This document shows, piece by piece, positions 1 through 64,000 of a stretch of DNA of 64,000 bases (the stretch's first letter is position 1; every line of letters starts with the position of its first letter). The notes below the pieces were generated by a model, which had not been told where the DNA came from, made no database searches, and saw nothing but the letters and a program-made list of their open reading frames with translations. The stretch is from Alphaproteobacteria bacterium (GTDB lineage Bacteria > Pseudomonadota > Alphaproteobacteria > Bin65). Position numbers and translations under genes: made by a program. The stretch spans positions 1 to 64,000 of the forward strand of contig JAJFFJ010000135.1 of assembly GCA_021776685.1 (NCBI GenBank), written 5' to 3'.

Positions 1-2
1 GC

Positions 3-68
3 AGGCGCATGACTCAGCGCCCACTGATCGGCCCTGCACGCCCTCTTGCCGCCCCAATTGGCAACTAG
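3..68 (+). CDS. possible C-terminal end of an upstream gene (partial)
   Basis: An open frame enters from the left edge and ends at a TAG at 66-68. Its last residues read like an ordinary Pro/Ala-rich C-terminal tail (MTQRPLIGPARPLAAPIGN). It could also be a chance frame, because only about 22 codons are visible. The next gene starts 11 bases later, which would suit an operon. No function can be assigned. Confidence 0.25.
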   Translation, partial: RRMTQRPLIGPARPLAAPIGN

Positions 69-79
69 CGAGCGACCCC

Positions 80-778
80 ATGCGAGGTCATGCCCTTACC
101 CTGATGATCATCCTCGGCGTCATTGCGCTGGGCGCGTTGACGGTGTGGCTCCTGGGCCTCGCAACCGACATCGCTGCCTTCGACACCAAGGCGCCGGAAC
201 TGGTCTTCTATATCTCACTGCTGTTGCTGTTCATGGTCGGCGGCGTCAACGCAACGCGCCTGGGCCTGAAACAGACGGCCCGCAATATCCTGATCTGGGC
301 AGCGGTCTTCGTCGTGCTGGTGATCGGCTACAGCTATCGTGACGAGTTGAAGGGCGTGTGGGCGCGGGTCTCCGGCGAGCTCAGCCCCGGCACCGCCGAT
401 GTGCAAGGCCGGACGATGAGCGTGCGCGCCGGCGGCAATGGGCATTTCTATCTCGACGTGGGCCTCAACGGTGCAATCACAACAATGCTGATCGATACCG
501 GCGCTACCAGCACGGTCATCAGCCAGCGCAGCGCAAAGGCGGCGGGACTCGACCCGGAGTCGCTCAGCTACACGCTCACCCTCCGCACCGCCAATGGCAC
601 CGTGCAGGCGGCGCCCGTGCGCATCGCACGGCTCACCATCGGCCCACTCACTTTCACCAATGCGCGGGTGCTGGTCACCGGCCGCAAGGATGATCGTCTC
701 AATGTGGTCGGCATCGAAACCTTGCGTCTGTTCAAAAGTTATCAGGTCACCGGCAACAGTTTCACGCTGCGCTGGTAG
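80..778 (+). CDS. membrane-anchored retropepsin-like aspartic protease (TIGR02281-type)
   Basis: A 232-residue protein with hydrophobic segments near residues 8-28, 42-56 and 70-86, followed by a soluble domain. The domain carries the retropepsin active-site motif LIDTGAT (Asp139-Thr-Gly), with the hydrophobic and glycine pattern of clan AA proteases after it. This matches the alphaproteobacterial TIGR02281 family, probably active as a dimer because only one DTG motif is present. The catalytic domain is likely periplasmic. Substrates are unknown for most of the family. The last 17 bases overlap the 3' end of the convergent cyclase gene. The ATG at 80 gives a natural membrane N-terminus. The family is clear; the role is not. 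Confidence 0.85.
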   Translation: MRGHALTLMIILGVIALGALTVWLLGLATDIAAFDTKAPELVFYISLLLLFMVGGVNATRLGLKQTARNILIWAAVFVVLVIGYSYRDELKGVWARVSGELSPGTADVQGRTMSVRAGGNGHFYLDVGLNGAITTMLIDTGATSTVISQRSAKAAGLDPESLSYTLTLRTANGTVQAAPVRIARLTIGPLTFTNARVLVTGRKDDRLNVVGIETLRLFKSYQVTGNSFTLRW

Positions 779-2660
779 GGGGCTCCGACCCAGCCGTTCG
801 CGGCTCGTCCACCAGTTGGAAGACTTCCACCGGCGCTTCGCGGCCCTTGACCGCCAGTTCTCCTGCCGGTGCAGTCTCGAACAGCTCCTCCAGATCCGTG
901 ACGGTGGCAGCGCTGACGAGGATCGAGACCTCGTCGTCCGGTGACACCTGCTTGCCCAGCTGCTCCAGCCGCTGCGCCACATTCACATCATCGCCGATGA
1001 CCGTATAGTTCACCCGGTCCGGCGGGCCAATGTTCCCCACGGTCGCCTCGCCAGAGTGGATGCCGATGCGCATACGCACCGGCGGCTCACCGCGCGCCGC
1101 TCGCGCCAAGTTGTCGGCGGCGATGTCGTCGCGGATCGAGAGCGCCGCACGGCAGGCGCGGATAGCGCGGTTCTTCTGCTTCTCGGGTGCACCCCAGAAC
1201 GCCATGACGCTGTCGCCGATAAACTTGTCCACCGTACCGCCCTCCGCCTCGACCGCGCCGGCGACGATGGTGAAATGCTGGTTCAGAAGCTCCGCGATCT
1301 CGGCAGCGCCCTTTCCCTCTGAAATCGTCGAATAGCCGGCGATATCGGTGAACATCACAGTTAGGTTCCGTTTGTCGGATTCCAGCGCCGCAAGGTCGCC
1401 ATCCCGCATCAACTGCTGGACCAACGGTTTTGGTACATAAGCCTGGAACCAGCGCAACGCGCCGACCATGGAGTTGAAGGTGTTCGACTGATCGTCCAAT
1501 TCCCGCACCCGGCTGTGCGGCAGGATGCCCACGTCATTGAACTTCAATTCTCTAATCTTACGCGCGGAAATTGACAGCCGGGCAATCGGCTTCGACAGCT
1601 GACGGCCAATGAAGAATGCGACAATGATCGCCAGAAGCAACGCCGCGCCGCCGGCGAACAGAGCGTTGCGCAGGCGGAGAATCTCGCGGCTGAACACATC
1701 ACCCCGAAAGTAAACGCCGACATACCAGGGTGTTTCCGTATAGTCGCGCAACTCGCGATAGATGAAGACATAGTCGCCGGCGACAGCGCGCACCACATGG
1801 GCCTTCAAAGGAGGCCGCGGTTGAAACAGCGCCCGCACCGTCTTGTTATTATCCCACATCAAGCGCAGCACCGGGTCGCCGAACCCGGCCAGCAGCGGCA
1901 GCGGCGCACGTGCGCTCTGCCCCGGATAGCCTCGCTCCATAAACGGGTGAGCCAGAATATGCTTCTTGCCATAAGTGATAAACACCCTGCCACCGGAACC
2001 TTCTGAGCGGCCCAGTTCGCGCGACATGTCGTCGATGCGCACGGCAACGACCAATATGCCGAGGAATTTGCCCTTCCGCCAAATTGGCGTGTGCCGGCTG
2101 AGAATCGCGAATTTCAGGGTATTGACCCAGATCGGCGCGACCCAGCGCGGTGTTCGCGATTTACGCGCCCATTCAATTGCCTGCACCATTGTTTGGCTCG
2201 CCTCAAGGCTCGCAGTGTAGAAATCGATCTTACCGCCGCGCTGGCGCCGGGCGCCATAGAGCTCCCGCTTGGGGTTGATCAGCACCACGGCGCCAATGGC
2301 ACGGCCACTGCTCATCACGCCCAGTAGAGTGGCGCCGAAGCGCACACGGTCGGCCGGATCGACGCGACCGTCAGCGATCGCGCGGGCAATAAACCTGGAC
2401 TTTTCTTCCGCCGGCTTCAGCTTGGACTCGGCCAACTTGATCAGGCGGTCAATGCCAAGGTCCGCCCGATCGCGCAGGAGATCGAAGGTGTTCTGGCCAG
2501 CGGTCCAAACGGCAAGGCCCAATACTGTAAGAATCGAAATGGCGATGAGGCTGCCGAAACTGAGGAGCAGCGTTAGCGCGATCGAAAGACGGCGTCTGGG
2601 TTGGTCGGTCCGCGTCGAGCCAAGCCCATGTTTTGCCGGCGTTGTCTGCGCCTCTGCCAA
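762..2660 (-). CDS. membrane adenylate/guanylate cyclase with Cache-like sensor, HAMP and class III catalytic domain (copy 1)
   Basis: 632 residues. A transmembrane helix lies near residues 28-52, an extracytoplasmic sensor region of Cache type follows to about 325, then a second helix (about 330-352), a HAMP-like linker and a class III nucleotidyl cyclase domain (about 425-610). Visible catalytic features are the two metal aspartates (MFTDIAGYS and FIGDSVMAF), the purine-selecting Lys before FIGD, and the NVAQR Asn/Arg pair. Together these favour cyclic AMP synthesis. The start is a TTG at 2660 with a purine-rich site (caggggg) upstream; no earlier ATG fits the domain. It is followed upstream by a second cyclase in the same direction with a different sensor but an almost identical catalytic half. 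The ligand is unknown. Confidence 0.9.
   Translation of the reverse strand: MAEAQTTPAKHGLGSTRTDQPRRRLSIALTLLLSFGSLIAISILTVLGLAVWTAGQNTFDLLRDRADLGIDRLIKLAESKLKPAEEKSRFIARAIADGRVDPADRVRFGATLLGVMSSGRAIGAVVLINPKRELYGARRQRGGKIDFYTASLEASQTMVQAIEWARKSRTPRWVAPIWVNTLKFAILSRHTPIWRKGKFLGILVVAVRIDDMSRELGRSEGSGGRVFITYGKKHILAHPFMERGYPGQSARAPLPLLAGFGDPVLRLMWDNNKTVRALFQPRPPLKAHVVRAVAGDYVFIYRELRDYTETPWYVGVYFRGDVFSREILRLRNALFAGGAALLLAIIVAFFIGRQLSKPIARLSISARKIRELKFNDVGILPHSRVRELDDQSNTFNSMVGALRWFQAYVPKPLVQQLMRDGDLAALESDKRNLTVMFTDIAGYSTISEGKGAAEIAELLNQHFTIVAGAVEAEGGTVDKFIGDSVMAFWGAPEKQKNRAIRACRAALSIRDDIAADNLARAARGEPPVRMRIGIHSGEATVGNIGPPDRVNYTVIGDDVNVAQRLEQLGKQVSPDDEVSILVSAATVTDLEELFETAPAGELAVKGREAPVEVFQLVDEPRTAGSEPPTSAA
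965..1303. repeat. near-identical duplicated tract, copy 1 (partner 3060-3398)
   Basis: Aligning the two cyclase genes with an offset of 2095 bases, I count about nine differences over this stretch (roughly 97% identity), and only five between 1041 and 1303. The adjoining 1381-1440 stretch, where the proteins are also almost the same, has about eleven differences in 60 bases. This step in synonymous divergence marks a homogenised tract inside an older duplication. Confidence 0.8.
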
Positions 2661-2886
2661 TAATTTGCCCCCTGCCTGGCGGAGCCATTCTTCAAGGGCT
2701 CACGCGTCTGATGTTAGGTTTGGTAAACGTCCACATGCCTATAATCCATCATCAAACCGCGATCACATTTTAGCGATCAGTTCATCGGCATTGGTTTCGC
2801 CGCGCCGACGGACACCTGAATGACCGATCGATTGCGACGAGACTTGGGAACCGAGCATTTCAGGAAAAGGGCGCCTGTACTCACGA

Positions 2887-4755
2887 TTATCGGCGCGGGC
2901 CATCCACCAGCCGGTAGACCCCTAACGGTGCGTCGCGGCCCTTGACCGTCAGATCGCCCGCAGATTCGACGACGAACAAGTCATCCAGGTCAGCCACCGT
3001 CGCGGTGCTGACGAGGATCGCGACCTCGTCGTCGGGTGCCACCTGCTTGCCCAGTTGCTCCAGCCGTTGCGCCACATTCACATCATCGCCGATGACCGTA
3101 TAGTTCACCCGATCCGGCGGGCCGATGTTGCCCACGGTCGCCTCGCCCGAGTGGATGCCGATGCGCATACGCACCGGCGGCTCACCGCGCGCCGCTCGCG
3201 CCAGGTTGTCGGCGGCGATGTCGTCGCGGATCGAGAGCGCCGCACGGCAGGCGCGGATGGCGCGGTTCTTCTGCTTTTCGGGTGCACCCCAGAACGCCAT
3301 GACGCTGTCGCCAATAAACTTGTCCACCGTACCGCCCTCCGCCTCGACCGCGCCGGCGACGATGGTGAAATGCTGGTTCAGAAGCTCCGCGATCTCGGCC
3401 GCACCTTTGCCCTCCGAGATCGTCGAATAGCCGGCGATATCGGTAAACATGACCGTGAGATTGCGTTTGTCGGATTCGAGGGCGGCAAGATCGCCATCCC
3501 GGATCAACTGCTGCACCAGCGGCTTGGGCACATATGCCTGAAACCAGCGCAATGCCCCCACCATTGAATTGAATGTATTCGACTGGTCGTCCAGCTCACG
3601 CACCCGGCTGTGCGGCAGCACACCCACATCGTCCAGCTTCATCTCGCTGACCATACGTGCAGACGATGACAGGCGTGCGATGGGCCTGGCCAGCCGCCGG
3701 CCGATAAAGAAGGCGACAATGATTGCCAGCACCAGAGCCGCCAGCCCCGCGAACAGGGAATCTTTCAGCCGGTCCAACTGTTTGCCTATGGTGTCGCCGC
3801 GGAAATAGGCGCCCACATACAGGGGCGTCGGCGTGTAGCCGGTCAGCTTGCGATAAATGAAGACATAATAGACCCCATCCAGATTGAGGATGTGGTTCTC
3901 CAGCGGTGGCCGTGGCTTGATCTCGCTCGGCTCCATCGCCGTGGGGTCCCACATGCGCGCCAGCACCCGGTCCTGAAAACGCGCCAACAAGGGCAGCGGC
4001 TGTTTCAGGGACAGACCCGGGTACTCGCCCGCCATCGCCCGGTGGGCCATCACCCTGTCCTTGCCATGGAGCACAAACACACTCCCCCCGAAGGCATTGG
4101 CATTGTCCCGTAGATATCTGGACAACGTATTCACGGTGATGACCGTGACCAGCGCCCCTTTGAATTTTCCGTCAACCCAGATAGGCCACACCAAGTTCAT
4201 GATTGTGCGCTGAAACAAGGGCCGGTAGAGGGGCTCGCCCCATACCGGCTTTCTGCTCTTGCTGGCGACGGCAAGCGCCTTTTGAACCGCCGTATCGTCC
4301 CCATAAGCGCCGTGGAACACCCGTGCGGGCGCGACTTGGCGGTTGGCGCCGGTGGCCTGGCCCTTGGGGTCAAAAAAAGTGATTGCGCCGATTGACGGGT
4401 TCGCCGCCATAGAGCCCATCAGCAGCTTGCCCAGCTCCTTCTGGTCATCCGGGTCGACCCGCCCCTTCTCGATCGCCAGCGCGACGAAAGCCGCCTGGTG
4501 ATAACCGGCCTGCATGTGGCTTTCCACACGGTGCGTGAGCGCGCCGATGCCTAGGTCTGCCTTGTCCTGCAGCAGTTCGATGGTATTGCGCGCCGCACTG
4601 ACGACAGCCAGTCCCAGCACAACCAGGATCGTCACGGTCAGCAACGAGCCGAAACTGAGGATCAGCGTCAGCGCAATCGAAAAGCGGCGGCGGCGTTCGC
4701 CGGCCTTGTGCGCTTCAATGACAGTTTTGGCGGCGGGCGATTTCGGGTCGGCCAT
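2887..4755 (-). CDS. membrane adenylate/guanylate cyclase with Cache-like sensor, HAMP and class III catalytic domain (copy 2)
   Basis: 622 residues with the same architecture as its downstream neighbour: a transmembrane helix near 25-50, a periplasmic sensor, a second helix near 335-357, a HAMP-like segment and a class III cyclase domain. The metal aspartates, the Lys of the purine pocket and the NVAQR transition-state residues are all present. From about residue 385 to 580 the protein is nearly identical to copy 1, whereas the sensor domains share only scattered identity. The pair therefore looks like a tandem duplication in which signal input diverged and output was held constant. The ATG at 4755 begins a conventional cytoplasmic N-tail. 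Adenylate cyclase activity is inferred from residues, not proven. Confidence 0.9.
   Translation of the reverse strand: MADPKSPAAKTVIEAHKAGERRRRFSIALTLILSFGSLLTVTILVVLGLAVVSAARNTIELLQDKADLGIGALTHRVESHMQAGYHQAAFVALAIEKGRVDPDDQKELGKLLMGSMAANPSIGAITFFDPKGQATGANRQVAPARVFHGAYGDDTAVQKALAVASKSRKPVWGEPLYRPLFQRTIMNLVWPIWVDGKFKGALVTVITVNTLSRYLRDNANAFGGSVFVLHGKDRVMAHRAMAGEYPGLSLKQPLPLLARFQDRVLARMWDPTAMEPSEIKPRPPLENHILNLDGVYYVFIYRKLTGYTPTPLYVGAYFRGDTIGKQLDRLKDSLFAGLAALVLAIIVAFFIGRRLARPIARLSSSARMVSEMKLDDVGVLPHSRVRELDDQSNTFNSMVGALRWFQAYVPKPLVQQLIRDGDLAALESDKRNLTVMFTDIAGYSTISEGKGAAEIAELLNQHFTIVAGAVEAEGGTVDKFIGDSVMAFWGAPEKQKNRAIRACRAALSIRDDIAADNLARAARGEPPVRMRIGIHSGEATVGNIGPPDRVNYTVIGDDVNVAQRLEQLGKQVAPDDEVAILVSTATVADLDDLFVVESAGDLTVKGRDAPLGVYRLVDGPRR
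3060..3398. repeat. near-identical duplicated tract, copy 2 (partner 965-1303)
   Basis: Direct-oriented counterpart of 965-1303, covering the core of the class III cyclase domain in the second gene. Differences are few and mostly synonymous. Being in direct orientation about 2.1 kb apart, the two copies could also recombine to fuse the genes and delete one sensor. Confidence 0.8.
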
Positions 4756-4853
4756 GGGGCGTCCCGGTTGGTGGCAGTGCGGTGCTTAGTCTATCCAACG
4801 GCGGCGGCGGCGTCATCCGTCGCCCGAAGCTCTATCCCAAGCCCGAACTGGCC

Positions 4854-6218
4854 TCAGTAGGCGAACTCATCGAAGAACGGGTCGACGCTGCCCTGCCAGG
4901 GGCCGTTGTAGGCAGCCAGCAGTTCCTCCGCCGGGGTCACGCCGGACTTGGCAATCTCCCAAAGGCGATTGAGGAAAGCTGTTTCATCCTGGCCACCGCG
5001 GTCCAGAACATTCCGGGTCTTGAGGCCGGCGCGGGCAATTTCAAGAACCTGCAGTGACACCTGCTGAACCGTTGTATCCCGCAATACAGTCTTGAGGCCC
5101 TGCGCGGGCACATCCCGGCGCAGGGCAAGCTGGTCTTCCACCGTCCAGTCCTTGACCAGATCCCAGGCGGCATCCAGCGCTGTCTGGTCATAGAGCAGCC
5201 CCACCCAGAGCGCCGGCAGGGCGCACAGGCTCTGCCACCGGCCGCCATCCGCGCCACGCATTTCCAGGAAGGTCTTAAGGCGCACTTCGGGGAAGATCGT
5301 GGTCATGTGATCCCCCCAGTCGCCCATGGTCGGGCGTTCGCCCGGGAGCGCCGGCAGCTTGCCGTCCATAAAATCCCGGAATGACTGGCCGCTGGCGTCG
5401 ATATATTTGCCGTCGCGGTAGACGAAATACATCGGCACATCGAGCACGTAGTCGACCCACCGTTCGAAGCCCATGTTCCCGTCGAAGACGAAAGGCAACA
5501 TGCCGGTACGGTCCGGGTCGGTATCAGTCCAGATATGGCTGCGATAGCTGAGAAAGCCGTTGGGCTTGCCCTCAGTAAATGGCGACTTGGCGAACAACGC
5601 CGTGGCGATGGGCTGCAGAGCGAGCGCCACACGGAATTTTTTGACCATGTCCGCTTCGGTGGAGAAATCCAGATTCACCTGCACGGTGCAGGTACGGATC
5701 ATCATGTCGATGCCCATGCTGCCCATCTTGGGCATGTATTCGCGCATGATCTTGTAGCGGCCCTTGGGCATCCAGTGGACATCCTCGCGCCGCCAGTTGG
5801 GCGTCATGCCAACACCGATCAACCCGACACCGAGAGGGTCGGTCACCTGCTGCATCTCCGCGAGGTGACTATGAACCTCGTCGCAGGTCTGGTGGATCGT
5901 CTCCAGCGGCGCGCCTGACAGTTCGACCTGCCCGCCCGGCTCAAGGCTCACCGACGCGCCATCCTTCTTCAGGCCGATCAGCGTCTCGCCTTCATAGATC
6001 CCCTCCCAGCCAAAGCGCATGAGACCGGTCAGGATGGCGTGGATGCCGTCATTGCCGTCATAGGAGAGGGCGGAGCGGTCGGCTTTGCGGAAAGCGAACT
6101 TCTCGTGCTCAGTGCCAATGCGCCAGTCTGCCTTTGGCTTGCAGCCAGTCGCAATGTGCTCGACCAGTTGCGCCTTGTCGGCGATCATTTCGGGATTGGC
6201 GGCAGCTGGAACGGACAT
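4854..6218 (-). CDS. gshA: glutamate-cysteine ligase (plant/alphaproteobacterial type)
   Basis: 454 residues, the usual length for the plant-like GshA family. It joins glutamate and cysteine to make gamma-glutamylcysteine, the first step of glutathione synthesis, in the cytosol. Family features include the early IGTEHEKF motif (about 37-44, substrate and metal site), the [10 protein letters not shown] motif and the [14 protein letters not shown] stretch. The ATG at 6218 gives the expected short N-tail before the GTEHE motif. It stands alone between the cyclase gene and rsmE. The next gene, rsmE, runs in the same direction 190 bases upstream, and no clear operon link is visible. No missing motif was noticed. 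Confidence 0.95.
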
Positions 6219-6408
6219 GCGCGGCTAGGCAGTTGTGGCCAATCGAGGCGAAACTGGAGCCGCCCCGTCAAACTCTATCGCGGATATGGCGCACAAAGGT
6301 TCCGGACGCAACTCTTGACCTGCCCCCTGCGCCGCTTAGGCGCTCTGCAGCCAATGCACCCCTCACCAATGTCCCGCTCGCCCATGCCTCTCACTAGGGC
6401 ACTTGCTT

Positions 6409-7149
6409 CTAGCGCCAGTCGCCCAGCAACGCCTGCCAACAGGCCAGGGCTGCCACTGCCGCTGTATCCGCGCGTAGCAAGCGCTCGCCCAGGCCGACGG
6501 AAATCACCTGGGGCCGGCCGTGCAACAGATCCAGTTCCGCTGGCGAGAATCCGCCCTCCGGCCCTACCAGCACGGCCCAGGGCGCCGTCGCGTCCTGCGC
6601 CGCGAGTGTGTCAGCGAGAGAAACGCCGGTGCGGCTTTCGTCGCACAACATGATTTGCCGGTCAGCCTGCCAATTCCCCAGCACATCGCGAAGGGGCGCC
6701 GGGGCGAAGACCTCCGGCACGTCCAGCCGGGCGCACTGCTCGGCGGCTTCAATGGCGTTAGCGCGCAGCCGGTCCACATTCACGCGGCTGACATTGGTGT
6801 GGTCGGTCATCACGGGCCAGAGGCCGCTGACCCCAAGCTCTGACGCCTTCTGTGCCGTGAAGTCGATGCGCGCCCGCTTGATCGGCGCAAACAGCAGCCA
6901 GAGGTCCGGCGAGGCGGTGAAGGGGCGGATTTGCTCGCCGACGGTTGCCGCGCCGCCTTTCTTGCCGAGATCCGCGATTTCCCCCCGCCACTCGCCATCG
7001 CGACCGTTGAATAGCAGCACTGTCTCGCCGGGCTTCACCCGCATGACATGACGCAGATAGTGGGCCTGGTCAGCGTCAAGCGTCACCGCCGCACCGGCGG
7101 CGAGGGCGTCGTCAACGTAAAGGCGGATGCCGGGATCGTACGGGGACAT
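6409..7149 (-). CDS. rsmE: 16S rRNA (uracil-1498-N3)-methyltransferase
   Basis: 246 residues when started at the ATG at 7149 (MSPYDPGIRLYVDD); a longer frame extends to 7236 but adds a tail atypical for the family. RsmE methylates U1498 of 16S rRNA in the 30S subunit using S-adenosylmethionine. The N-terminal PUA-like part contains HYLRHVMRVKPGE, and the C-terminal SPOUT knot contains LVGPEGGFSPAE and SVGLGERLLRADTA, both diagnostic. In the same direction as gshA downstream. Confident family assignment; the start is the only uncertainty. Confidence 0.95.
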   Translation of the reverse strand: MSPYDPGIRLYVDDALAAGAAVTLDADQAHYLRHVMRVKPGETVLLFNGRDGEWRGEIADLGKKGGAATVGEQIRPFTASPDLWLLFAPIKRARIDFTAQKASELGVSGLWPVMTDHTNVSRVNVDRLRANAIEAAEQCARLDVPEVFAPAPLRDVLGNWQADRQIMLCDESRTGVSLADTLAAQDATAPWAVLVGPEGGFSPAELDLLHGRPQVISVGLGERLLRADTAAVAALACWQALLGDWR

Positions 7150-7312
7150 GGGCCCCACCGTACTCCCGCTGGAACCGGTTTCAAAGACACACAGCGGCCG
7201 CGGCGCGGATGTAAGCCCGTATCCGCATGTCGCCAAGACCGGTCGTTCCTCTACCTTGTGGCTTGGTCTAATAACCTGCAGTCAAACAACTGCGTGAACG
7301 GATCCACCTCCC

Positions 7313-7678
7313 ATGAATATGGTGCGCACCTATGCTGACCCCGCTGGCGAAAGCCGATGGGGCGAAACAGAAATTGATTTCAACTGGGTTGAGTATGCCC
7401 CGCCGGCCCCACCGATGGGCGCCACCGATCCATTACCCGCCAATGCGTATGTTTTGCTTCAGGTGCCCCAGGGTTGGGACGGGGGCATGCACAACACCCC
7501 CATGCGCCAGATCGCGGTTGTGCTCTCCGGCAAGGTGCAGATCGAAACCAGCGATGGCGAGGCTAAAGAATTTGGCGCGGGGGGCATCTTTGCCATGGAA
7601 GACACCACCGGGGTTGGTCACACCGCCCGCAACATCGGTGAGGGCGAACTCACGGTCATAATGATCCACCTGCCGTAG
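7313..7678 (+). CDS. small cupin-fold protein
   Basis: 121 residues forming a single cupin barrel. The first cupin motif is degenerate around HNTPMRQIAVVLSGKVQIETSDGE, followed by the glycine turn FGAGGIFAMEDTTGVGHTA. His residues suitable for metal binding remain (about 62 and 103). Related stand-alone cupins have very varied roles, so no reaction is proposed. The ATG at 7313 is internal to a short spacer after rsmE, which is divergent. No operon partner lies on its strand. Confidence 0.7.
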   Translation: MNMVRTYADPAGESRWGETEIDFNWVEYAPPAPPMGATDPLPANAYVLLQVPQGWDGGMHNTPMRQIAVVLSGKVQIETSDGEAKEFGAGGIFAMEDTTGVGHTARNIGEGELTVIMIHLP

Positions 7679-7808
7679 GCCGCGCTGTCTACAGAACAAA
7701 GCCGCATTTTGGTCTGTGTGTAGCAAGAAGCGCGATATTGGCATGTGCGCCAACGGCGGCTGTTTCTTCTCCGGTACGGATCGAAAGTTTATCGTCTTGG
7801 CCAGTCGC

Positions 7809-8876
7809 TCAGGGTTTCAGCACCACGCGCCCGAGAATTTCGCCCCGCTGCAACTCGTTGAGCACCGCCGTGGCCTCCGCCAGCGGCCGCGTGGCCACCG
7901 GAATCGGCGGCACCTTGCCCGTGCGCGCCAAGTCTATCACTTCGCGCATCTCCTGGAGGGTGCCGACGTAGGAGCCGCGGATGCTGTACATCATCAGCGG
8001 CATCATCACCATCGGCAGAGGCATGGCGTCACCATACAGGCCGACTGACACCAGCGTGCCGCCCCGCCTGAGGACATCGAGCCCCAATCGCGCCGTCTCC
8101 GCACTGCCGACAAAATCGATTGCCGCCGCAGCACCGCCTCCGGTCATTTTTCGAATTTTCTCGACGGCATCGGCTTCGCTGTTGTCGACGGTCTCATCTG
8201 CGCCCGACTGGCGCGCCAGGCTGCGCTTGGTGCCGTCAACATCGGCGACGATGATCTTGCCTTCGATCATTGATTTGCCAAAGACCACCGCAGACAGCCC
8301 AACCCCGCCGGCGCCGATCAGGACGACATCGTCCAAAGCGGTCTTGGCGCCGGTTTTCAGGAGCGCGCTGTAGGCGGTGAGGCCCGAACAGGCATAGGTG
8401 CAGGCCAGCTCAGTCGGCAGGCCGCTATAGTCGATCAGGTATTTGGCGTCGGGCACGATCACGTGGTCGGCGTAGCCGCCGGGCCAGCGTATTCCGATGG
8501 TGCGCTGATCCAGGCACAGCAGCTCCTCATCGCGCTGGCACACGTCACAGGTGCCGCAACCAATCCATGGATAGACCACCCGCTTGTCACCTACTTGAAC
8601 GCCGCCATCTTCAGGGCCGGGTACGTCCGGCCCCACAGCCGCGACGACGCCAACGACTTCGTGCCCCATCGTAAAGGGCGGCTCGATCCCGCGGTCGGCC
8701 AGCGTCAACTTTTCCCCATCGGCGAGAAGATATTCGCCGTCCCAGAGATGCAGATCGCTATGGCAAACACCGCAGGCTTCAACCTGCATCAGGACTTCTG
8801 CGCCCTCTGGCACCGGGGTCTCCCCTTCCCGCGCCTCCAGCGGCTTGCCGCTTTCAATGACCTGGTAGCTCAGCAT
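7809..8876 (-). CDS. zinc-dependent alcohol dehydrogenase (MDR family)
   Basis: 355 residues from the ATG at 8876, which has a strong purine-rich site (gggggaa) just upstream; an in-frame extension to 8939 lacks such support. The GroES-like half carries the catalytic zinc ligands (CGVCHSD, GHEVVG) and the four-cysteine structural zinc loop (CGTCDVCQRDEELLC). The Rossmann half carries VLIGAGGVGLSAV for NAD(P). It oxidises alcohols or reduces aldehydes. The C-terminal part is typical of medium-chain ADHs acting on simple or aromatic alcohols, but the substrate cannot be read from sequence. Flanked by divergent ubiA, with no operon partner. Confidence 0.9.
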   Translation of the reverse strand: MLSYQVIESGKPLEAREGETPVPEGAEVLMQVEACGVCHSDLHLWDGEYLLADGEKLTLADRGIEPPFTMGHEVVGVVAAVGPDVPGPEDGGVQVGDKRVVYPWIGCGTCDVCQRDEELLCLDQRTIGIRWPGGYADHVIVPDAKYLIDYSGLPTELACTYACSGLTAYSALLKTGAKTALDDVVLIGAGGVGLSAVVFGKSMIEGKIIVADVDGTKRSLARQSGADETVDNSEADAVEKIRKMTGGGAAAAIDFVGSAETARLGLDVLRRGGTLVSVGLYGDAMPLPMVMMPLMMYSIRGSYVGTLQEMREVIDLARTGKVPPIPVATRPLAEATAVLNELQRGEILGRVVLKP

Positions 8877-9037
8877 GACCGTTCCCCCACCGTGGTTTCT
8901 TTGACGGCGTTCTAACACCCCCGATTTCAGCAGGTCCACACGATTGCCCCGGCCGTTCAGAAATCAGGGCGCCATTTCAGACCGGCGGCGGCAATCGGGC
9001 ATTTGACCCAACGGCCCACCATCGCCACCTTTAACCC

Positions 9038-10045
9038 ATGGCCGAAACCGTCAAACCGGGTAGTCCGGGCAAGCCGGATAAACCCACCGGCAAACTGATC
9101 GCCGGCACGGACATGCCCGTGCAGGGCTGGATTGGGCGCTGGCTGCCGCGGCAGGTGCAGCCCTATGCGCGGCTGATGCGGCTGGATCGGCCGATCGGCA
9201 CATGGCTGCTGCTGTTCCCCTGCTGGTGGGGGGTGGCCATGGGCGTTGGGCGACTGGACGGCAGCCCGGACCTGATCTGGAGTCAGCTGGGCGAGTTGCT
9301 GCTGTTCTTTGTGTTGTTCGGTTTGGGCGCCACCATCATGCGAGGCGCCGGCTGTACCTGGAACGACATCACCGACCGGGACATCGACGCCCTGGTGGAG
9401 CGCACCCGTGTACGGCCGATCCCTGCGGGCGAAGTCTCGATCGCCCAGGCGCTGGGCTTTCTGGCATTCCTGCTGCTTGTCTCGCTAGGCATCCTGCTGG
9501 TGTTCAACTGGTATGCGGTCGCGGTGGGTGCAGCCTCGCTGGTGGTGGTCTTCACCTACCCCTTCATGAAGCGCATCACCTGGTGGCCACAAATCTTCCT
9601 GGGGTTGGCATTCAATTGGGGCGCTTTGCTGGGCTGGGCGGCGGTTAACGGCAGCCTGTCCTGGACACCGGTGGTGCTTTACGTGGCCGGCATCTTCTGG
9701 ACGCTCGGCTACGACACCATCTACGCCCACCAGGACAAGGAAGACGACGCGCTGATCGGCGTGAAGTCCACCGCCCGGCTGTTCGGCGACAAAAGCAAGC
9801 CGTGGCTGACACTGTTCTTCGCGCTGGCATTGGCGCTGATCGGCGTCGCCGGCTGGATGGACGGGCTCGGCTGGCCATTCTGGCTGGGCTTGGGGTTGGC
9901 CGGTCTGCAGGGCGCCTGGCAGGTGGCTGATGTGGACTTGAACGATTCGCCCAACTGCCTTTCCAAGTTCCAGTCCAACCGCCTGTTCGGTTGGCTGGTG
10001 CTGGCGGGACTGGCGGGCGATCTGGTCTGGGCGGCCTATGGCTGA
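9038..10045 (+). CDS. ubiA: 4-hydroxybenzoate octaprenyltransferase
   Basis: 335 residues of a polytopic membrane prenyltransferase with about eight hydrophobic helices. It attaches the polyprenyl tail to 4-hydroxybenzoate in ubiquinone synthesis at the inner membrane. Both aspartate-rich motifs that bind Mg-prenyl diphosphate are seen: NDITDRDID (about 112-120) and DTIYAHQDKEDD (about 228-239). The N-terminal 30 residues are a hydrophilic Pro/Lys-rich extension, so translation might begin slightly later. It overlaps the following methyltransferase gene by eight bases. A ubiD-like decarboxylase of the same pathway lies 5.4 kb downstream. Confidence 0.95.
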   Translation: MAETVKPGSPGKPDKPTGKLIAGTDMPVQGWIGRWLPRQVQPYARLMRLDRPIGTWLLLFPCWWGVAMGVGRLDGSPDLIWSQLGELLLFFVLFGLGATIMRGAGCTWNDITDRDIDALVERTRVRPIPAGEVSIAQALGFLAFLLLVSLGILLVFNWYAVAVGAASLVVVFTYPFMKRITWWPQIFLGLAFNWGALLGWAAVNGSLSWTPVVLYVAGIFWTLGYDTIYAHQDKEDDALIGVKSTARLFGDKSKPWLTLFFALALALIGVAGWMDGLGWPFWLGLGLAGLQGAWQVADVDLNDSPNCLSKFQSNRLFGWLVLAGLAGDLVWAAYG

Positions 10046-10706
10046 CGCTCTGATCGGGTCAGCGGCAGCCCCCCTGCAGTTCATCCGCGATCACACCGCC
10101 CTTCTTGCCCCGCCACTGGTGCCGGAAATCCGGCTCTACCAGGCCAGCGAGATCACGCCCATCTGGCAGGCGACGGAAGACGCTCTGGACGAGATGGGCC
10201 TGCCGCCGCCTTTCTGGGCCTTCGCCTGGGCCGGCGGGCAGGCGCTGGCGCGCTGGCTGCTGGATACGCCGGAAATGGTGCTCGGCAAGCGGGTGCTGGA
10301 CTTCGGCTCAGGTTCCGGCCTTTCCGGCATTGCTGCTGCCATGGCCGGTGCAGCGCAGGTCACCGCCAACGAGATCGACCATGTGGCCGCCGCCGCCATC
10401 AAACTGAATGCGGAGGTCAACAATGTAGGGCTGGATATACTGATTGAGGATTTGGTGGGCGGCTCTTGCGTCTGGGATGTGATCCTGGCCGGCGATGTCT
10501 GCTACGAGCAGCAACCAGCGGCCCGCATCGTTGGCTGGTTGCGGGAGATGGCGCGCGACGTGCCTGTCTATCTGGGTGACCCCAACCGCACCTATCTGCC
10601 GAAGGATGGCCTGGAACAGGTCGCCCAGTATTCGGTCCAGACCACCCGCGAGATTGAGGATACGGACGTCCGGAACGCCCGGGTCTGGCGAGTGCTGCCG
10701 GACTAG
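10038..10706 (+). CDS. class I SAM-dependent methyltransferase (ETFB-lysine methyltransferase-like)
   Basis: 222 residues. The SAM-binding motif is RVLDFGSGSGLSGIAAA (about 88-104), with a following acidic residue in TANEID and the later GDVCYEQ motif, which resemble the METTL20/Nnt1-like family that methylates lysines of electron-transfer flavoprotein beta. The first 70 residues include the PPFWAFAWAGGQALAR stretch typical of that group. Overlaps the end of ubiA by eight bases, so it is probably translationally coupled. The substrate assignment is by family resemblance only. Confidence 0.8.
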   Translation: MADALIGSAAAPLQFIRDHTALLAPPLVPEIRLYQASEITPIWQATEDALDEMGLPPPFWAFAWAGGQALARWLLDTPEMVLGKRVLDFGSGSGLSGIAAAMAGAAQVTANEIDHVAAAAIKLNAEVNNVGLDILIEDLVGGSCVWDVILAGDVCYEQQPAARIVGWLREMARDVPVYLGDPNRTYLPKDGLEQVAQYSVQTTREIEDTDVRNARVWRVLPD

Positions 10707-10733
10707 ATGTCGGACTAGATGCCGGACTAGGGC

Positions 10734-11171
10734 CTATGCGGCTGCCGGGGCGGAGGCGCCGGGCAGCGGGATCAAGCGGACCAGCAACATGCCGGCCAGC
10801 ATCGCTGCCAGGAAGCCGAACGTCTTGGGCTCGCCGAAGACCACGGAGGACACTGCCGGTCCGGGGCAATAGCCCACGAGGCCCCAGCCGATGCCAAAGA
10901 GACTGGATCCGGCCACCAATGGCAGGGTGATGTCGTTGCGGGTGGGCACGACAAAGCGTGCGGCAAGCAGCGGTCGGGCGCGCGCCAGCGTCGGCCGGAA
11001 GGCAATCAGCCCCACCACCAGGCCACCGCCCATCACATAGACGAGCGTCGGGTCCCAGGCGCCGAAGATATCGAGGAAAGCCAAAACCCGCGCCGGGTTG
11101 ACCATGTCGGAAAGCGCCAGACCGAAACCAAAGACCAGTCCCGCCGCCAGAGCTGCAATCAGTTTCGCCAT
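10734..11171 (-). CDS. YeeE/YedE-type sulfur transporter, second half (DUF6691-like)
   Basis: 145 residues, almost entirely hydrophobic with about four helices and the signature GLVGYCPGPAVSS near residues 88-100. Such half-size proteins pair with a second half, encoded here three bases upstream, to form a TsuA/YeeE-like channel thought to carry thiosulfate or related sulfur compounds across the inner membrane. The conserved Cys in the YCPGP loop is present. The ATG at 11171 follows the stop of the partner closely. The transport substrate is inferred from the family. Confidence 0.85.
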   Translation of the reverse strand: MAKLIAALAAGLVFGFGLALSDMVNPARVLAFLDIFGAWDPTLVYVMGGGLVVGLIAFRPTLARARPLLAARFVVPTRNDITLPLVAGSSLFGIGWGLVGYCPGPAVSSVVFGEPKTFGFLAAMLAGMLLVRLIPLPGASAPAAA

Positions 11172-11174
11172 GGC

Positions 11175-11600
11175 TCAGCCCCCCACCGCATGGCGCACAA
11201 CAAGCACCGTCGCGGCGGCCACGCCGACAAAGACACAGGTTGCGACGATCGACCGGACGGACAGTCGGGAGATTCCGCAAATGCCGTGGCCCGACGTGCA
11301 GCCGCCACCCATCCGGGTGCCGATGCCCACCAGCAGGCCGGCGACAATCACCAAGGGCCAACCTGCCGCCAGGGTAATACTGCCTTCAGGCGCCACCAAA
11401 AAATGGTGCAGGGCGACGCCACCGATCAGCCCGGCGATAAACAGCACCCGCCAGGCCACTTCCCCCGCCTGCGGCGCGAGCAGGCCGCCTACAATCCCGC
11501 TGATGCCGGCAATACGGCCATTCATCGCCAGCAATAGCCAGGAGCCAAGGCCGATCAGCCCGCCCCCCAACAGCGCCATCCAGGGACTGATTTCAGTCAT
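11175..11600 (-). CDS. YeeE/YedE-type sulfur transporter, first half
   Basis: 141 residues with about four membrane helices and the diagnostic loop GGGCTSGHGICGISR (about 99-113), whose cysteines are implicated in thiosulfate passage in this family. It is transcribed with the other half, and the two are separated by only three bases. Its start lies inside the tail of a decayed B3/B4-domain frame, which suggests a rearrangement just upstream. Confident family, inferred substrate. Confidence 0.85.
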   Translation of the reverse strand: MTEISPWMALLGGGLIGLGSWLLLAMNGRIAGISGIVGGLLAPQAGEVAWRVLFIAGLIGGVALHHFLVAPEGSITLAAGWPLVIVAGLLVGIGTRMGGGCTSGHGICGISRLSVRSIVATCVFVGVAAATVLVVRHAVGG

Positions 11601-11890
11601 GAGCAGGGTTCCTTTTGCGGTGCGTCCATCTCAAGAGATAAGGACAGCGGGCCTCTGGTGGTCGAGTATCCAGTGTTGTGCTGGCCTCGCAATGGGCTTC
11701 CAGTCGCGCGCGCATTGCCTCCACTGCTGCCTCCGGCGCAACGGCACCGAGACTGCAGGGCCGAGACTGCAGCAATGGCCAGGTCCCGGGCGACGACCAC
11801 ACCCGCCAGATAGTTTGGGAAGGCGTCGAAAATGGGTTCGATGGAGAAAACGTCATGGTGTGGCTCAGGAGAGGATGTCGAGCCTGGACC
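11593..11890 (-). pseudogene. decayed B3/B4-domain gene (frameshifted fragment)
   Basis: No intact gene fits here, but two frames together resemble the start of a B3/B4 domain, the tRNA-editing fold of PheRS beta that also occurs alone. One frame gives FSIEPIFDAFPNYLAGVVVA; the other continues with VAPEAAVEAMRARLEAHCEAS. The switch between them falls at a 12-base direct repeat (11747-11758 and 11761-11772), and the frame of the first ATG (11856) would also need a shift. The remaining two thirds of a B3/B4 protein are absent. The similarity is judged by eye, so this remains a candidate. Confidence 0.4.
11747..11772. repeat. 12-base direct repeat at a frame break
   Basis: The sequence ccgagactgcag occurs at 11747-11758 and again at 11761-11772, a 14-base period. 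The frame that reads as B3/B4-like changes here. A replication-slippage duplication is a natural cause, although 14 bases alone do not restore a single open frame. Confidence 0.8.
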
Positions 11891-12647
11891 AGCGGAACGG
11901 CACAGCATCGCGATGAAGAACCGCCTCGTAGCGGGCGCGCAGGGCGCGGTCGGCGACTGTGCCGGTGATAAAACCCTCCAGACTGCCGGTATGCCCCAGC
12001 CGCGTCTGGACTAGGGCCAGCGCCTCCGGCTGGGTCATTGGATGGTCCTGCCGGTCTTCCGCCTTGATCTCTGCAATGGCGGCATGGTCGCCTGGCGTCT
12101 CTTCTGCCTGACGGAGAGAACCCTTGTCGTAGACGTAAGCGAAGGCCTCCGCTCGCGTGCCGGAGCCCTCCAGTTGGAGCGCAAGGCCGTGTAGCCGCGC
12201 ATAGTGATAGCTGTAGCCGAGCCCCTCGGTGGCGTGCATCCGCGCCATCTGGTCGTCCGCCAGCCAGGTGACCGAAACCTCAACACGGGCGCCGGGCACG
12301 TGCTGCAGGTTGGCTGCGACCGCACCATAGCCAGTGAGGTGGGCGGCATAGACCACATCAAAATCCTCCAGCCACGCCCGCTGCACGGGGATCACCACAT
12401 CCTCAAAATCCGCAAACTTTCGCGCCAGTTGCTCTGGCGAGCGGTTGGATCCGCAGGCAATTACCGGCGTTCGACCGGCGGTCTGCGCCGCGTCGATGTC
12501 CCCCGCCTGCCACGCCCCTTGCGCGAACAGGAAAGAACTCTCCGGGATCAGGTAAGGATAAGTCGTCGCGCGCACCACCGGGTCCATGTCCGCCGGCGGC
12601 GTATACATGGGGACCGCGGTTTTACCCGGATCGCCCGACCGGGTCAT
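11865..12647 (-). CDS. gamma-glutamylcyclotransferase-like protein
   Basis: 260 residues. The segment VIACGSNRSPEQLARKF (about 62-78) resembles the YGSN nucleotide-like loop that starts the gamma-glutamylcyclotransferase fold, and the middle of the protein has the matching strand pattern, ending with AFAYVYDKGSL. Members of this fold split gamma-glutamyl amides or act on related linkages. The catalytic Glu is not identified with certainty. Its ATG at 12647 overlaps the stop of the upstream DUF4170 gene as ATGA, so the two are co-translated. An alternative start exists at 12608. Specific function unknown. Confidence 0.65.
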   Translation of the reverse strand: MTRSGDPGKTAVPMYTPPADMDPVVRATTYPYLIPESSFLFAQGAWQAGDIDAAQTAGRTPVIACGSNRSPEQLARKFADFEDVVIPVQRAWLEDFDVVYAAHLTGYGAVAANLQHVPGARVEVSVTWLADDQMARMHATEGLGYSYHYARLHGLALQLEGSGTRAEAFAYVYDKGSLRQAEETPGDHAAIAEIKAEDRQDHPMTQPEALALVQTRLGHTGSLEGFITGTVADRALRARYEAVLHRDAVPFRWSRLDILS

Positions 12648-13036
12648 GCGTCGCCGGCCGGCTCGTCAATCCGCTCCACCCGGTATTGGGCAAAAGCATT
12701 GTCCACATGCTCCCAGGACTTTTCGCGCCAGATGTCCAATGCCTCGGCCTCGCTGTCGAACGGACCCACGCGTTCTTTCTCATGGCCCGGCGCGATCTCG
12801 TTAAATGCCGTGTCCCGGTAGATGCCGCCAACCACCCAGTAATGGGTCGATTCATCCGCCTCGATGCGATACCGGATATGGGCGTGGTCCACGGTCTTCA
12901 TGGCCAGATCCGCCCACTTCACCCGCGCAGCCTCAGAGGTATCGAAGGGGCCGAAGCGCTCTTCTTCGCCGCCGCCTTTGATCACCTTGAAATTAGTGGT
13001 TTCGTACTCGCCGCCAACGACCCAAAAGCGCGCCAT
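12644..13036 (-). CDS. tandem DUF4170 protein
   Basis: 130 residues made of two copies of the DUF4170 unit: FWVVGGEYETTNF...IRYRIE (about 3-58) and YWVVGGIYRDTAF...AQYRVE (about 65-121). Each has the WVVGG strand, a GPFD turn and a helix with conserved Trp. DUF4170 is a small alphaproteobacterial family of unknown role, often single-copy. The start is placed at the ATG at 13036; an in-frame ATG at 13054 is possible. A frame running on to 13507 is only the antisense of the next gene. Translationally coupled to the cyclotransferase-like gene by an ATGA overlap. Confidence 0.75.
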   Translation of the reverse strand: MARFWVVGGEYETTNFKVIKGGGEEERFGPFDTSEAARVKWADLAMKTVDHAHIRYRIEADESTHYWVVGGIYRDTAFNEIAPGHEKERVGPFDSEAEALDIWREKSWEHVDNAFAQYRVERIDEPAGDA

Positions 13037-13259
13037 GGAAATCCGATTCCGCATCAATCTACGAACAACACCCCGTTCTTGCCGGGCGCGCTCACCCCTG
13101 TCCAGCATTCGGGCAAGGTGCGATAGGGCAAAAAAACCGCTGATGCGCCGTAATATGGTCAATCCAGCCACTTGAACGCATGCGGCCGATTGCCGATGAT
13201 TGCCGGCATCACCTTCCGTCCGGCACCAGCCGGACGGCAGATCAGAAGAAAGAGAGGGT

Positions 13260-13943
13260 ATGGTGCAGAAACGCTTCTTAAGCCTCGTCTCGGGCGCGCT
13301 GTTCGCCGCCGCCGGACTAACAAATGCGCAGGCCCAATCGGTCGATGACCTGTTGCAACCCGGTAACAACAAATCGACGACCCCCGGCACCCGGCCCGGC
13401 ACGACGCCAAGAACCACACCTGGCACCACCCCCGGAACTACGCCAGGAACCACGCCCGGCACGATTCCAGGGACCACGCCCGGCCGGCGGGCGAAGCCGA
13501 CTGCCAACGACTATGTTGTCTCCCCGGGCCGGCGATGGACAACGGCCTTCGCAATCCAACGGATTATTCAGCAGGTTGGATACATCTCGCAGGTGCGCTA
13601 CGCGCGTAGCGGAACGCCCTATGTCCGGTTCAAGATGGAACGCAAATCGATCATCATTCGGTTCTTCGGCTGCTCACGGCATCCGGTGAAGCGCTGCCTC
13701 GGCGTGCTGATTTCAACCGGCTACAAACTGAACAATCCAATACCGCTGGCGAAGCTGAACACCTGGCACTACAAACGCCGCTATACCTACGCCTATCGTC
13801 AGCCGAACCGGCCGAACGTGGTGTGGTTGGGCCTTGACCTGAGCTTCTCCGCCGGCATGACGCCGGCTATTTTCAAGAAACATCTGGATTATTTCCGGGT
13901 GCGTGAAGGATGGTTCCGAAAGCATATCGGCTTCCAGCTTTAG
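13260..13943 (+). CDS. secreted YbjN-like protein with Pro-Gly-Thr-Thr linker (copy 1)
   Basis: 227 residues from the ATG at 13260, preceded by gaaagagaggg. It begins with a signal peptide (KRFLSLVSGALFAAAGLTNAQA, cleavage probably after AQA), then SVDDLLQPGNNKST, then about nine imperfect PGTT units (residues about 40-78), then a globular domain of about 145 residues resembling YbjN: RFFGCSRHP, the strand LNTWHYKRRYTYAYRQ and DLSFSAGMTPAIFKKHLDYF. Export to the periplasm is likely. The function is unknown. A second copy with the same layout begins 41 bases downstream. Confidence 0.8.
   Translation: MVQKRFLSLVSGALFAAAGLTNAQAQSVDDLLQPGNNKSTTPGTRPGTTPRTTPGTTPGTTPGTTPGTIPGTTPGRRAKPTANDYVVSPGRRWTTAFAIQRIIQQVGYISQVRYARSGTPYVRFKMERKSIIIRFFGCSRHPVKRCLGVLISTGYKLNNPIPLAKLNTWHYKRRYTYAYRQPNRPNVVWLGLDLSFSAGMTPAIFKKHLDYFRVREGWFRKHIGFQL
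13377..13491 (+). repeat. 12-base-period PGTT coding repeat, copy 1
   Basis: Nine or so imperfect units of about 12 bases (variants of acgcccggcacc) encode a Pro-Gly-Thr-Thr linker, interrupted by Arg and Ile variants. Synonymous third-base differences between units show they are not a fresh expansion. On the other strand the same DNA gives a spurious VVPG repeat. Confidence 0.85.
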
Positions 13944-13983
13944 GCTACCTGCAGGACAGGCCCGACCGGCCGAAAGAGAGAAT

Positions 13984-14649
13984 ATGATGCAGAAACGCTT
14001 CTTTTGCCTCGTCGCGGGCGCACTGTTCGCTGCCGCTTCCATAACTGGTGCGCAAGCCCAGTCGGTCGACGACCTGCTGCAACCCGGTAACAACAAGTCA
14101 ACCACGCCCGGGAACACGCCGGGTACAACACCCGGGACCACGCCTGGTACGACGCCGGGCACAACACCGGGAACAACACCGGGTACTGGCAACAGGCCGA
14201 CGCCATCTGCCAATGACTATGTCATTTCGCCAACCCGGAAGTGGACGACGGCGCCGGCGATTCACCGTTTGATTCAGCGTATGGGATATGTGCCCAGCAT
14301 TGGCCGTTCCCGCAGTGGATCGCCCAACGTGCGGATGAAGGTGGAAGGCAAGCTTGTAATCGTCTTCTTCTATGGCTGCTCAAAGCATCCCATCAAACGA
14401 TGCCTCGGCGTCCAGATCGCCGCCGGCTACACGATGAGCCAGCCCGTATCGCTGATAAAGATGAACCTGTGGCACGCCCGCAACCGCTATACCTACGCCT
14501 ACCGGATGACCCGTCGCCCGCGCAGCGTCTGGCTGTTGCTGGACCTGACATTCTCCGCCGGTATGACGCCGCAAATCTTCCAGAAGAACTTCGAATATTT
14601 CCGGCAGAACGAGCGCAAATTCCGGAAACATATCGGCTTCCGGCTCTAG
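13984..14649 (+). CDS. secreted YbjN-like protein with Pro-Gly-Thr-Thr linker (copy 2)
   Basis: 221 residues from the ATG at 13984 (a second ATG follows at once), with gaaagagaga upstream. The layout is the same as the preceding gene: signal peptide ending near AQA, the conserved SVDDLLQPGNNKSTTPG, about seven PGTT units, and a YbjN-like domain (FFYGCSKHPIKRCLGV, DLTFSAGMTPQIFQKNFEYF, ending KHIGFRL). The two mature domains are clearly paralogous but well diverged, whereas the signal peptide and SVDDLLQPGNNKST are almost unchanged. Arrays of such periplasmic proteins may be regulatory or structural; nothing in the sequence decides. Confidence 0.8.
   Translation: MMQKRFFCLVAGALFAAASITGAQAQSVDDLLQPGNNKSTTPGNTPGTTPGTTPGTTPGTTPGTTPGTGNRPTPSANDYVISPTRKWTTAPAIHRLIQRMGYVPSIGRSRSGSPNVRMKVEGKLVIVFFYGCSKHPIKRCLGVQIAAGYTMSQPVSLIKMNLWHARNRYTYAYRMTRRPRSVWLLLDLTFSAGMTPQIFQKNFEYFRQNERKFRKHIGFRL
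14101..14194 (+). repeat. 12-base-period PGTT coding repeat, copy 2
   Basis: About seven units encoding Pro-Gly-Thr-Thr, more regular than the array in the upstream copy and shorter. The difference in unit number and in interruptions indicates independent expansion or contraction after the gene duplication. Confidence 0.85.
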
Positions 14650-14671
14650 CCTCGGTCAGGCTGAAACCGGT

Positions 14672-15322
14672 TCAGGCGGGCAACACTTTCTGCAGCACCG
14701 CCTGGACCGTCTCTCGTGCCTGTTTGATGATCGCCTCGCCGGCCTTAGACGGCGCGCCGGAATCAAACGGCGGCTGCGGGTCATATTCGATGCACAGTTG
14801 CGCCGAGCGGGCTGCCGCCTCGCCTTCAATCTCCGCCAGCAGCCACAGCGCCATATCGATGCCGGACGACACGCCGGCGGAGGTCACGATCTTGCCCTGT
14901 TGGATCACCCGCTCCTCCGCATAGGTGGCGCCGAATTTCTCCAGAACCTCGTTGGACATCCAGTGGGTGGTCGCGGTCAGGCCCTTGAGCAGGCCTGCCG
15001 CGCCCAGCAGCAGAGCGCCGGTGCAGATCGACGTGGTCCAGGTGGTGGTCTCGTGAATCTGTCGTACCCAATCGAGGTGGGCCTGATCTTCCAGAAGGGG
15101 GCGCACGCCGGGTCCGCCAGGGATCATCAGCACATCCGCCTCAGTAACTTCGTCCAGGGTGTAGTCGATGGTGACGTTCAGGCCGGTGGGCTCCGCCCTG
15201 ACCACGCCCTTTTTCGCGCCGACCCACATGATTTCCGAATCAGGAATCCAGCTCAACACCTCGGCAGGGCCGACGATATCCAGAATCGTGATCTTGTCGA
15301 ATAGCAGAGCGGCGATTTTCAT
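14672..15322 (-). CDS. DJ-1/PfpI family protein (isonitrile hydratase-like)
   Basis: 216 residues of the class I glutamine amidotransferase-like fold. The nucleophile elbow is SICTGALLLGAAGLL, with Cys near residue 98, and the acidic partner lies in GPAEVLSW near the N-terminus. The THWMSNEVLEKFG segment matches the isonitrile hydratase/InhA and GATase1 regulator group, without a C-terminal AraC domain. It may hydrate small toxic compounds or be a non-enzymatic sensor; the substrate is not evident. The ATG at 15322 has a weak ribosome site. Convergent with the YbjN-like genes and divergent from ubiD. Confidence 0.85.
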   Translation of the reverse strand: MKIAALLFDKITILDIVGPAEVLSWIPDSEIMWVGAKKGVVRAEPTGLNVTIDYTLDEVTEADVLMIPGGPGVRPLLEDQAHLDWVRQIHETTTWTTSICTGALLLGAAGLLKGLTATTHWMSNEVLEKFGATYAEERVIQQGKIVTSAGVSSGIDMALWLLAEIEGEAAARSAQLCIEYDPQPPFDSGAPSKAGEAIIKQARETVQAVLQKVLPA

Positions 15323-15434
15323 GGGTCAGTCCTTGTGGATTTGGCTGTGGGTGTGGCTTTGGCCGGAGCGGTGGTTTCGGATCGGCCCTGATGCTATGTG
15401 AAATACGGGACCTGAAAGGCAAGACGCAAAGTAC

Positions 15435-16937
15435 ATGGCCTACGCCTCGCTACGCGACTTCATAGACGAACTGGAGCGGACCGGCAATTTGCGCCGGATC
15501 AGCCATCCGGTGTCGCCCGATCTGGAAATGACCGAAATCCACCGCCGGGTGATCGCGGAGGGTGGGCCCGCGTTGCTGTTCGAGCGGCCGCGCAAGGCGG
15601 ACGGGTCAATCCATGAGATCCCGGTGCTGGTCAACCTGTTCGGAACTGTGGAGCGGGTCGCCGCCGCCATCGGGCGCAAGCCGGACGAGCTACGCGGTGT
15701 GGGCGAAACCCTGGCCTTCCTGCGCCAGCCGGAGCCGCCGGGCGGCCTGAGGGAAGCGTTCGAGATGCTGCCCCTGGCCCGTCAGGTGCTGGCGATGAAG
15801 CCAAAAACGGTGCGCGCGGCGCCCTGCCAGCAAATCATCTGGGAAGGCCATGACGTGGACCTGACCCGGCTACCGATCCAGACCTGCTGGCCGGGCGAGC
15901 CTGCGCCGTTGATTACCTGGCCGCTCGTCGTCACACGGGGACCGGACCCCAAGGGCGACAGGTCGGACAATTACAACCTTGGCATCTACCGTTTGCAAGT
16001 GCGCGACCGGGAGAGCGTGATCATGCGCTGGCTGGCCCACCGGGGGGGCGCGCAACAGTTCGCCCGCTGGAAAGCCGCGGCCAGCCCGGACATCCGCGCC
16101 CGGGGCTTTCCCGCCGCCGCCGTCATCGGCGCCGACCCGGCAACCATCCTGGCTGCCGTCACGCCGGTGCCGGACACATTGAGCGAATATCAGTTCGCGG
16201 GCCTGCTGCGCGGCAAGAAGCTGGATTTGGTGGACTGCCGCACAGTGCCGCTCAAGGTGCCGGCCGAGGCGGAAATGGTCATCGAAGGCTGGGTCAGCGC
16301 CGAAGAAGAAGCCGACGAAGGGCCCTATGGCGACCACACCGGCTACTACAACTCCGTCGAGCGCTTCCCCGTATTCACGGTCAGCGCGGTGACCATGCGC
16401 CAGGACCCTATCTATCTTTCCACCTTCACGGGCCGGCCGCCGGACGAGCCGAGCGTGCTGGGTGAAGCATTGAATGACGTATTTGTGCCGCTGTTGCAGC
16501 AGCAGTTCCCGGAGATCACCGATTTCTGGCTGCCGCCTGAAGCCTGCTCCTACCGGATCGCCGTCATCACCATCAAGAAGGCCTATCCCGGCCACGCCCG
16601 CCGCGTGATGATGGGCGCGTGGAGCTATCTCCGCCAGTTCATGTACACCAAATGGGTAATCGTTCTGGACGACGACATCGACGCGCGGGACTGGAAGGAC
16701 GTCATGTGGGCCGTCTCCACCCGTATGGACCCGGTGCGCGACGTGATGACGGTCGAGAACACCCCCATCGACTATCTCGACTTCGCCAGCCCCGTCTCCG
16801 GCCTCGGCTCAAAAATCGGCCTCGACGCCACCAACAAATGGCCCGGAGAAACCACGCGGGAATGGGGCACAAAGCTGGAAATGAGCGACGACGTGGTGAA
16901 GGCGGTGGACGCAATGTGGGAGGAGTTGGGGGTTTAG
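15435..16937 (+). CDS. ubiD: UbiD family decarboxylase (3-octaprenyl-4-hydroxybenzoate carboxy-lyase)
   Basis: 500 residues, typical UbiD length. It removes the carboxyl group from prenylated 4-hydroxybenzoate in ubiquinone synthesis and needs the prenylated flavin made by UbiX. Conserved stretches are [12 protein letters not shown], the [11 protein letters not shown] loop, and [17 protein letters not shown], with the Glu-Arg-Glu catalytic set expected in these regions. The protein ends ALD-type with EELGV. It starts at the ATG at 15435, 113 bases from the divergent PfpI gene. Because ubiA is nearby, a ubiquinone role is more likely than aromatic-acid catabolism. Confidence 0.93.
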
Positions 16938-17035
16938 ATTGCTGTTTGAAAACCGCCGTCACGGGAATGACGCGAAGCGCTTTTGATGCGTAATATCAAG
17001 CACCACTCCGTTGCCCACCCTCCAAGGATCAGTTC

Positions 17036-17566
17036 ATGCGTATTGCCCCTATCGCCAGCCTGATACCCATCGTTTTCGTCTTCTCCCTGCCCGCCACAGC
17101 CCAATCCAATCGACCGTGGGAGAAGCTCTGCCCGGCGGACGCGACCGCTTATACCGGCTGCACCGTGAAGGGCACCAAACGGATGGTCGCGCTTTGTGTC
17201 CCGAAGGGTGTGCAGCTTGAGCCCACCGGCGAAGACGACAGCGGCAAGATCAAGATGACGATGCCCAAGGTGGCCTTCATGCGTTACCGCATCGGCACGG
17301 TGACGGAGACGCGGCTGGTCTTTCCGCCAAAGCGGGTGGGATCGACGGCAGCCTTTCGCTATGGCCTGGTGACCTATGCAGCCGGCTGGGCCTCCCGCTT
17401 CGTCGCTGTGCTGAAGGGGGACGAGTTCCGCCTGGTCGAGCGCAATCTTGCAGGTGAGCGGGACGCCAGCGGCCGCCGCGCGCGGGACATCACCCACTAT
17501 TTCGAGATCGCCAATAAGAACGGCAGAACCAAGCGCTACCTCTGCGACGACGATAATCAGAAGTAG
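17036..17566 (+). CDS. secreted protein of unknown function
   Basis: 176 residues with a clear signal peptide (residues 1-22, ending PATAQS), then a basic, mostly beta-rich domain with four cysteines (about 32, 42, 53 and 169) that could form disulfides. I recognise no domain. The ATG at 17036 has aaggat upstream. It is followed by a convergent transporter gene and preceded by ubiD in the same direction after about 100 bases. Probably periplasmic or outer-membrane-associated. Confidence 0.6.
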   Translation: MRIAPIASLIPIVFVFSLPATAQSNRPWEKLCPADATAYTGCTVKGTKRMVALCVPKGVQLEPTGEDDSGKIKMTMPKVAFMRYRIGTVTETRLVFPPKRVGSTAAFRYGLVTYAAGWASRFVAVLKGDEFRLVERNLAGERDASGRRARDITHYFEIANKNGRTKRYLCDDDNQK

Positions 17567-17597
17567 CTGGGCAATAGGAGCCGGGCTTACCTGACAG

Positions 17598-18365
17598 CTA
17601 GGCCACCATGCCGGCAACGCCATCCCAGATCAGCTTGACGCCAACGGCGAACAGGAAGGCGTGGACGACCTCATAGAAGCCGCGTTCAGGGATCTTGTGG
17701 TGTAGCCACTTGCCGATCAGCGCGCCGACCACGGCCACAGGCAGGAGCACCGCGGCGGTGCCGAGATTGCCCTCGGTAAACTGGCCGAGCCACCAATAGG
17801 GCAAGAGCTTCACATAATTGACCAGTGCGAAGAAGCCGACGGAGGTGGCCTGATAGAGGCTTTTGTCGAGCTTCTGCGGCAGCATATAGACGCTGAAGGG
17901 CGGGCTGCCGGCATGGCTGACAAAGCTGGTGAAGCCGCTCATCGCGCCCCAGAAGCCGCCTTTGGCAATGTTCGGGCCGGCGGCCGGCCGTTCCACCCGC
18001 CGCCACTTCTGCCAGAACCAGCGCCCGGCAAAGATCGTGGCGATCAACCCGATCATCAGGCGGATGCTGTCCGCGTCGAGATATCTGAACGTGAGCGCGC
18101 CGAAACCAATGCCGACAACAGCCGCGCACATGAGAATGCGCATATTCACCCGGTCCCACTTGCCCCACCAGACCCACAGGCCCATCAGGTCGATCAGGCA
18201 AAGGATCGGCAGCATGATGGCGGCTGCCTGTTGTGGCGCGATCACAAGCGCCATCAACGGCACGGCAAAGGCGCCGACGCCGCCCAGGCCAACCTTTGAC
18301 GCGCCCGTCAGGATCACCGCGGGGATGGCGAGGGCATAAAATAGCGGGTCGGCAATCAGGTCCAT
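17598..18365 (-). CDS. TSUP family membrane transporter (TauE/SafE-like)
   Basis: 255 residues with about seven to eight hydrophobic helices. The opening AVILTGASKVGLGGVGAFAVPLM and the second-half FTSFVSHAGSPPFSVYMLPQKL are the paired repeats of TauE/SafE permeases, which export or import sulfonates, sulfite or related anions. It lies 31 bases downstream of an SDR gene on the same strand and could be co-transcribed with it. The substrate is unknown. Confidence 0.88.
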   Translation of the reverse strand: MDLIADPLFYALAIPAVILTGASKVGLGGVGAFAVPLMALVIAPQQAAAIMLPILCLIDLMGLWVWWGKWDRVNMRILMCAAVVGIGFGALTFRYLDADSIRLMIGLIATIFAGRWFWQKWRRVERPAAGPNIAKGGFWGAMSGFTSFVSHAGSPPFSVYMLPQKLDKSLYQATSVGFFALVNYVKLLPYWWLGQFTEGNLGTAAVLLPVAVVGALIGKWLHHKIPERGFYEVVHAFLFAVGVKLIWDGVAGMVA

Positions 18366-18396
18366 GGGGAAGACGTGCGGGAGGGAGCCCGGGGGC

Positions 18397-19179
18397 TCAC
18401 TCCATGTGCCAGCCGTGGCTGACCACCAGGGACTGGCCGGTCAAGGCATTGGTCGGGAAGGCCGCGAACATAAAAGCGACTTCTGCCACATCCTCGATAG
18501 AGGTGAATTCCTGATCGACCGTGCCGCCAAGCATGACGCGGTTGACCACTTCTTCTTCTGAAATTCCGAGGCTCGCCGCCTGCTCCGGGATCTGCTTTTC
18601 CACCAGCGGCGTGCGCACGAAGCCGGGGCAGATGACATTGGCGCGGACGCCGTGGGCGCCGCCTTCCTTGGCGATGGTGCGGCCCAGGCCGATCAGGCCA
18701 TGCTTGGCCGTCACGTAGGCGGACTTCAAGGGCGAGGCGAGCTTGGAATGGACCGAGCCCATGAGGATCACCGTGCCGCTGCCCTGAGCATACATGTGGG
18801 GCAGACAAGCCTGGGTGGTCAGGAAGGAGCCGTCCAGATGCACGGCCAGCAAACGCTTCCATTCTTCGAACGGAAATTCCTCGACCGGATGAACGATCTG
18901 GATGCCCGCATTTGCCACCAGAATGTCGACACCGCCCCAGGCCTCGGCCACCTGCGCCACGCCCGCGTTGACCTGATCCTCGCGGGTGACGTCCATCTCC
19001 AGGGACATCGCGGCGCCGGGTCCGGCCTCGGTCAGCGCCGCCGCCGTGGCCGAGGCCGCCTCTAGGTCGATGTCAGCGATGGCGACCCGGGCGCCGGCGG
19101 CGACGAACCGCTTCGCGATGCCCGCGCCAATGCCGCCCGATGCGCCGGTAATCAGTGCGCGTTTTTCATTCAGGTCCAT
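18397..19179 (-). CDS. 3-hydroxybutyrate dehydrogenase-like SDR
   Basis: 260 residues from the ATG at 19179; the longer frame to 19344 is not needed. A classical short-chain dehydrogenase with TGASGGIGAG (cofactor), NAG, the active-site Ser in LMGSVHS, and YVTAKHG (Tyr and Lys). The C-terminal part, PGFVRTPLVEKQIPEQA and the ending SHGWHME, closely matches bacterial D-3-hydroxybutyrate dehydrogenases, which interconvert 3-hydroxybutyrate and acetoacetate in polyhydroxybutyrate turnover. No other PHB gene is in view. Divergent from an FAD oxidoreductase. Confidence 0.85.
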   Translation of the reverse strand: MDLNEKRALITGASGGIGAGIAKRFVAAGARVAIADIDLEAASATAAALTEAGPGAAMSLEMDVTREDQVNAGVAQVAEAWGGVDILVANAGIQIVHPVEEFPFEEWKRLLAVHLDGSFLTTQACLPHMYAQGSGTVILMGSVHSKLASPLKSAYVTAKHGLIGLGRTIAKEGGAHGVRANVICPGFVRTPLVEKQIPEQAASLGISEEEVVNRVMLGGTVDQEFTSIEDVAEVAFMFAAFPTNALTGQSLVVSHGWHME

Positions 19180-19322
19180 TCGGCCCGGCTCCGATGCGGG
19201 GTTGGGGAATTGCAGCCAGCGGCTGGCATAGCCGATATGCGCCGCCGCGCCCATGCGGCAGACGGCGCACGCTTGTTGGGGCAGCGGCAATCCCGCTAAG
19301 CTGAGCACCCAATAACCGGAAC

Positions 19323-20684
19323 ATGCGCATGGAATGGCAGGCACATAACGTCCTGGACCCTGGCCACGGTCTGCCGGTGATCGCCGATGTTGATGTGGCG
19401 GTTGTGGGTGGCGGTGCGGCCGGCGTCGCCGCAGCGGAAACCGCGGCGCGCCATGGCCGGTCGGTGTTGCTCATCGAGCGCTACGGCTTTTGTGGTGGCA
19501 ATGCGGTGGCCGGCCTCTCCGGCACCATCTGCGGCATGTATCTCTCCAGCGAAAAAAACCGCAACCGGCCAGAACAGGTGGTCTGGGGCTTTACGGAGCG
19601 GTTTCGCGCCGCCATGGCTGCCGCCGGTGGCATCACAGCGCCGCAACGCTACGGCCTGACCTGGACGGTCACCCACGATCCGCTTGTCTGGCGCGAGGTG
19701 GCGGACCGGTTCCTCGGCGATGCCGGCGTGCGGCTGCTCTATCACTGCATGGTGCTGGGCGTGGTGATGGAGGGCGATGCAGTGCGCGGCCTGATGGTCG
19801 ACTCGAAGGCTGGCCGTGGCGTGGTCAACGCCAAGGTTGTGATTGACGCCTCCGGTGACGGCGACGTGATCTTTCGTGCCGGCTGGAACTATACCCGCGG
19901 CCAGGACGGTACGGTGCAGAACCCGACGATGATCTTCCGTCTGGGCAATGTGGATGTGGATGCCTTCCTCAACTTCTGGGGTTCAGACACCATCTGCTCG
20001 AGCCGTGTCTCCGAGATGCTGGCAGACCGGAACGGCAACGGATACGACCTGCCCCGCGCCAAGATCTGGATCTTCCCGACGCCCCGGCCTCACGAACTGC
20101 TGGTCAACGCGACCCGCCTGATCGGCCGAGACGGGCGGGAGCTCTATCCCGGCGACCCGGAGGATCTGACCGAGGCGGAGCTGGTCGGCCGGCGTCAGGT
20201 CAGGGAATATGCACGCTTTCTGCGGGACCACATTCCCGGCTGCGAAAACGCGTTCGTCAACGACACCGGGGTGCAGGCTGGTGTGCGCCAGTCTCGTTCC
20301 ATCACCGGTGTTGAGCGACTGATGAATGAAGATGTGGTGGGCCGTCGCAAGCGACCAGATGGCGTGGTGCGTTCACCCTGGCCAATTGAGCTTCACGCTG
20401 GCGAAAAGCCAAAACTCGAGTGGCTGCACGACGACTATTACGAAGTGCCCTGGGGCGCCTTCCTGCCCGAAACAGGCGAAAACATCGTCGCCGCCGGCCG
20501 GTGCCTCTCTGCAGAGCACGAAGCACTCGCTTCAGCCCGGGTTACCGCGCAATGTTTCGGGTACGGCCACGCAGCCGGCCTGGCGGCTGCAACAGCGGTC
20601 GCGCGCAACGCGCCGATCCGCAGCCTGGAAGGCGAAGAACTCCGCGCGTTACTTAATGCTGACGGCGCGCGTCTGGATGGCTAG
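19323..20684 (+). CDS. FAD-dependent oxidoreductase (FAD_oxidored family)
   Basis: 453 residues. The FAD site is DVAVVGGGAAGVAAAETAARHG with the acidic IER after it, followed by the CGGNAVAGLSG stretch characteristic of PF12831 proteins, and near the C-terminus AAGRCLSAEHEALASARV. Family members oxidise varied substrates, and no assignment is possible here. The start may be at 19323 or at the next ATG at 19329. The 143-base gap to the divergent SDR gene would hold both promoters. The stop abuts the convergent GNAT gene. Confidence 0.8.
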   Translation: MRMEWQAHNVLDPGHGLPVIADVDVAVVGGGAAGVAAAETAARHGRSVLLIERYGFCGGNAVAGLSGTICGMYLSSEKNRNRPEQVVWGFTERFRAAMAAAGGITAPQRYGLTWTVTHDPLVWREVADRFLGDAGVRLLYHCMVLGVVMEGDAVRGLMVDSKAGRGVVNAKVVIDASGDGDVIFRAGWNYTRGQDGTVQNPTMIFRLGNVDVDAFLNFWGSDTICSSRVSEMLADRNGNGYDLPRAKIWIFPTPRPHELLVNATRLIGRDGRELYPGDPEDLTEAELVGRRQVREYARFLRDHIPGCENAFVNDTGVQAGVRQSRSITGVERLMNEDVVGRRKRPDGVVRSPWPIELHAGEKPKLEWLHDDYYEVPWGAFLPETGENIVAAGRCLSAEHEALASARVTAQCFGYGHAAGLAAATAVARNAPIRSLEGEELRALLNADGARLDG

Positions 20685-21287
20685 CTAGGCGGCGATCCTC
20701 GCGCTCTCCAGCCTCTTGGCCACCAGCAGTGCGTCACCGGTAAAGCGCAGCAACGGGTGAGGGGTCAGGGGCCGGCGGGCGACCTCCTCGTATCCGGCCC
20801 GCTGGTAAAGCTTGAGGGCACCCACATTCTGCTCGAAGACGATCAGGCTCATGGTATCGAAACCCTGGCTTGCAGCCATCCGCTCCGCTGCACGGAGCAG
20901 CACGGAGCCAATGCCAATGCCCCGACGCTTCTCGAAAACGGCGAGCGCGCAAATGTAGAAGCTGTTGGGCTGCTCGAGCTCCATCAGCGGCGCGAGCACC
21001 GGGTCGGCGTCCGGGCCAGCAACCGGCACGTCCCCATCGGGAACCGGAAAGCCGAGCATCATGCCGGAGATCATACCGTCCAGTTCAGCGAAGGTGGCAT
21101 TCTCAAAGCTCATAGGCGCGCCGATGCGCGCCAGCCGCTGCTCACCTACATCCAGCAGGTCGTCTCCGGGCTCGGCAAGGGTCGACCAGGTGTAGTCGGC
21201 CATGCCATCGGCGGCGATCTGCATCAGACGGGCGGCGACACGGGCCTCGCCGCGGCGGGCGGGCCGAAGGGTCAATGTTTCAGACAT
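20685..21287 (-). CDS. GNAT family N-acetyltransferase
   Basis: 200 residues with an acetyl-CoA fold. The CoA pyrophosphate loop is in EKRRGIGIGSVLLRAAERMA (about 128-147), followed by NVGALKLYQRAGYEEVARR. It resembles bacterial GNATs that act on small molecules or peptide amines. Its first base abuts the last base of the convergent FAD oxidoreductase stop. The target is unknown. Confidence 0.85.
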   Translation of the reverse strand: MSETLTLRPARRGEARVAARLMQIAADGMADYTWSTLAEPGDDLLDVGEQRLARIGAPMSFENATFAELDGMISGMMLGFPVPDGDVPVAGPDADPVLAPLMELEQPNSFYICALAVFEKRRGIGIGSVLLRAAERMAASQGFDTMSLIVFEQNVGALKLYQRAGYEEVARRPLTPHPLLRFTGDALLVAKRLESARIAA

Positions 21288-21406
21288 CGGGACTCTCCTG
21301 ACAGCATTCTGCTTGTTGGTTGTCAGGACTAGCAGCTATGGCGCGACCGGTCGGTGATCCGGCTCACAGGGGGCTGCATTTTGGTGGCGCGTTATGTTGG
21401 CGCCGG

Positions 21407-21811
21407 TCAGCGGCCCAGGATGGCGCGGCTGCGCAGGCGCACACCAATGGTCGCGTCCACCAGCGTGTCCTGTAGCTGCCCCAATGTGTCTTTGGACTGA
21501 TAGGGTATGTCCATCAACCGGCACATGCGCTGCAACTGCGCCTTGCGCAGCCGCGCGGCGCGCAGGACGCGCTCGCCTTCGACGCGGGTCTCGCATTTCT
21601 GCAGGTCGGCGATGACGACGTTGAGCCAGGACTCGTCATAGTCCAGGTCGGCCATGGTCTTGGCCGACTTTGCACCCTGTTTCTTGGAGACAATCTCCAG
21701 CCGTGCGTCGCCCTTGAGCAATGCCGCAAGTTCGTCGGGCCGGGCCTTTTTGACAAGGTCGGTCACCCGGCGCAGCAGATGCTGGAAATCTCGTTGGTTA
21801 CTGGGATCCAT
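21407..21811 (-). CDS. unknown protein paired with ParA
   Basis: 134 residues, strongly predicted helical, basic overall with charged clusters (LVKKARPDELAALLKG, LRAARLRKAQLQRMC). No known domain is recognised. It begins 21 bases after the end of a ParA-type ATPase gene on the same strand, so it is a likely cognate partner or cargo adaptor. ParA systems without ParB often use small basic or helical partners. Codon use matches the neighbours. Function unproven. Confidence 0.65.
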   Translation of the reverse strand: MDPSNQRDFQHLLRRVTDLVKKARPDELAALLKGDARLEIVSKKQGAKSAKTMADLDYDESWLNVVIADLQKCETRVEGERVLRAARLRKAQLQRMCRLMDIPYQSKDTLGQLQDTLVDATIGVRLRSRAILGR

Positions 21812-21832
21812 GGGCGGATGTCCGGGGCGGTA

Positions 21833-22837
21833 CTACCACTCGTTCGACCAGACAACCCGCGGCAGCGTCCGGCCCTGTTCCTCTTCTTCCTGCTGCGCCA
21901 TCGAAGCTTCGATTTCGGTGATACGGCCCGCCAGATCGTCGACCACACCGGTCAACCCGCTGGCGACACCGCCGTATCGGCCGCTGTCATAGCCCTGCAG
22001 CACAACCGGCACGCCATTCTTTGGCGCGTCGCCAAACAGGGTATCGTTGCGCTTGATGTAATGGGGGAAGACGTGCATGTCCTCGGTGCGGCTGATCTCG
22101 GCGATATACTGACGGTGGGAGGCAATTGGCTCGCCGTCATATTCCTGCACCATCAGGAACACCACGCCCAGAACCTGCGGATCAATGACTTCCACCGGAT
22201 CGCCGCCGGGCAGATTGGCGTAGCTGTTATATTCCTCGATCAGCATGTTGACGTTGCGGGCCAGATAGGTGGTGCCCAGCGTCGAAAGATAGTCAGGTTT
22301 GGCCGGGATCAGAATACCGTCACAGGCCACCAGCGCCGTCTTGGTGACGATATTAAAGTTGGGTGGGCAGTCGATCAGCACCACGTCGTAGGCTTCCTGC
22401 GACAGCGAGCTCAGGCCTTCCGCCAGGCGGCCATGCACTTCCACGAACTTGCGCTTGGACTGCTGCAGTGTCGTGCCACCCAGGTGCGCTGCCAGGTGCA
22501 GGTCCACATTGATCAGACCCAGATGCGAGCACAGCAGATCCACGCGGCCATTGCCGTCCAGCCGGTCATTCACCCGCTGGGGTGAAATGATCAAATTCTG
22601 CATCGGCAGTTCGTTGCCGCTCTCGAAAGCGTCGTACCAGGCCTTGATCGTGTAGCGGTCCTTGTACCGCTCGTGCCATTCCTCGGGACGTATCAACGAG
22701 AAGGTCAGGCTGGACTGCGGGTCCAGGTCGATCAGCAATACATTGTGCCCGCGCCAGGCCAGTTCGGTCCCGACATTGGCCGTCAGCGTCGTCTTGCCGA
22801 CGCCGCCTTTGTAATTGATGACTGAGATAACTCTCAT
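21833..22837 (-). CDS. ParA/MinD-family ATPase (orphan)
   Basis: 334 residues. The deviant Walker A motif is NYKGGVGKTTLTAN (residues 8-21, with the signature Lys), the A' site is LLIDLDPQSS, and Walker B is DVVLIDCPP. The protein is longer than chromosomal ParA by an N-domain insert (RYKDRYTIKAWYD) and an acidic C-tail (EASMAQQEEEEQG). No ParB or parS-like site is in the window; instead a small unknown gene follows. It likely forms ATP-dependent dimers on DNA or membrane to position a cargo. The ATG at 22837 is 653 bases from divergent leuA. Confidence 0.88.
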   Translation of the reverse strand: MRVISVINYKGGVGKTTLTANVGTELAWRGHNVLLIDLDPQSSLTFSLIRPEEWHERYKDRYTIKAWYDAFESGNELPMQNLIISPQRVNDRLDGNGRVDLLCSHLGLINVDLHLAAHLGGTTLQQSKRKFVEVHGRLAEGLSSLSQEAYDVVLIDCPPNFNIVTKTALVACDGILIPAKPDYLSTLGTTYLARNVNMLIEEYNSYANLPGGDPVEVIDPQVLGVVFLMVQEYDGEPIASHRQYIAEISRTEDMHVFPHYIKRNDTLFGDAPKNGVPVVLQGYDSGRYGGVASGLTGVVDDLAGRITEIEASMAQQEEEEQGRTLPRVVWSNEW

Positions 22838-23001
22838 GGCCGGACTAATCGTGGATCTCGCGCGGAAACGTTAATGGGCAGTTTACCGTAAATGCGCACT
22901 CGTTGCGGCATAGACAATCAAAGGTGCAGTCACGGATGGTAACATCTCGGCGGCAGCTGAGAAAAGTCCTGCATTTTGGGCGGAATTGCCACGAAATAGC
23001 A

Positions 23002-23010
23002 TGTGGATAA
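23002..23010 (-). promoter_or_regulatory. DnaA-box 9-mer
   Basis: TGTGGATAA, the reverse complement of the consensus TTATCCACA, a perfect match. A single box is not an origin, and no cluster of boxes or AT-rich unwinding element is seen. It could be a DnaA regulatory site for either neighbouring gene. Confidence 0.45.
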
Positions 23011-23249
23011 TCTTGTCACAGGCCCCTGGCCAAGGCATCTGCCGCTGTCACCCTGAATTGAATCAGGTGCCCATTTTCTCGCCTTTGGCGATTCAATAAT
23101 GACGCGCCCACTGCGCCTCCGGGACCGGTTGACCCGGCTGCATGGCTTCGCTAGCCTGCCTGGGTTATGCGACGGATTTACAGCAAACGCCAGCCACTGT
23201 GCCTGATTCCGGTGTCCATTCCAGGACTTGGCGGCCTGCTCCTTATTTC

Positions 23250-23273
23250 CCCGACGTCCTGAGGGACGTCGGG
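23250..23273 (+). promoter_or_regulatory. perfect 10-bp hairpin in the leuA leader
   Basis: cccgacgtcc then tgag then ggacgtcggg: a perfect inverted repeat with a four-base loop, about 220 bases before the leuA start. No T tract follows, so it is not a classical terminator. It could be a leader RNA structure or a protein site. Confidence 0.55.
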
Positions 23274-23430
23274 TCGAAGTGGCGCGCGCCGCGCGTCCAG
23301 CCGCACATAACCGCTTCCCGCAAGCATAGTTCAGCCGAGACGGTCCCCTTTCAATGCCTGACGACTGCAAGCCTTTTACCTGTACGCCGCACTGCGCGCC
23401 GCGCCAAAGGTAACCGGCTGTTAACCATGA

Positions 23431-25173
<1,743 letters not shown>

Positions 25174-25219
25174 GGTCCGAACCCTGGGGGCTTACAAAAC
25201 ACATCCTCTGAACTACCGT

Positions 25220-25252
25220 AGGGGCGGGCTTCATACCCGCCCCTTCTTTTTT
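25220..25252 (+). terminator. rho-independent terminator after leuA
   Basis: aggggcggg, seven-base loop, cccgcccct, then tcttttttgg: a nine-pair GC stem followed by a T tract. It lies 46 bases after the leuA stop and 15 bases before the next gene, so leuA is probably a single transcript. Confidence 0.9.
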
Positions 25253-25266
25253 GGAGCACGCCGCCG

Positions 25267-25893
25267 ATGGCCAATATTTTTGAGTTCCAGGGCATCACGC
25301 CCGTCGTCGATCCGGACGCCTATGTCCATCCCAATGCCACCCTGATCGGCGACGTAATCATTGGCCCTGGCACCTACATCGCGCCCGCCGCTGTGCTGCG
25401 TGGCGACTTCGGCCGGATCATCGTCGAGCGTGGCGCCAACATTCAGGATGGTTGCATCGTCCACGGGTCCTCGATCCTCGACACCACCATCGAGGAGGAT
25501 GGCCATATCGGACACGGCGCCATTCTGCACACCTGCATCATCCGCCGCGGGGCGCTGGTTGGCATCAACGCCGTGGTGATGGACGAGGCAGAGGTTGGTG
25601 AGCTGGCGATCGTGGCGGCTATGGCGTTCGTCAAGGCGGGCGACCGTATTCCGCCGCGCACGCTTGCGGCGGGCATTCCGGCCAAGGTCCGGCGGGAACT
25701 GACGGAGAGTGACATGGCCCACAAGGCCGAGGGCACGGCCATGTATCACGAAAACAACCTGCACGCGCGCGCCACCATGAAAGCCACCGAGGCGCTCACG
25801 GAAATCGAGCCGGAGCGGCGGCGCACCAAATGGGAAACCGACGCCAAGCCGCTTTACGGCATGAGCAAGGACAAGCAGCAAACGGGCGCCTGA
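25267..25893 (+). CDS. gamma-carbonic anhydrase-like / PaaY family hexapeptide protein
   Basis: 208 residues of left-handed beta-helix hexapeptide repeats (IGDVIIGPGTYIAPAAVLRGDFGRIIVERGANIQDGCIVHG). Metal-binding histidines of the gamma-CA type are in IVHG and GHIGHGAILHTC. The C-terminal extension ENNLHARATMKATEALTEIEPERRR matches PaaY/CaiE proteins, thioesterases linked to phenylacetate or carnitine catabolism. It is next to an aromatic-type flavin monooxygenase four bases downstream of its stop, which supports a catabolic role. Confidence 0.85.
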   Translation: MANIFEFQGITPVVDPDAYVHPNATLIGDVIIGPGTYIAPAAVLRGDFGRIIVERGANIQDGCIVHGSSILDTTIEEDGHIGHGAILHTCIIRRGALVGINAVVMDEAEVGELAIVAAMAFVKAGDRIPPRTLAAGIPAKVRRELTESDMAHKAEGTAMYHENNLHARATMKATEALTEIEPERRRTKWETDAKPLYGMSKDKQQTGA

Positions 25894-25897
25894 GCCA

Positions 25898-27589
25898 ATG
25901 ACAGCACCGCCAGTCGCCACGCCACACTATTTCACCTGGCAGAAATTTCCATTTATCCGGCCACCGGAGATGGAAGGCCGCGACCTGACCCATCCTGTCG
26001 CCATCATCGGCGCAGGCCCCGTAGGTCTGGCGCTGGCGCTCAACCTGGCGCGCTTCGGCATCGCCTCTGTGATTTTGGAACTGCGCGATACGGTCTCTGA
26101 CGGCAGCCGCGCGGTGGCCATGAACCGGCGCACCCTGCAAATTCTGGACCGCATCGGCGTTGGCGACCGCGTGATGGAACTGGCCGAGACCTGGGACCGC
26201 AACAGCACCTACTACGGCACTGACCTTGTCTATGAGATGTTGATCCCCGACCCGCCCAATGAAAAACACGCCCCGCTGACCAACCTGCAGCAATGCTGGG
26301 TGGAGCAGATCATGGTCGACGCGGCGGCAGAGACCGGTCTGATCGACATCCGCTGGCAAAGCCGGGTTACCGGGCTGACCGCCCACGACGACCGGGCCGT
26401 CCTTGAGATCGAAACGCCCGAAGGATCCTATACACTGCAGGCGGGCTACGCGGTTGCCTGCGACGGCCCCCGCAGCACGGCGCGGCAGGAGTTGGACCTG
26501 CGCTACGAAGGCGCCACCTTTGAGAAGCGCTACATCATCAGCGACTTTCACATGGAGTGTGACCTGCCCATCGGCCGGCGCGCCTGGTTCGACCCGCCTT
26601 ACAGCCGAGGCGCCACCATCTTGATGCACAAGACGCCCTTCAACGTATGGCGGCTGGACTATCAGTTGCGGGACGACGAGGACCCGGAGGCGGCGCAACA
26701 ACCGGATGTGGTCCGGCAACGCATTGCGGACCATCTGGCCATGATGGGCGTCGACGACCCCTGGGAACTCATCTGGGTCAGCATGTACCGGGCCCACGCG
26801 CTGACCCTTGAGCGGTACGACCATGGCCGCGTGCTGTTTGCCGGCGATGCCGCCCACCAGGTGCCGATCTTTGGCGGCCGTGGCCTGAACCACGGCTATG
26901 CAGACAGCCACAATCTGGCCTGGAAGCTGGCCGCAGTGATTGACGGACGGGCGCCTGCCACCTTGCTCGAGACCTACACCCATGAACGGCGCGGCGCCCT
27001 TCTCGACACCATCGACGACCTGACGAAGGTGACCATGTACATGACCACGCCCCATGGGGGCGTGGAGTTGATGCGCGATGCGGTGCTGTCCCTGTCGCTG
27101 ACCACCGACGCGGTCAAGCAGCTGTTCGACCCCTTCCGGGTGACCCCCTGGTGTCATGCGGACAGCCCGCTGAACGGCGCGATGCACCGGGAGGCGGCGT
27201 TCAGCACCGGGCCGCCGGCGGGGCTGATGACACCCGATGTGCCACTCGTGCGAAATGGCCGGGCGACGACCCTCTACGACCGCGCCGGCACCGGATTCAC
27301 GGGCCTCTATTTCTCCGGGGACGGTGGGCCACCGGCGGATCATCTCGCGGCCCTGAAGGACATCGGTGAGGCAGGCATCGATATTGTGATGATCGGCGGG
27401 CCAGACGGTTGGCTCGATGTCAGCGCCACCGCACGTGGCCTGTTCGGCGCGGGGGACGGCGCTTTCTATCTGCTCCGCCCCGACGACTATGTGGCGGCGA
27501 GGTGGACACGCTTGGACAGGGACGAAACACTCTCCGCGCTGGACCTGGCCCGGGGAAGTGGCCCAGATGGAAGTAGCGTGGGGGAGTAG
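25898..27589 (+). CDS. FAD-dependent aromatic monooxygenase (MhpA-like)
   Basis: 563 residues. The dinucleotide fold is AIIGAGPVGLALALNLARFG (about 36-55), DG motif CDGPRSTARQELDL, and the ribityl-binding GDAAHQVPIFGGRGLNHGYADSHNLAWKL, typical of class A hydroxylases such as 3-(3-hydroxyphenyl)propionate hydroxylase. It would insert oxygen into a phenolic ring using NAD(P)H. The following 75-codon DUF2783 gene is a common partner. The substrate is not determined. Confidence 0.88.
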   Translation: MTAPPVATPHYFTWQKFPFIRPPEMEGRDLTHPVAIIGAGPVGLALALNLARFGIASVILELRDTVSDGSRAVAMNRRTLQILDRIGVGDRVMELAETWDRNSTYYGTDLVYEMLIPDPPNEKHAPLTNLQQCWVEQIMVDAAAETGLIDIRWQSRVTGLTAHDDRAVLEIETPEGSYTLQAGYAVACDGPRSTARQELDLRYEGATFEKRYIISDFHMECDLPIGRRAWFDPPYSRGATILMHKTPFNVWRLDYQLRDDEDPEAAQQPDVVRQRIADHLAMMGVDDPWELIWVSMYRAHALTLERYDHGRVLFAGDAAHQVPIFGGRGLNHGYADSHNLAWKLAAVIDGRAPATLLETYTHERRGALLDTIDDLTKVTMYMTTPHGGVELMRDAVLSLSLTTDAVKQLFDPFRVTPWCHADSPLNGAMHREAAFSTGPPAGLMTPDVPLVRNGRATTLYDRAGTGFTGLYFSGDGGPPADHLAALKDIGEAGIDIVMIGGPDGWLDVSATARGLFGAGDGAFYLLRPDDYVAARWTRLDRDETLSALDLARGSGPDGSSVGE

Positions 27590-27593
27590 GCCA

Positions 27594-27821
27594 ATGAGCG
27601 ATCAGAATATGACGGGCCATGGCCTGGTGATGGATGTGCGCGGCGACATGAGCCATCTGGAAGCTGCGTTCACTGGCGTCAGCACGGCGCTCGATGCCCT
27701 GCCGCGGGACCAGTGGCCGCTCTTCCTGGCCAAGCTCTCGCTCCTGCTGGCTGACCGGGTGCGTGACCCGGCCGTGATTACAGAAGCTATCGAAACAGCG
27801 CGGGCGCATCTCGAAGGGTAG
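27594..27821 (+). CDS. DUF2783 protein
   Basis: 75 residues from the ATG at 27594, four bases after the monooxygenase stop; frames extending further upstream only read through the previous gene. The helix AAFTGVSTALDALPRDQWPL with LLLADRVRDPAVI is typical of DUF2783, short proteins encoded beside FAD hydroxylases of catabolic clusters. The function is unknown; it may assist the enzyme. Confidence 0.75.
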   Translation: MSDQNMTGHGLVMDVRGDMSHLEAAFTGVSTALDALPRDQWPLFLAKLSLLLADRVRDPAVITEAIETARAHLEG

Positions 27822-27833
27822 TGAATTTACCGC

Positions 27834-28277
27834 CTATGCGGCCTGTTCCAGTTTTTCCTTGAGCCTCGCTAGGTCCTTTCGGTTGGCGCGGCGCATCGCG
27901 GCGGCCATGAACGGCGTCACCAGCCTCGAAAACCCTTTGGGCACACCGCGGTTGCGCAGTGTCATCCGGGTTCGGTTTTCGCCCAGCGCCTCCCAGACAT
28001 AGCTCGTCTCCATAGGAAAGGGGCCGTCGTCCGCGCGCATGACAAGGGTTTCATTTTCCGCCCAGGATTTGACCTCGTAGGTATAGGCCAGCCGCTTGCC
28101 CAGAAAGTAAGCGACAAAGGCTACCCGCGAGCCAAGGCGCAGGGGCGGTTCTGTCTGCCACTCCACAGACTTGATGTTCACGTACCAGGTGGGCGCGTTG
28201 TCAGGGTCTGCTGAGAAGGACGCAACCAACGCTACTGGCTTTTCAATCTCAACGGTCGTGATGACATCCACAGGCAT
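27834..28277 (-). CDS. SRPBCC/START-like ligand-binding protein
   Basis: 147 residues from the ATG at 28277, which has a near-perfect ribosome site (caggagg). The START-like fold opens with VEIEKPVALVASFSADPDNAPTWYVNIKSVE and ends with a long amphipathic helix rich in Arg and Lys. These proteins bind hydrophobic ligands or act as polyketide cyclases. It lies convergent to DUF2783, in a catabolic neighbourhood. The ligand is unknown. Confidence 0.8.
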   Translation of the reverse strand: MPVDVITTVEIEKPVALVASFSADPDNAPTWYVNIKSVEWQTEPPLRLGSRVAFVAYFLGKRLAYTYEVKSWAENETLVMRADDGPFPMETSYVWEALGENRTRMTLRNRGVPKGFSRLVTPFMAAAMRRANRKDLARLKEKLEQAA

Positions 28278-28352
28278 GACATGCCTCCTGTTGTGTCTCG
28301 GCCCCTGATGATCGGAGCCTTTCACAAAGGCAGCGTCGCCACCATAGGAAGA

Positions 28353-29432
28353 TCAGGGAATCACCTTGGCGTCGCGCATTGTCTGGAAGTGGTCGAGGAA
28401 CATGTCGCCGGTATCCATGGTCTCGCCGAAACCGAAACGATTGGCCTTTTCGACCGAGGAGGCGATGTCCCAGGTGTTGGCGAAGGCATAGTCGCCATAG
28501 GCCCAGGAGACGAACTGGTCGAAGGGAATATCTTGCAGGCCGTACTCGGCCACGAGCCCCGCCCAGAGGCCCGCCTTGTCCATCATCAGGTCCTGCAGAC
28601 TGATCGCCGCCTGTCCCGGCTTTGGCGGCTCATAGTCCATACCAAACCAGCCGGCGATCCGCGGCCACAGATCCGGCCAGCGAAACAGGTCGCCGTTGGT
28701 AATGTTGAAGGCGTGATTGGCGCAGGCGGGAGTCGTCGCCATCCACTCGATTGCCCGGCTCAGCAAACCGCTGTCGCTCACCTGATAGAGCGCCTGGGCG
28801 TTCTCCCATGATCCGGGGTGGCGCAATGGCTGCCCCAGGGCTTTCAGTACTGACGCATAGACCGCCAGAACATTGTCCAGGTTGAGCGGGTTGCCGAGCG
28901 CGAAACCGCAGATGCCATGAGGCCGCGCGGCGCTCCACCCCCAGGCCTTGCAGGCTTGCCGGGCTTCCAGGAAATCCTGCTGGGCGTGATAGAAGACCGG
29001 TCCGTCGGGCCGCGGGTCATCTTCCTTCGCCGGCACCGGGAACGGCCCCAGATGACAGCCATACCACTTGGTGCCCTCGATCAGATGTACATGCGCAAGG
29101 TTCGGCGAGGCAGGCTCCAGCGCATCCATCAGGTTGGTCAGCAGCGTGAGGTTGGGCGCGATCAGGTCGTCCCAGGTGTCGAGGTTGACGTAGGCCATGT
29201 GGAAGACATGGGTGACGCCCAGAACCGCGCCTGCCTCACCGCCCAGCTTTGCCGCGCACGACACTGGATCCATCAGGTCCACGGAAATGTGCCGGTAGCT
29301 GCCGGAAATGTCCGGCGCGCGCCGGGACACGGCAATGACCTCCCAACCTGGTTGAGCTTCGAGATGGGCGAGCAGGTTGCGCCCTGCGACGCCTGTGGCG
29401 CCGGCGATCACTGCGGTTCGGCGGTCAGCCAT
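28353..29432 (-). CDS. PRISE-type SDR (progesterone 5-beta-reductase/iridoid synthase-like)
   Basis: 359 residues from the ATG at 29432. The NAD(P) site is VIAGATGVAGRNLL; the family-specific catalytic Lys is in GTKWYG and the Tyr in FYHAQQDFL, as in plant iridoid synthases and their bacterial relatives, which reduce enone double bonds. The gene starts eight bases inside the preceding gene, a translational coupling. A catabolic or detoxifying role for an alpha,beta-unsaturated carbonyl is reasonable but unproven. Confidence 0.85.
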   Translation of the reverse strand: MADRRTAVIAGATGVAGRNLLAHLEAQPGWEVIAVSRRAPDISGSYRHISVDLMDPVSCAAKLGGEAGAVLGVTHVFHMAYVNLDTWDDLIAPNLTLLTNLMDALEPASPNLAHVHLIEGTKWYGCHLGPFPVPAKEDDPRPDGPVFYHAQQDFLEARQACKAWGWSAARPHGICGFALGNPLNLDNVLAVYASVLKALGQPLRHPGSWENAQALYQVSDSGLLSRAIEWMATTPACANHAFNITNGDLFRWPDLWPRIAGWFGMDYEPPKPGQAAISLQDLMMDKAGLWAGLVAEYGLQDIPFDQFVSWAYGDYAFANTWDIASSVEKANRFGFGETMDTGDMFLDHFQTMRDAKVIP

Positions 29433-30117
29433 GGGCGCGGCGGATCTCATCGCCGTCAATATGGCAGATCAACTGGTAGACCTGGATCGCACCGGCGGCA
29501 GGCAAAGCGGCACCTGTCAGCAATTTTGCCAGCAATTCTGAAAGACACTCGTGCGTCGGGTCCGCAGCGATTCCCTCCACCACCAGGGCCGTGCCAATGT
29601 TTGTGTCCGTGACGGGCCTCAGCGCAGACTCATCTGTTGCGGCGGTGGCGCCGGTCTCATCTGCCTGCCAGACGCGCACCCGGGCGATTTCCGGCCAACC
29701 TTTGAGATTTTCAAGTTCCCGGGAAAGATGCCCGAGGGACTCCACCGAAAGATGTTCGGCGAGAGCAACTGTCGCCGCAAACCCGCCGGACTGATCGCCG
29801 CCCACCAGTATCTGCCGGCACACGGTGCGGCTGACATTGCGGAAATGGGGCATCAGCCTTTGGGTCCAGTCGGTGGGTGCGTTAAGGCGCGCCAGATAGT
29901 CGCCGCCGGTCAGAACAGCAGCACTGTCGGTTTCGTAAAAAGTGAAATATTTGGGGCTGACACCCTGCGCTGCATAGCGCCGGCCATAGCGGAAGCCCGG
30001 TATCGAAACCCGCTCATAAAGGTGCTGGCGCTGATACCAGTGCCCATAGTCCTCCGCCACCGCGTCGTCGATGTCGTTCCAGATGGCAAGAATGCCAGGA
30101 TGGTCCGCAATTGCCAT
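29425..30117 (-). CDS. predicted dimeric alpha-beta barrel protein
   Basis: 230 residues from the ATG at 30117. The opening HPGILAIWNDIDDAVAEDYGHWYQRQHLYERVSIPGF resembles proteins of the dimeric alpha-beta barrel class (EthD- and muconolactone-like), and the second half repeats a similar layout. Its stop overlaps the PRISE reductase start, so the pair is co-expressed. No reaction can be named. Alternative upstream starts exist to 30153. Confidence 0.6.
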   Translation of the reverse strand: MAIADHPGILAIWNDIDDAVAEDYGHWYQRQHLYERVSIPGFRYGRRYAAQGVSPKYFTFYETDSAAVLTGGDYLARLNAPTDWTQRLMPHFRNVSRTVCRQILVGGDQSGGFAATVALAEHLSVESLGHLSRELENLKGWPEIARVRVWQADETGATAATDESALRPVTDTNIGTALVVEGIAADPTHECLSELLAKLLTGAALPAAGAIQVYQLICHIDGDEIRRAHG

Positions 30118-30162
30118 GAGCGCGCCCAGTCGATGCGACCTACCTGGCCGCATGTACTCCTT

Positions 30163-31221
30163 CTAGCGGATGCCGAAGGGGATCCGCCACTGGATGAACG
30201 CACCCCCGGTCCATCTGTGCTGAAACAAAAGCCGCGTGGGAACCGCGTCGAGCGGAAATTGACCCGGACGACTGTTTTGTACAGACGGCGCTGCAGAGAG
30301 ATAAGACAGGAACCCGCCAACCTGGATGAACGAACGGCGCAGACGAATTGCCAGTACCATGGTCATCCCCGTCCGGACACCAGTAGCAGACGCGGTCGAA
30401 TTGAGCGTGTTGGCAGCCGTCCCCGGTGAAGTGCAGATCGCGCCTGCCGTATTGCTGAAACAGTCGGCCGCAAACAGCGTCGCGTTGGCACGATAGACGC
30501 CCACATGCGTACCGGTCTGGAACGTGACACGGTCGCTGAGGCGCCAGTTGACCCGAACGCCAACAAGGCCACCGACGGTGTTGCCGTTGATTAGCTGATA
30601 CAGCCGATAAGGTTGTGACGGTTGGTTCGCGGCGCTTATCAGGTGAGCATTGTATTTGTATCGCGTACGGTTGGCGCCACCAAAGACGCCCAGGCTTGGC
30701 GAAATCGTCACCCCCGGCCCGATCCGCCAATCCGACGTCAGGCGGAGAATGAGTTCCCCTTCGCGATGATCGATGTGTAGCCGCTCGAACAAACCGGGGA
30801 ATGCCGCCTCGCTGGGCAATACGAAGGGCCGGTCTGGCATGAGGCGCCGTTCCGATGACCACTGTCCCCACCACGCTGCGCCGGTGAGGCTGAGACGCGT
30901 GTTACTGCCCATCCAGTGCGGGAAGACGTCCTTATTGAAGATATAGCCGGCAGTAACCCCTGGACCGCTGAGCAAAAGTGTGGGTGAAAATGACCCGGCG
31001 AGGATGGTTGTCGGGCCAATGCCATTCAGGACATAGGGACTAAGCCATTCCGGCAAATTGCGAACGCCAATCATCCCGCCAAGGGTCAGGTACACCTGAC
31101 CGGCCCGCGTCCCGGTGGGCGGCCCATTGCTGAAGATGACCGCCTGCGACCACGCAGGCTTAGCACCAACCATGGCCATGAGTACAAATGCACCAGCTGC
31201 CACGCTGCGAATCCAAGACAC
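30163..31221 (-). CDS. predicted outer-membrane beta-barrel protein
   Basis: 352 residues with a signal peptide (MSWIRSVAAGAFVLMAMVGAKPAWSQ) and then alternating hydrophobic strands with aromatic belts (GAAWWGQWSSERRL, RLTSDWRIGPGVTISPSLG, TVGGLVGVRVNWRLSDRVTFQTGTHVG). The pattern fits an outer-membrane barrel. The end IQWRIPFGIR is a strand but lacks a terminal Phe. No family is recognised. It ends 45 bases before the alpha-beta barrel gene on the same strand. Confidence 0.6.
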   Translation of the reverse strand: MSWIRSVAAGAFVLMAMVGAKPAWSQAVIFSNGPPTGTRAGQVYLTLGGMIGVRNLPEWLSPYVLNGIGPTTILAGSFSPTLLLSGPGVTAGYIFNKDVFPHWMGSNTRLSLTGAAWWGQWSSERRLMPDRPFVLPSEAAFPGLFERLHIDHREGELILRLTSDWRIGPGVTISPSLGVFGGANRTRYKYNAHLISAANQPSQPYRLYQLINGNTVGGLVGVRVNWRLSDRVTFQTGTHVGVYRANATLFAADCFSNTAGAICTSPGTAANTLNSTASATGVRTGMTMVLAIRLRRSFIQVGGFLSYLSAAPSVQNSRPGQFPLDAVPTRLLFQHRWTGGAFIQWRIPFGIR

Positions 31222-31376
31222 GCGCGACTTCCCCCCCCTTAGCCGATTTTCCCGGCGTTTTGAGTACCGTAAACGACATCCGGCGGCGTGTTAACTTTTT
31301 GCGGGCATATGGTTAACGCCCTGCGATCTAGGCGCCTCTTGCGTTGCGGGGGCCGCACCGCCTATTCCACCCGCTC

Positions 31377-32405
31377 ATGATCGATTCTCCCTCAACCAAC
31401 GGACGCCCGCCGCGCGCTGCATTCGTAACCGGTGCGACCGGTTTTCTGGGCCTCAATCTGGTCGAGCAATTGTGCGCGGACGGATGGCAGGTGACGGCAC
31501 TGCGCCGCCAGTCCAGCAATACGGAAATGCTGGATCGATTTCCTGTGATTCAGGTGACCGGCGACATCCTGGATTTACTGGCGCTGACCGAGGCGACCCC
31601 GGATGGCGTGGATGCGGTTTTCCATCTGGCCGCCGACACATCGGTCTGGGCGCGCAACAACAGCCGGCAAATGCGCGTCAACGTGGATGGCACGCGCAAT
31701 GTGCTGGCAGCGGCCCGGCGCGCATCTGCAAAGAAAGTTATTGTGACCTCAAGCTGGAGCAGCTGGGGGTTTGCCGGCCAACGCCCGCCTGCCGCCGGTC
31801 CCCTGGATGAGGCGACGCCGAAGCTGGGCGACCGCAGTTGGGTCAACTACGAACGGACCAAATTTTTCGCCGAGACTGTTGTGGCCGGCGCCGTCCATGA
31901 CGGACTTGACGTTGTAGTGATGAACCCTTGCCACATCATCGGACGGTATGACCGAAACAACTGGGCCCGAATGATCCTTTTGGCCGTGCGCGGCAAGCTG
32001 CCGGGAGTGCCGCCGGGCGGCGGCGAATTTTGCCACGCGGAGGCCGTCGCCCGGGCTCATATTGCCGCCGTCGATCACGGCGTCAGTGGCGCCAACTACC
32101 TACTGGGAGGCGTCGAGGCAAGTTTCCGGGAATTTGTCGATACCATCGGAAGCGTATCGGGCCGCCCGATTCGCGCCCGGAATATCCCCCGATGGCTGTT
32201 CCGCGCCGCGGCCGGGGTCAAAGGCTGGTGGGGAGATTTGCGGGACCAGGAGCCAACGGTGACGCCCGAGGCCGCGGCCCTGGCGCTGGCCAACCCACAG
32301 ATCGTTTCGGACCGCGCGCAACGCGAGCTGGGATACCAACCGGCTGATCTCGAAACGATGATTCGCGACTGCTATGACTGGATGGTGCGCGACGACCTGA
32401 TCTGA
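31377..32405 (+). CDS. NAD-dependent epimerase/dehydratase, dihydroflavonol-4-reductase-like
   Basis: 342 residues from the ATG at 31377; a TTG at 31344 is in frame but less likely. The extended SDR fold opens with AAFVTGATGFLGLNLVEQL, has the central VTSSWSSWGF with VNYERTKFFAE (Tyr and Lys) and a C-terminal substrate domain. DFR-like bacterial members reduce a ketone or sugar. The substrate is unknown. Confidence 0.85.
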   Translation: MIDSPSTNGRPPRAAFVTGATGFLGLNLVEQLCADGWQVTALRRQSSNTEMLDRFPVIQVTGDILDLLALTEATPDGVDAVFHLAADTSVWARNNSRQMRVNVDGTRNVLAAARRASAKKVIVTSSWSSWGFAGQRPPAAGPLDEATPKLGDRSWVNYERTKFFAETVVAGAVHDGLDVVVMNPCHIIGRYDRNNWARMILLAVRGKLPGVPPGGGEFCHAEAVARAHIAAVDHGVSGANYLLGGVEASFREFVDTIGSVSGRPIRARNIPRWLFRAAAGVKGWWGDLRDQEPTVTPEAAALALANPQIVSDRAQRELGYQPADLETMIRDCYDWMVRDDLI

Positions 32406-32442
32406 CCAGCGGCCACAGGACCCACCCCGGTTGACTACGGCC

Positions 32443-33675
32443 CTAGTTGACCGCGACCTCAGTCTTCGTTTCCGCATCCGTAAGGTCACCCCGCAAGGTG
32501 AACACTTCCTGTGGCTCCGACACGCCGCGCAGATAATGCTCGCCCAGGGAGACGATATCGAAGTTTTCACCGGCGATCTTGGCGAATTCCTCCGACATCA
32601 ATACATGCACGCCCAGGTCGCCACACAATGCCTCCAGCCGCGCCGTCAGGTTGACCGACGGGCCGATCGCGGTGAAGTCGAGCCGGTCGACCGCGCCGAT
32701 ATTGCCCCACATGAGATCCCCAACGTGCAGGGCCAGACGATAGTTCAACGTCGGCTGGTTCTGCTCCGCGCGTCGCTGATTGAGCGCCGCGACGGCGTCC
32801 TGCGCCTCGATCGCCGCATGCATGGCCTGCCGGCAGGTGTAGTGCCGGAAGGCGGCGTCACCCAGCGGGAAGATCGCCAATAGCCCGTCGCCAATGAATT
32901 TCAGCACCTGACCGCCATGGTCGTGAATCGCATGGGTCATCGCCTCGAACCAGTCGTCCAGGACTGAAATGACCTCCTCCATGGGCCGTGTATCGGACAG
33001 CTTGGTAAAATCACGAAGATCCGCATACCAGATGACAGCATGGATGTGCTGGCCCTCGCCGCGCACGACCTCGCCACGCATAATTCGCTCGCCGGCCTCA
33101 TGGCCCACATAAGTGTCCAGCAGGCGCGCCGCGGTCTGCCGGCTTGATCGAACCTCCAGAAGCAGCATGAGAATCGGCAACATGGTTCTGAGCAGGACGA
33201 GATCACCATCAGCAAACCCGCCTTCGGCCCGGGTTGCGAAGCTGAGGGTATTGCGCGTGCCATCGGTGAACGGCAGGGCGAAAATGATATAGTCGGTGTA
33301 ACCGTCGCCCTGGAGTTCGGCCAGCACCTCAAACTCACTCAGATCAGCGTCACCTTCAAGCTTCCGGCGCAGTTCGGATCCGCCATCATGGATGTGCTTG
33401 ATCGGCGAATGCTCATAGTCAGGATCGTTGGCCACATCCCGCCGGATTCGGTCAACCTCGAAGACGGCAGCTGCCTGCTTCTTCCAGGCATAGGTATGGG
33501 CGACAATTTCCGGATGGATTGTCCGCACCGCCATAAGCATACGCTCGATGGGGACGCCCGCTTCAGCTAGCCAGGCGCACAAGCCCTCCATCAGCAGAGC
33601 GGTGCCGGTCGTTTCCGCGCCAGTCCCCAGCAGCCACCGCCGCAGTTCTTCTTCCCTGTCAGGCATATTCGACAT
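32443..33675 (-). CDS. soluble class III adenylate/guanylate cyclase
   Basis: 410 residues from the ATG at 33675 (MSNMPDREEEL). The N-terminal 190 residues are a predicted sensory region without membrane segments; the cyclase domain begins at about 205. Metal aspartates are in YADLRDF and FIGDGLLAI, the purine Lys is in VLKFIGD, and NLTAR supplies the transition-state Asn and Arg. This is a third class III cyclase in 33 kb, not closely related to the tandem pair. The signal it senses is unknown. It is divergent from nfu with about 125 bases between them. Confidence 0.9.
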   Translation of the reverse strand: MSNMPDREEELRRWLLGTGAETTGTALLMEGLCAWLAEAGVPIERMLMAVRTIHPEIVAHTYAWKKQAAAVFEVDRIRRDVANDPDYEHSPIKHIHDGGSELRRKLEGDADLSEFEVLAELQGDGYTDYIIFALPFTDGTRNTLSFATRAEGGFADGDLVLLRTMLPILMLLLEVRSSRQTAARLLDTYVGHEAGERIMRGEVVRGEGQHIHAVIWYADLRDFTKLSDTRPMEEVISVLDDWFEAMTHAIHDHGGQVLKFIGDGLLAIFPLGDAAFRHYTCRQAMHAAIEAQDAVAALNQRRAEQNQPTLNYRLALHVGDLMWGNIGAVDRLDFTAIGPSVNLTARLEALCGDLGVHVLMSEEFAKIAGENFDIVSLGEHYLRGVSEPQEVFTLRGDLTDAETKTEVAVN

Positions 33676-33800
33676 CGCCCATCCCGAATCACAGCATTTC
33701 GATTGCCCCACTAATATCGGGGGCTTGACCTGCGCCTTCAACCGGCCCAACTGTGCATCAGGACAAATAACCAGATTAAGCGGACCCGCGGAGGATCGCC

Positions 33801-34355
33801 ATGTTCATCCAGACCGAAGAAACCCCGAATCCGGTCACACTTAAATTCCTGCCTGGCCAGGAAGTGCTCGCCTCAGGGACGGCGGATTTTCCAACCGCGG
33901 AAGCCGCAGTGGACAAAAGCCCGCTCGCCACAACCCTGTTTCGCATCGATGGAATCGCCGGCGTCTTTTTCGGCAGTGACTTCATCACCGTGACCAAATC
34001 CGGCGACGCCGAGTGGCAGACGCTCAAGCCGCAGATCCTCGGCATCATTATGGAGCATTTCGCCGCCGGCAGGCCGGTGATGATGGAGGAAGTCAACAAT
34101 GCCTCCCAGGCCAGCGACGACGACGATCCGATAGTGAGTCAGATCAAGGAGCTGCTGGATACCCGCGTGCGTCCTGCTGTGGCCATGGACGGCGGCGACA
34201 TCCAGTTCCACGGCTTTGATCAGGGCGTCGTCTATTTAACCATGCAGGGCGCCTGCGCCGGCTGTCCGAGCTCGGCAATGACGTTGAAGGCCGGCATTGA
34301 AAACATGCTGCGCCACTATATTCCGGAGGTGATGGAAGTACGCCCCGTGTACTAA
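33801..34355 (+). CDS. NfuA-like iron-sulfur cluster carrier
   Basis: 184 residues. An N-terminal Nfu domain (FIQTEETPNPVTLKFLPG) precedes the C-terminal NifU domain with the cluster-binding Cys-x2-Cys in GACAGCPSSAMTLK. It carries and delivers 4Fe-4S clusters in the cytosol. Single-copy and monocistronic: a strong terminator follows 127 bases later. Confidence 0.93.
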   Translation: MFIQTEETPNPVTLKFLPGQEVLASGTADFPTAEAAVDKSPLATTLFRIDGIAGVFFGSDFITVTKSGDAEWQTLKPQILGIIMEHFAAGRPVMMEEVNNASQASDDDDPIVSQIKELLDTRVRPAVAMDGGDIQFHGFDQGVVYLTMQGACAGCPSSAMTLKAGIENMLRHYIPEVMEVRPVY

Positions 34356-34482
34356 GCCAGCGGGCCGCAACCTACGCGCTTGGTTAATACGGCGGCGGGG
34401 TCTTCCTAACTAATTTGAAAGTTTTGTCTGGCATGATCCGCGTTAAGCATGCCTCTCCTCCCAAGGTTGCTTATACTAATTT

Positions 34483-34510
34483 GGCCGGGCCTCGCGCCCG
34501 GCCTTTTTTT
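34483..34510 (+). terminator. rho-independent terminator after nfu
   Basis: ggccgggc, five-base loop ctcgc, gcccggcc, then seven T: a classical eight-pair stem with T tract. It lies between nfu and the convergent dipeptidase gene and could serve nfu. Confidence 0.92.
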
Positions 34511-34558
34511 GCCCGCTTCCCAATATTGCCTGCCCGGCATGCCTCAGAATGACCAGTG

Positions 34559-35137
34559 TTAGGCAGGACCATCCGGCGCGCTAGGGGGCATCATCCCCGC
34601 CGGCAGATCACTGTCGCGCAGCAGGGGATAGCTGACTGCATCGGGCAATTGATAGTGCCACCAGTCATTCTCGTAGAAGGTCCATCCGGCGCTGACCATA
34701 AGGCCAAGCAGCACCAGCCGGTTGCGTTGCGCTTCTGGCGAAATGTCGATCCGGCCATGGTGGGACTGGACGGTAAAATCATCGAATCCAGTTCCCATAT
34801 CCAGGATATCGCCGGTGGCGCCGTCGGCGAGCGTCAGGTCCACGGCGACGCCGCGTGAATGAGGCGACCCCTTTCGCGGATCGGACAGGAATTCAGGATC
34901 CGGCGTATGGGACCACAGCGCCCATTGGGCTTCGCTTGGCCGCGTTGCATCATACACGCGAAGACGGTACCCCTGCTGCGCTGCCAGACTGATTGATCGC
35001 TGCAGGCAAGCTGCGGCATCTGTATGCAGGTAGCTGGCTGCCCGGGCATAGACCGGGGCGCCTGTAAAATTGTTCGCCGTGGCATAGCAAATATCGAGAT
35101 CGATATCGAAAGCCGGCGGTGAAACCTCGATCAGCAT
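34559..35137 (-). CDS. VanX-type D-alanyl-D-alanine dipeptidase
   Basis: 192 residues from the ATG at 35137 (MLIEVSPPAFDIDLD), the usual start of the family; further in-frame starts lie at 35167 and beyond and would overlap the divergent tsaB start. Zinc ligands are in SPHSRGVAVDLTL (His, Asp) and the catalytic Glu-x3-Trp-His in FYENDWWHYQL. It cleaves D-Ala-D-Ala, probably recycling peptidoglycan, without any van resistance genes around. The gene is only 28 bases from tsaB, back to back. Confidence 0.92.
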   Translation of the reverse strand: MLIEVSPPAFDIDLDICYATANNFTGAPVYARAASYLHTDAAACLQRSISLAAQQGYRLRVYDATRPSEAQWALWSHTPDPEFLSDPRKGSPHSRGVAVDLTLADGATGDILDMGTGFDDFTVQSHHGRIDISPEAQRNRLVLLGLMVSAGWTFYENDWWHYQLPDAVSYPLLRDSDLPAGMMPPSAPDGPA

Positions 35138-35165
35138 ATTGTTTCGCAACTTTTTTTCGTTCGCC

Positions 35166-35858
35166 ATGATCCTCGCCTTCGATACCACGACCTCAGCCTG
35201 TACGGCAGCTGTTTGCGATGGCGATACTGTCGTGGCCGAGCGCTCAGTAGCCCTGGAGCGCGGGCACGCAGAAATCCTGCTGCCGATGATTGAGGGCGTA
35301 CTCGCAGACGGATCGATTGGCTATCGCGACCTCACCGGCATTGCGGTAACCCGGGGGCCCGGCGCCTTTACCGGTATCCGCATTGGTCTGGCCGCAGCCC
35401 GCGGTCTGGGCCTGGCCACCGGGCTGCCCGTCGCGGGCGTGACCACTCTTGAAGCGCTGGCCCTGACCGCTGCCGGCCACACTGAGCGGCAGCAGATTGC
35501 CGCGATCATGGACACCAAACGGCGCGATTTCTTCGTGCAGGTATTCGAACGTGACCCATCAACCGGCGGGGTTCGATCCCTTGGTGAGGCTGCTGTCGTC
35601 GCGGGCGATGCTCTTGCGGCGCACCTGGCCGGTGTTGAGGGTCTTAGTTGGGATCACCTTGCGACGGCCGGCGACGGTCTCGCGCAACCGGCCGCGCCTG
35701 AATTGCCCGCTGGCTTGGAGGCGTTATCCGAAATTGCGTCTCCTTCGCCCCTGTCCATCTGCATGTTGGCCCGAGCACAACTTGGCAATTCGCCTTCACC
35801 GCCCGCCCCCCTGTATCTCAGGCCCCCTGAGGCGCGGCTGCCGGCCACGCGGTCATGA
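35166..35858 (+). CDS. tsaB: tRNA threonylcarbamoyladenosine biosynthesis protein TsaB
   Basis: 230 residues from the ATG at 35166 (MILAFDTTTSACTAAV). TsaB is the partner of TsaD in making t6A37 of tRNAs decoding ANN. The fold of the ASKHA type is seen in the N-terminal DTTTSACTAAV and GPGAFTGIRIG motifs. It overlaps rimI by four bases (ATGA). The start codon is unusually close to the divergent dipeptidase gene, and a TTG at 35139 is in frame. Confidence 0.93.
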   Translation: MILAFDTTTSACTAAVCDGDTVVAERSVALERGHAEILLPMIEGVLADGSIGYRDLTGIAVTRGPGAFTGIRIGLAAARGLGLATGLPVAGVTTLEALALTAAGHTERQQIAAIMDTKRRDFFVQVFERDPSTGGVRSLGEAAVVAGDALAAHLAGVEGLSWDHLATAGDGLAQPAAPELPAGLEALSEIASPSPLSICMLARAQLGNSPSPPAPLYLRPPEARLPATRS

Positions 35859-36325
35859 CCACCAGCATCCGGGTTTGCGCGGCCGGCCCGGCCCATGCAG
35901 CTCTGTTGACCGGCCTGCACAACGAGATGCTGCAAGCCGAGTGGACCGCCGATTCCGTCGCCCGGCTGCTGAACCTGCCCGGCGCATTCGGCGTTGTGGC
36001 GGTTACCGATAAAAATGAAAGGCCCCTGGGCTTCGCACTTTGCATACCCGGGGGAGAAGGGCTCGATATTGCCGCCATCGGCGTTGCCGCGGATGTGCGG
36101 CGTCAGGGTATTGGCCGGTTGTTGATGGATGAAGTTGTCGCCCGCGCGGAGGCGGCGGGATGCAGAGAACTGGTCCTGGAGGTCGGGGCCGGGAACAACG
36201 CCGCGCGCCATTTATATTTGTCGTGCGGCTTTTCCTCGGTTGCCGAGCGGCAGGACTACTATGCACCGCGCGCGGGGAAACCAGGTGAAAGTGCACTTGT
36301 GATGAAAAAAACCCTTCCGACTTAA
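35855..36325 (+). CDS. rimI: ribosomal protein S18-alanine N-acetyltransferase
   Basis: 156 residues with a GNAT fold: the acetyl-CoA loop IGVAADVRRQGIGRLLMDEV and the C-terminal NNAARHLYLSCGFSSVAERQDYYA. Adjacent and coupled to tsaB, as in many proteobacteria. It acetylates the S18 N-terminus. Confidence 0.9.
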   Translation: MTTSIRVCAAGPAHAALLTGLHNEMLQAEWTADSVARLLNLPGAFGVVAVTDKNERPLGFALCIPGGEGLDIAAIGVAADVRRQGIGRLLMDEVVARAEAAGCRELVLEVGAGNNAARHLYLSCGFSSVAERQDYYAPRAGKPGESALVMKKTLPT

Positions 36326-36339
36326 GAACACTCTCTGGG

Positions 36340-36500
36340 ATCAACGGTTTTTCTACGAACACAATAAAATTTTCTTCAAATAGTTAATCATCTCAGATCA
36401 CATAGATGATTTTCATAGTCATACCCCTTGAAATAAATGAAATTATCAATATAAACTAAAAGAAATTGCTGGTTTCATTCAAATCAGCATGGCTTTTGGA
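36340..36500. promoter_or_regulatory. AT-rich control region upstream of mucR
   Basis: About 160 bases that are visibly much richer in A and T than the rest of the window, with many T-A steps (for example aatagttaatca, atgaaattatcaatataaac). It separates rimI from mucR. MucR proteins bind AT-rich DNA and repress their own genes, so this is a natural autoregulatory target. Confidence 0.6.
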
Positions 36501-36514
36501 TTGGGGTGCGATAA

Positions 36515-36994
36515 ATGGCAGCACAAGATGGCACAATGAGCGCTGATGACATTGCTCTGGCGCAAGACGCGATTGAATTGGCGGAGAAAAACCAGGAACT
36601 CCTGGAACAGACCGTCGACATCGTCGCGTCCTTTGTTGCGCATAATACTGTGCCGGTCTCTGATCTACCCAAATTGATCGAAGAAACCTTCAATGCGCTC
36701 AAATCCCACAGCACTGTAGAGCCGGAAGAGCCCGAAAAGCCGAAGCCCGCTGTGCCGATCAAGCGTTCGATCACAGAGGACTACATCGTCTGCCTGGAAG
36801 ATGGCAAAAAGCTGAAAATGCTGAAACGGCACCTGAAAACCGTCTACGACCTGACGCCGGACGAATATCGCGCCCGTTGGGGTCTGGCGTCAGACTATCC
36901 GATGGTCGCACCAAGCTATGCCGCCCGCCGCAGTGAGTTGGCCAAACAGATTGGCCTCGGCACCTCGGCCCGTGGACGCCGCCGCAAGGCCTGA
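36515..36994 (+). CDS. mucR: MucR/Ros family transcriptional regulator
   Basis: 159 residues. The MucR zinc-finger-like core is in VCLEDGKKLKMLKRHLKTVYDLTPDEYRARWGL, with the downstream YPMVAPSYAARRSELAKQIGLG typical of the family. It is an H-NS-like, AT-rich-DNA-binding global repressor of exopolysaccharide, motility and cell-cycle genes. The N-terminal 90 residues form the oligomerisation region. An AT-rich upstream block precedes it, consistent with autorepression. Confidence 0.92.
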   Translation: MAAQDGTMSADDIALAQDAIELAEKNQELLEQTVDIVASFVAHNTVPVSDLPKLIEETFNALKSHSTVEPEEPEKPKPAVPIKRSITEDYIVCLEDGKKLKMLKRHLKTVYDLTPDEYRARWGLASDYPMVAPSYAARRSELAKQIGLGTSARGRRRKA

Positions 36995-37185
36995 TCCGCG
37001 CCCGCTCCTGCGATCGGCGAATCCAAGTGCGGGTTTGTTCGGGGACCCCGTCAATCCGGGCCGCCTGATAAGAGACTCGTCGCCGGTGCACCTTTTGGTT
37101 AATGTTGTCTGGCATGTCCGCCCGCAGCGGCATTGCGTATGGCCGGTTGCGTCCGGCGCGACCATTGTTGAAAAACCCGGCCACC

Positions 37186-37599
37186 ATGCCCGACAAAATC
37201 GAGATATTGTGCAGTGAGAAAGGCCTCCGCCTGACCGAGCAGCGACGGGTGATCGCACGGGTCTTGTCGGAAGCTACCGACCATCCGGACGTGGATCAGG
37301 TCTATCACCGCGCCGTCAAAGTGGATTCCAACATTAGTATTTCGACCGTCTACCGGACAGTCAAATTGCTGGAAGAAGCGTCGATCCTCGAGCGGCATGA
37401 ATTCCGGGACGGCAGGTCCCGATACGAAGAGGTGCCGGAAGAGCATCATGACCATCTGATCGACGTACAGTCCGGCGAGGTGATTGAATTCACCAATGCT
37501 GAAATTGAGCGCCTGCAAAAAATCGTGGCCCGCGAGTTGGGATACGAATTGATTGATCACCGCCTGGAATTGTACGGGCGGAAGCTTGAGCGCGGTTAG
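37186..37599 (+). CDS. fur: Fur/Mur family metal-responsive repressor
   Basis: 137 residues from the ATG at 37186 (MPDKIEILCSEKGLRLTEQRR). The winged helix has VYHRAVKVDSNISISTVYRTVKLLE, and the metal-binding site lies in EEHHDHLIDV. The close match to alphaproteobacterial Fur/Mur means it could respond to iron or manganese. A second Fur-superfamily gene, irr, is elsewhere in the window. Starts further upstream, to 37102, are possible but not typical. Confidence 0.9.
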   Translation: MPDKIEILCSEKGLRLTEQRRVIARVLSEATDHPDVDQVYHRAVKVDSNISISTVYRTVKLLEEASILERHEFRDGRSRYEEVPEEHHDHLIDVQSGEVIEFTNAEIERLQKIVARELGYELIDHRLELYGRKLERG

Positions 37600-37638
37600 G
37601 CCGGACAGAGTGGAATGGCACCGGGGAGGAAATTGGAG

Positions 37639-37719
37639 ATGACGCCGGAAAACACGGCATGTCAGGACCAAATGTGGATGCTGGCCCTTGTGGCGGCTGG
37701 CTCACAATGCGTGCGATGA
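37639..37719 (+). CDS. 26-codon upstream ORF overlapping an olsB start
   Basis: ATG at 37639 with an excellent ribosome site (ggggagga at 37623-37630), 26 codons with no recognised domain, stop TGA at 37717-37719. The stop overlaps an in-frame olsB ATG at 37716-37718 as ATGA. That favours translational coupling, with the short peptide acting as a leader or being its own product. Alternatively olsB starts earlier (37659 or 37707) and this frame is fortuitous. Confidence 0.45.
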   Translation: MTPENTACQDQMWMLALVAAGSQCVR

Positions 37720-38591
37720 CAGGCCTCCAATTCAACGAGATTGGGAATCTGATTTCGTTTCCGGCAAACGCGCCCGAGATCCTGGACGAGCGCACCGGAG
37801 CACTTCAGGTTCGCGTCGCCGAAACCTGGGAGGAGGTCGATGCCGCCCTCGCACTCCGCTATCGGGTTTTCTATGAGGAGATGTCAGCCCAACCTTCACC
37901 CGAACAGGCGGCGATCAAACGTGACTTTGACGAATTCGATCCCTATTGCGAGCACTTGATTGTCATTGACCATGACATGGGCACAGGACCCGATGCGGTA
38001 GTTGGCACCTACCGCATGTTGCGCAGGGCGGGAGCAGAGAAGGTCGGCCGGTTCTATACCTCGGACGAATATAATGTGGACCGGCTGGTTGCGAATGACG
38101 GTGACATTCTGGAAATGGGCCGGTCTTGCATCGACGGCGACCATCGCACCCGGGCGGCCATGCAGCTTTTGTGGCGGGGTGTGGCGATTTATGTGACCCG
38201 CCAGAATATCGATTTTCTATTTGGCTGTGCCAGTCTGCCGGGAACGGATCCAGACAAGCTTGCACTGCCGCTTTCCTACCTGCACCACAACCATTTGGCG
38301 CCTAAGGATTTTCGCCCGACTGCAATCCCGGACCGCTACGTGGACATGAACATTCTTCCGCCGGAAAAAATTGACGCCCGGCGTGCCGTCCGCGATCTGC
38401 CGCCGATGATCCGTGGATACCTTCGGCTGGGCGGCCGGTTTGGCGACGGCGCTGTGGTCGACTATGAATTCAACACCACCGATGTTTGTGTGGTGGTTGA
38501 TATGACCTCGGTCACCGATAAATATCTAAACCACTACCTGCGTGACACGGACCTTGGTGACCAACATCGCTCCCGCATCGCCAAGGATTAA
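37716..38591 (+). CDS. olsB: ornithine N-alpha-acyltransferase
   Basis: 291 residues from the ATG at 37716; in-frame starts at 37659 and 37707 would add 19 or 3 residues. It has the GNAT-like fold: RVAETWEEVDAALALRYRVFYEEM, ILEMGRSCIDGDHR and LPLSYLHHNHLAP are typical of OlsB. It transfers a 3-hydroxyacyl chain from acyl carrier protein to ornithine to make lyso-ornithine lipid. The acyltransferase downstream completes the lipid. The start assignment is uncertain because of the 26-codon frame overlapping at 37717-37719. Confidence 0.85.
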   Translation: MTGLQFNEIGNLISFPANAPEILDERTGALQVRVAETWEEVDAALALRYRVFYEEMSAQPSPEQAAIKRDFDEFDPYCEHLIVIDHDMGTGPDAVVGTYRMLRRAGAEKVGRFYTSDEYNVDRLVANDGDILEMGRSCIDGDHRTRAAMQLLWRGVAIYVTRQNIDFLFGCASLPGTDPDKLALPLSYLHHNHLAPKDFRPTAIPDRYVDMNILPPEKIDARRAVRDLPPMIRGYLRLGGRFGDGAVVDYEFNTTDVCVVVDMTSVTDKYLNHYLRDTDLGDQHRSRIAKD

Positions 38592-38609
38592 CGCCCAGAG
38601 GCTTCGTCC

Positions 38610-39488
38610 GTGACCTATTCATCCTCCATCCAATCTACCTGGCGGCTGGTGGCGTTTATCGTCTGGGCGCTCTCAAGCACCGCGGTTCAGGGCCTGTTTG
38701 TGCTGGTCAATTCGCGGTTTCGCCATACCTTCCCATTGGTTGTCCATAGGGGCTGCGGCTGGCTCCTGAACGCAAAGGCCAAAACATCCGGCGAGCCCCG
38801 ACAGAACGAGACGGTACCGACGATGTTTGTGGCCAATCACACCGGCTATGCCGACATTACCGTGATGGGCACTTTGCTGAAGGCAAATTTTGTGGCCAAG
38901 GCAGAGATCAAGAGATGGCCGATCTATGGATGGTGCGCCCGCCTGTCCAACTGCCTGTTTGTAGACCGGCGCCCGCGCTTTGCACTTCAGCAGACCGAAG
39001 AAATTCGCGAACGGCTGCGCAACGGCAACAACCTGATCATGTTTCCTGAGGGCACCAGTAGCGACGGCAACCGCGTGTTGCCTTTCTACAGCTCCCTGTT
39101 CGCCGCCGCCGACACGGAGCTGGATGGTGAGCAGATTTATGTACAGCCGGTTTCGATTGCTTATACCGAGCTGGATGGCCTGCCGCTGGGGCGGCACCTG
39201 CGGCCGCTGGTGGCCTGGTACGGCGACATGGATATCGCCACCCATCTTTGGGAGCTGATTGGCCTGGGCAAGCTGGGTGTCGAGGTGGTCTATCACGACC
39301 CTGTGCGCCTCAAGGACTTTGAGTCGCGAAAGGCGCTGGCAGACTATTGCCACGCCGTGATCGCCGCTGGACTGTCAAAATCACTGACGGGCCACGAACA
39401 GCCGGTGATCTATCCGCCCGAGCCAGGCCGGAAATCCAAATGGATCCCGCCGATCACCCCCACGCAAACAACGGCGCCAGAAAGCTGA
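38610..39488 (+). CDS. olsA: lyso-ornithine lipid O-acyltransferase
   Basis: 292 residues of the PlsC fold. The HX4D catalytic motif is NHTGYADI, and FPEGTSSDG holds the glycerolipid-binding EG motif. The N-terminal hydrophobic helix (about 13-33) anchors it in the membrane. It lies 18 bases after olsB, so the pair should make ornithine lipid, a phosphorus-free membrane lipid. It could also be a general lysophosphatidate acyltransferase; the context favours OlsA. Confidence 0.85.
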   Translation: MTYSSSIQSTWRLVAFIVWALSSTAVQGLFVLVNSRFRHTFPLVVHRGCGWLLNAKAKTSGEPRQNETVPTMFVANHTGYADITVMGTLLKANFVAKAEIKRWPIYGWCARLSNCLFVDRRPRFALQQTEEIRERLRNGNNLIMFPEGTSSDGNRVLPFYSSLFAAADTELDGEQIYVQPVSIAYTELDGLPLGRHLRPLVAWYGDMDIATHLWELIGLGKLGVEVVYHDPVRLKDFESRKALADYCHAVIAAGLSKSLTGHEQPVIYPPEPGRKSKWIPPITPTQTTAPES

Positions 39489-39617
39489 CGCCTCGCGCTT
39501 CTGCCTGCGACCGCTCCTGTCATCGCCCTTGTCTGCGCCGCTTGACAGCTTATGTCTGCAGGCTAGTGTGCGCCCGCGAACCGGCGCCCCTGACGGGCTG
39601 CCGCGGCGAGGAGTGAC

Positions 39618-40973
39618 TTGAGCAAAAAACTCTTCATCAAGACCTACGGCTGCCAGATGAATGTCTATGACTCCGCCCGGATGGCGGATGTTATGGCGCC
39701 TCATGGGTATGTGCCTGCGGCGACGGCGGATGACGCCGATATCATCATACTCAACACCTGCCACATCCGGGAAAAGGCCGCCGAGAAAGTGTATTCGGAG
39801 CTAGGCCGGATGCGGCAGATCAAGGAGTCGCGCCTGGACAATGGCGACGATGTGCTGATCGCAGTCGCGGGTTGTGTTGCGCAGGCCGAAGGCGAGGAAA
39901 TTCAGGCGCGCGCGCCATTCGTTGACATGGTGTTCGGCCCCCAGACCTATCATCAGTTGCCGGGCATGGTTGCCCGGGCGACCCAAGGTGAACGCGTTGT
40001 CGCGATGGACCTGCCGGTAGAGGAAAAGTTCGACCTGTTGCCGGACGCGACCGGCGCACAAGGACCGACCGCGTTCCTGACCGTCCAGGAAGGTTGCGAC
40101 AAGTTCTGCGCCTTTTGTGTGGTGCCCTATACGCGCGGCGCGGAATATTCCCGGCCGGTGGCGCAGATCCTTGCGGAAGCGCATCGTTTGGTCGAAGCCG
40201 GGGCGCGGGAAATCACGCTGCTCGGCCAGAATGTAAACGCCTATCGGGGCGCGACGGCGGATGGCGGGAGCTGGGGTCTCGGCCGGCTGGTCCAGGCGCT
40301 CGCACAAATCGATGGTCTGGCGCGCCTACGCTACACCACCTCCCACCCCCTGGACATGGACGACGACCTGATCGCCGCCCACCGGGATGTGCAAACGTTA
40401 ATGCCCTATCTGCATCTTCCGGTTCAATCTGGCGCGGACAGGAACCTTGCCGCCATGAATCGGCGCCACACTGCAGACGACTATCGGCGAATTGTTGAAC
40501 GGTTGCGGGCGGCGCGGCCCGACCTGGCGCTGTCTTCAGACTTTATTGTGGGATTCCCCGGCGAAACCGACGCCGACTTTGAGGCGACATTGCAGCTGGT
40601 CCGCGATATCGGCTACGCCCAGGCCTATTCCTTCAAATACAGCGCCCGCCCCGGAACGCCCGCGGCAGACGCCACCCACCAGGTGCCGGAACGGGTTATG
40701 TCCGACCGCCTCGGTGAGCTGCAGAAGCTGTTGAATGCCCAGCAGGTTCAGTTCAACCAGGCGATGCTGAATCGAACCATCCCGATTCTGCTTGAGAAGC
40801 CTGGACGTCACCCCGGTCAGCTTGTGGGGCGTAGCCCCTGGCTCCAGGCAGTACATGTGCACGCTGCGGGTTATGGCATAGGCGATATTGTCGATGTGCA
40901 GATCGACGGCGTCCAGCCCAACAGCCTGTCCGCATCATTGACCGCGGACGACCGCAGGGATGCAGCCGCTTGA
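39618..40973 (+). CDS. miaB: tRNA-2-methylthio-N6-dimethylallyladenosine synthase
   Basis: 451 residues. The N-terminal cluster cysteines are in [15 protein letters not shown] and AGCVAQ; the radical-SAM motif is [12 protein letters not shown]; a C-terminal TRAM domain follows. It adds the methylthio group to A37 of tRNAs. Its stop overlaps the next start as TTGA. Confidence 0.96.
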
Positions 40974-42052
40974 GCAACAACCGAGCCTCATCCAATGGTG
41001 GTCGCCCAGATGGCGGACCATCAGGGCCTACTCTCCCCGTTTACATGGAATTCGACGACAATCTGCTGCTGTCTGAATTGTGCGGCGCCCATGACGAGCA
41101 CCTGGCCCGGCTGGAAAAACAACTGGATGTGCGGATTGTCGCCAAGGGCAACCGGGTCAGCATCAGCGGGCCATCGGATGGTTGCGCCGCGACCCGCCAC
41201 GCACTGGGCTATCTCTATGACCGGCTGAAACGGGGCCGCACGGTCGACCGCGCAGAGGTCGAGGCGGCGGCGCGTCTGGCGCAGGGTGCGCCGGCGGGCG
41301 AGACGGGCAGCGATGGCGACAAGGAAATGTCCCGCTTCGGCGGCGATGACCTGACCATCCGCACCCGCAAACGGGTGATCTCGCCCCGGTCCCGGGGCCA
41401 GGCCGACTACATCCGGGCCCTCAATGACAAGGAAATGGTCTTCGGGCTTGGGCCCGCCGGCACTGGCAAAACATATCTTGCGGTCGCCAAGGCGGTGGAA
41501 ATGATGCAAGCCGGCAAGGTGGAGCGGATTATCCTGTCCCGGCCCGCAGTGGAAGCTGGCGAACGGCTTGGCTTTCTGCCCGGCGAACTGCGGGACAAGA
41601 TGGACCCCTACCTGCGACCGCTCTATGACGCGCTCTATGACATGCTGCCGACAGAACAGGTGGTCAAGCGGTTGGAGGCCGGTGAAATCGAGGTCGCCCC
41701 GCTTGCTTTCATGCGTGGGCGTACCTTGGGCAACGCCTTTATCATTCTGGACGAAGCCCAGAACACCACGCCGGTCCAGATGAAGATGTTACTGACGCGC
41801 ATGGGTGAAAATTCGCGCATGGCCGTGACCGGCGACCTGTCCCAGGTGGATCTGCCACGGGGGACGCTGTCCGGTCTGCGCGATGCGCTCAGGGTGCTGT
41901 CGGACATCAAGGATATCCGGGTAGTAAATTTCACCGCAGCGGATGTCATTCGCCACGATATGGTGGCCCGGATCGTAAAAGCCTATGACGCCCGAGACGG
42001 GCGGCAAGAGGAACTGAAACTGGGTGACGACCCGAACGATGGCGCAGACTGA
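40970..42052 (+). CDS. ybeZ: PhoH family ATPase (YbeZ)
   Basis: 360 residues from a TTG at 40970 whose TG overlaps the miaB TGA; caggga lies about eight bases upstream. A KH-like N-domain precedes the ATPase: Walker [13 protein letters not shown] and Walker [12 protein letters not shown]. It functions with YbeY in rRNA maturation or RNA quality control. An ATG further in ([14 protein letters not shown] at 41045) is an alternative start. The ybeY start overlaps its end by 14 bases. Confidence 0.93.
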
Positions 42053-42557
42053 CCGATTGACCCTAGACGTCATTGTCGATGACCCCGCGTGGAAGACCAT
42101 GGGCGCCGCCCTCGAAGTCGCTGTGCGACGGGTGGTCGAGGCGGGCCTTGATGGCGCCGGCATGGCGGATCCCGTGGAGCTCTGTGTGCTTCTGACCGGA
42201 GACGCGCGCCAACAGGCCCTGAACACGGAACACAGGGGAAAGGACGAGCCGACAAATGTTCTGTCCTTTCCGCAGCATGAGAAAGCGCCACCGGATGCGC
42301 CCCGTCATCTGGGAGATATTTCAATCGCCTATGGCGTGGTCGCCGCCGAGGCCGAACGCGACGCCAAGGACCTAACCGATCACACGACCCACCTGGCTCT
42401 TCACGGCTTGTTTCATCTTTTAGGCTACGACCATGAAGACGCCGCCGCGGCGATCGAAATGGAAGCCCTTGAAGTGGCGGCATTGGCCCGATTGGGCATT
42501 GCCGATCCTTATCAGGTGACGCACAATTCAACCGGCGGCAGTTGCGCCGCCTGCTGA
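42039..42557 (+). CDS. ybeY: endoribonuclease YbeY
   Basis: 172 residues from the ATG at 42039, overlapping ybeZ; the in-frame start at 42024 is less likely. The metal motif HGLFHLLGYDHED has the family's three histidines. It is a single-strand-specific endoribonuclease for 16S rRNA 3' processing and late-stage 70S control. It sits in the conserved miaB-ybeZ-ybeY-corC-lnt order. Confidence 0.95.
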   Translation: MAQTDRLTLDVIVDDPAWKTMGAALEVAVRRVVEAGLDGAGMADPVELCVLLTGDARQQALNTEHRGKDEPTNVLSFPQHEKAPPDAPRHLGDISIAYGVVAAEAERDAKDLTDHTTHLALHGLFHLLGYDHEDAAAAIEMEALEVAALARLGIADPYQVTHNSTGGSCAAC

Positions 42558-42562
42558 GCGAA

Positions 42563-43510
42563 ATGAACGAAGAAACTCCAGGTCGACCTTCCAGCTCCCC
42601 GACTGATCAAAACGCCGGCCGGGACAAGCTGCAATCTGACGAACGGCCCCCGCGCCGTCCGCTTCTCAGTTGGGTGCGAAATCTGGGCCGGCCGCGGAAT
42701 GGCGAACAGCTTCGCGATACCATTGAAGAATTGATCGAGGTTGGCGCCCGGGATTCGGAGACGCCGATCAATGCGGATGAAGGGCAGCTGATCCGCAACA
42801 TCCTGCATCTGAACGAGTTGACGGCAGCCGATGTCATGGTGCCTCGCGGCGACATCGTCGCCATTGAGGCGGGCACGTCCCTACAGGGACTAATCAAGCT
42901 GTTGGCGAAGGAAACCCATTCGCGCCTGCCGATCTACAAACGCACGTTGGACGACGTGATCGGCATGGTGCACATGAAGGATGTGTTGCCCTACTGGAAT
43001 TCCCGCAAGGACTTCCGCCTGGAAATGATCAAGCGCGAGGTGCTGTTCGCAGCCCCCTCCATGAAGGTCCTGGATCTTCTGACCGAGATGCGCGCCACCC
43101 GGATTCATCTGGCATTGGTGATCGACGAGTTTGGCGGCATTGACGGGTTGGTCACGATTGAGGACCTGGTCGAGGAAATAGTCGGCGAAATTGAAGACGA
43201 GCATGACGATCCCGACGAGGTGGAATTCACTGAAACCCGGCCTGGTGTCGCCATCGCTGATGCCCTTCTGCGTATCGAAGATTTTGAATCTGTCTACGGC
43301 GAGATCTTGTCCGAAGAGGAACGCGAGTATGTGGACACCCTGGGCGGTCTGGTCTTCTATCTGGCCAGCCGCGTTCCAACCCGCGGCGAGTTGATCCGGC
43401 ACGGTTCCGGGGTTGAGTTCGAAATCATGGAAGCCGATCCGCGACGCATCTACCGCATGCGCCTGCGCCACCTGCCGCCCCGGCTGGCTGTCGAAGAAGC
43501 AGCTGAGTAG
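42563..43510 (+). CDS. CBS-domain protein, CorC/HlyC family
   Basis: 315 residues from the ATG at 42563, five bases after the ybeY stop; a TTG at 42542 is in frame. Two CBS domains (about 78-210) are followed by the CorC_HlyC C-domain. It lacks the N-terminal DUF21 membrane domain, so it is cytosolic. CorC proteins accompany Mg/Co efflux or Lnt. Confidence 0.9.
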   Translation: MNEETPGRPSSSPTDQNAGRDKLQSDERPPRRPLLSWVRNLGRPRNGEQLRDTIEELIEVGARDSETPINADEGQLIRNILHLNELTAADVMVPRGDIVAIEAGTSLQGLIKLLAKETHSRLPIYKRTLDDVIGMVHMKDVLPYWNSRKDFRLEMIKREVLFAAPSMKVLDLLTEMRATRIHLALVIDEFGGIDGLVTIEDLVEEIVGEIEDEHDDPDEVEFTETRPGVAIADALLRIEDFESVYGEILSEEEREYVDTLGGLVFYLASRVPTRGELIRHGSGVEFEIMEADPRRIYRMRLRHLPPRLAVEEAAE

Positions 43511-43513
43511 GCG

Positions 43514-45100
43514 GTGGGTCCCGCCGCGGCTGCCCCTCCCGCCGACGCGATCGGCATAGCTGCCCGTGTGGCTGGCCTGAACGGCTGGTGGCGGCGGCTG
43601 ACGGCGTTGCTGGCAGGCGTCGCTGCGGCGGCGGCGCTACCGCCGGTACATGGCCTGCCTCTGCTGGTCCCCGCATTCTGTCTGCTGGTTTGGATGCTGG
43701 CGGGACAGCAAACCCGGCGCGCCGCTTTTTCTCTCGGCTTCTGGTTCGGCTTTGGCCATCACGTGGCCGGACTCTACTGGCTGGCCTGGCCAATGACGCT
43801 GGATCTCGCCCGCTTCGGCTGGATGATCCCCTTCGCTGTGTTCGGAATGGCCGCTCTGCTCGGCTTGTTTACCGGCGCGGCCACACTCGCAGCGCATATG
43901 ACCGGCAGCCGCGGGCTTCGGCAGATCGTCTACCTGGCGGTCGCCTGGGCCGGGCTTGAATGGCTCCGCGGTTTTCTCTTCACCGGCTTTCCCTGGAACC
44001 TTCTGGCCAGCGGTTGGGTCGCCTTCGACCTGCCCCTTCAGTCCGCCAGTATTCTCGGCCCTTATGGACTGGGGTTGGTGACCGTGCTGATTGCGGCGCT
44101 GCCAGCAACGCTCTGGATGACCCTTCCCGGCCGCCAGCTTGGCGGAATCGTCAGTATTGTCTTGCTGGCCGGCCTGTTTGCCTTTGGCTGGGGCCGGCTG
44201 CCATCCGGCGACACGGGCGTCCTCCGAGACGTGCGTCTGCGGTTGGTGCAGGGTCATGTACCCCAGGCCCTGAAATGGGCCCGGGCCGAGCGTGAGCGGT
44301 TTTTCAGCCTCTATATCAATCTATCGCGTCGCCCCGGCTTCGAGCGCATCACCCATGTGATCTGGCCGGAAACGGCGGTCCACTATCGCTTCCAGACGGG
44401 CATCCGGTCGCTGCGGATCCGGGGCCCACGTCTGGCGCAGCTGCTCGGCGCAGTACCGAAAGGCGGCTATCTGATCGCCGGCACAATCCGGGACGATGGA
44501 CGACGGGCCTGGAACAGTGTCCAGGCAATCGACGGCAAGGGGAGACTGCACGCCACCTACGACAAGCACCACCTGGTGCCTTTTGGCGAATATGTCCCCC
44601 TGCGCAGCGTTTTGAACTGGCTGGGCGTCGAGCGCCTCGCTCACGGCCGATTCGACTTTTCGTCCGGCGCCGGCCCCCGCACGCTCAAAATTCCGGGTGC
44701 GCCTGCCTTCAGTCCGCTGGTCTGTTATGAAGCCATTTTTCCCCATCAGGCCGTTGGCGCAAAAAGACCGGGTTGGTTGCTGAACGTCACCAACGACGCC
44801 TGGTTCGGAACAACGTCAGGTCCCTACCAGCATCTTGCTGCCGCGAGGCTTCGCGCCGTCGAACAGGGCCTTCCGCTCGTGCGTGTGGCAAATACAGGCA
44901 TATCGGTTGTGACCGACGCCTATGGCCGGGTGACTGCCCGTCTGGGGTTGGGCAAGCGCGGCATCATCGACGCCTGGCTACCGGTCGCTCTGGGACGGCC
45001 GCCTTTCTATGCCTGGCTGGGCGACTGGGTCCTTTTGATCCTGTCTGTGGTGGCCGTACTTTTGGCGCAAATCACCCGTAGAACAGACTCGACTGTCTGA
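43514..45100 (+). CDS. lnt: apolipoprotein N-acyltransferase
   Basis: 528 residues from a GTG at 43514. Hydrophobic helices are followed by a nitrilase-fold domain with the Glu-Lys-Cys triad: WPETAVHY (Glu), DKHHLVPFGEY (Lys) and LVCYEAIFP (Cys). It acylates the N-terminal Cys of lipoproteins in the inner membrane, the last step of lipoprotein maturation. Three bases separate it from the CorC-like gene. Confidence 0.95.
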   Translation: MGPAAAAPPADAIGIAARVAGLNGWWRRLTALLAGVAAAAALPPVHGLPLLVPAFCLLVWMLAGQQTRRAAFSLGFWFGFGHHVAGLYWLAWPMTLDLARFGWMIPFAVFGMAALLGLFTGAATLAAHMTGSRGLRQIVYLAVAWAGLEWLRGFLFTGFPWNLLASGWVAFDLPLQSASILGPYGLGLVTVLIAALPATLWMTLPGRQLGGIVSIVLLAGLFAFGWGRLPSGDTGVLRDVRLRLVQGHVPQALKWARAERERFFSLYINLSRRPGFERITHVIWPETAVHYRFQTGIRSLRIRGPRLAQLLGAVPKGGYLIAGTIRDDGRRAWNSVQAIDGKGRLHATYDKHHLVPFGEYVPLRSVLNWLGVERLAHGRFDFSSGAGPRTLKIPGAPAFSPLVCYEAIFPHQAVGAKRPGWLLNVTNDAWFGTTSGPYQHLAAARLRAVEQGLPLVRVANTGISVVTDAYGRVTARLGLGKRGIIDAWLPVALGRPPFYAWLGDWVLLILSVVAVLLAQITRRTDSTV

Positions 45101-45183
45101 CGGCGACTGCACCTGAGAGGTCGAATTCCGCCAACAATTTCCGGTGGTGGGAAATTTAACCTTTCCAGGCGCCTGAAAAATAG

Positions 45184-45199
45184 TTAACAAATAGTTAAC
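45184..45199 (+). promoter_or_regulatory. CtrA-type box
   Basis: TTAACAAATAGTTAAC: exactly TTAA, seven bases, TTAAC, the full CtrA consensus, about 98 bases upstream of the XRE regulator gene. A GANTC (CcrM methylation) site, gaatc at 45248, is also nearby. This suggests cell-cycle control of the regulator and perhaps of metK. Confidence 0.65.
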
Positions 45200-45296
45200 G
45201 GGGTGGATCAAAATTTCGTGATTGAGTGAATTACCCCGGAAACCTTGGAATCTTTCTGGTGTCAAAGCCAGCATCAAAGGTCGGAGAAGCACATTG

Positions 45297-45773
45297 ATGT
45301 CGACGGATCAAACAGCAGAACCCCCAAAGCGCAGACGGGGGGCGACCCGACAGAAGCTTGAACGGCCGCGGCCTGTGGATGTCCATGTAGGCGGTCGTGT
45401 CCGCCTGCGTCGTACCATGCTGGGCATGAGCCAGGAGAAACTGGGCGATGCTATTGGACTCACGTTCCAGCAAGTGCAGAAATATGAGCGTGGCACCAAC
45501 AGGATTGGCTCCAGTCGCCTTTGGGAACTGAGCAAGGTGCTGGACGTCCCGGTATCATTCTTCTTTGACGACATGGCCACAGACGTGGCGGGCAACACCC
45601 CTCCGGCGCTGCCCGGCCTGGCAGAATCCGGCTCTCCGGCCTACGAGCCTGACACCCTGGCGAAGCGCGAGACTCTGGAATTGGTCCGCGCCTACTACAA
45701 AATTCGCAATCAGAAGGTGCGGAAACGGGTGTTTGAGCTGGCAAAGGCCCTGGCCAAAGCGGAAGACGCCTGA
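45297..45773 (+). CDS. XRE-type HTH regulator next to metK
   Basis: 158 residues from the ATG at 45297 with ggag upstream; frames extending earlier are less likely. The HTH is VRLRRTMLGMSQEKLGDAIGLTFQQVQKYERG, then RIGSSRLWELSKVLDVPVSFFF. The C-terminal helices (ETLELVRAYYKIRNQKVRKRVFEL) are probably dimerisation or ligand elements. It belongs to a group widely seen beside metK in alphaproteobacteria. The ligand is not known. Confidence 0.85.
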   Translation: MSTDQTAEPPKRRRGATRQKLERPRPVDVHVGGRVRLRRTMLGMSQEKLGDAIGLTFQQVQKYERGTNRIGSSRLWELSKVLDVPVSFFFDDMATDVAGNTPPALPGLAESGSPAYEPDTLAKRETLELVRAYYKIRNQKVRKRVFELAKALAKAEDA

Positions 45774-45835
45774 ACAGGAAAATTCCTGGCCTGGTTTCCG
45801 CGATTGTTGCGGGTAATCGCCTGCGGCAATGTTCG

Positions 45836-45853
45836 TTCTATTAAGCTATAGAA
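45836..45853. promoter_or_regulatory. inverted repeat between XRE regulator and metK
   Basis: TTCTAT, six bases taagct, ATAGAA. Arms are perfect. It lies 63 bases after the regulator stop and 133 before the metK GTG. Candidate operator for the adjacent XRE protein. Confidence 0.5.
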
Positions 45854-45985
45854 TCCGCCTTGCCCGGGGGCCCTGCGATGGATATTGTCGCCGCCCATGC
45901 GACGGCGCATGCGAGCCCCCAGGCTCCACCTGACACACCGGCGCCAGACCAGTCGATTCAGCCAGCGAGCTTCGGGAGGGGACAC

Positions 45986-47263
<1,278 letters not shown>

Positions 47264-47324
47264 GAGGTTCCCTTCGGCGGCCGGGGCTGGGACCCAGAGC
47301 CGGGATTCAGGGCCGAAAATAGAT

Positions 47325-48029
47325 ATGACCACCGATCCGGCGGATCAGGCTTCACATCGGCAGCGGCTGTTCGGCCGCCGGCGCGGACGGCCCCTGCGGG
47401 CAGGACGGGCGGCGTTGTTTGACAGCCTGTTGCCCCGGATCGTGATCTCAATGCCAGCCCATGGGCGGCTCGACCCCGCCGCGCTGTTTGATCCGCCGCT
47501 CAAAGATATCTGGCTGGAAATCGGCTTTGGCGGTGGCGAACATTTGGCCGAGGTGGCGGCCACACATCCGGACGTGGGACTGATTGGCTGCGAATTCTTC
47601 GTCGATGGCGTCGCCTCCATGCTCCGTCATGTGGACGAGGGCGGCCTTGGCAACATCAGGATATTCCAGGAGGACGCGCGGGAATTGCTTGGCGCCCTGC
47701 CCGACGCTTGCTTGGGGCGCGCGTATCTTCTGCACCCCGATCCATGGCCCAAGCGGCGTCATGCCGGCCGCCGGTTTGTCCAGCCAGAGAGCCTCTCAGA
47801 GCTTGCACGGCTGATCCGACCGGGTGGGGAACTGCGCATCGCCACGGACGATCCGGTGTATCTGGAATGGACCCTGCGGCATATGGCCGGGAACACTACT
47901 TTCACTTGGTTGGCGCAGTCTGCGGACGATTGGCGGGTACGACCGGCCGATTGGCCGCAAACCCGCTATGAACGCAAGGCATTGAAGGCCGGCCGCCGCT
48001 GTACCTACCTGCGCTACCTGCGACCCTGA
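47325..48029 (+). CDS. trmB: tRNA (guanine-46-N7)-methyltransferase
   Basis: 234 residues. The SAM-binding motif is WLEIGFGGGEHLAEV, and YLLHPDPWPKRRHAGRR holds the catalytic-site Asp-Pro-Trp-Pro. It methylates G46 in the tRNA variable loop. It lies 61 bases downstream of metK, possibly in one transcript, and is followed by a promoter-like region and a terminator before rimP. Confidence 0.95.
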   Translation: MTTDPADQASHRQRLFGRRRGRPLRAGRAALFDSLLPRIVISMPAHGRLDPAALFDPPLKDIWLEIGFGGGEHLAEVAATHPDVGLIGCEFFVDGVASMLRHVDEGGLGNIRIFQEDARELLGALPDACLGRAYLLHPDPWPKRRHAGRRFVQPESLSELARLIRPGGELRIATDDPVYLEWTLRHMAGNTTFTWLAQSADDWRVRPADWPQTRYERKALKAGRRCTYLRYLRP

Positions 48030-48136
48030 AGAGCAGCGGTCAGGGTGCGTATCTGCTTGCGTTTCCGGGCTGGTTGGCTATATTTTACCGGAACATATCC
48101 CGATGATCTGGTTGATATCAGATCGATCTTGAACGG

Positions 48137-48161
48137 GGTGGCCCAACGGGCCGCCTTTTTT
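48137..48161 (+). terminator. terminator or attenuator before rimP
   Basis: ggtggccc, three-base loop aac, gggccgcc, then six T: a GC-rich eight-pair stem with one T-G pair and a T tract, 28 bases before the rimP ATG. An upstream hairpin (gatctg...cagatc, 48106-48126) and a TATATT element suggest an attenuated leader of the rimP operon. Confidence 0.7.
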
Positions 48162-48189
48162 ATTGCCGAAAGGTCAGGTGCCCGGACGC

Positions 48190-48693
48190 ATGGATCCTAT
48201 GACCGACCGGATCGCAGATCTGATCGGCCCCAGCCTTGAGGCGATGGGCTACGCTCTGGTGCGCGTGCAACTCTCCGGCAGCAAACAGCAACGCCTTCAG
48301 GTAATGGCCGAGCGAAAAAGTGATGGCGGCATGACCGTCGAAGACTGTGCGGAGATCAGCCGCATGTTGTCCACCCTGCTGGACGTGGAAGATCCGCTTC
48401 CCGGCGAATATTCGCTGGAAGTGAGTTCGCCCGGCATCGACCGGCCGCTCACCCGGCTGGAGGATTTCAACCGGTTTGCTGGCCTGGAAGCCAAGGTGGA
48501 AACCCGATTGCCCATCGACGGCCGGAGGCGCTTCAAGGGGCGCCTGGAAGGCACGGAGGGCGATAACATTCGCCTGACCAGCGAGGCCGGACCTGTGACC
48601 CTGTCCTTCGCCGATATCGCGAAGGCAAAACTGATCCTGACAGACGAGTTGCTCGCATTGGCGGCGCAACAGCAAGAGGCAGAAGCACAATGA
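48190..48693 (+). CDS. rimP: ribosome maturation factor RimP
   Basis: 167 residues from the ATG at 48190 with aaggtcagg upstream; the ATG at 48199 and a TTG at 48163 are in frame. The two RimP subdomains are visible: ALVRVQLSGSKQQRLQVMAERKSDGGMTVEDCAEISR and VSSPGIDRPLTRLEDF. It assists 30S maturation. It overlaps nusA by four bases. Confidence 0.95.
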   Translation: MDPMTDRIADLIGPSLEAMGYALVRVQLSGSKQQRLQVMAERKSDGGMTVEDCAEISRMLSTLLDVEDPLPGEYSLEVSSPGIDRPLTRLEDFNRFAGLEAKVETRLPIDGRRRFKGRLEGTEGDNIRLTSEAGPVTLSFADIAKAKLILTDELLALAAQQQEAEAQ

Positions 48694-50444
48694 ACATGAT
48701 CCACGCACGCCCGGAGCTGATTCAGGTTGCGGACACGGTAGCGCGAGAGAAGAGCATCGACCGCGAGGAAGTCATCGAGGCGATGGAGCAGGCGATCCAG
48801 AAGGCCGGCCGCTCGAAATACGGCCCCGAACTGGATATCCGCGCATCCATCGACCGGAGCAATGGCGAAATCCTGCTCGCCCGCTATCGCCAAGTGGTTG
48901 TGGAACTCGAAAATGAGCAGACCGAGCTCACCGAGGCCGAAGGCCAGCGCATCGATCCTGACAAGAAGGTCGGCGATTTCATCATCGACCAGTTGCCGCC
49001 CATCGACTTTGGCCGCATCGCCGCGCAGACCGCCAAACAGGTTATCGTCCAGAAAGTGCGCGAGGCCGAGCGCAAGCGTCAGTACGAGGAATACAAGGAC
49101 CGCAAGGAAGAAGTGGTCCACGGCGTCGTCAAACGTGTGGAGTTCGGCCATGTGATGGTCGATCTGGGCCGGGCCGAGGCTATCCTCCGCCGGGACCAGT
49201 TAATCCCGCGCGAAAGCTTCCGCCAGGGCGACCGGGTACGTGCCTATATCGCCGATGTGCGCGAGGAATTGCGGGGGCCGCAGATTTTCCTGTCCCGCAC
49301 TGCGCCGGAGTTCATGGGCAAGCTGTTCACCCAGGAGGTGCCGGAAATCTACGACGGCATCATCGAGATCATGGCAGTTGCCCGCGACCCAGGCTCCCGC
49401 GCCAAGATCGCGGTCCAGTCCCATGACGGCTCAATCGACCCCGTCGGCGCCTGCGTCGGCATGCGCGGCAGCCGCGTACAGGCGGTGGTCGGCGAATTAC
49501 AGGGCGAGAAGATCGACATCATTCCTTGGTCGCCCGATACGGCCACCTTTGTGGTCAATGCGCTGGCGCCGGCTGAAGTCACGAAGGTCGTACTGGATCA
49601 AGACACCCAGACGATCGAGGTCATCGTGCCCGATGATCAGCAGAGCCTGGCGATCGGCCGCCGTGGCCAGAATGTGCGCCTCGCCTCGCAGCTGAGCGGC
49701 TGGCACATCGACATCATGACCGAGGCGCTGGAGTCAGAGCGTCGCCAGGAGGAATTCCATCGCCGCTCGCAACGCCTGATCGACGCACTCAATGTGGACG
49801 ACGTGATCGCGCATCTGCTGGTCACCGAGGGCTTCACGTCAGTCGAAGAAGTGGCCTTTGTGCCGATCGAGGAACTGACGAGCATCGAGGGTTTCGACGA
49901 AGATCTTGTGGAAGCCCTGAGGGAACGGGCGCGGGAGTTCCTGGAACACCGCGACACCGAGCTTGACGCGCGTCGCGTGGAACTGGGCGTGGAGGACGCG
50001 CTGACCGAAGTGGAAGGTCTCACTTCCACGATGGTGGTTCAGCTGGGCGAGGCCGGAGTCAAGGCCATGGACGACCTTGCCGACCTGACGCCGGAGGAGC
50101 TGCGCTTCATCTTGCTGGAGGGCGCATCCAAGCTGCCAGTCGAAGAGTTCAACCACGTCAAGGACGAGCGCCGCGAGAAGCTGTTGGCGGAGGCGGCGAT
50201 CGAGGAAGGCATCGTCACCATCACACTCGACCTGCTGCCGTATCTGCGTCCGTCGCGGTCGGAAAACCTGGTCAAACATGCGCCGCTCAATGCCGACGAC
50301 GCAGAGGCGATGATCATGGCGGCCCGCTCATCCTGGTTTGACGATGAAGAGCCGGCGGAGGGCGAAAACGCAGACGAAGGTGAAGCGGCTGCAGAAGGCG
50401 ACGCAGCCAAACCAGATACCGCCGACCAGAAAGCAGCCGAGTAG
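48690..50444 (+). CDS. nusA: transcription termination/antitermination factor NusA
   Basis: 584 residues. The N-terminal RNAP-binding domain, S1 domain (VVHGVVKRVEFGHVMVDLGRAEAILRRDQ), two KH domains (GACVGMRGSRVQAV, AIGRRGQNVRLASQLSGW) and C-terminal acidic repeats are all present. The long tail after about 540 is acidic and Ala-rich. It overlaps rimP by ATGA and is followed by ylxR six bases on. Confidence 0.97.
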   Translation: MNMIHARPELIQVADTVAREKSIDREEVIEAMEQAIQKAGRSKYGPELDIRASIDRSNGEILLARYRQVVVELENEQTELTEAEGQRIDPDKKVGDFIIDQLPPIDFGRIAAQTAKQVIVQKVREAERKRQYEEYKDRKEEVVHGVVKRVEFGHVMVDLGRAEAILRRDQLIPRESFRQGDRVRAYIADVREELRGPQIFLSRTAPEFMGKLFTQEVPEIYDGIIEIMAVARDPGSRAKIAVQSHDGSIDPVGACVGMRGSRVQAVVGELQGEKIDIIPWSPDTATFVVNALAPAEVTKVVLDQDTQTIEVIVPDDQQSLAIGRRGQNVRLASQLSGWHIDIMTEALESERRQEEFHRRSQRLIDALNVDDVIAHLLVTEGFTSVEEVAFVPIEELTSIEGFDEDLVEALRERAREFLEHRDTELDARRVELGVEDALTEVEGLTSTMVVQLGEAGVKAMDDLADLTPEELRFILLEGASKLPVEEFNHVKDERREKLLAEAAIEEGIVTITLDLLPYLRPSRSENLVKHAPLNADDAEAMIMAARSSWFDDEEPAEGENADEGEAAAEGDAAKPDTADQKAAE

Positions 50445-50453
50445 GCAGATTTG

Positions 50454-51117
50454 ATGACGGCAGCCACTCTCAAGGCAGACAGGGATTTGGCGCGCGGCGA
50501 TGACACGCCGCAGCGCCGCTGTCTCATCACGCGCGAATCTGAGCCGCGTGACCGTTTGCTGCGGTTTGTGGTGGGCCCAGACAATACTGTTGTCCCTGAT
50601 CTGGCCGAACGGCTTCCGGGCCGCGGTTTGTGGCTGACGGCGCAACGGGATATAGTCGCGCAAGCCGCAGCGAAGAATGCGTTTTCCCGCGCTGCCCGCG
50701 CGCCAGTGACGGCGCCCGCCGACCTAGCGGACCGGGTTGCCGACCTTCTTGAGCGCAGGTGCATTGACCTGTTGGCCCTCGCCAATCGCGCGGGACTGGC
50801 GGTCGCAGGATACGAAAAGGTTCGCGCGACCCTGCGATCCGGCAAGGTTGCGCTGTTGCTGACGGCATCTGATTCCAAGGGGCAGGATGCTGCCGCGTTG
50901 CGCCGTAAGGCCGCAGATCGGGCTGGGCCGGCAGTTTTGACCAGCGAGAATCTGGGCCGGGCGCTTGGCCGGGAGGCCGCAGTAAATGTTGCACTTATCG
51001 CGGGCGCCCTGACCGGGCAGTTGCTCCGCGAGCTAAAACGGTTGGCCGGATTTCGGCAGGCAGAAGCCTCAACGGGAGCTAATGCCACCGATCGAACCGA
51101 GCCGCCAATGCAGGTGA

Positions 51118-51125
<8 letters not shown>
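50454..51125 (+). CDS. YlxR (DUF448) fused to L7Ae-like RNA-binding domain
   Basis: 223 residues from the ATG at 50454. The YlxR part is [21 protein letters not shown] with RGLWLTA; the second part (about 95-195) is an L7Ae/L30e-like fold ([23 protein letters not shown]). Fused forms are usual in alphaproteobacteria. It overlaps infB by eight bases. It is thought to bind RNA in the nusA-infB operon. Confidence 0.9.
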
Positions 51126-53811
<2,686 letters not shown>

Positions 53812-53838
53812 CGGGCGATACCAGGAACGCTTGATCCG

Positions 53839-54252
53839 ATGGGCAAGACCAGATCATCTGCGCCCAGTCAGCGGCAATTGCGAGTTGGCGAGGAAATCCG
53901 CCACGTGCTGTCCGGCATCTTGGCGACGGGCGACCTGCGCGACCCCGACCTGAGCGGCGTATCGATCACGGTGTCGGAGGTTCGTCCAAGCCCGGACCTG
54001 CGCAACGCTACTGCTTTCGTCATGCCGCTAGCAGGCCAGAACCAGGATGCGATCATCGCCGCGCTCAATCGCGCTGCAGGGCATCTGCGAGGCCGCTTGG
54101 GCCGCTCGGTCCATCTGAAATTCACGCCGTCGCTGAAATTTGTCGCCGATGAAACCTTCGACGAAGCCACTCGCATCCTCAACCTCCTGCGCGATGACAA
54201 GGTCGCACAGGACCTGACGAACGCAGAGGACCCGCCGGAAGATGGCGCGTAA
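53839..54252 (+). CDS. rbfA: ribosome-binding factor A
   Basis: 137 residues, KH-like fold: RQLRVGEEIRHVLSGILATGDLRDPDLSGVSITVSEVRPSPDLRNATAFV and LRGRLGRSVHLKFTPSLKFVADE. It helps 16S 5' maturation and cold adaptation. Eleven bases overlap truB. Confidence 0.96.
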   Translation: MGKTRSSAPSQRQLRVGEEIRHVLSGILATGDLRDPDLSGVSITVSEVRPSPDLRNATAFVMPLAGQNQDAIIAALNRAAGHLRGRLGRSVHLKFTPSLKFVADETFDEATRILNLLRDDKVAQDLTNAEDPPEDGA

Positions 54253-55216
54253 GCGGCGCGGCCGGCCGATCCACGGCTGGGTCGTTGTCGACAAACCTGC
54301 AGGCGTTACCTCCACCCGCGTGGTCGGGATGGTTCGCCGCGCATTCAACGCGCAGAAGGCTGGCCATGCAGGCACCCTTGATCCTCTTGCCACCGGCCTT
54401 CTGCCCATCGCCCTGGGCGAGGCGACCAAGACCGTCCCCTACATTATGGATAGCGACAAGGTATATGCCTTCACGGTTCGCTGGGGCGAGGCGCGCAGCA
54501 CGGACGACTTGGAAGGCCCGGTGACGGACCGGTCCGACAACCGCCCAACGCTCGCGGAGATCGAGGCCGCGGGAGTTGGCTTCGTTGGCCAAATTGAACA
54601 GACCCCGCCGGTTTTTTCCGCCATCAAGATTGGCGGCCAGCGCGCCTATGACCTAGCGAGGGCCGGCGAAGCGGTCGACCTCGCGCCCCGTCAGGTCACG
54701 ATCCACGGGCTGAGGGTCGTGGAAGAGGTATCAGCAGACATGACTGCCTTCGAGGTCACCTGCGGCAAGGGCACCTATGTGCGCAGCCTGGCACGGGACA
54801 TGGGGCAGATGCTGGGTTGCTTCGGCCATGTGGCGGACCTGCGCAGGACACGTGTCGGCCCGTTCGCCGAACGCGACGCAATAGCGCTGGCGAATATCGA
54901 GGAATTCATGCATAGTTCGCCCCGGCCTGACAGCAATTTGGCGGAGATTTCCGACGATTTGCCGGAGGGCTTGGCAACAAGTTTGCTGCCTCTGGAAACG
55001 GCGCTGGACGACATCCCGGCCCTGATCCTCACACGCAGCGAAGCCGAGCGCCTCCGACATGGTCAGCCCGTACCGGTCCTCCGCACCGCCAACCGGGACT
55101 GCATCGCGCCATTGGCCGACGGCGACACGCTGTGGGCCGGCGCCGAAGGCAAACCGGTGGCATTGTTGAGGCTGGAAGGCCACATGGTCCATCCGGTGCG
55201 GGTTCTGAATACCTGA
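54242..55216 (+). CDS. truB: tRNA pseudouridine-55 synthase
   Basis: 324 residues. The catalytic Asp lies in GHAGTLDPLATGLLPIALGEATK, and the C-terminal TruB_C domain is present. It isomerises U55 in the T loop of tRNA. It starts within the end of rbfA, so it is coupled. Confidence 0.96.
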   Translation: MARKRRGRPIHGWVVVDKPAGVTSTRVVGMVRRAFNAQKAGHAGTLDPLATGLLPIALGEATKTVPYIMDSDKVYAFTVRWGEARSTDDLEGPVTDRSDNRPTLAEIEAAGVGFVGQIEQTPPVFSAIKIGGQRAYDLARAGEAVDLAPRQVTIHGLRVVEEVSADMTAFEVTCGKGTYVRSLARDMGQMLGCFGHVADLRRTRVGPFAERDAIALANIEEFMHSSPRPDSNLAEISDDLPEGLATSLLPLETALDDIPALILTRSEAERLRHGQPVPVLRTANRDCIAPLADGDTLWAGAEGKPVALLRLEGHMVHPVRVLNT

Positions 55217-55246
55217 TCGATGACACTAGACTGAGGAACCCAAACG

Positions 55247-55516
55247 ATGTCGATAACCGCAGAGCGGAAATCAGAACTGATCAAGGAATACGCCACAGCT
55301 GATGGCGATACCGGATCGCCCGAAGTTCAGGTCGCTATTCTGACTGAACGCATCAATAACCTGACCGGGCACTTCGACGACCACAAAAAGGATAACCATT
55401 CCCGCCGTGGTCTGTTGGCTATGGTCGGCCAAAGACGCCGGCTGCTCGACTATCTCAAGCGCAAGAAACAGGGCCGCTACGAGGACCTCATCAAGCGCCT
55501 CAACATCCGCCGATAG
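55247..55516 (+). CDS. rpsO: 30S ribosomal protein S15
   Basis: 89 residues, the normal S15 length, with [20 protein letters not shown] and the [15 protein letters not shown]-like end. It lies between truB and pnp, the order usual in alphaproteobacteria, so it is part of the same block and may be processed from a common mRNA. Confidence 0.97.
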
Positions 55517-55523
55517 GATCACT

Positions 55524-55588
55524 CGACCGAACGCTTCGCGGTCGAAACGGGTACGCATGAACATGTTACGGCCGCGATGGGCGCGGCC
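55524..55588 (+). promoter_or_regulatory. two hairpins in the rpsO-pnp gap
   Basis: cgaccg (55524-55529) with cggtcg (55539-55544), and ggccgcg (55570-55576) with cgcggcc (55582-55588), loop atggg. Neither has a T tract. They resemble the structured pnp leader that RNase III and PNPase use for autocontrol in other proteobacteria. Confidence 0.5.
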
Positions 55589-55670
55589 CCCGCGAAGCAA
55601 ATCGGCATACGCCCCGACATTTTAGGACGAACCCGACGCCGGGGCGCGTACGCACGCTAGAAGGTGACAA

Positions 55671-57857
55671 ATGTTTAATATCACGAAACGGGAAATCGAC
55701 TGGGCCGGCCGCAAGCTGACCCTGGAAACGGGCCGCATCGCGCGGCAGGCCGACGGCGCGGTTCTCGCCTCGCTCGGCGACACGGCAGTGCTTTGCGCAG
55801 TCGTTGCCGACAGAAATCCGCGGGCGGGAATCGACTTCTTCCCCCTGACCGTCCACTACCAAGAAAAGACATACGCCGCCGGCAAGATTCCCGGCGGCTT
55901 TTTCAAGCGCGAAGGCCGCCCTTCAGAGAAGGAGACGCTGACCTCCCGCCTGATCGACCGGCCGATCCGGCCGCTTTTCGCTGACGGGTTCCGCAACGAA
56001 ACCCAGGTCATCTGTACGGTGATGAGCCACGATCTGGAGAACGACCCCGACATGGTCGCGATGGTCGCCACGTCAGCCGCACTGACCATCTCCGGCATGC
56101 CCTTCATGGGGCCGATCGGCGCGGCCAGGGTCGGCTATTTCGATGGCGAATTCGAGCTCAATCCCGACATCGACAAGATGGACGAATCCGACCTGGAACT
56201 GCTGATCGCCGGCACGAAAGACGGCGTATTGATGGTCGAATCGGAAGCGCTGGAGTTGCCGGAAGAGGTCATGCTCGAGGCGGTGGCTTTCGGCCACGAC
56301 GGCATTCAGCCGGTGATCGACGCCATCATCAGCATGGCGGAAGAATGCGCCAAAGACCCCTGGGAATTGCCGGAGCCGCCGGCAGAAGTCGCCCAGGTCA
56401 GGTCCGACTTCGACGGCAGCGGTGTTGCAGATGATCTGCGCAGCGCCTACGGCATTCGCGTCAAGCAGGACCGGCAGAACGCCATCAGCACGGCCAAGAA
56501 AAAGGCGATGGGTCAGTTCGACGCCGAAACTGATGGCGCCAAGCTGGCGGTTGCCGGTGAAGTCTTCAAGAAGATGGAAGCCGACGTTGTTCGGGGTGAT
56601 ATCCTGAAGACCGGCGAGCGGATCGACGGTCGCGATACCAAGACGGTCCGCCCGATTGTGTCAGAGGTTGGCGTGCTGGCCCGGGCCCATGGCTCGGCCC
56701 TGTTCACCCGTGGCGAGACTCAGGCGCTGGTGACAGCGACCCTGGGCACCGGACAGGACGAACAGATCATCGACGCGTTGGAAGGCAGCTATCGGGAAAA
56801 CTTCCTGCTGCACTACAACTTCCCGCCATACTCAGTCGGTGAAGCCCGGCGCTTCGGCCCTCCTGGACGGCGCGAAATTGGCCACGGCAAGCTGGCTTGG
56901 CGCGCATTGCATCCGGTGATGCCGACGGAGGAGGAATTCCCCTACACCATCCGGGTGGTTTCCGAGATCACGGAATCAAACGGTTCGTCCTCGATGGCCA
57001 CGGTCTGCGGTTCCTCCCTTGCGCTTATGGATGCAGGCGTACCCCTGCCGCGGCCGATTGCCGGCATCGCCATGGGCCTGATCAAGGAGGGCGATGACTA
57101 TGCAGTCCTCTCGGACATCCTCGGCGACGAGGATCATCTGGGCGACATGGACTTCAAGGTCGCCGGCACCGAGAAGGGCATCACCTCGCTTCAGATGGAC
57201 ATCAAGATCACGTCCATCACCAAGGAGATCATGGGTGTTGCGTTGAATCAGGCGAAGGACGGCCGGATTCACATTCTGGGCGAGATGGACAAGGCGATTG
57301 GCGGTGCGCGTGACGAAGTCAGCTCCAACGCACCGCGCATTTCCACCACATCCGTGCCAAAGGACAAGATCCGCGACGTGATCGGCACCGGAGGCAAGGT
57401 GATCCGCGAGATCACCGAGGAGACCAATACCAAGATCGACATCGAAGAGGATGGCACGATCAAGGTTTTTGCCCAGACCGAAGAAGAGGCCCAGGCGGCG
57501 CTGAAGCGGATCAACGACATCGTCGCCGAGCCGGAAGAGGGCAAGATCTACGATGGCAAAGTGGTCAAGGTGGTCGACTTCGGCGCTTTCGTAAACTTCA
57601 TGGGCGCGAAGGACGGCCTGGTGCATATCTCCGAGCTCAAGAATGAGCGCGTTGGTGCGGTAACCGACGTGATCAACGAGGGCGAAACGGTCAAGGTCAA
57701 GCTGATCGGCTTCGACGACCGCGGTAAGGTCAAGCTGTCCATGCGCTTGGTGAATCAGGAAACCGGCGAGGAACTGCCGGACGAACGTCCGCCGCGGGAA
57801 CCCCGCGGCGACGATGATCGCCCACGCCGCCCCCGTCGCCCCCGTCGCGACGACTAA
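55671..57857 (+). CDS. pnp: polyribonucleotide nucleotidyltransferase
   Basis: 728 residues: two RNase PH cores, KH ([19 protein letters not shown]) and S1 ([20 protein letters not shown]) domains, then an Arg/Pro-rich tail. It is the phosphorolytic 3'-5' exonuclease of the degradosome. It follows rpsO by 154 bases that hold two hairpins. Confidence 0.97.
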
Positions 57858-57878
57858 GGCTGGCATGTACGACACAGT

Positions 57879-57917
57879 AAAACGCCCTGTTGCCCCGGCA
57901 GCGGGGCGTTTTCTTTT
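57879..57917 (+). terminator. rho-independent terminator after pnp
   Basis: aaaacgccctgttgcc with ggcagcggggcgtttt and a following tctttt: a long stem with two wobble pairs, 22 bases after the pnp stop. It also overlaps the upstream region of the GDPD gene. Confidence 0.88.
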
Positions 57918-57946
57918 GCGCCATTCCGCCCAAGTTGGCCCAGGCC

Positions 57947-58675
57947 ATGAGTGAGTGGCCGGGGCCTGTACCCAAAGTCATCGGCCACCGCGGCGCCGCA
58001 GCCGTTGCGCCAGAGAACACGGGCGCCGGTCTACGCGCAGGAGCGGCCGCGGGGGCAGCATGGATTGAGATCGATACGCGTCTGACTGCGGACGGTGTGC
58101 CTGTGCTGGTGCACGACGCCACCCTGGACCGCACGACCGATGGTACCGGTCCCGTAGGCGCAGCGGCGGCAGAAGCATTGGCATTGCTGGACGCCGGCTC
58201 ATGGTTCGGCCCGGACTTCGCCGGCGAAAGAATCCCTACCCTGGCTGATGCCCTTCACCTGGCGCTGATTCTGGGCATTGGCCTGAATGTGGAGTTGAAG
58301 GCCGATGTGGACGCGGCGGAGGAAACCGGCGTCGCCGTTGCCCGCACTATACGGTCTCATACAGGTCGGCTCCTGGTTTCCAGCTTTGAAGAGCCTTGCC
58401 TGACCGCGTTTCGGCCGGTGGCGCCCGACGTTGCCCTGGCCCTCAACGCCCGTGACATTTCCGGGAACGAACTGAATGCCGCGCGGCAGCTCGGATGCGT
58501 GGCCCTCCATGTGGCAGCAGATGCAGCCACGCCTGAGACTCTGGCGGAAATTCACCGTGCCGGCCTGACGGCTGGCGTCTTTACGGTCAATGATGTGGCG
58601 GAAGCGCGGCGCTTGCTGGCCGGGGGTGCGGATTATGTCTTTAGCGACGACCCCGCGGGGCTTGCGTCATTTTAG
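57947..58675 (+). CDS. glycerophosphodiester phosphodiesterase family protein
   Basis: 242 residues from the ATG at 57947 (MSEWPGPVPKVIGHRGAA); the frame extends to 57890 but reads through the terminator. The GDPD fold has GHRGAAAVAPENT, VHDATLDRTTDG and the LNVELKAD Glu. It cleaves glycerophosphodiesters to glycerol-3-phosphate, recycling phospholipid headgroups. No signal peptide, so it is probably cytosolic. Confidence 0.93.
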   Translation: MSEWPGPVPKVIGHRGAAAVAPENTGAGLRAGAAAGAAWIEIDTRLTADGVPVLVHDATLDRTTDGTGPVGAAAAEALALLDAGSWFGPDFAGERIPTLADALHLALILGIGLNVELKADVDAAEETGVAVARTIRSHTGRLLVSSFEEPCLTAFRPVAPDVALALNARDISGNELNAARQLGCVALHVAADAATPETLAEIHRAGLTAGVFTVNDVAEARRLLAGGADYVFSDDPAGLASF

Positions 58676-58883
58676 CACCCGGCCCAACTGTAAAGACCCG
58701 AAATACCCGAAAACCTGGTGAATGTAGGGTCAGAAGGCGAGAGATTCCCCTGCTCAGACGGAACCATGAAAAATAATTTGGTCTTTTGCCTTTTGCTTTT
58801 CCATATCCCAAGAATTGAAACAGTGCGCTTTCGTCGCTTTGGCTATCCGCGGCGCCTGCGCGAATATAAGGAAAACCCAGACA

Positions 58884-59468
58884 ATGGCGCCCTATTCCGA
58901 CGCCGTCACTGCCAGCAATCCCGGGGAACAGATGGTCGAGTTTGAAGGCCGCAACAGTTTTACGCGCGAGGACCTACTTGCCTGCGGCCATGGACAAATG
59001 TTCGGGCCCGGCAATGCGCAGTTGCCATTACCGCCCATGCTGATGTTTGACCGAATCGCCCACATTGCGAGCGACGGTGGCAAATATGGCAAGGGCGAAA
59101 TCACGGCCGAGTTGGACGTGAACCCGGACCTGTGGTTCTTCCAGTGCCACTTTGAGGGCGATCCGGTTATGCCGGGATGCCTGGGACTGGATGCGCTCTG
59201 GCAGCTGGTGGGCTTCCATCTGGCCTGGCTGGGCAATCAGGGCCGTGGCCGCGCGCTGGGCGTTGGCGACGTGAAATTTACCGGCCAGGTGCAGCCAAAC
59301 GTCACCAAGGTGAGCTATCATATCGATATCCGCCGGGTGATCAGCCGCCAACTGGTCCTGGGCATTGCCGACGGCGTCATGAAGGCCGATGGTGAGCCGA
59401 TCTACGAGGCTAACAGTCTGCGCGTCGGCCTGTTCATGGACGACGCAGACCAAAACGCAGAGCAATAG
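58884..59468 (+). CDS. fabA: 3-hydroxydecanoyl-ACP dehydratase/isomerase
   Basis: 194 residues from the ATG at 58884 with aagga upstream; the frame extends to 58815. Active-site His and Asp are in [22 protein letters not shown]. It makes trans-2- and cis-3-decenoyl-ACP, giving unsaturated fatty acids with FabB downstream. FabB starts 11 bases later. Confidence 0.96.
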
Positions 59469-59479
59469 GAGTTTCGCCC

Positions 59480-60712
59480 GTGCGGCGTGCAGTAATTACA
59501 GGTATCGGGATCGTTTCCTCGATCGGTAACAACAAAGACGAGGTGCTTGCCTCGCTCCGCGATGGCCGTTCGGGCATTACATTCAGCGAGACCTACAAGG
59601 AAATGGGCTTCCGCAGTCAGGTGGAAGGCTCGCTGAAGATGAATCCGGACGAGGCCGTGGACCGCCGTCTTCGCCGCTTCATGGGCGACGGCGCTGTCTA
59701 CAACTATGTGGCCATGGAAGAGGCGATCGCAGATGCGGGTCTTGAGGAATCCGAGGTTTCCAACAACCGCACCGGACTGATCATGGGTTCGGGCGGGCCG
59801 TCCACGTCAAATCAGGTCGCTGCCGCCGATACCCTGCGCGAGAAGGGCTCCACCAAGCGGATTGGCCCATTCATGGTTCCGCGAACCATGTCGAGCACCA
59901 ATTCTGCGACCCTGGCGACGCCCTTCGGGATCCGCGGCGTCAACTATTCCATCAGTTCCGCCTGCTCCACCAGCGCCCACTGCATCGGTAACGCGCTTGA
60001 GCAGATCCAGCTGGACAAGCAGGATATCGTTTTCGCCGGCGGCGGCGAGGAACTGCACTGGTCGCTGTCGATGCTTTTCGACGCCATGCCGGCACTGTCG
60101 GCCGGCTACAATGACACGCCGGAACGCGCGTCACGCCCCTTTGACCGCAACCGGGACGGCTTTGTCATCTCTGGCGGTGGCGGCGTCGTCGTGGTTGAGG
60201 AACTCGAGCACGCAAAAGCGCGCGGCGCGAAGATCTATGGCGAGATCGTCGGTTATGGCGCGACGTCCGATGGCGTCGATATGGTCCAGCCCTCCGGCGA
60301 AGGCGCCGCCCGCTGCATGCAGATGGCAACCCGCGGCCTGACTGCGCCGCTCGACTATATCAACATGCACGCCACCTCGACCCCCGTTGGCGACGAGAAA
60401 GAGGTCGAGGCCCTGACCAAGGTGTTCGGCAATGGCGCCGGCAACCAGGTGCCCTACTTCAGCTCCACAAAGTCGCTGACCGGCCATGCGCTGGGCGCCG
60501 CTGGCGTGCACGAATCAATCTACACCCTCCTGATGATGAACAACGGCTTCATCTCGGCGACCGCCAACGTGGACGACCCCGACGACATGGTTCAGGGCCT
60601 GCCGCTGGTGGCCGAACGCAAGGACGACATCAGGATCGACCGCGCAATGTCGAACAGCTTCGGCTTTGGCGGCACCAACTGCTCGCTTACCTTCGAGCGC
60701 CTGGAAAGCTGA
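59480..60712 (+). CDS. fabB: 3-oxoacyl-ACP synthase I
   Basis: 410 residues from a GTG at 59480 with a ribosome site (aggag). Cys is in [10 protein letters not shown], and the His pair is in HATSTPVGD and [10 protein letters not shown]. Elongates the cis-3-decenoyl product of FabA. The fabAB pair is the classical proteobacterial unsaturated fatty acid module. Confidence 0.96.
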
Positions 60713-60837
60713 CGACAGCACCCTAGGCGTCCATGGCCCGGGCCCACACGTCCGGCGCTGGCTTCCTTTTTCCGGTCAGGTATTGGTGCGAATAGCCCAT
60801 AATGCCGGCTGATGCTGAGACAAGAGACCGACAAAAC

Positions 60838-61629
60838 ATGACCACCGGGAACCTAATGGCGGGCAAACGCGGCCTGGTGATGGGCGTCGCCAATGACCGT
60901 TCGCTGGCCTGGGGTATCGCCCGGGCCTGCCACGAGCAGGGGGCGGAACTGGCCTTCACCTGGCAGGACGTGGAAGGCATCACCCGCCGGGCCAAGCCGC
61001 TTGCCGAGTCGGTCAATGCGCCCATCATGATGACCGCCGACGTCACCGACGGCGAAAGCCTGGACCGGCTGTTCGACAAGATCAGCGATGTCTGGGGCAA
61101 GCTCGACTTCGTCGTCCACTCCCTGGCGTTTTCGGACCGGCGGGAGCTGGACGGCCGCTATGTGGACACGACCCTCAAGAATTTCCTGATGACCATGGAA
61201 ATCAGCGCCTTTTCCTTCACGGAACTGGCCCGCCGGGCCGAACTGCTGATGGACGACGGCGGCTCACTCCTCACATTGACCTATGACGGCGCCCAACGGG
61301 TCATGCCGTCCTACAATGTGATGGGCGTGGCCAAAGCGGCCCTGGAGGCGAGCGTCCGCTATATTGCCGCCGATCTTGGCCCCCGCGGCATACGCGCCAA
61401 CGCGCTGTCAGCCGGCCCCATGCGCACGCTGGCCGGCGCCGGCGTCGGCGATGCCCGCTACGTCTACACCTGGACCCAGAAGAACACCCCGCTCCGCCGC
61501 AACCCCAAGCTGGAAGAAGTCGGCAACACCGGTATGTATCTGCTGTCCGATCTGGCTGCCGGCGTCACCGGTGAAGTCCACTATGTGGATTGCGGCTACA
61601 ACGTCATCGGCATGGGCGTGGTGGATTAG
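60838..61629 (+). CDS. fabI: enoyl-ACP reductase (NADH)
   Basis: 263 residues from the ATG at 60838; a frame to 60802 is open but unnecessary. The SDR-like motif is GVANDRSLAWGIA, and the catalytic Tyr and Lys are in SYNVMGVAKAAL. Reduces enoyl-ACP in the last elongation step. It is the usual triclosan target family. It lies 125 bases downstream of fabB in the same direction. Confidence 0.94.
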   Translation: MTTGNLMAGKRGLVMGVANDRSLAWGIARACHEQGAELAFTWQDVEGITRRAKPLAESVNAPIMMTADVTDGESLDRLFDKISDVWGKLDFVVHSLAFSDRRELDGRYVDTTLKNFLMTMEISAFSFTELARRAELLMDDGGSLLTLTYDGAQRVMPSYNVMGVAKAALEASVRYIAADLGPRGIRANALSAGPMRTLAGAGVGDARYVYTWTQKNTPLRRNPKLEEVGNTGMYLLSDLAAGVTGEVHYVDCGYNVIGMGVVD

Positions 61630-61669
61630 GGGAAACAACCCTATAACGATTCAAATAAGCGTGACATTC

Positions 61670-61684
61670 GCCTGATATTCAGGC
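61670..61684. promoter_or_regulatory. perfect palindrome GCCTGA-TAT-TCAGGC
   Basis: Fifteen bases, arms identical, 65 bases upstream of the irr start and 41 after the fabI stop. Candidate operator or small hairpin. Confidence 0.45.
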
Positions 61685-61749
61685 ATTCTCGGCCATCAGA
61701 TTTATGGGCGCCGGGTTGACCTGACGCCAATTGACCCCATATCTGCGCC

Positions 61750-62196
61750 ATGTCAGACAAACACATGACACGATCGACTCCGGAAAAACGGCCCTTTGAG
61801 GACGCGGTAAGCCGCCTGCGTGAGGCGGAGCTTCGCCCGACCCGGCAGCGGCTGGCGTTGGCGCGCCTGCTGTTCGAAGGGGGCAACCGGCACCTGACCG
61901 CCGAGGAGCTGCATGATGAAGCGCGTCAGGCGGATATCAAGGTGTCGTTGGCAACCATCTACAATACGCTCAACCAGTTCACCAAGGCTGGCCTGCTGCG
62001 CGAAGTGACCGTGGAGTCCGGGCGAGCCTGGTTCGATACCAACGTCTCCGACCATCATCACTTCTATGCGCCGGAAACGGGCGAGCTGATCGACATCGAT
62101 CTGGCCAATATCGCCATCAATGGCCTGCCGGCCGCGCCCGCGGGTCGGGAAGTGGAGCGGGTTGACGTGGTCGTGCGGCTCAAACCCGCCGACTGA
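61750..62196 (+). CDS. irr: Irr-type Fur family iron response regulator
   Basis: 148 residues. The winged helix has LRPTRQRLALARLLFEGGNRHLTAEELHDEARQADIKVSLATIYNTLNQFTKAG, and the family signature SDHHHFYAPETGELIDID is a histidine-rich heme/metal site. Irr accumulates in low iron and represses or activates genes of heme and iron use. It sits 204 bases upstream of the rubrerythrin-like gene, on the same strand. Confidence 0.93.
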   Translation: MSDKHMTRSTPEKRPFEDAVSRLREAELRPTRQRLALARLLFEGGNRHLTAEELHDEARQADIKVSLATIYNTLNQFTKAGLLREVTVESGRAWFDTNVSDHHHFYAPETGELIDIDLANIAINGLPAAPAGREVERVDVVVRLKPAD

Positions 62197-62239
62197 CTAC
62201 TCCTAATTTTCCTTCCAGTTCGGAGTCATTCGCATAAAT

Positions 62240-62255
62240 CTGGAATGATTCTAAT
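62240..62255. promoter_or_regulatory. Irr-box-like imperfect palindrome
   Basis: TGGAAT-g-ATTCTA at 62241-62253, with adjoining bases; reverse-strand TTAGAAT-C-ATTCCA. It resembles the ICE palindrome bound by Irr, with mismatches, and lies about 145 bases upstream of the rubrerythrin-like start. Confidence 0.4.
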
Positions 62256-62400
62256 CTATTGACTCGCCCCATTCCGGGACCCATATTGGACTGGTATCAT
62301 ATTGGGTTGGTTTACCGGGCAGGTTCGCGAAAAGCCGGACTTGCGGGGCCACGGCAGGCCCCATCCAGTTCAAACAACACACAATCGGAGGAGATCACAT

Positions 62401-62817
62401 ATGTCACTCGGTGGCAGCAAAACCGAACAGAATCTGAAAGACGCCTTTGCCGGCGAAAGCCAGGCCAACCGCCGTTATCTCTACTTCGCCCAAAAGGCGG
62501 ACGTGGAAGGCTATAACGACGTGGCCACCGTGTTCCGGTCCACCGCTGAGGGCGAGACCGGCCATGCCCACGGCCACCTGGCCTATCTGGAAGAGGTGGG
62601 TGATCCCGCCACCGGTGAGCCAATCGGCCCCACAGCGTTGAACCTGAAAGCCGCCGTTGCCGGCGAGACCCACGAATACACCGACATGTATCCGGGTATG
62701 GCGCGCACGGCGCGCGAGGAAGGCTTCGACGAAATCGCGGACTGGTTCGAGACCCTCGCCAAGGCAGAGAAAAGCCATGCGGGTCGCTTCCAGAAAGCGC
62801 TCGACGATCTGGACTAG
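62401..62817 (+). CDS. rubrerythrin-like diiron protein, without rubredoxin domain
   Basis: 138 residues from the ATG at 62401 with the ribosome site ggaggag. Ferritin-like four-helix bundle: [30 protein letters not shown] (Glu-x2-His), [11 protein letters not shown] and [11 protein letters not shown]. The C-terminal rubredoxin domain of classical rubrerythrins is absent. It probably scavenges peroxide or oxygen using an external electron donor, which may be the neighbouring Fe-S protein. Confidence 0.92.
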
Positions 62818-62847
62818 TCGCCAACGCGACATCCACTGAAATGTTGG

Positions 62848-62880
62848 AGGGCCCGTAGCCGCCGGGCTATCGGGCCCTTC
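62848..62880 (+). terminator. terminator-like hairpin after rubrerythrin gene
   Basis: agggcccgtagcc, three-base loop gcc, gggctatcgggccct with one bulge. A T tract is weak (ttcgtgtcttt). It may attenuate rather than end transcription between the two genes. Confidence 0.55.
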
Positions 62881-62908
62881 GTGTCTTTGGAATTTGGAGA
62901 CGACCGCC

Positions 62909-64000
62909 ATGCGCGAAGGCAGCCTTGAAGCGCCTGTCCGCCACCCCATCCCCTGGCAGGACGATGACTGGTATGACGAAGCCAAGCTGGACGAAGAGCT
63001 GCGCCGGGTTTTCGACGTCTGCCACGGCTGCCGCCTGTGCTTCAATCTGTGCGACAGCTTCCCCCGCCTGTTCGACCTGATCGACGAGTCCGACTCGGGT
63101 GAGCTCGATACCGTAGACAGCGCCGGGTTCAAGGCCGTCGCAGACGCCTGCACGCTCTGCGACATGTGCTTCATGACCAAGTGCCCCTATGTGCCACCGC
63201 ACGAATTCAACCTGGACTTCCCACACCTGATGCTGCGCTACCGTGCGGTCGAGCAACGTCAGGGCAAGCGCCCCAAATGGGAAGACCGGCTGACTCAGAC
63301 CGACCGCAACGGCAAGCTCTGCTCGCACATTGCGCCGCTTGCAAATCTTGGCAGCGCCACCTGGAATGCACCGGCGCGGGCAGCGATGCAGGCCGTCACC
63401 GGTGTGCACAAAGACGCCCACCTGCCCAAATTCCACATGCGCACGCTCGACCGGCGGACAAAGGGCGACTGGCGTCCGGCGGTCAATGAAGACGCCCCTG
63501 CCTTCGGCCGAAAGGCAGTGATCTACGCCACCTGCTTTGGCAACTACAATAACCCGGACATCGGCGTGGCGCTGCGCAACATCCTCGCCCACAACGGCGT
63601 CGAGACCGAGGTGGTCTATCCCGGCTGCTGCGGCATGCCGCAGATGGAGCAGGGCGATCTTGCCGCCGTCGCGGAAAGCGCGAAAACCGTTGCCGCCGAG
63701 CTGCGGCCGTGGATCGATAAAGGCTACGATGTAATCGGCCTGGTGCCGTCCTGCTCGCTCATGCTCAAGTTCGAGTGGCCGCTGATCGCTGGCGATGACG
63801 ACAACGTCAAAACCCTCGCCCAGGCCAGCTTTGACGCCGCAGAGTATGTCGTCGACATCTCCAAGAAGGAAGGCGTGGCCGATGGCCTCCAGCCGCTCGA
63901 TGGCGGCGTCACCCTGCACATCGCCTGCCACGCCCGCGCCCAGAACATGGGCATGAAGGCCGCGGAAATGATGCGTCTGGTGCCAGAAACGAAAATTGAC
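62909..64000 (+). CDS. HdrB/GlpC-like Fe-S protein (partial, runs off the end)
   Basis: At least 364 residues from the ATG at 62909 with ttggaga upstream; no stop before the window end. Two 4Fe-4S sites are visible: Cys38, 41, 44, 48 (CHGCRLCFNLC) and Cys81, 84, 87, 92. Two CCG-type motifs follow (YPGCCGMPQM and HIACHARAQN), as in heterodisulfide reductase B or glycolate oxidase Fe-S subunits. Cluster order with rubrerythrin suggests electron delivery to the diiron protein. The frame on the opposite strand is a shadow. Confidence 0.9.
   Translation, partial: MREGSLEAPVRHPIPWQDDDWYDEAKLDEELRRVFDVCHGCRLCFNLCDSFPRLFDLIDESDSGELDTVDSAGFKAVADACTLCDMCFMTKCPYVPPHEFNLDFPHLMLRYRAVEQRQGKRPKWEDRLTQTDRNGKLCSHIAPLANLGSATWNAPARAAMQAVTGVHKDAHLPKFHMRTLDRRTKGDWRPAVNEDAPAFGRKAVIYATCFGNYNNPDIGVALRNILAHNGVETEVVYPGCCGMPQMEQGDLAAVAESAKTVAAELRPWIDKGYDVIGLVPSCSLMLKFEWPLIAGDDDNVKTLAQASFDAAEYVVDISKKEGVADGLQPLDGGVTLHIACHARAQNMGMKAAEMMRLVPETKID

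Follow-up and report, generated by a model that had tools for sequence, protein, structure and literature searches.

The window analysed here is a stretch of 64,000 bp that represents contig 41 of a 4.54-Mb draft genome (158 contigs, 98.85% complete; G000 hereafter). Around 45 kb it carries lnt, a gene for an XRE-family regulator and metK in this order on the plus strand. The upstream gene lnt (apolipoprotein N-acyltransferase; 43514..45100, with the start taken from the ORF list) matched TIGR00546 at 299.7 bits (cut-off 132.9), the 158-aa regulator (45297..45773) was recognised by Pfam HTH_3 (E 4.2e-13), synteny and sequence, and metK (methionine adenosyltransferase; 45986..47263), read from a GTG start behind a G-rich stretch, matched TIGR01034 at 457 bits (cut-off 309). 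The XRE gene and its neighbour metK are therefore both what a preliminary description of this DNA had taken them to be.

The intergenic region between lnt and the XRE gene (45101..45296, plus strand) is 196 bp long and has a G+C content of 46%, compared with 62% for the window. A TTAA-N7-TTAAC motif had been reported at 45184-45199, and TTAACAAATAGTTAAC was indeed found there on the plus strand, within a complete palindromic element, GTTAAC-AAATA-GTTAAC, that spans 45183..45199. This CtrA-type box, assigned from its sequence and from counts in the window and across the genome, is an instance of GTTAAC-N5-GTTAAC, referred to as the strict form in the following. Because GTTAAC is self-complementary, TTAA-N7-TTAAC is also matched on the minus strand (45183-45198), and the spacing of 11 bp between the two hexamers makes the element a direct and an inverted repeat at the same time. 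From the end of the box to the ATG at 45297 there are 97 bases, so that the earlier figure of about 98 was right. The box is the only TTAA-N7-TTAA place in the window (0.07 expected per shuffled window), and for TTAA-N7-TTAAC one place compares with an expectation of 0.03. A single TTAAC half-site lies 5' of the box (45156..45160, plus strand); no sigma-70-like promoter was recognised in this region. Across 68 orthologous regions TTAAC was not enriched (17 observed, 18.7 expected).

The CcrM-type GANTC site that had been noted close by is present at 45248..45252 and starts 48 bases past the box, but its closeness means little, as the chance that such a site lies no more than 60 bp from a box of 16 bp is ~0.23. 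The densest GANTC cluster of the window, eight sites in 937 bp, also falls here (45086-46022); it was rejected as support because a maximum of at least eight was reached in 17% of random placements. Elsewhere in the window, at 31290-31317, a pair of GTTAAC hexamers 22 bp apart occupies the gap between divergent ORFs, one of 352 aa on the minus strand and one on the plus strand that appears epimerase-like by reading of the sequence, and at 23410-23429, GTAAC-CGGCT-GTTAACCATG stands 5' of a leuA-like gene (23491; unscanned and labelled by reading). In G001, a genome of the same family, a full strict form (L194:1166-1182) was found 233 bp 5' of an ORF that resembles this leuA-like one.

By synteny and sequence, the XRE protein is an orthologue of CdxA, PraR and PhrR. 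It is encoded in a single copy, with no paralogue in the genome at E 0.001, and close XRE proteins occur in named genomes such as those of Skermanella, Azospirillum, Rhodospirillum and Magnetospirillum. The lnt-XRE-metK order of the window recurs among relatives from named genomes, where lnt is upstream of the XRE gene in 68 of 80 loci and metK is also present in 39 of these 68. In Caulobacter, the gene for CdxA (CCNA_00049) lies between lnt and metK, and the cdxA, praR and phrR genes are like the one described here in that they encode an XRE-type HTH protein in a conserved lnt-metK neighbourhood. The cdxA neighbourhood is described as conserved across the class, and the praR genes of Azorhizobium and Rhizobium are named as its orthologues (PMC10462132). 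CdxA is reported as part of the holdfast (adhesin) network (PMC10462132), PraR as a regulator of R-bodies, biofilm and nodulation (PMC4149787, PMC5527310) and PhrR as acid-induced (PMC4327974), and the phenotypes known for the orthologues concern adhesion, biofilm or symbiosis (PMC10462132, PMC4149787, PMC5527310). Because of these roles, the output of the box would likely be a surface and lifestyle regulator rather than the supply of S-adenosylmethionine (SAM).

The lack of a ctrA gene, which the preliminary description had named as an argument against its own reading, does not apply to this genome. The genome encodes a CtrA that aligns with the Caulobacter query at 70% identity across 224 aa and scored 421 bits with the NCBIfam CtrA equivalog model (cut-off 350). 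It also encodes a CcrM with 68% identity, for which the scanned stretch of 246 aa matched the CcrM model at 485 bits, a value under the cut-off that the model sets for full-length proteins. GcrA (PF07750) was not found in the genome, although ctrA and ccrM are present.

Counting the box across the genome, a check that had been suggested beforehand, gave a result that depended on how strictly the motif was defined. The loose form TTAA-N7-TTAA occurred at 18 places compared with 30 for the reversed control, and its enrichment was consequently rejected as an argument for CtrA. TTAA-N7-TTAAC gave 22 strand matches compared with 9 for the control, and the strict form was found 7 times compared with 0 for the control, the highest count among 116 genomes. 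At least one half was extended to TTAAC in 17 of the 18 loose places, and half of them (9/18) were TTAAC-N5-GTTAA palindromes, for which the chance estimate is 1.5e-5; with three overlapping places at C66 counted once, palindromes made up 7 of 16 (chance 4e-4). All loose places except one (17/18) have a predicted ORF start no more than 200 bp away, although two of these are doubtful, namely one at C91, where the 126-aa ORF that follows lacks a domain, and one of the pair at C85, which becomes intragenic under a second choice of ORF.

The genes beside these boxes were assigned with a simple ORF heuristic and with Pfam and NCBIfam models, so start codons and hence distances are approximate. They include mraZ, which opens the division and cell-wall cluster, topA, and an rlpA-like gene whose product has DPBB and SPOR domains, together with genes that encode a Flp pilin, a RodZ-domain protein, an RpfF-like crotonase and a LapG-like protease; the RpfF and LapG models matched below their NCBIfam cut-offs, and the crotonase model PRK08788 matched above its own. 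Among these neighbours, topA and the RpfF-like gene are preceded by the strict form. Other box neighbours have no evident role in the cell cycle (a periplasmic binding protein, a Cys/Met enzyme, an aldolase-type protein and genes without domains). In published work, ctrA, gcrA and mraZ are named as bearing CtrA motifs (PMC3616915, PMC4287350), as is pilA (PMC11264516).

Arrays of half-sites were observed at two crotonase genes. Four GTTAAC half-sites, all 11 bp apart, lie 5' of the RpfF-like gene of G000 (L211:4407-4445, contig 66), which adjoins a kinase/Hpt region (read from sequence, unscanned), and seven lie 5' of a related crotonase gene in G088 (L160:1416-1528), the last three of them 11 bp apart. 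The two crotonases are 45% identical and come from genomes of two families. Could such arrays place a diffusible-signal system under the control of CtrA? Genes for LapG-like proteases (PF06035) likewise have a CtrA-type box upstream in both genomes, which is TTAA-N7-TTAA in G000 (L193, contig 131) and the strict form in G088 (L195, contig 33).

In relatives, the strict form was followed through 43 loci, taking the first site of each, and a predicted gene start was found within 450 bp in 39 of them. The site fell within a predicted ORF in three, one of which is a doubtful ORF of 93 aa with a further gene downstream at its locus. One gene each was scanned with Pfam at 30 of the 43 loci. Four of these 30 genes are ctrA (G031, with the strict form 24 bp 5' of the gene), gcrA and mmcB (both G017; the gcrA ORF used starts ~30 codons ahead of the likely true start) and a gene for a ParA/MinD-type ATPase that is CpaE-like by reading of the sequence (G014). 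A further seven encode kinases, regulators, or PAS, CHASE2 or GGDEF proteins, ten show no obvious connection to the cell cycle (among them a beta-lactamase-type enzyme, uvrC and an ion channel) and nine have no Pfam domain. mmcB is a known target of CtrA.

Over 116 genomes, including the one that carries the window, the presence of ctrA was scored at E <= 1e-70 and that of an XRE relative at E <= 1e-20. The strict form occurred in 21 of 69 genomes with ctrA and in 6 of 47 without (Fisher 0.043, with kinship ignored), compared with 15 of 69 and 10 of 47 for the reversed control pattern, which suggests a weak association of the strict form with ctrA. With the genome of the window excluded, there were 35 copies compared with 18 of the control in 68 genomes with ctrA, and 9 compared with 11 in the 47 genomes without. 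An association with the XRE gene was not significant (21/79 genomes with an XRE relative, 6/37 without; Fisher 0.25). The comparison thus serves in part as a natural experiment that tells CtrA and the XRE protein apart, although the effect is modest. Splitting the set by both genes, the strict form was found in 17 of 55 genomes with ctrA and XRE (36 copies, control 18), in 4 of 14 with ctrA only (6 copies, control 0), in 4 of 24 with XRE only (7 copies, control 3) and in 2 of 23 with neither (2 copies, control 8). Of the four carriers with ctrA only, G016 and G030 are 99% complete, whereas the absence of an XRE gene from G001 (75% complete, also without a metK match) and G041 (63%) may reflect missing sequence. 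Co-occurrence of XRE and ctrA themselves (both in 55 of 116 genomes, Fisher 0.002) was given no weight, since neither genome size nor phylogeny was controlled for.

At the lnt-XRE position itself, the box is hardly conserved. TTAA-N7-TTAA was found 5' of the XRE gene at 1 of 80 loci from named genomes (L089; L024 holds three upstream bases only) and at 1 of 29 other relative loci (L126), of which at least two (L113, L118) lie on the same contigs as loci from named genomes, and which were counted whether or not each has the lnt-metK context. It is absent from both genomes of the same family that have the XRE gene (G003, G005). Absence from relatives, which the preliminary description had held to speak against the box, is thus largely what was found, and because the box is this rare and missing from G003 and G005, its sequence distribution makes it a lineage-specific input. 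CtrA regulons differ between species, and conservation in front of orthologues is not obligatory.

The main rival to a CtrA site is an operator of the XRE protein itself, where a dimer would bind (T)TAAC-N5-GTTA(A) and repress the gene that encodes it, in the manner of PraR in Rhizobium. SELEX with PraR of R. leguminosarum and A. caulinodans yielded CAAC-N5-GTTG (PMC5527310), PraR binds its own promoter (PMC4149787), and the box shares the AAC-N5-GTT core and the spacing of this operator; TAAC-N5-GTTA differs from it in the two outer bases only, T..A in both halves in place of C..G. In addition, AAC-N5-GTT occurred in 9 of the 68 orthologous lnt-XRE gaps (3.1 expected; reached in 0 of 200 shuffles) and the perfect CAAC-N5-GTTG three times (0.23 expected; 1 of 200 shuffles). 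CAAC-N5-GTTG is however not matched by the box in the window, and the commonest palindrome of the orthologues is a different one. GCATAC-N4-GTATGC was the strongest palindrome found de novo, present in about a third of the 68 gaps by the model, and 19 of 80 loci scored at least 11.9, in-sample values, as 68 of the 80 had served to train the model. GCATAC or GTATGC occurred in 21 of 68 gaps (5.2 expected; 0 of 200 shuffles). This palindrome is a candidate auto-operator of the XRE family outside Rhizobiales, as judged from its sequence pattern, and it is missing here (best score -2.6, shuffled mean 2.1), even though the loci that carry it share the recognition helix LTFQQVQKYERG with the window; the helix core is common to nearly all loci, so this last point has little weight. 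Examples among L023-L102 are L045, L065, L066 and L102, and in several other relatives the palindrome was also seen just after TTGAC. TTGCAA, the second consensus given for PraR (PMC4149787), showed no enrichment 5' of the orthologues (5 of 68 regions, 4.6 expected). A regulon of the XRE protein read through YAAC-N5-GTTR was rejected, as this pattern was not enriched across the genome (116 places compared with 249 for the control), which also counts against self-regulation.

The occurrence of the strict form elsewhere also speaks against an operator of the XRE protein: it precedes ctrA and gcrA, it does not track the XRE gene significantly, and it is present in four genomes with ctrA in which no XRE gene was detected, two of them 63-75% complete. 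Self-regulation through the box thus appears rather unlikely. A GTTAAC repeat that arose by chance in an A+T-rich intergenic region and has no function would explain why the box is rare at the same position in relatives, and it would fit both the 46% G+C of the region and the lack of enrichment of the loose motif. It would leave unexplained that the 12-base strict form reaches its highest count of 116 genomes here, with none of the control, and that 17 of 18 loose places lie near predicted gene starts, several of them of typical CtrA targets; I consider a chance repeat distinctly improbable. CtrA is the probable and best candidate reader of the box. The earlier identification as a CtrA box holds up to the extent that both ctrA and ccrM are present and that boxes stand in front of genes for division, pili and the cell cycle, both here and in relatives, and it gains from the strict form in the four genomes with ctrA but without a detected XRE gene (two 99% complete, two 63-75%). 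On balance, the element appears to be a site at which CtrA binds the promoter of this CdxA/PraR-type regulator gene of the XRE family, a reading that I hold with reasonable though not high confidence.

A further proposal, that CtrA drives the XRE gene and the XRE product in turn sets the expression of metK, coupling SAM supply to methylation by CcrM, fared worse. The lnt-XRE-metK order recurs widely within the class (39 of the 68 loci from named genomes that have lnt in front; PMC10462132), the genome has ccrM, and a CtrA motif has been predicted at metK of S. meliloti (PMC3616915), so that even the bare idea of a link between SAM and CtrA is not wholly new. The XRE gene and metK are however separated by 212 bp, a gap that contains no TTAAC and holds a terminator-like hairpin (45803..45830, plus strand; 12 pairs, five of them G-C, with a modest T tail), although two such hairpins were found in the region where shuffles gave 1.2. 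Among 39 relatives the median gap is 215 bp, 12 have such a hairpin and none has a CtrA-like motif in the gap. No SAM riboswitch or other RNA element was found near metK; at gathering thresholds, no Rfam model matched anywhere in the window.

The two genes also come apart in other genomes. Seven genomes of genus g3 (G002, G004 and G006-G010; same family, 95-97% complete) keep metK with neither an XRE gene nor ctrA detected, so metK does not need this regulator; lnt is directly 5' of metK at four of the seven loci (L215, L216, L219, L221) and was not found in the stored stretch of the other three. These seven genomes have no strict form, and ccrM was found in two only (G006, G007). Conversely, 26 of the remaining 29 lnt-preceded loci from named genomes have no metK in the stretch stored past the XRE start (at least 2.7 kb, or ~2.5 kb beyond the gene), and there the XRE gene goes with lnt and not with metK. 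They fall within L043-L098, and many are from Acetobacteraceae, for example Roseomonas. The main texts of PMC4433202, PMC2877005, PMC7200025 and PMC4287350 do not mention metK. Given the gap and hairpin, the missing TTAAC, metK kept without XRE elsewhere, the 26 loci without nearby metK and the orthology of the XRE protein to CdxA/PraR/PhrR, the proposed route from CtrA through XRE to metK is very unlikely. metK is probably a separate transcription unit, with no sign in the sequence that it is under control of the box, and the present evidence does not tie SAM supply to the cell cycle.

From the site in front of the XRE gene, I infer a chain of events in which binding by CtrA, the sign and timing of regulation and an output in adhesion are all conditional. 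Phosphorylated CtrA would bind the two half-sites, which lie one helical turn apart, and would activate or repress the XRE gene in step with the cell cycle or the developmental state. The regulator would then feed a programme of adhesion and surface lifestyle, an output suggested because TTAA-N7-TTAA boxes of the same genome also precede the Flp pilin, LapG-like and RpfF-like genes, and metK downstream would probably be transcribed on its own. More tentatively, and with somewhat less than even confidence, the promoter may have been rewired in this lineage, in that the ancestral gene for the XRE adhesion-type regulator lost GCATAC-N4-GTATGC, gained a CtrA box and so came under direct cell-cycle control together with the pilin, LapG-like and RpfF-like genes.

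In a stalked budding bacterium, ChIP-seq of CtrA gave TTAA-N7-TTAAC as the consensus (PMC7200025). Compared with the full CtrA box TTAA-N7-TTAA(C) of Caulobacter, of that bacterium (PMC7200025) and of Sinorhizobium, the element matches the consensus exactly, is intergenic, lies no more than ~100 bp from a start codon and occurs in a genome with ctrA and ccrM; it differs in that both halves are full GTTAAC hexamers that form a direct and an inverted repeat at once, in its XRE target and in its poor conservation at the locus. An XRE regulator tied to the CtrA system is also known from Cereibacter sphaeroides, where XrpA represses ctrA and chpT (PMC11999139), whereas the direction suggested here runs from CtrA to XRE. 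In Caulobacter, RtrC activates cdxA directly (PMC10462132), and control by CtrA is not mentioned in the available text of that study. A direct edge from CtrA to cdxA, praR or phrR was not found in the literature searched and may still be in print; the main text of PMC4433202 does not contain phrR and that of PMC4287350 does not contain CCNA_00049.

The element thus looks like a probable CtrA site that is ordinary in kind and stands before an adhesion-type regulator. If CtrA binds there, a master regulator of the cell cycle would feed directly into an XRE-type regulator of adhesion and symbiosis that is widely conserved, and the locus would represent one more case of rewiring of the CtrA regulon outside the model orders.
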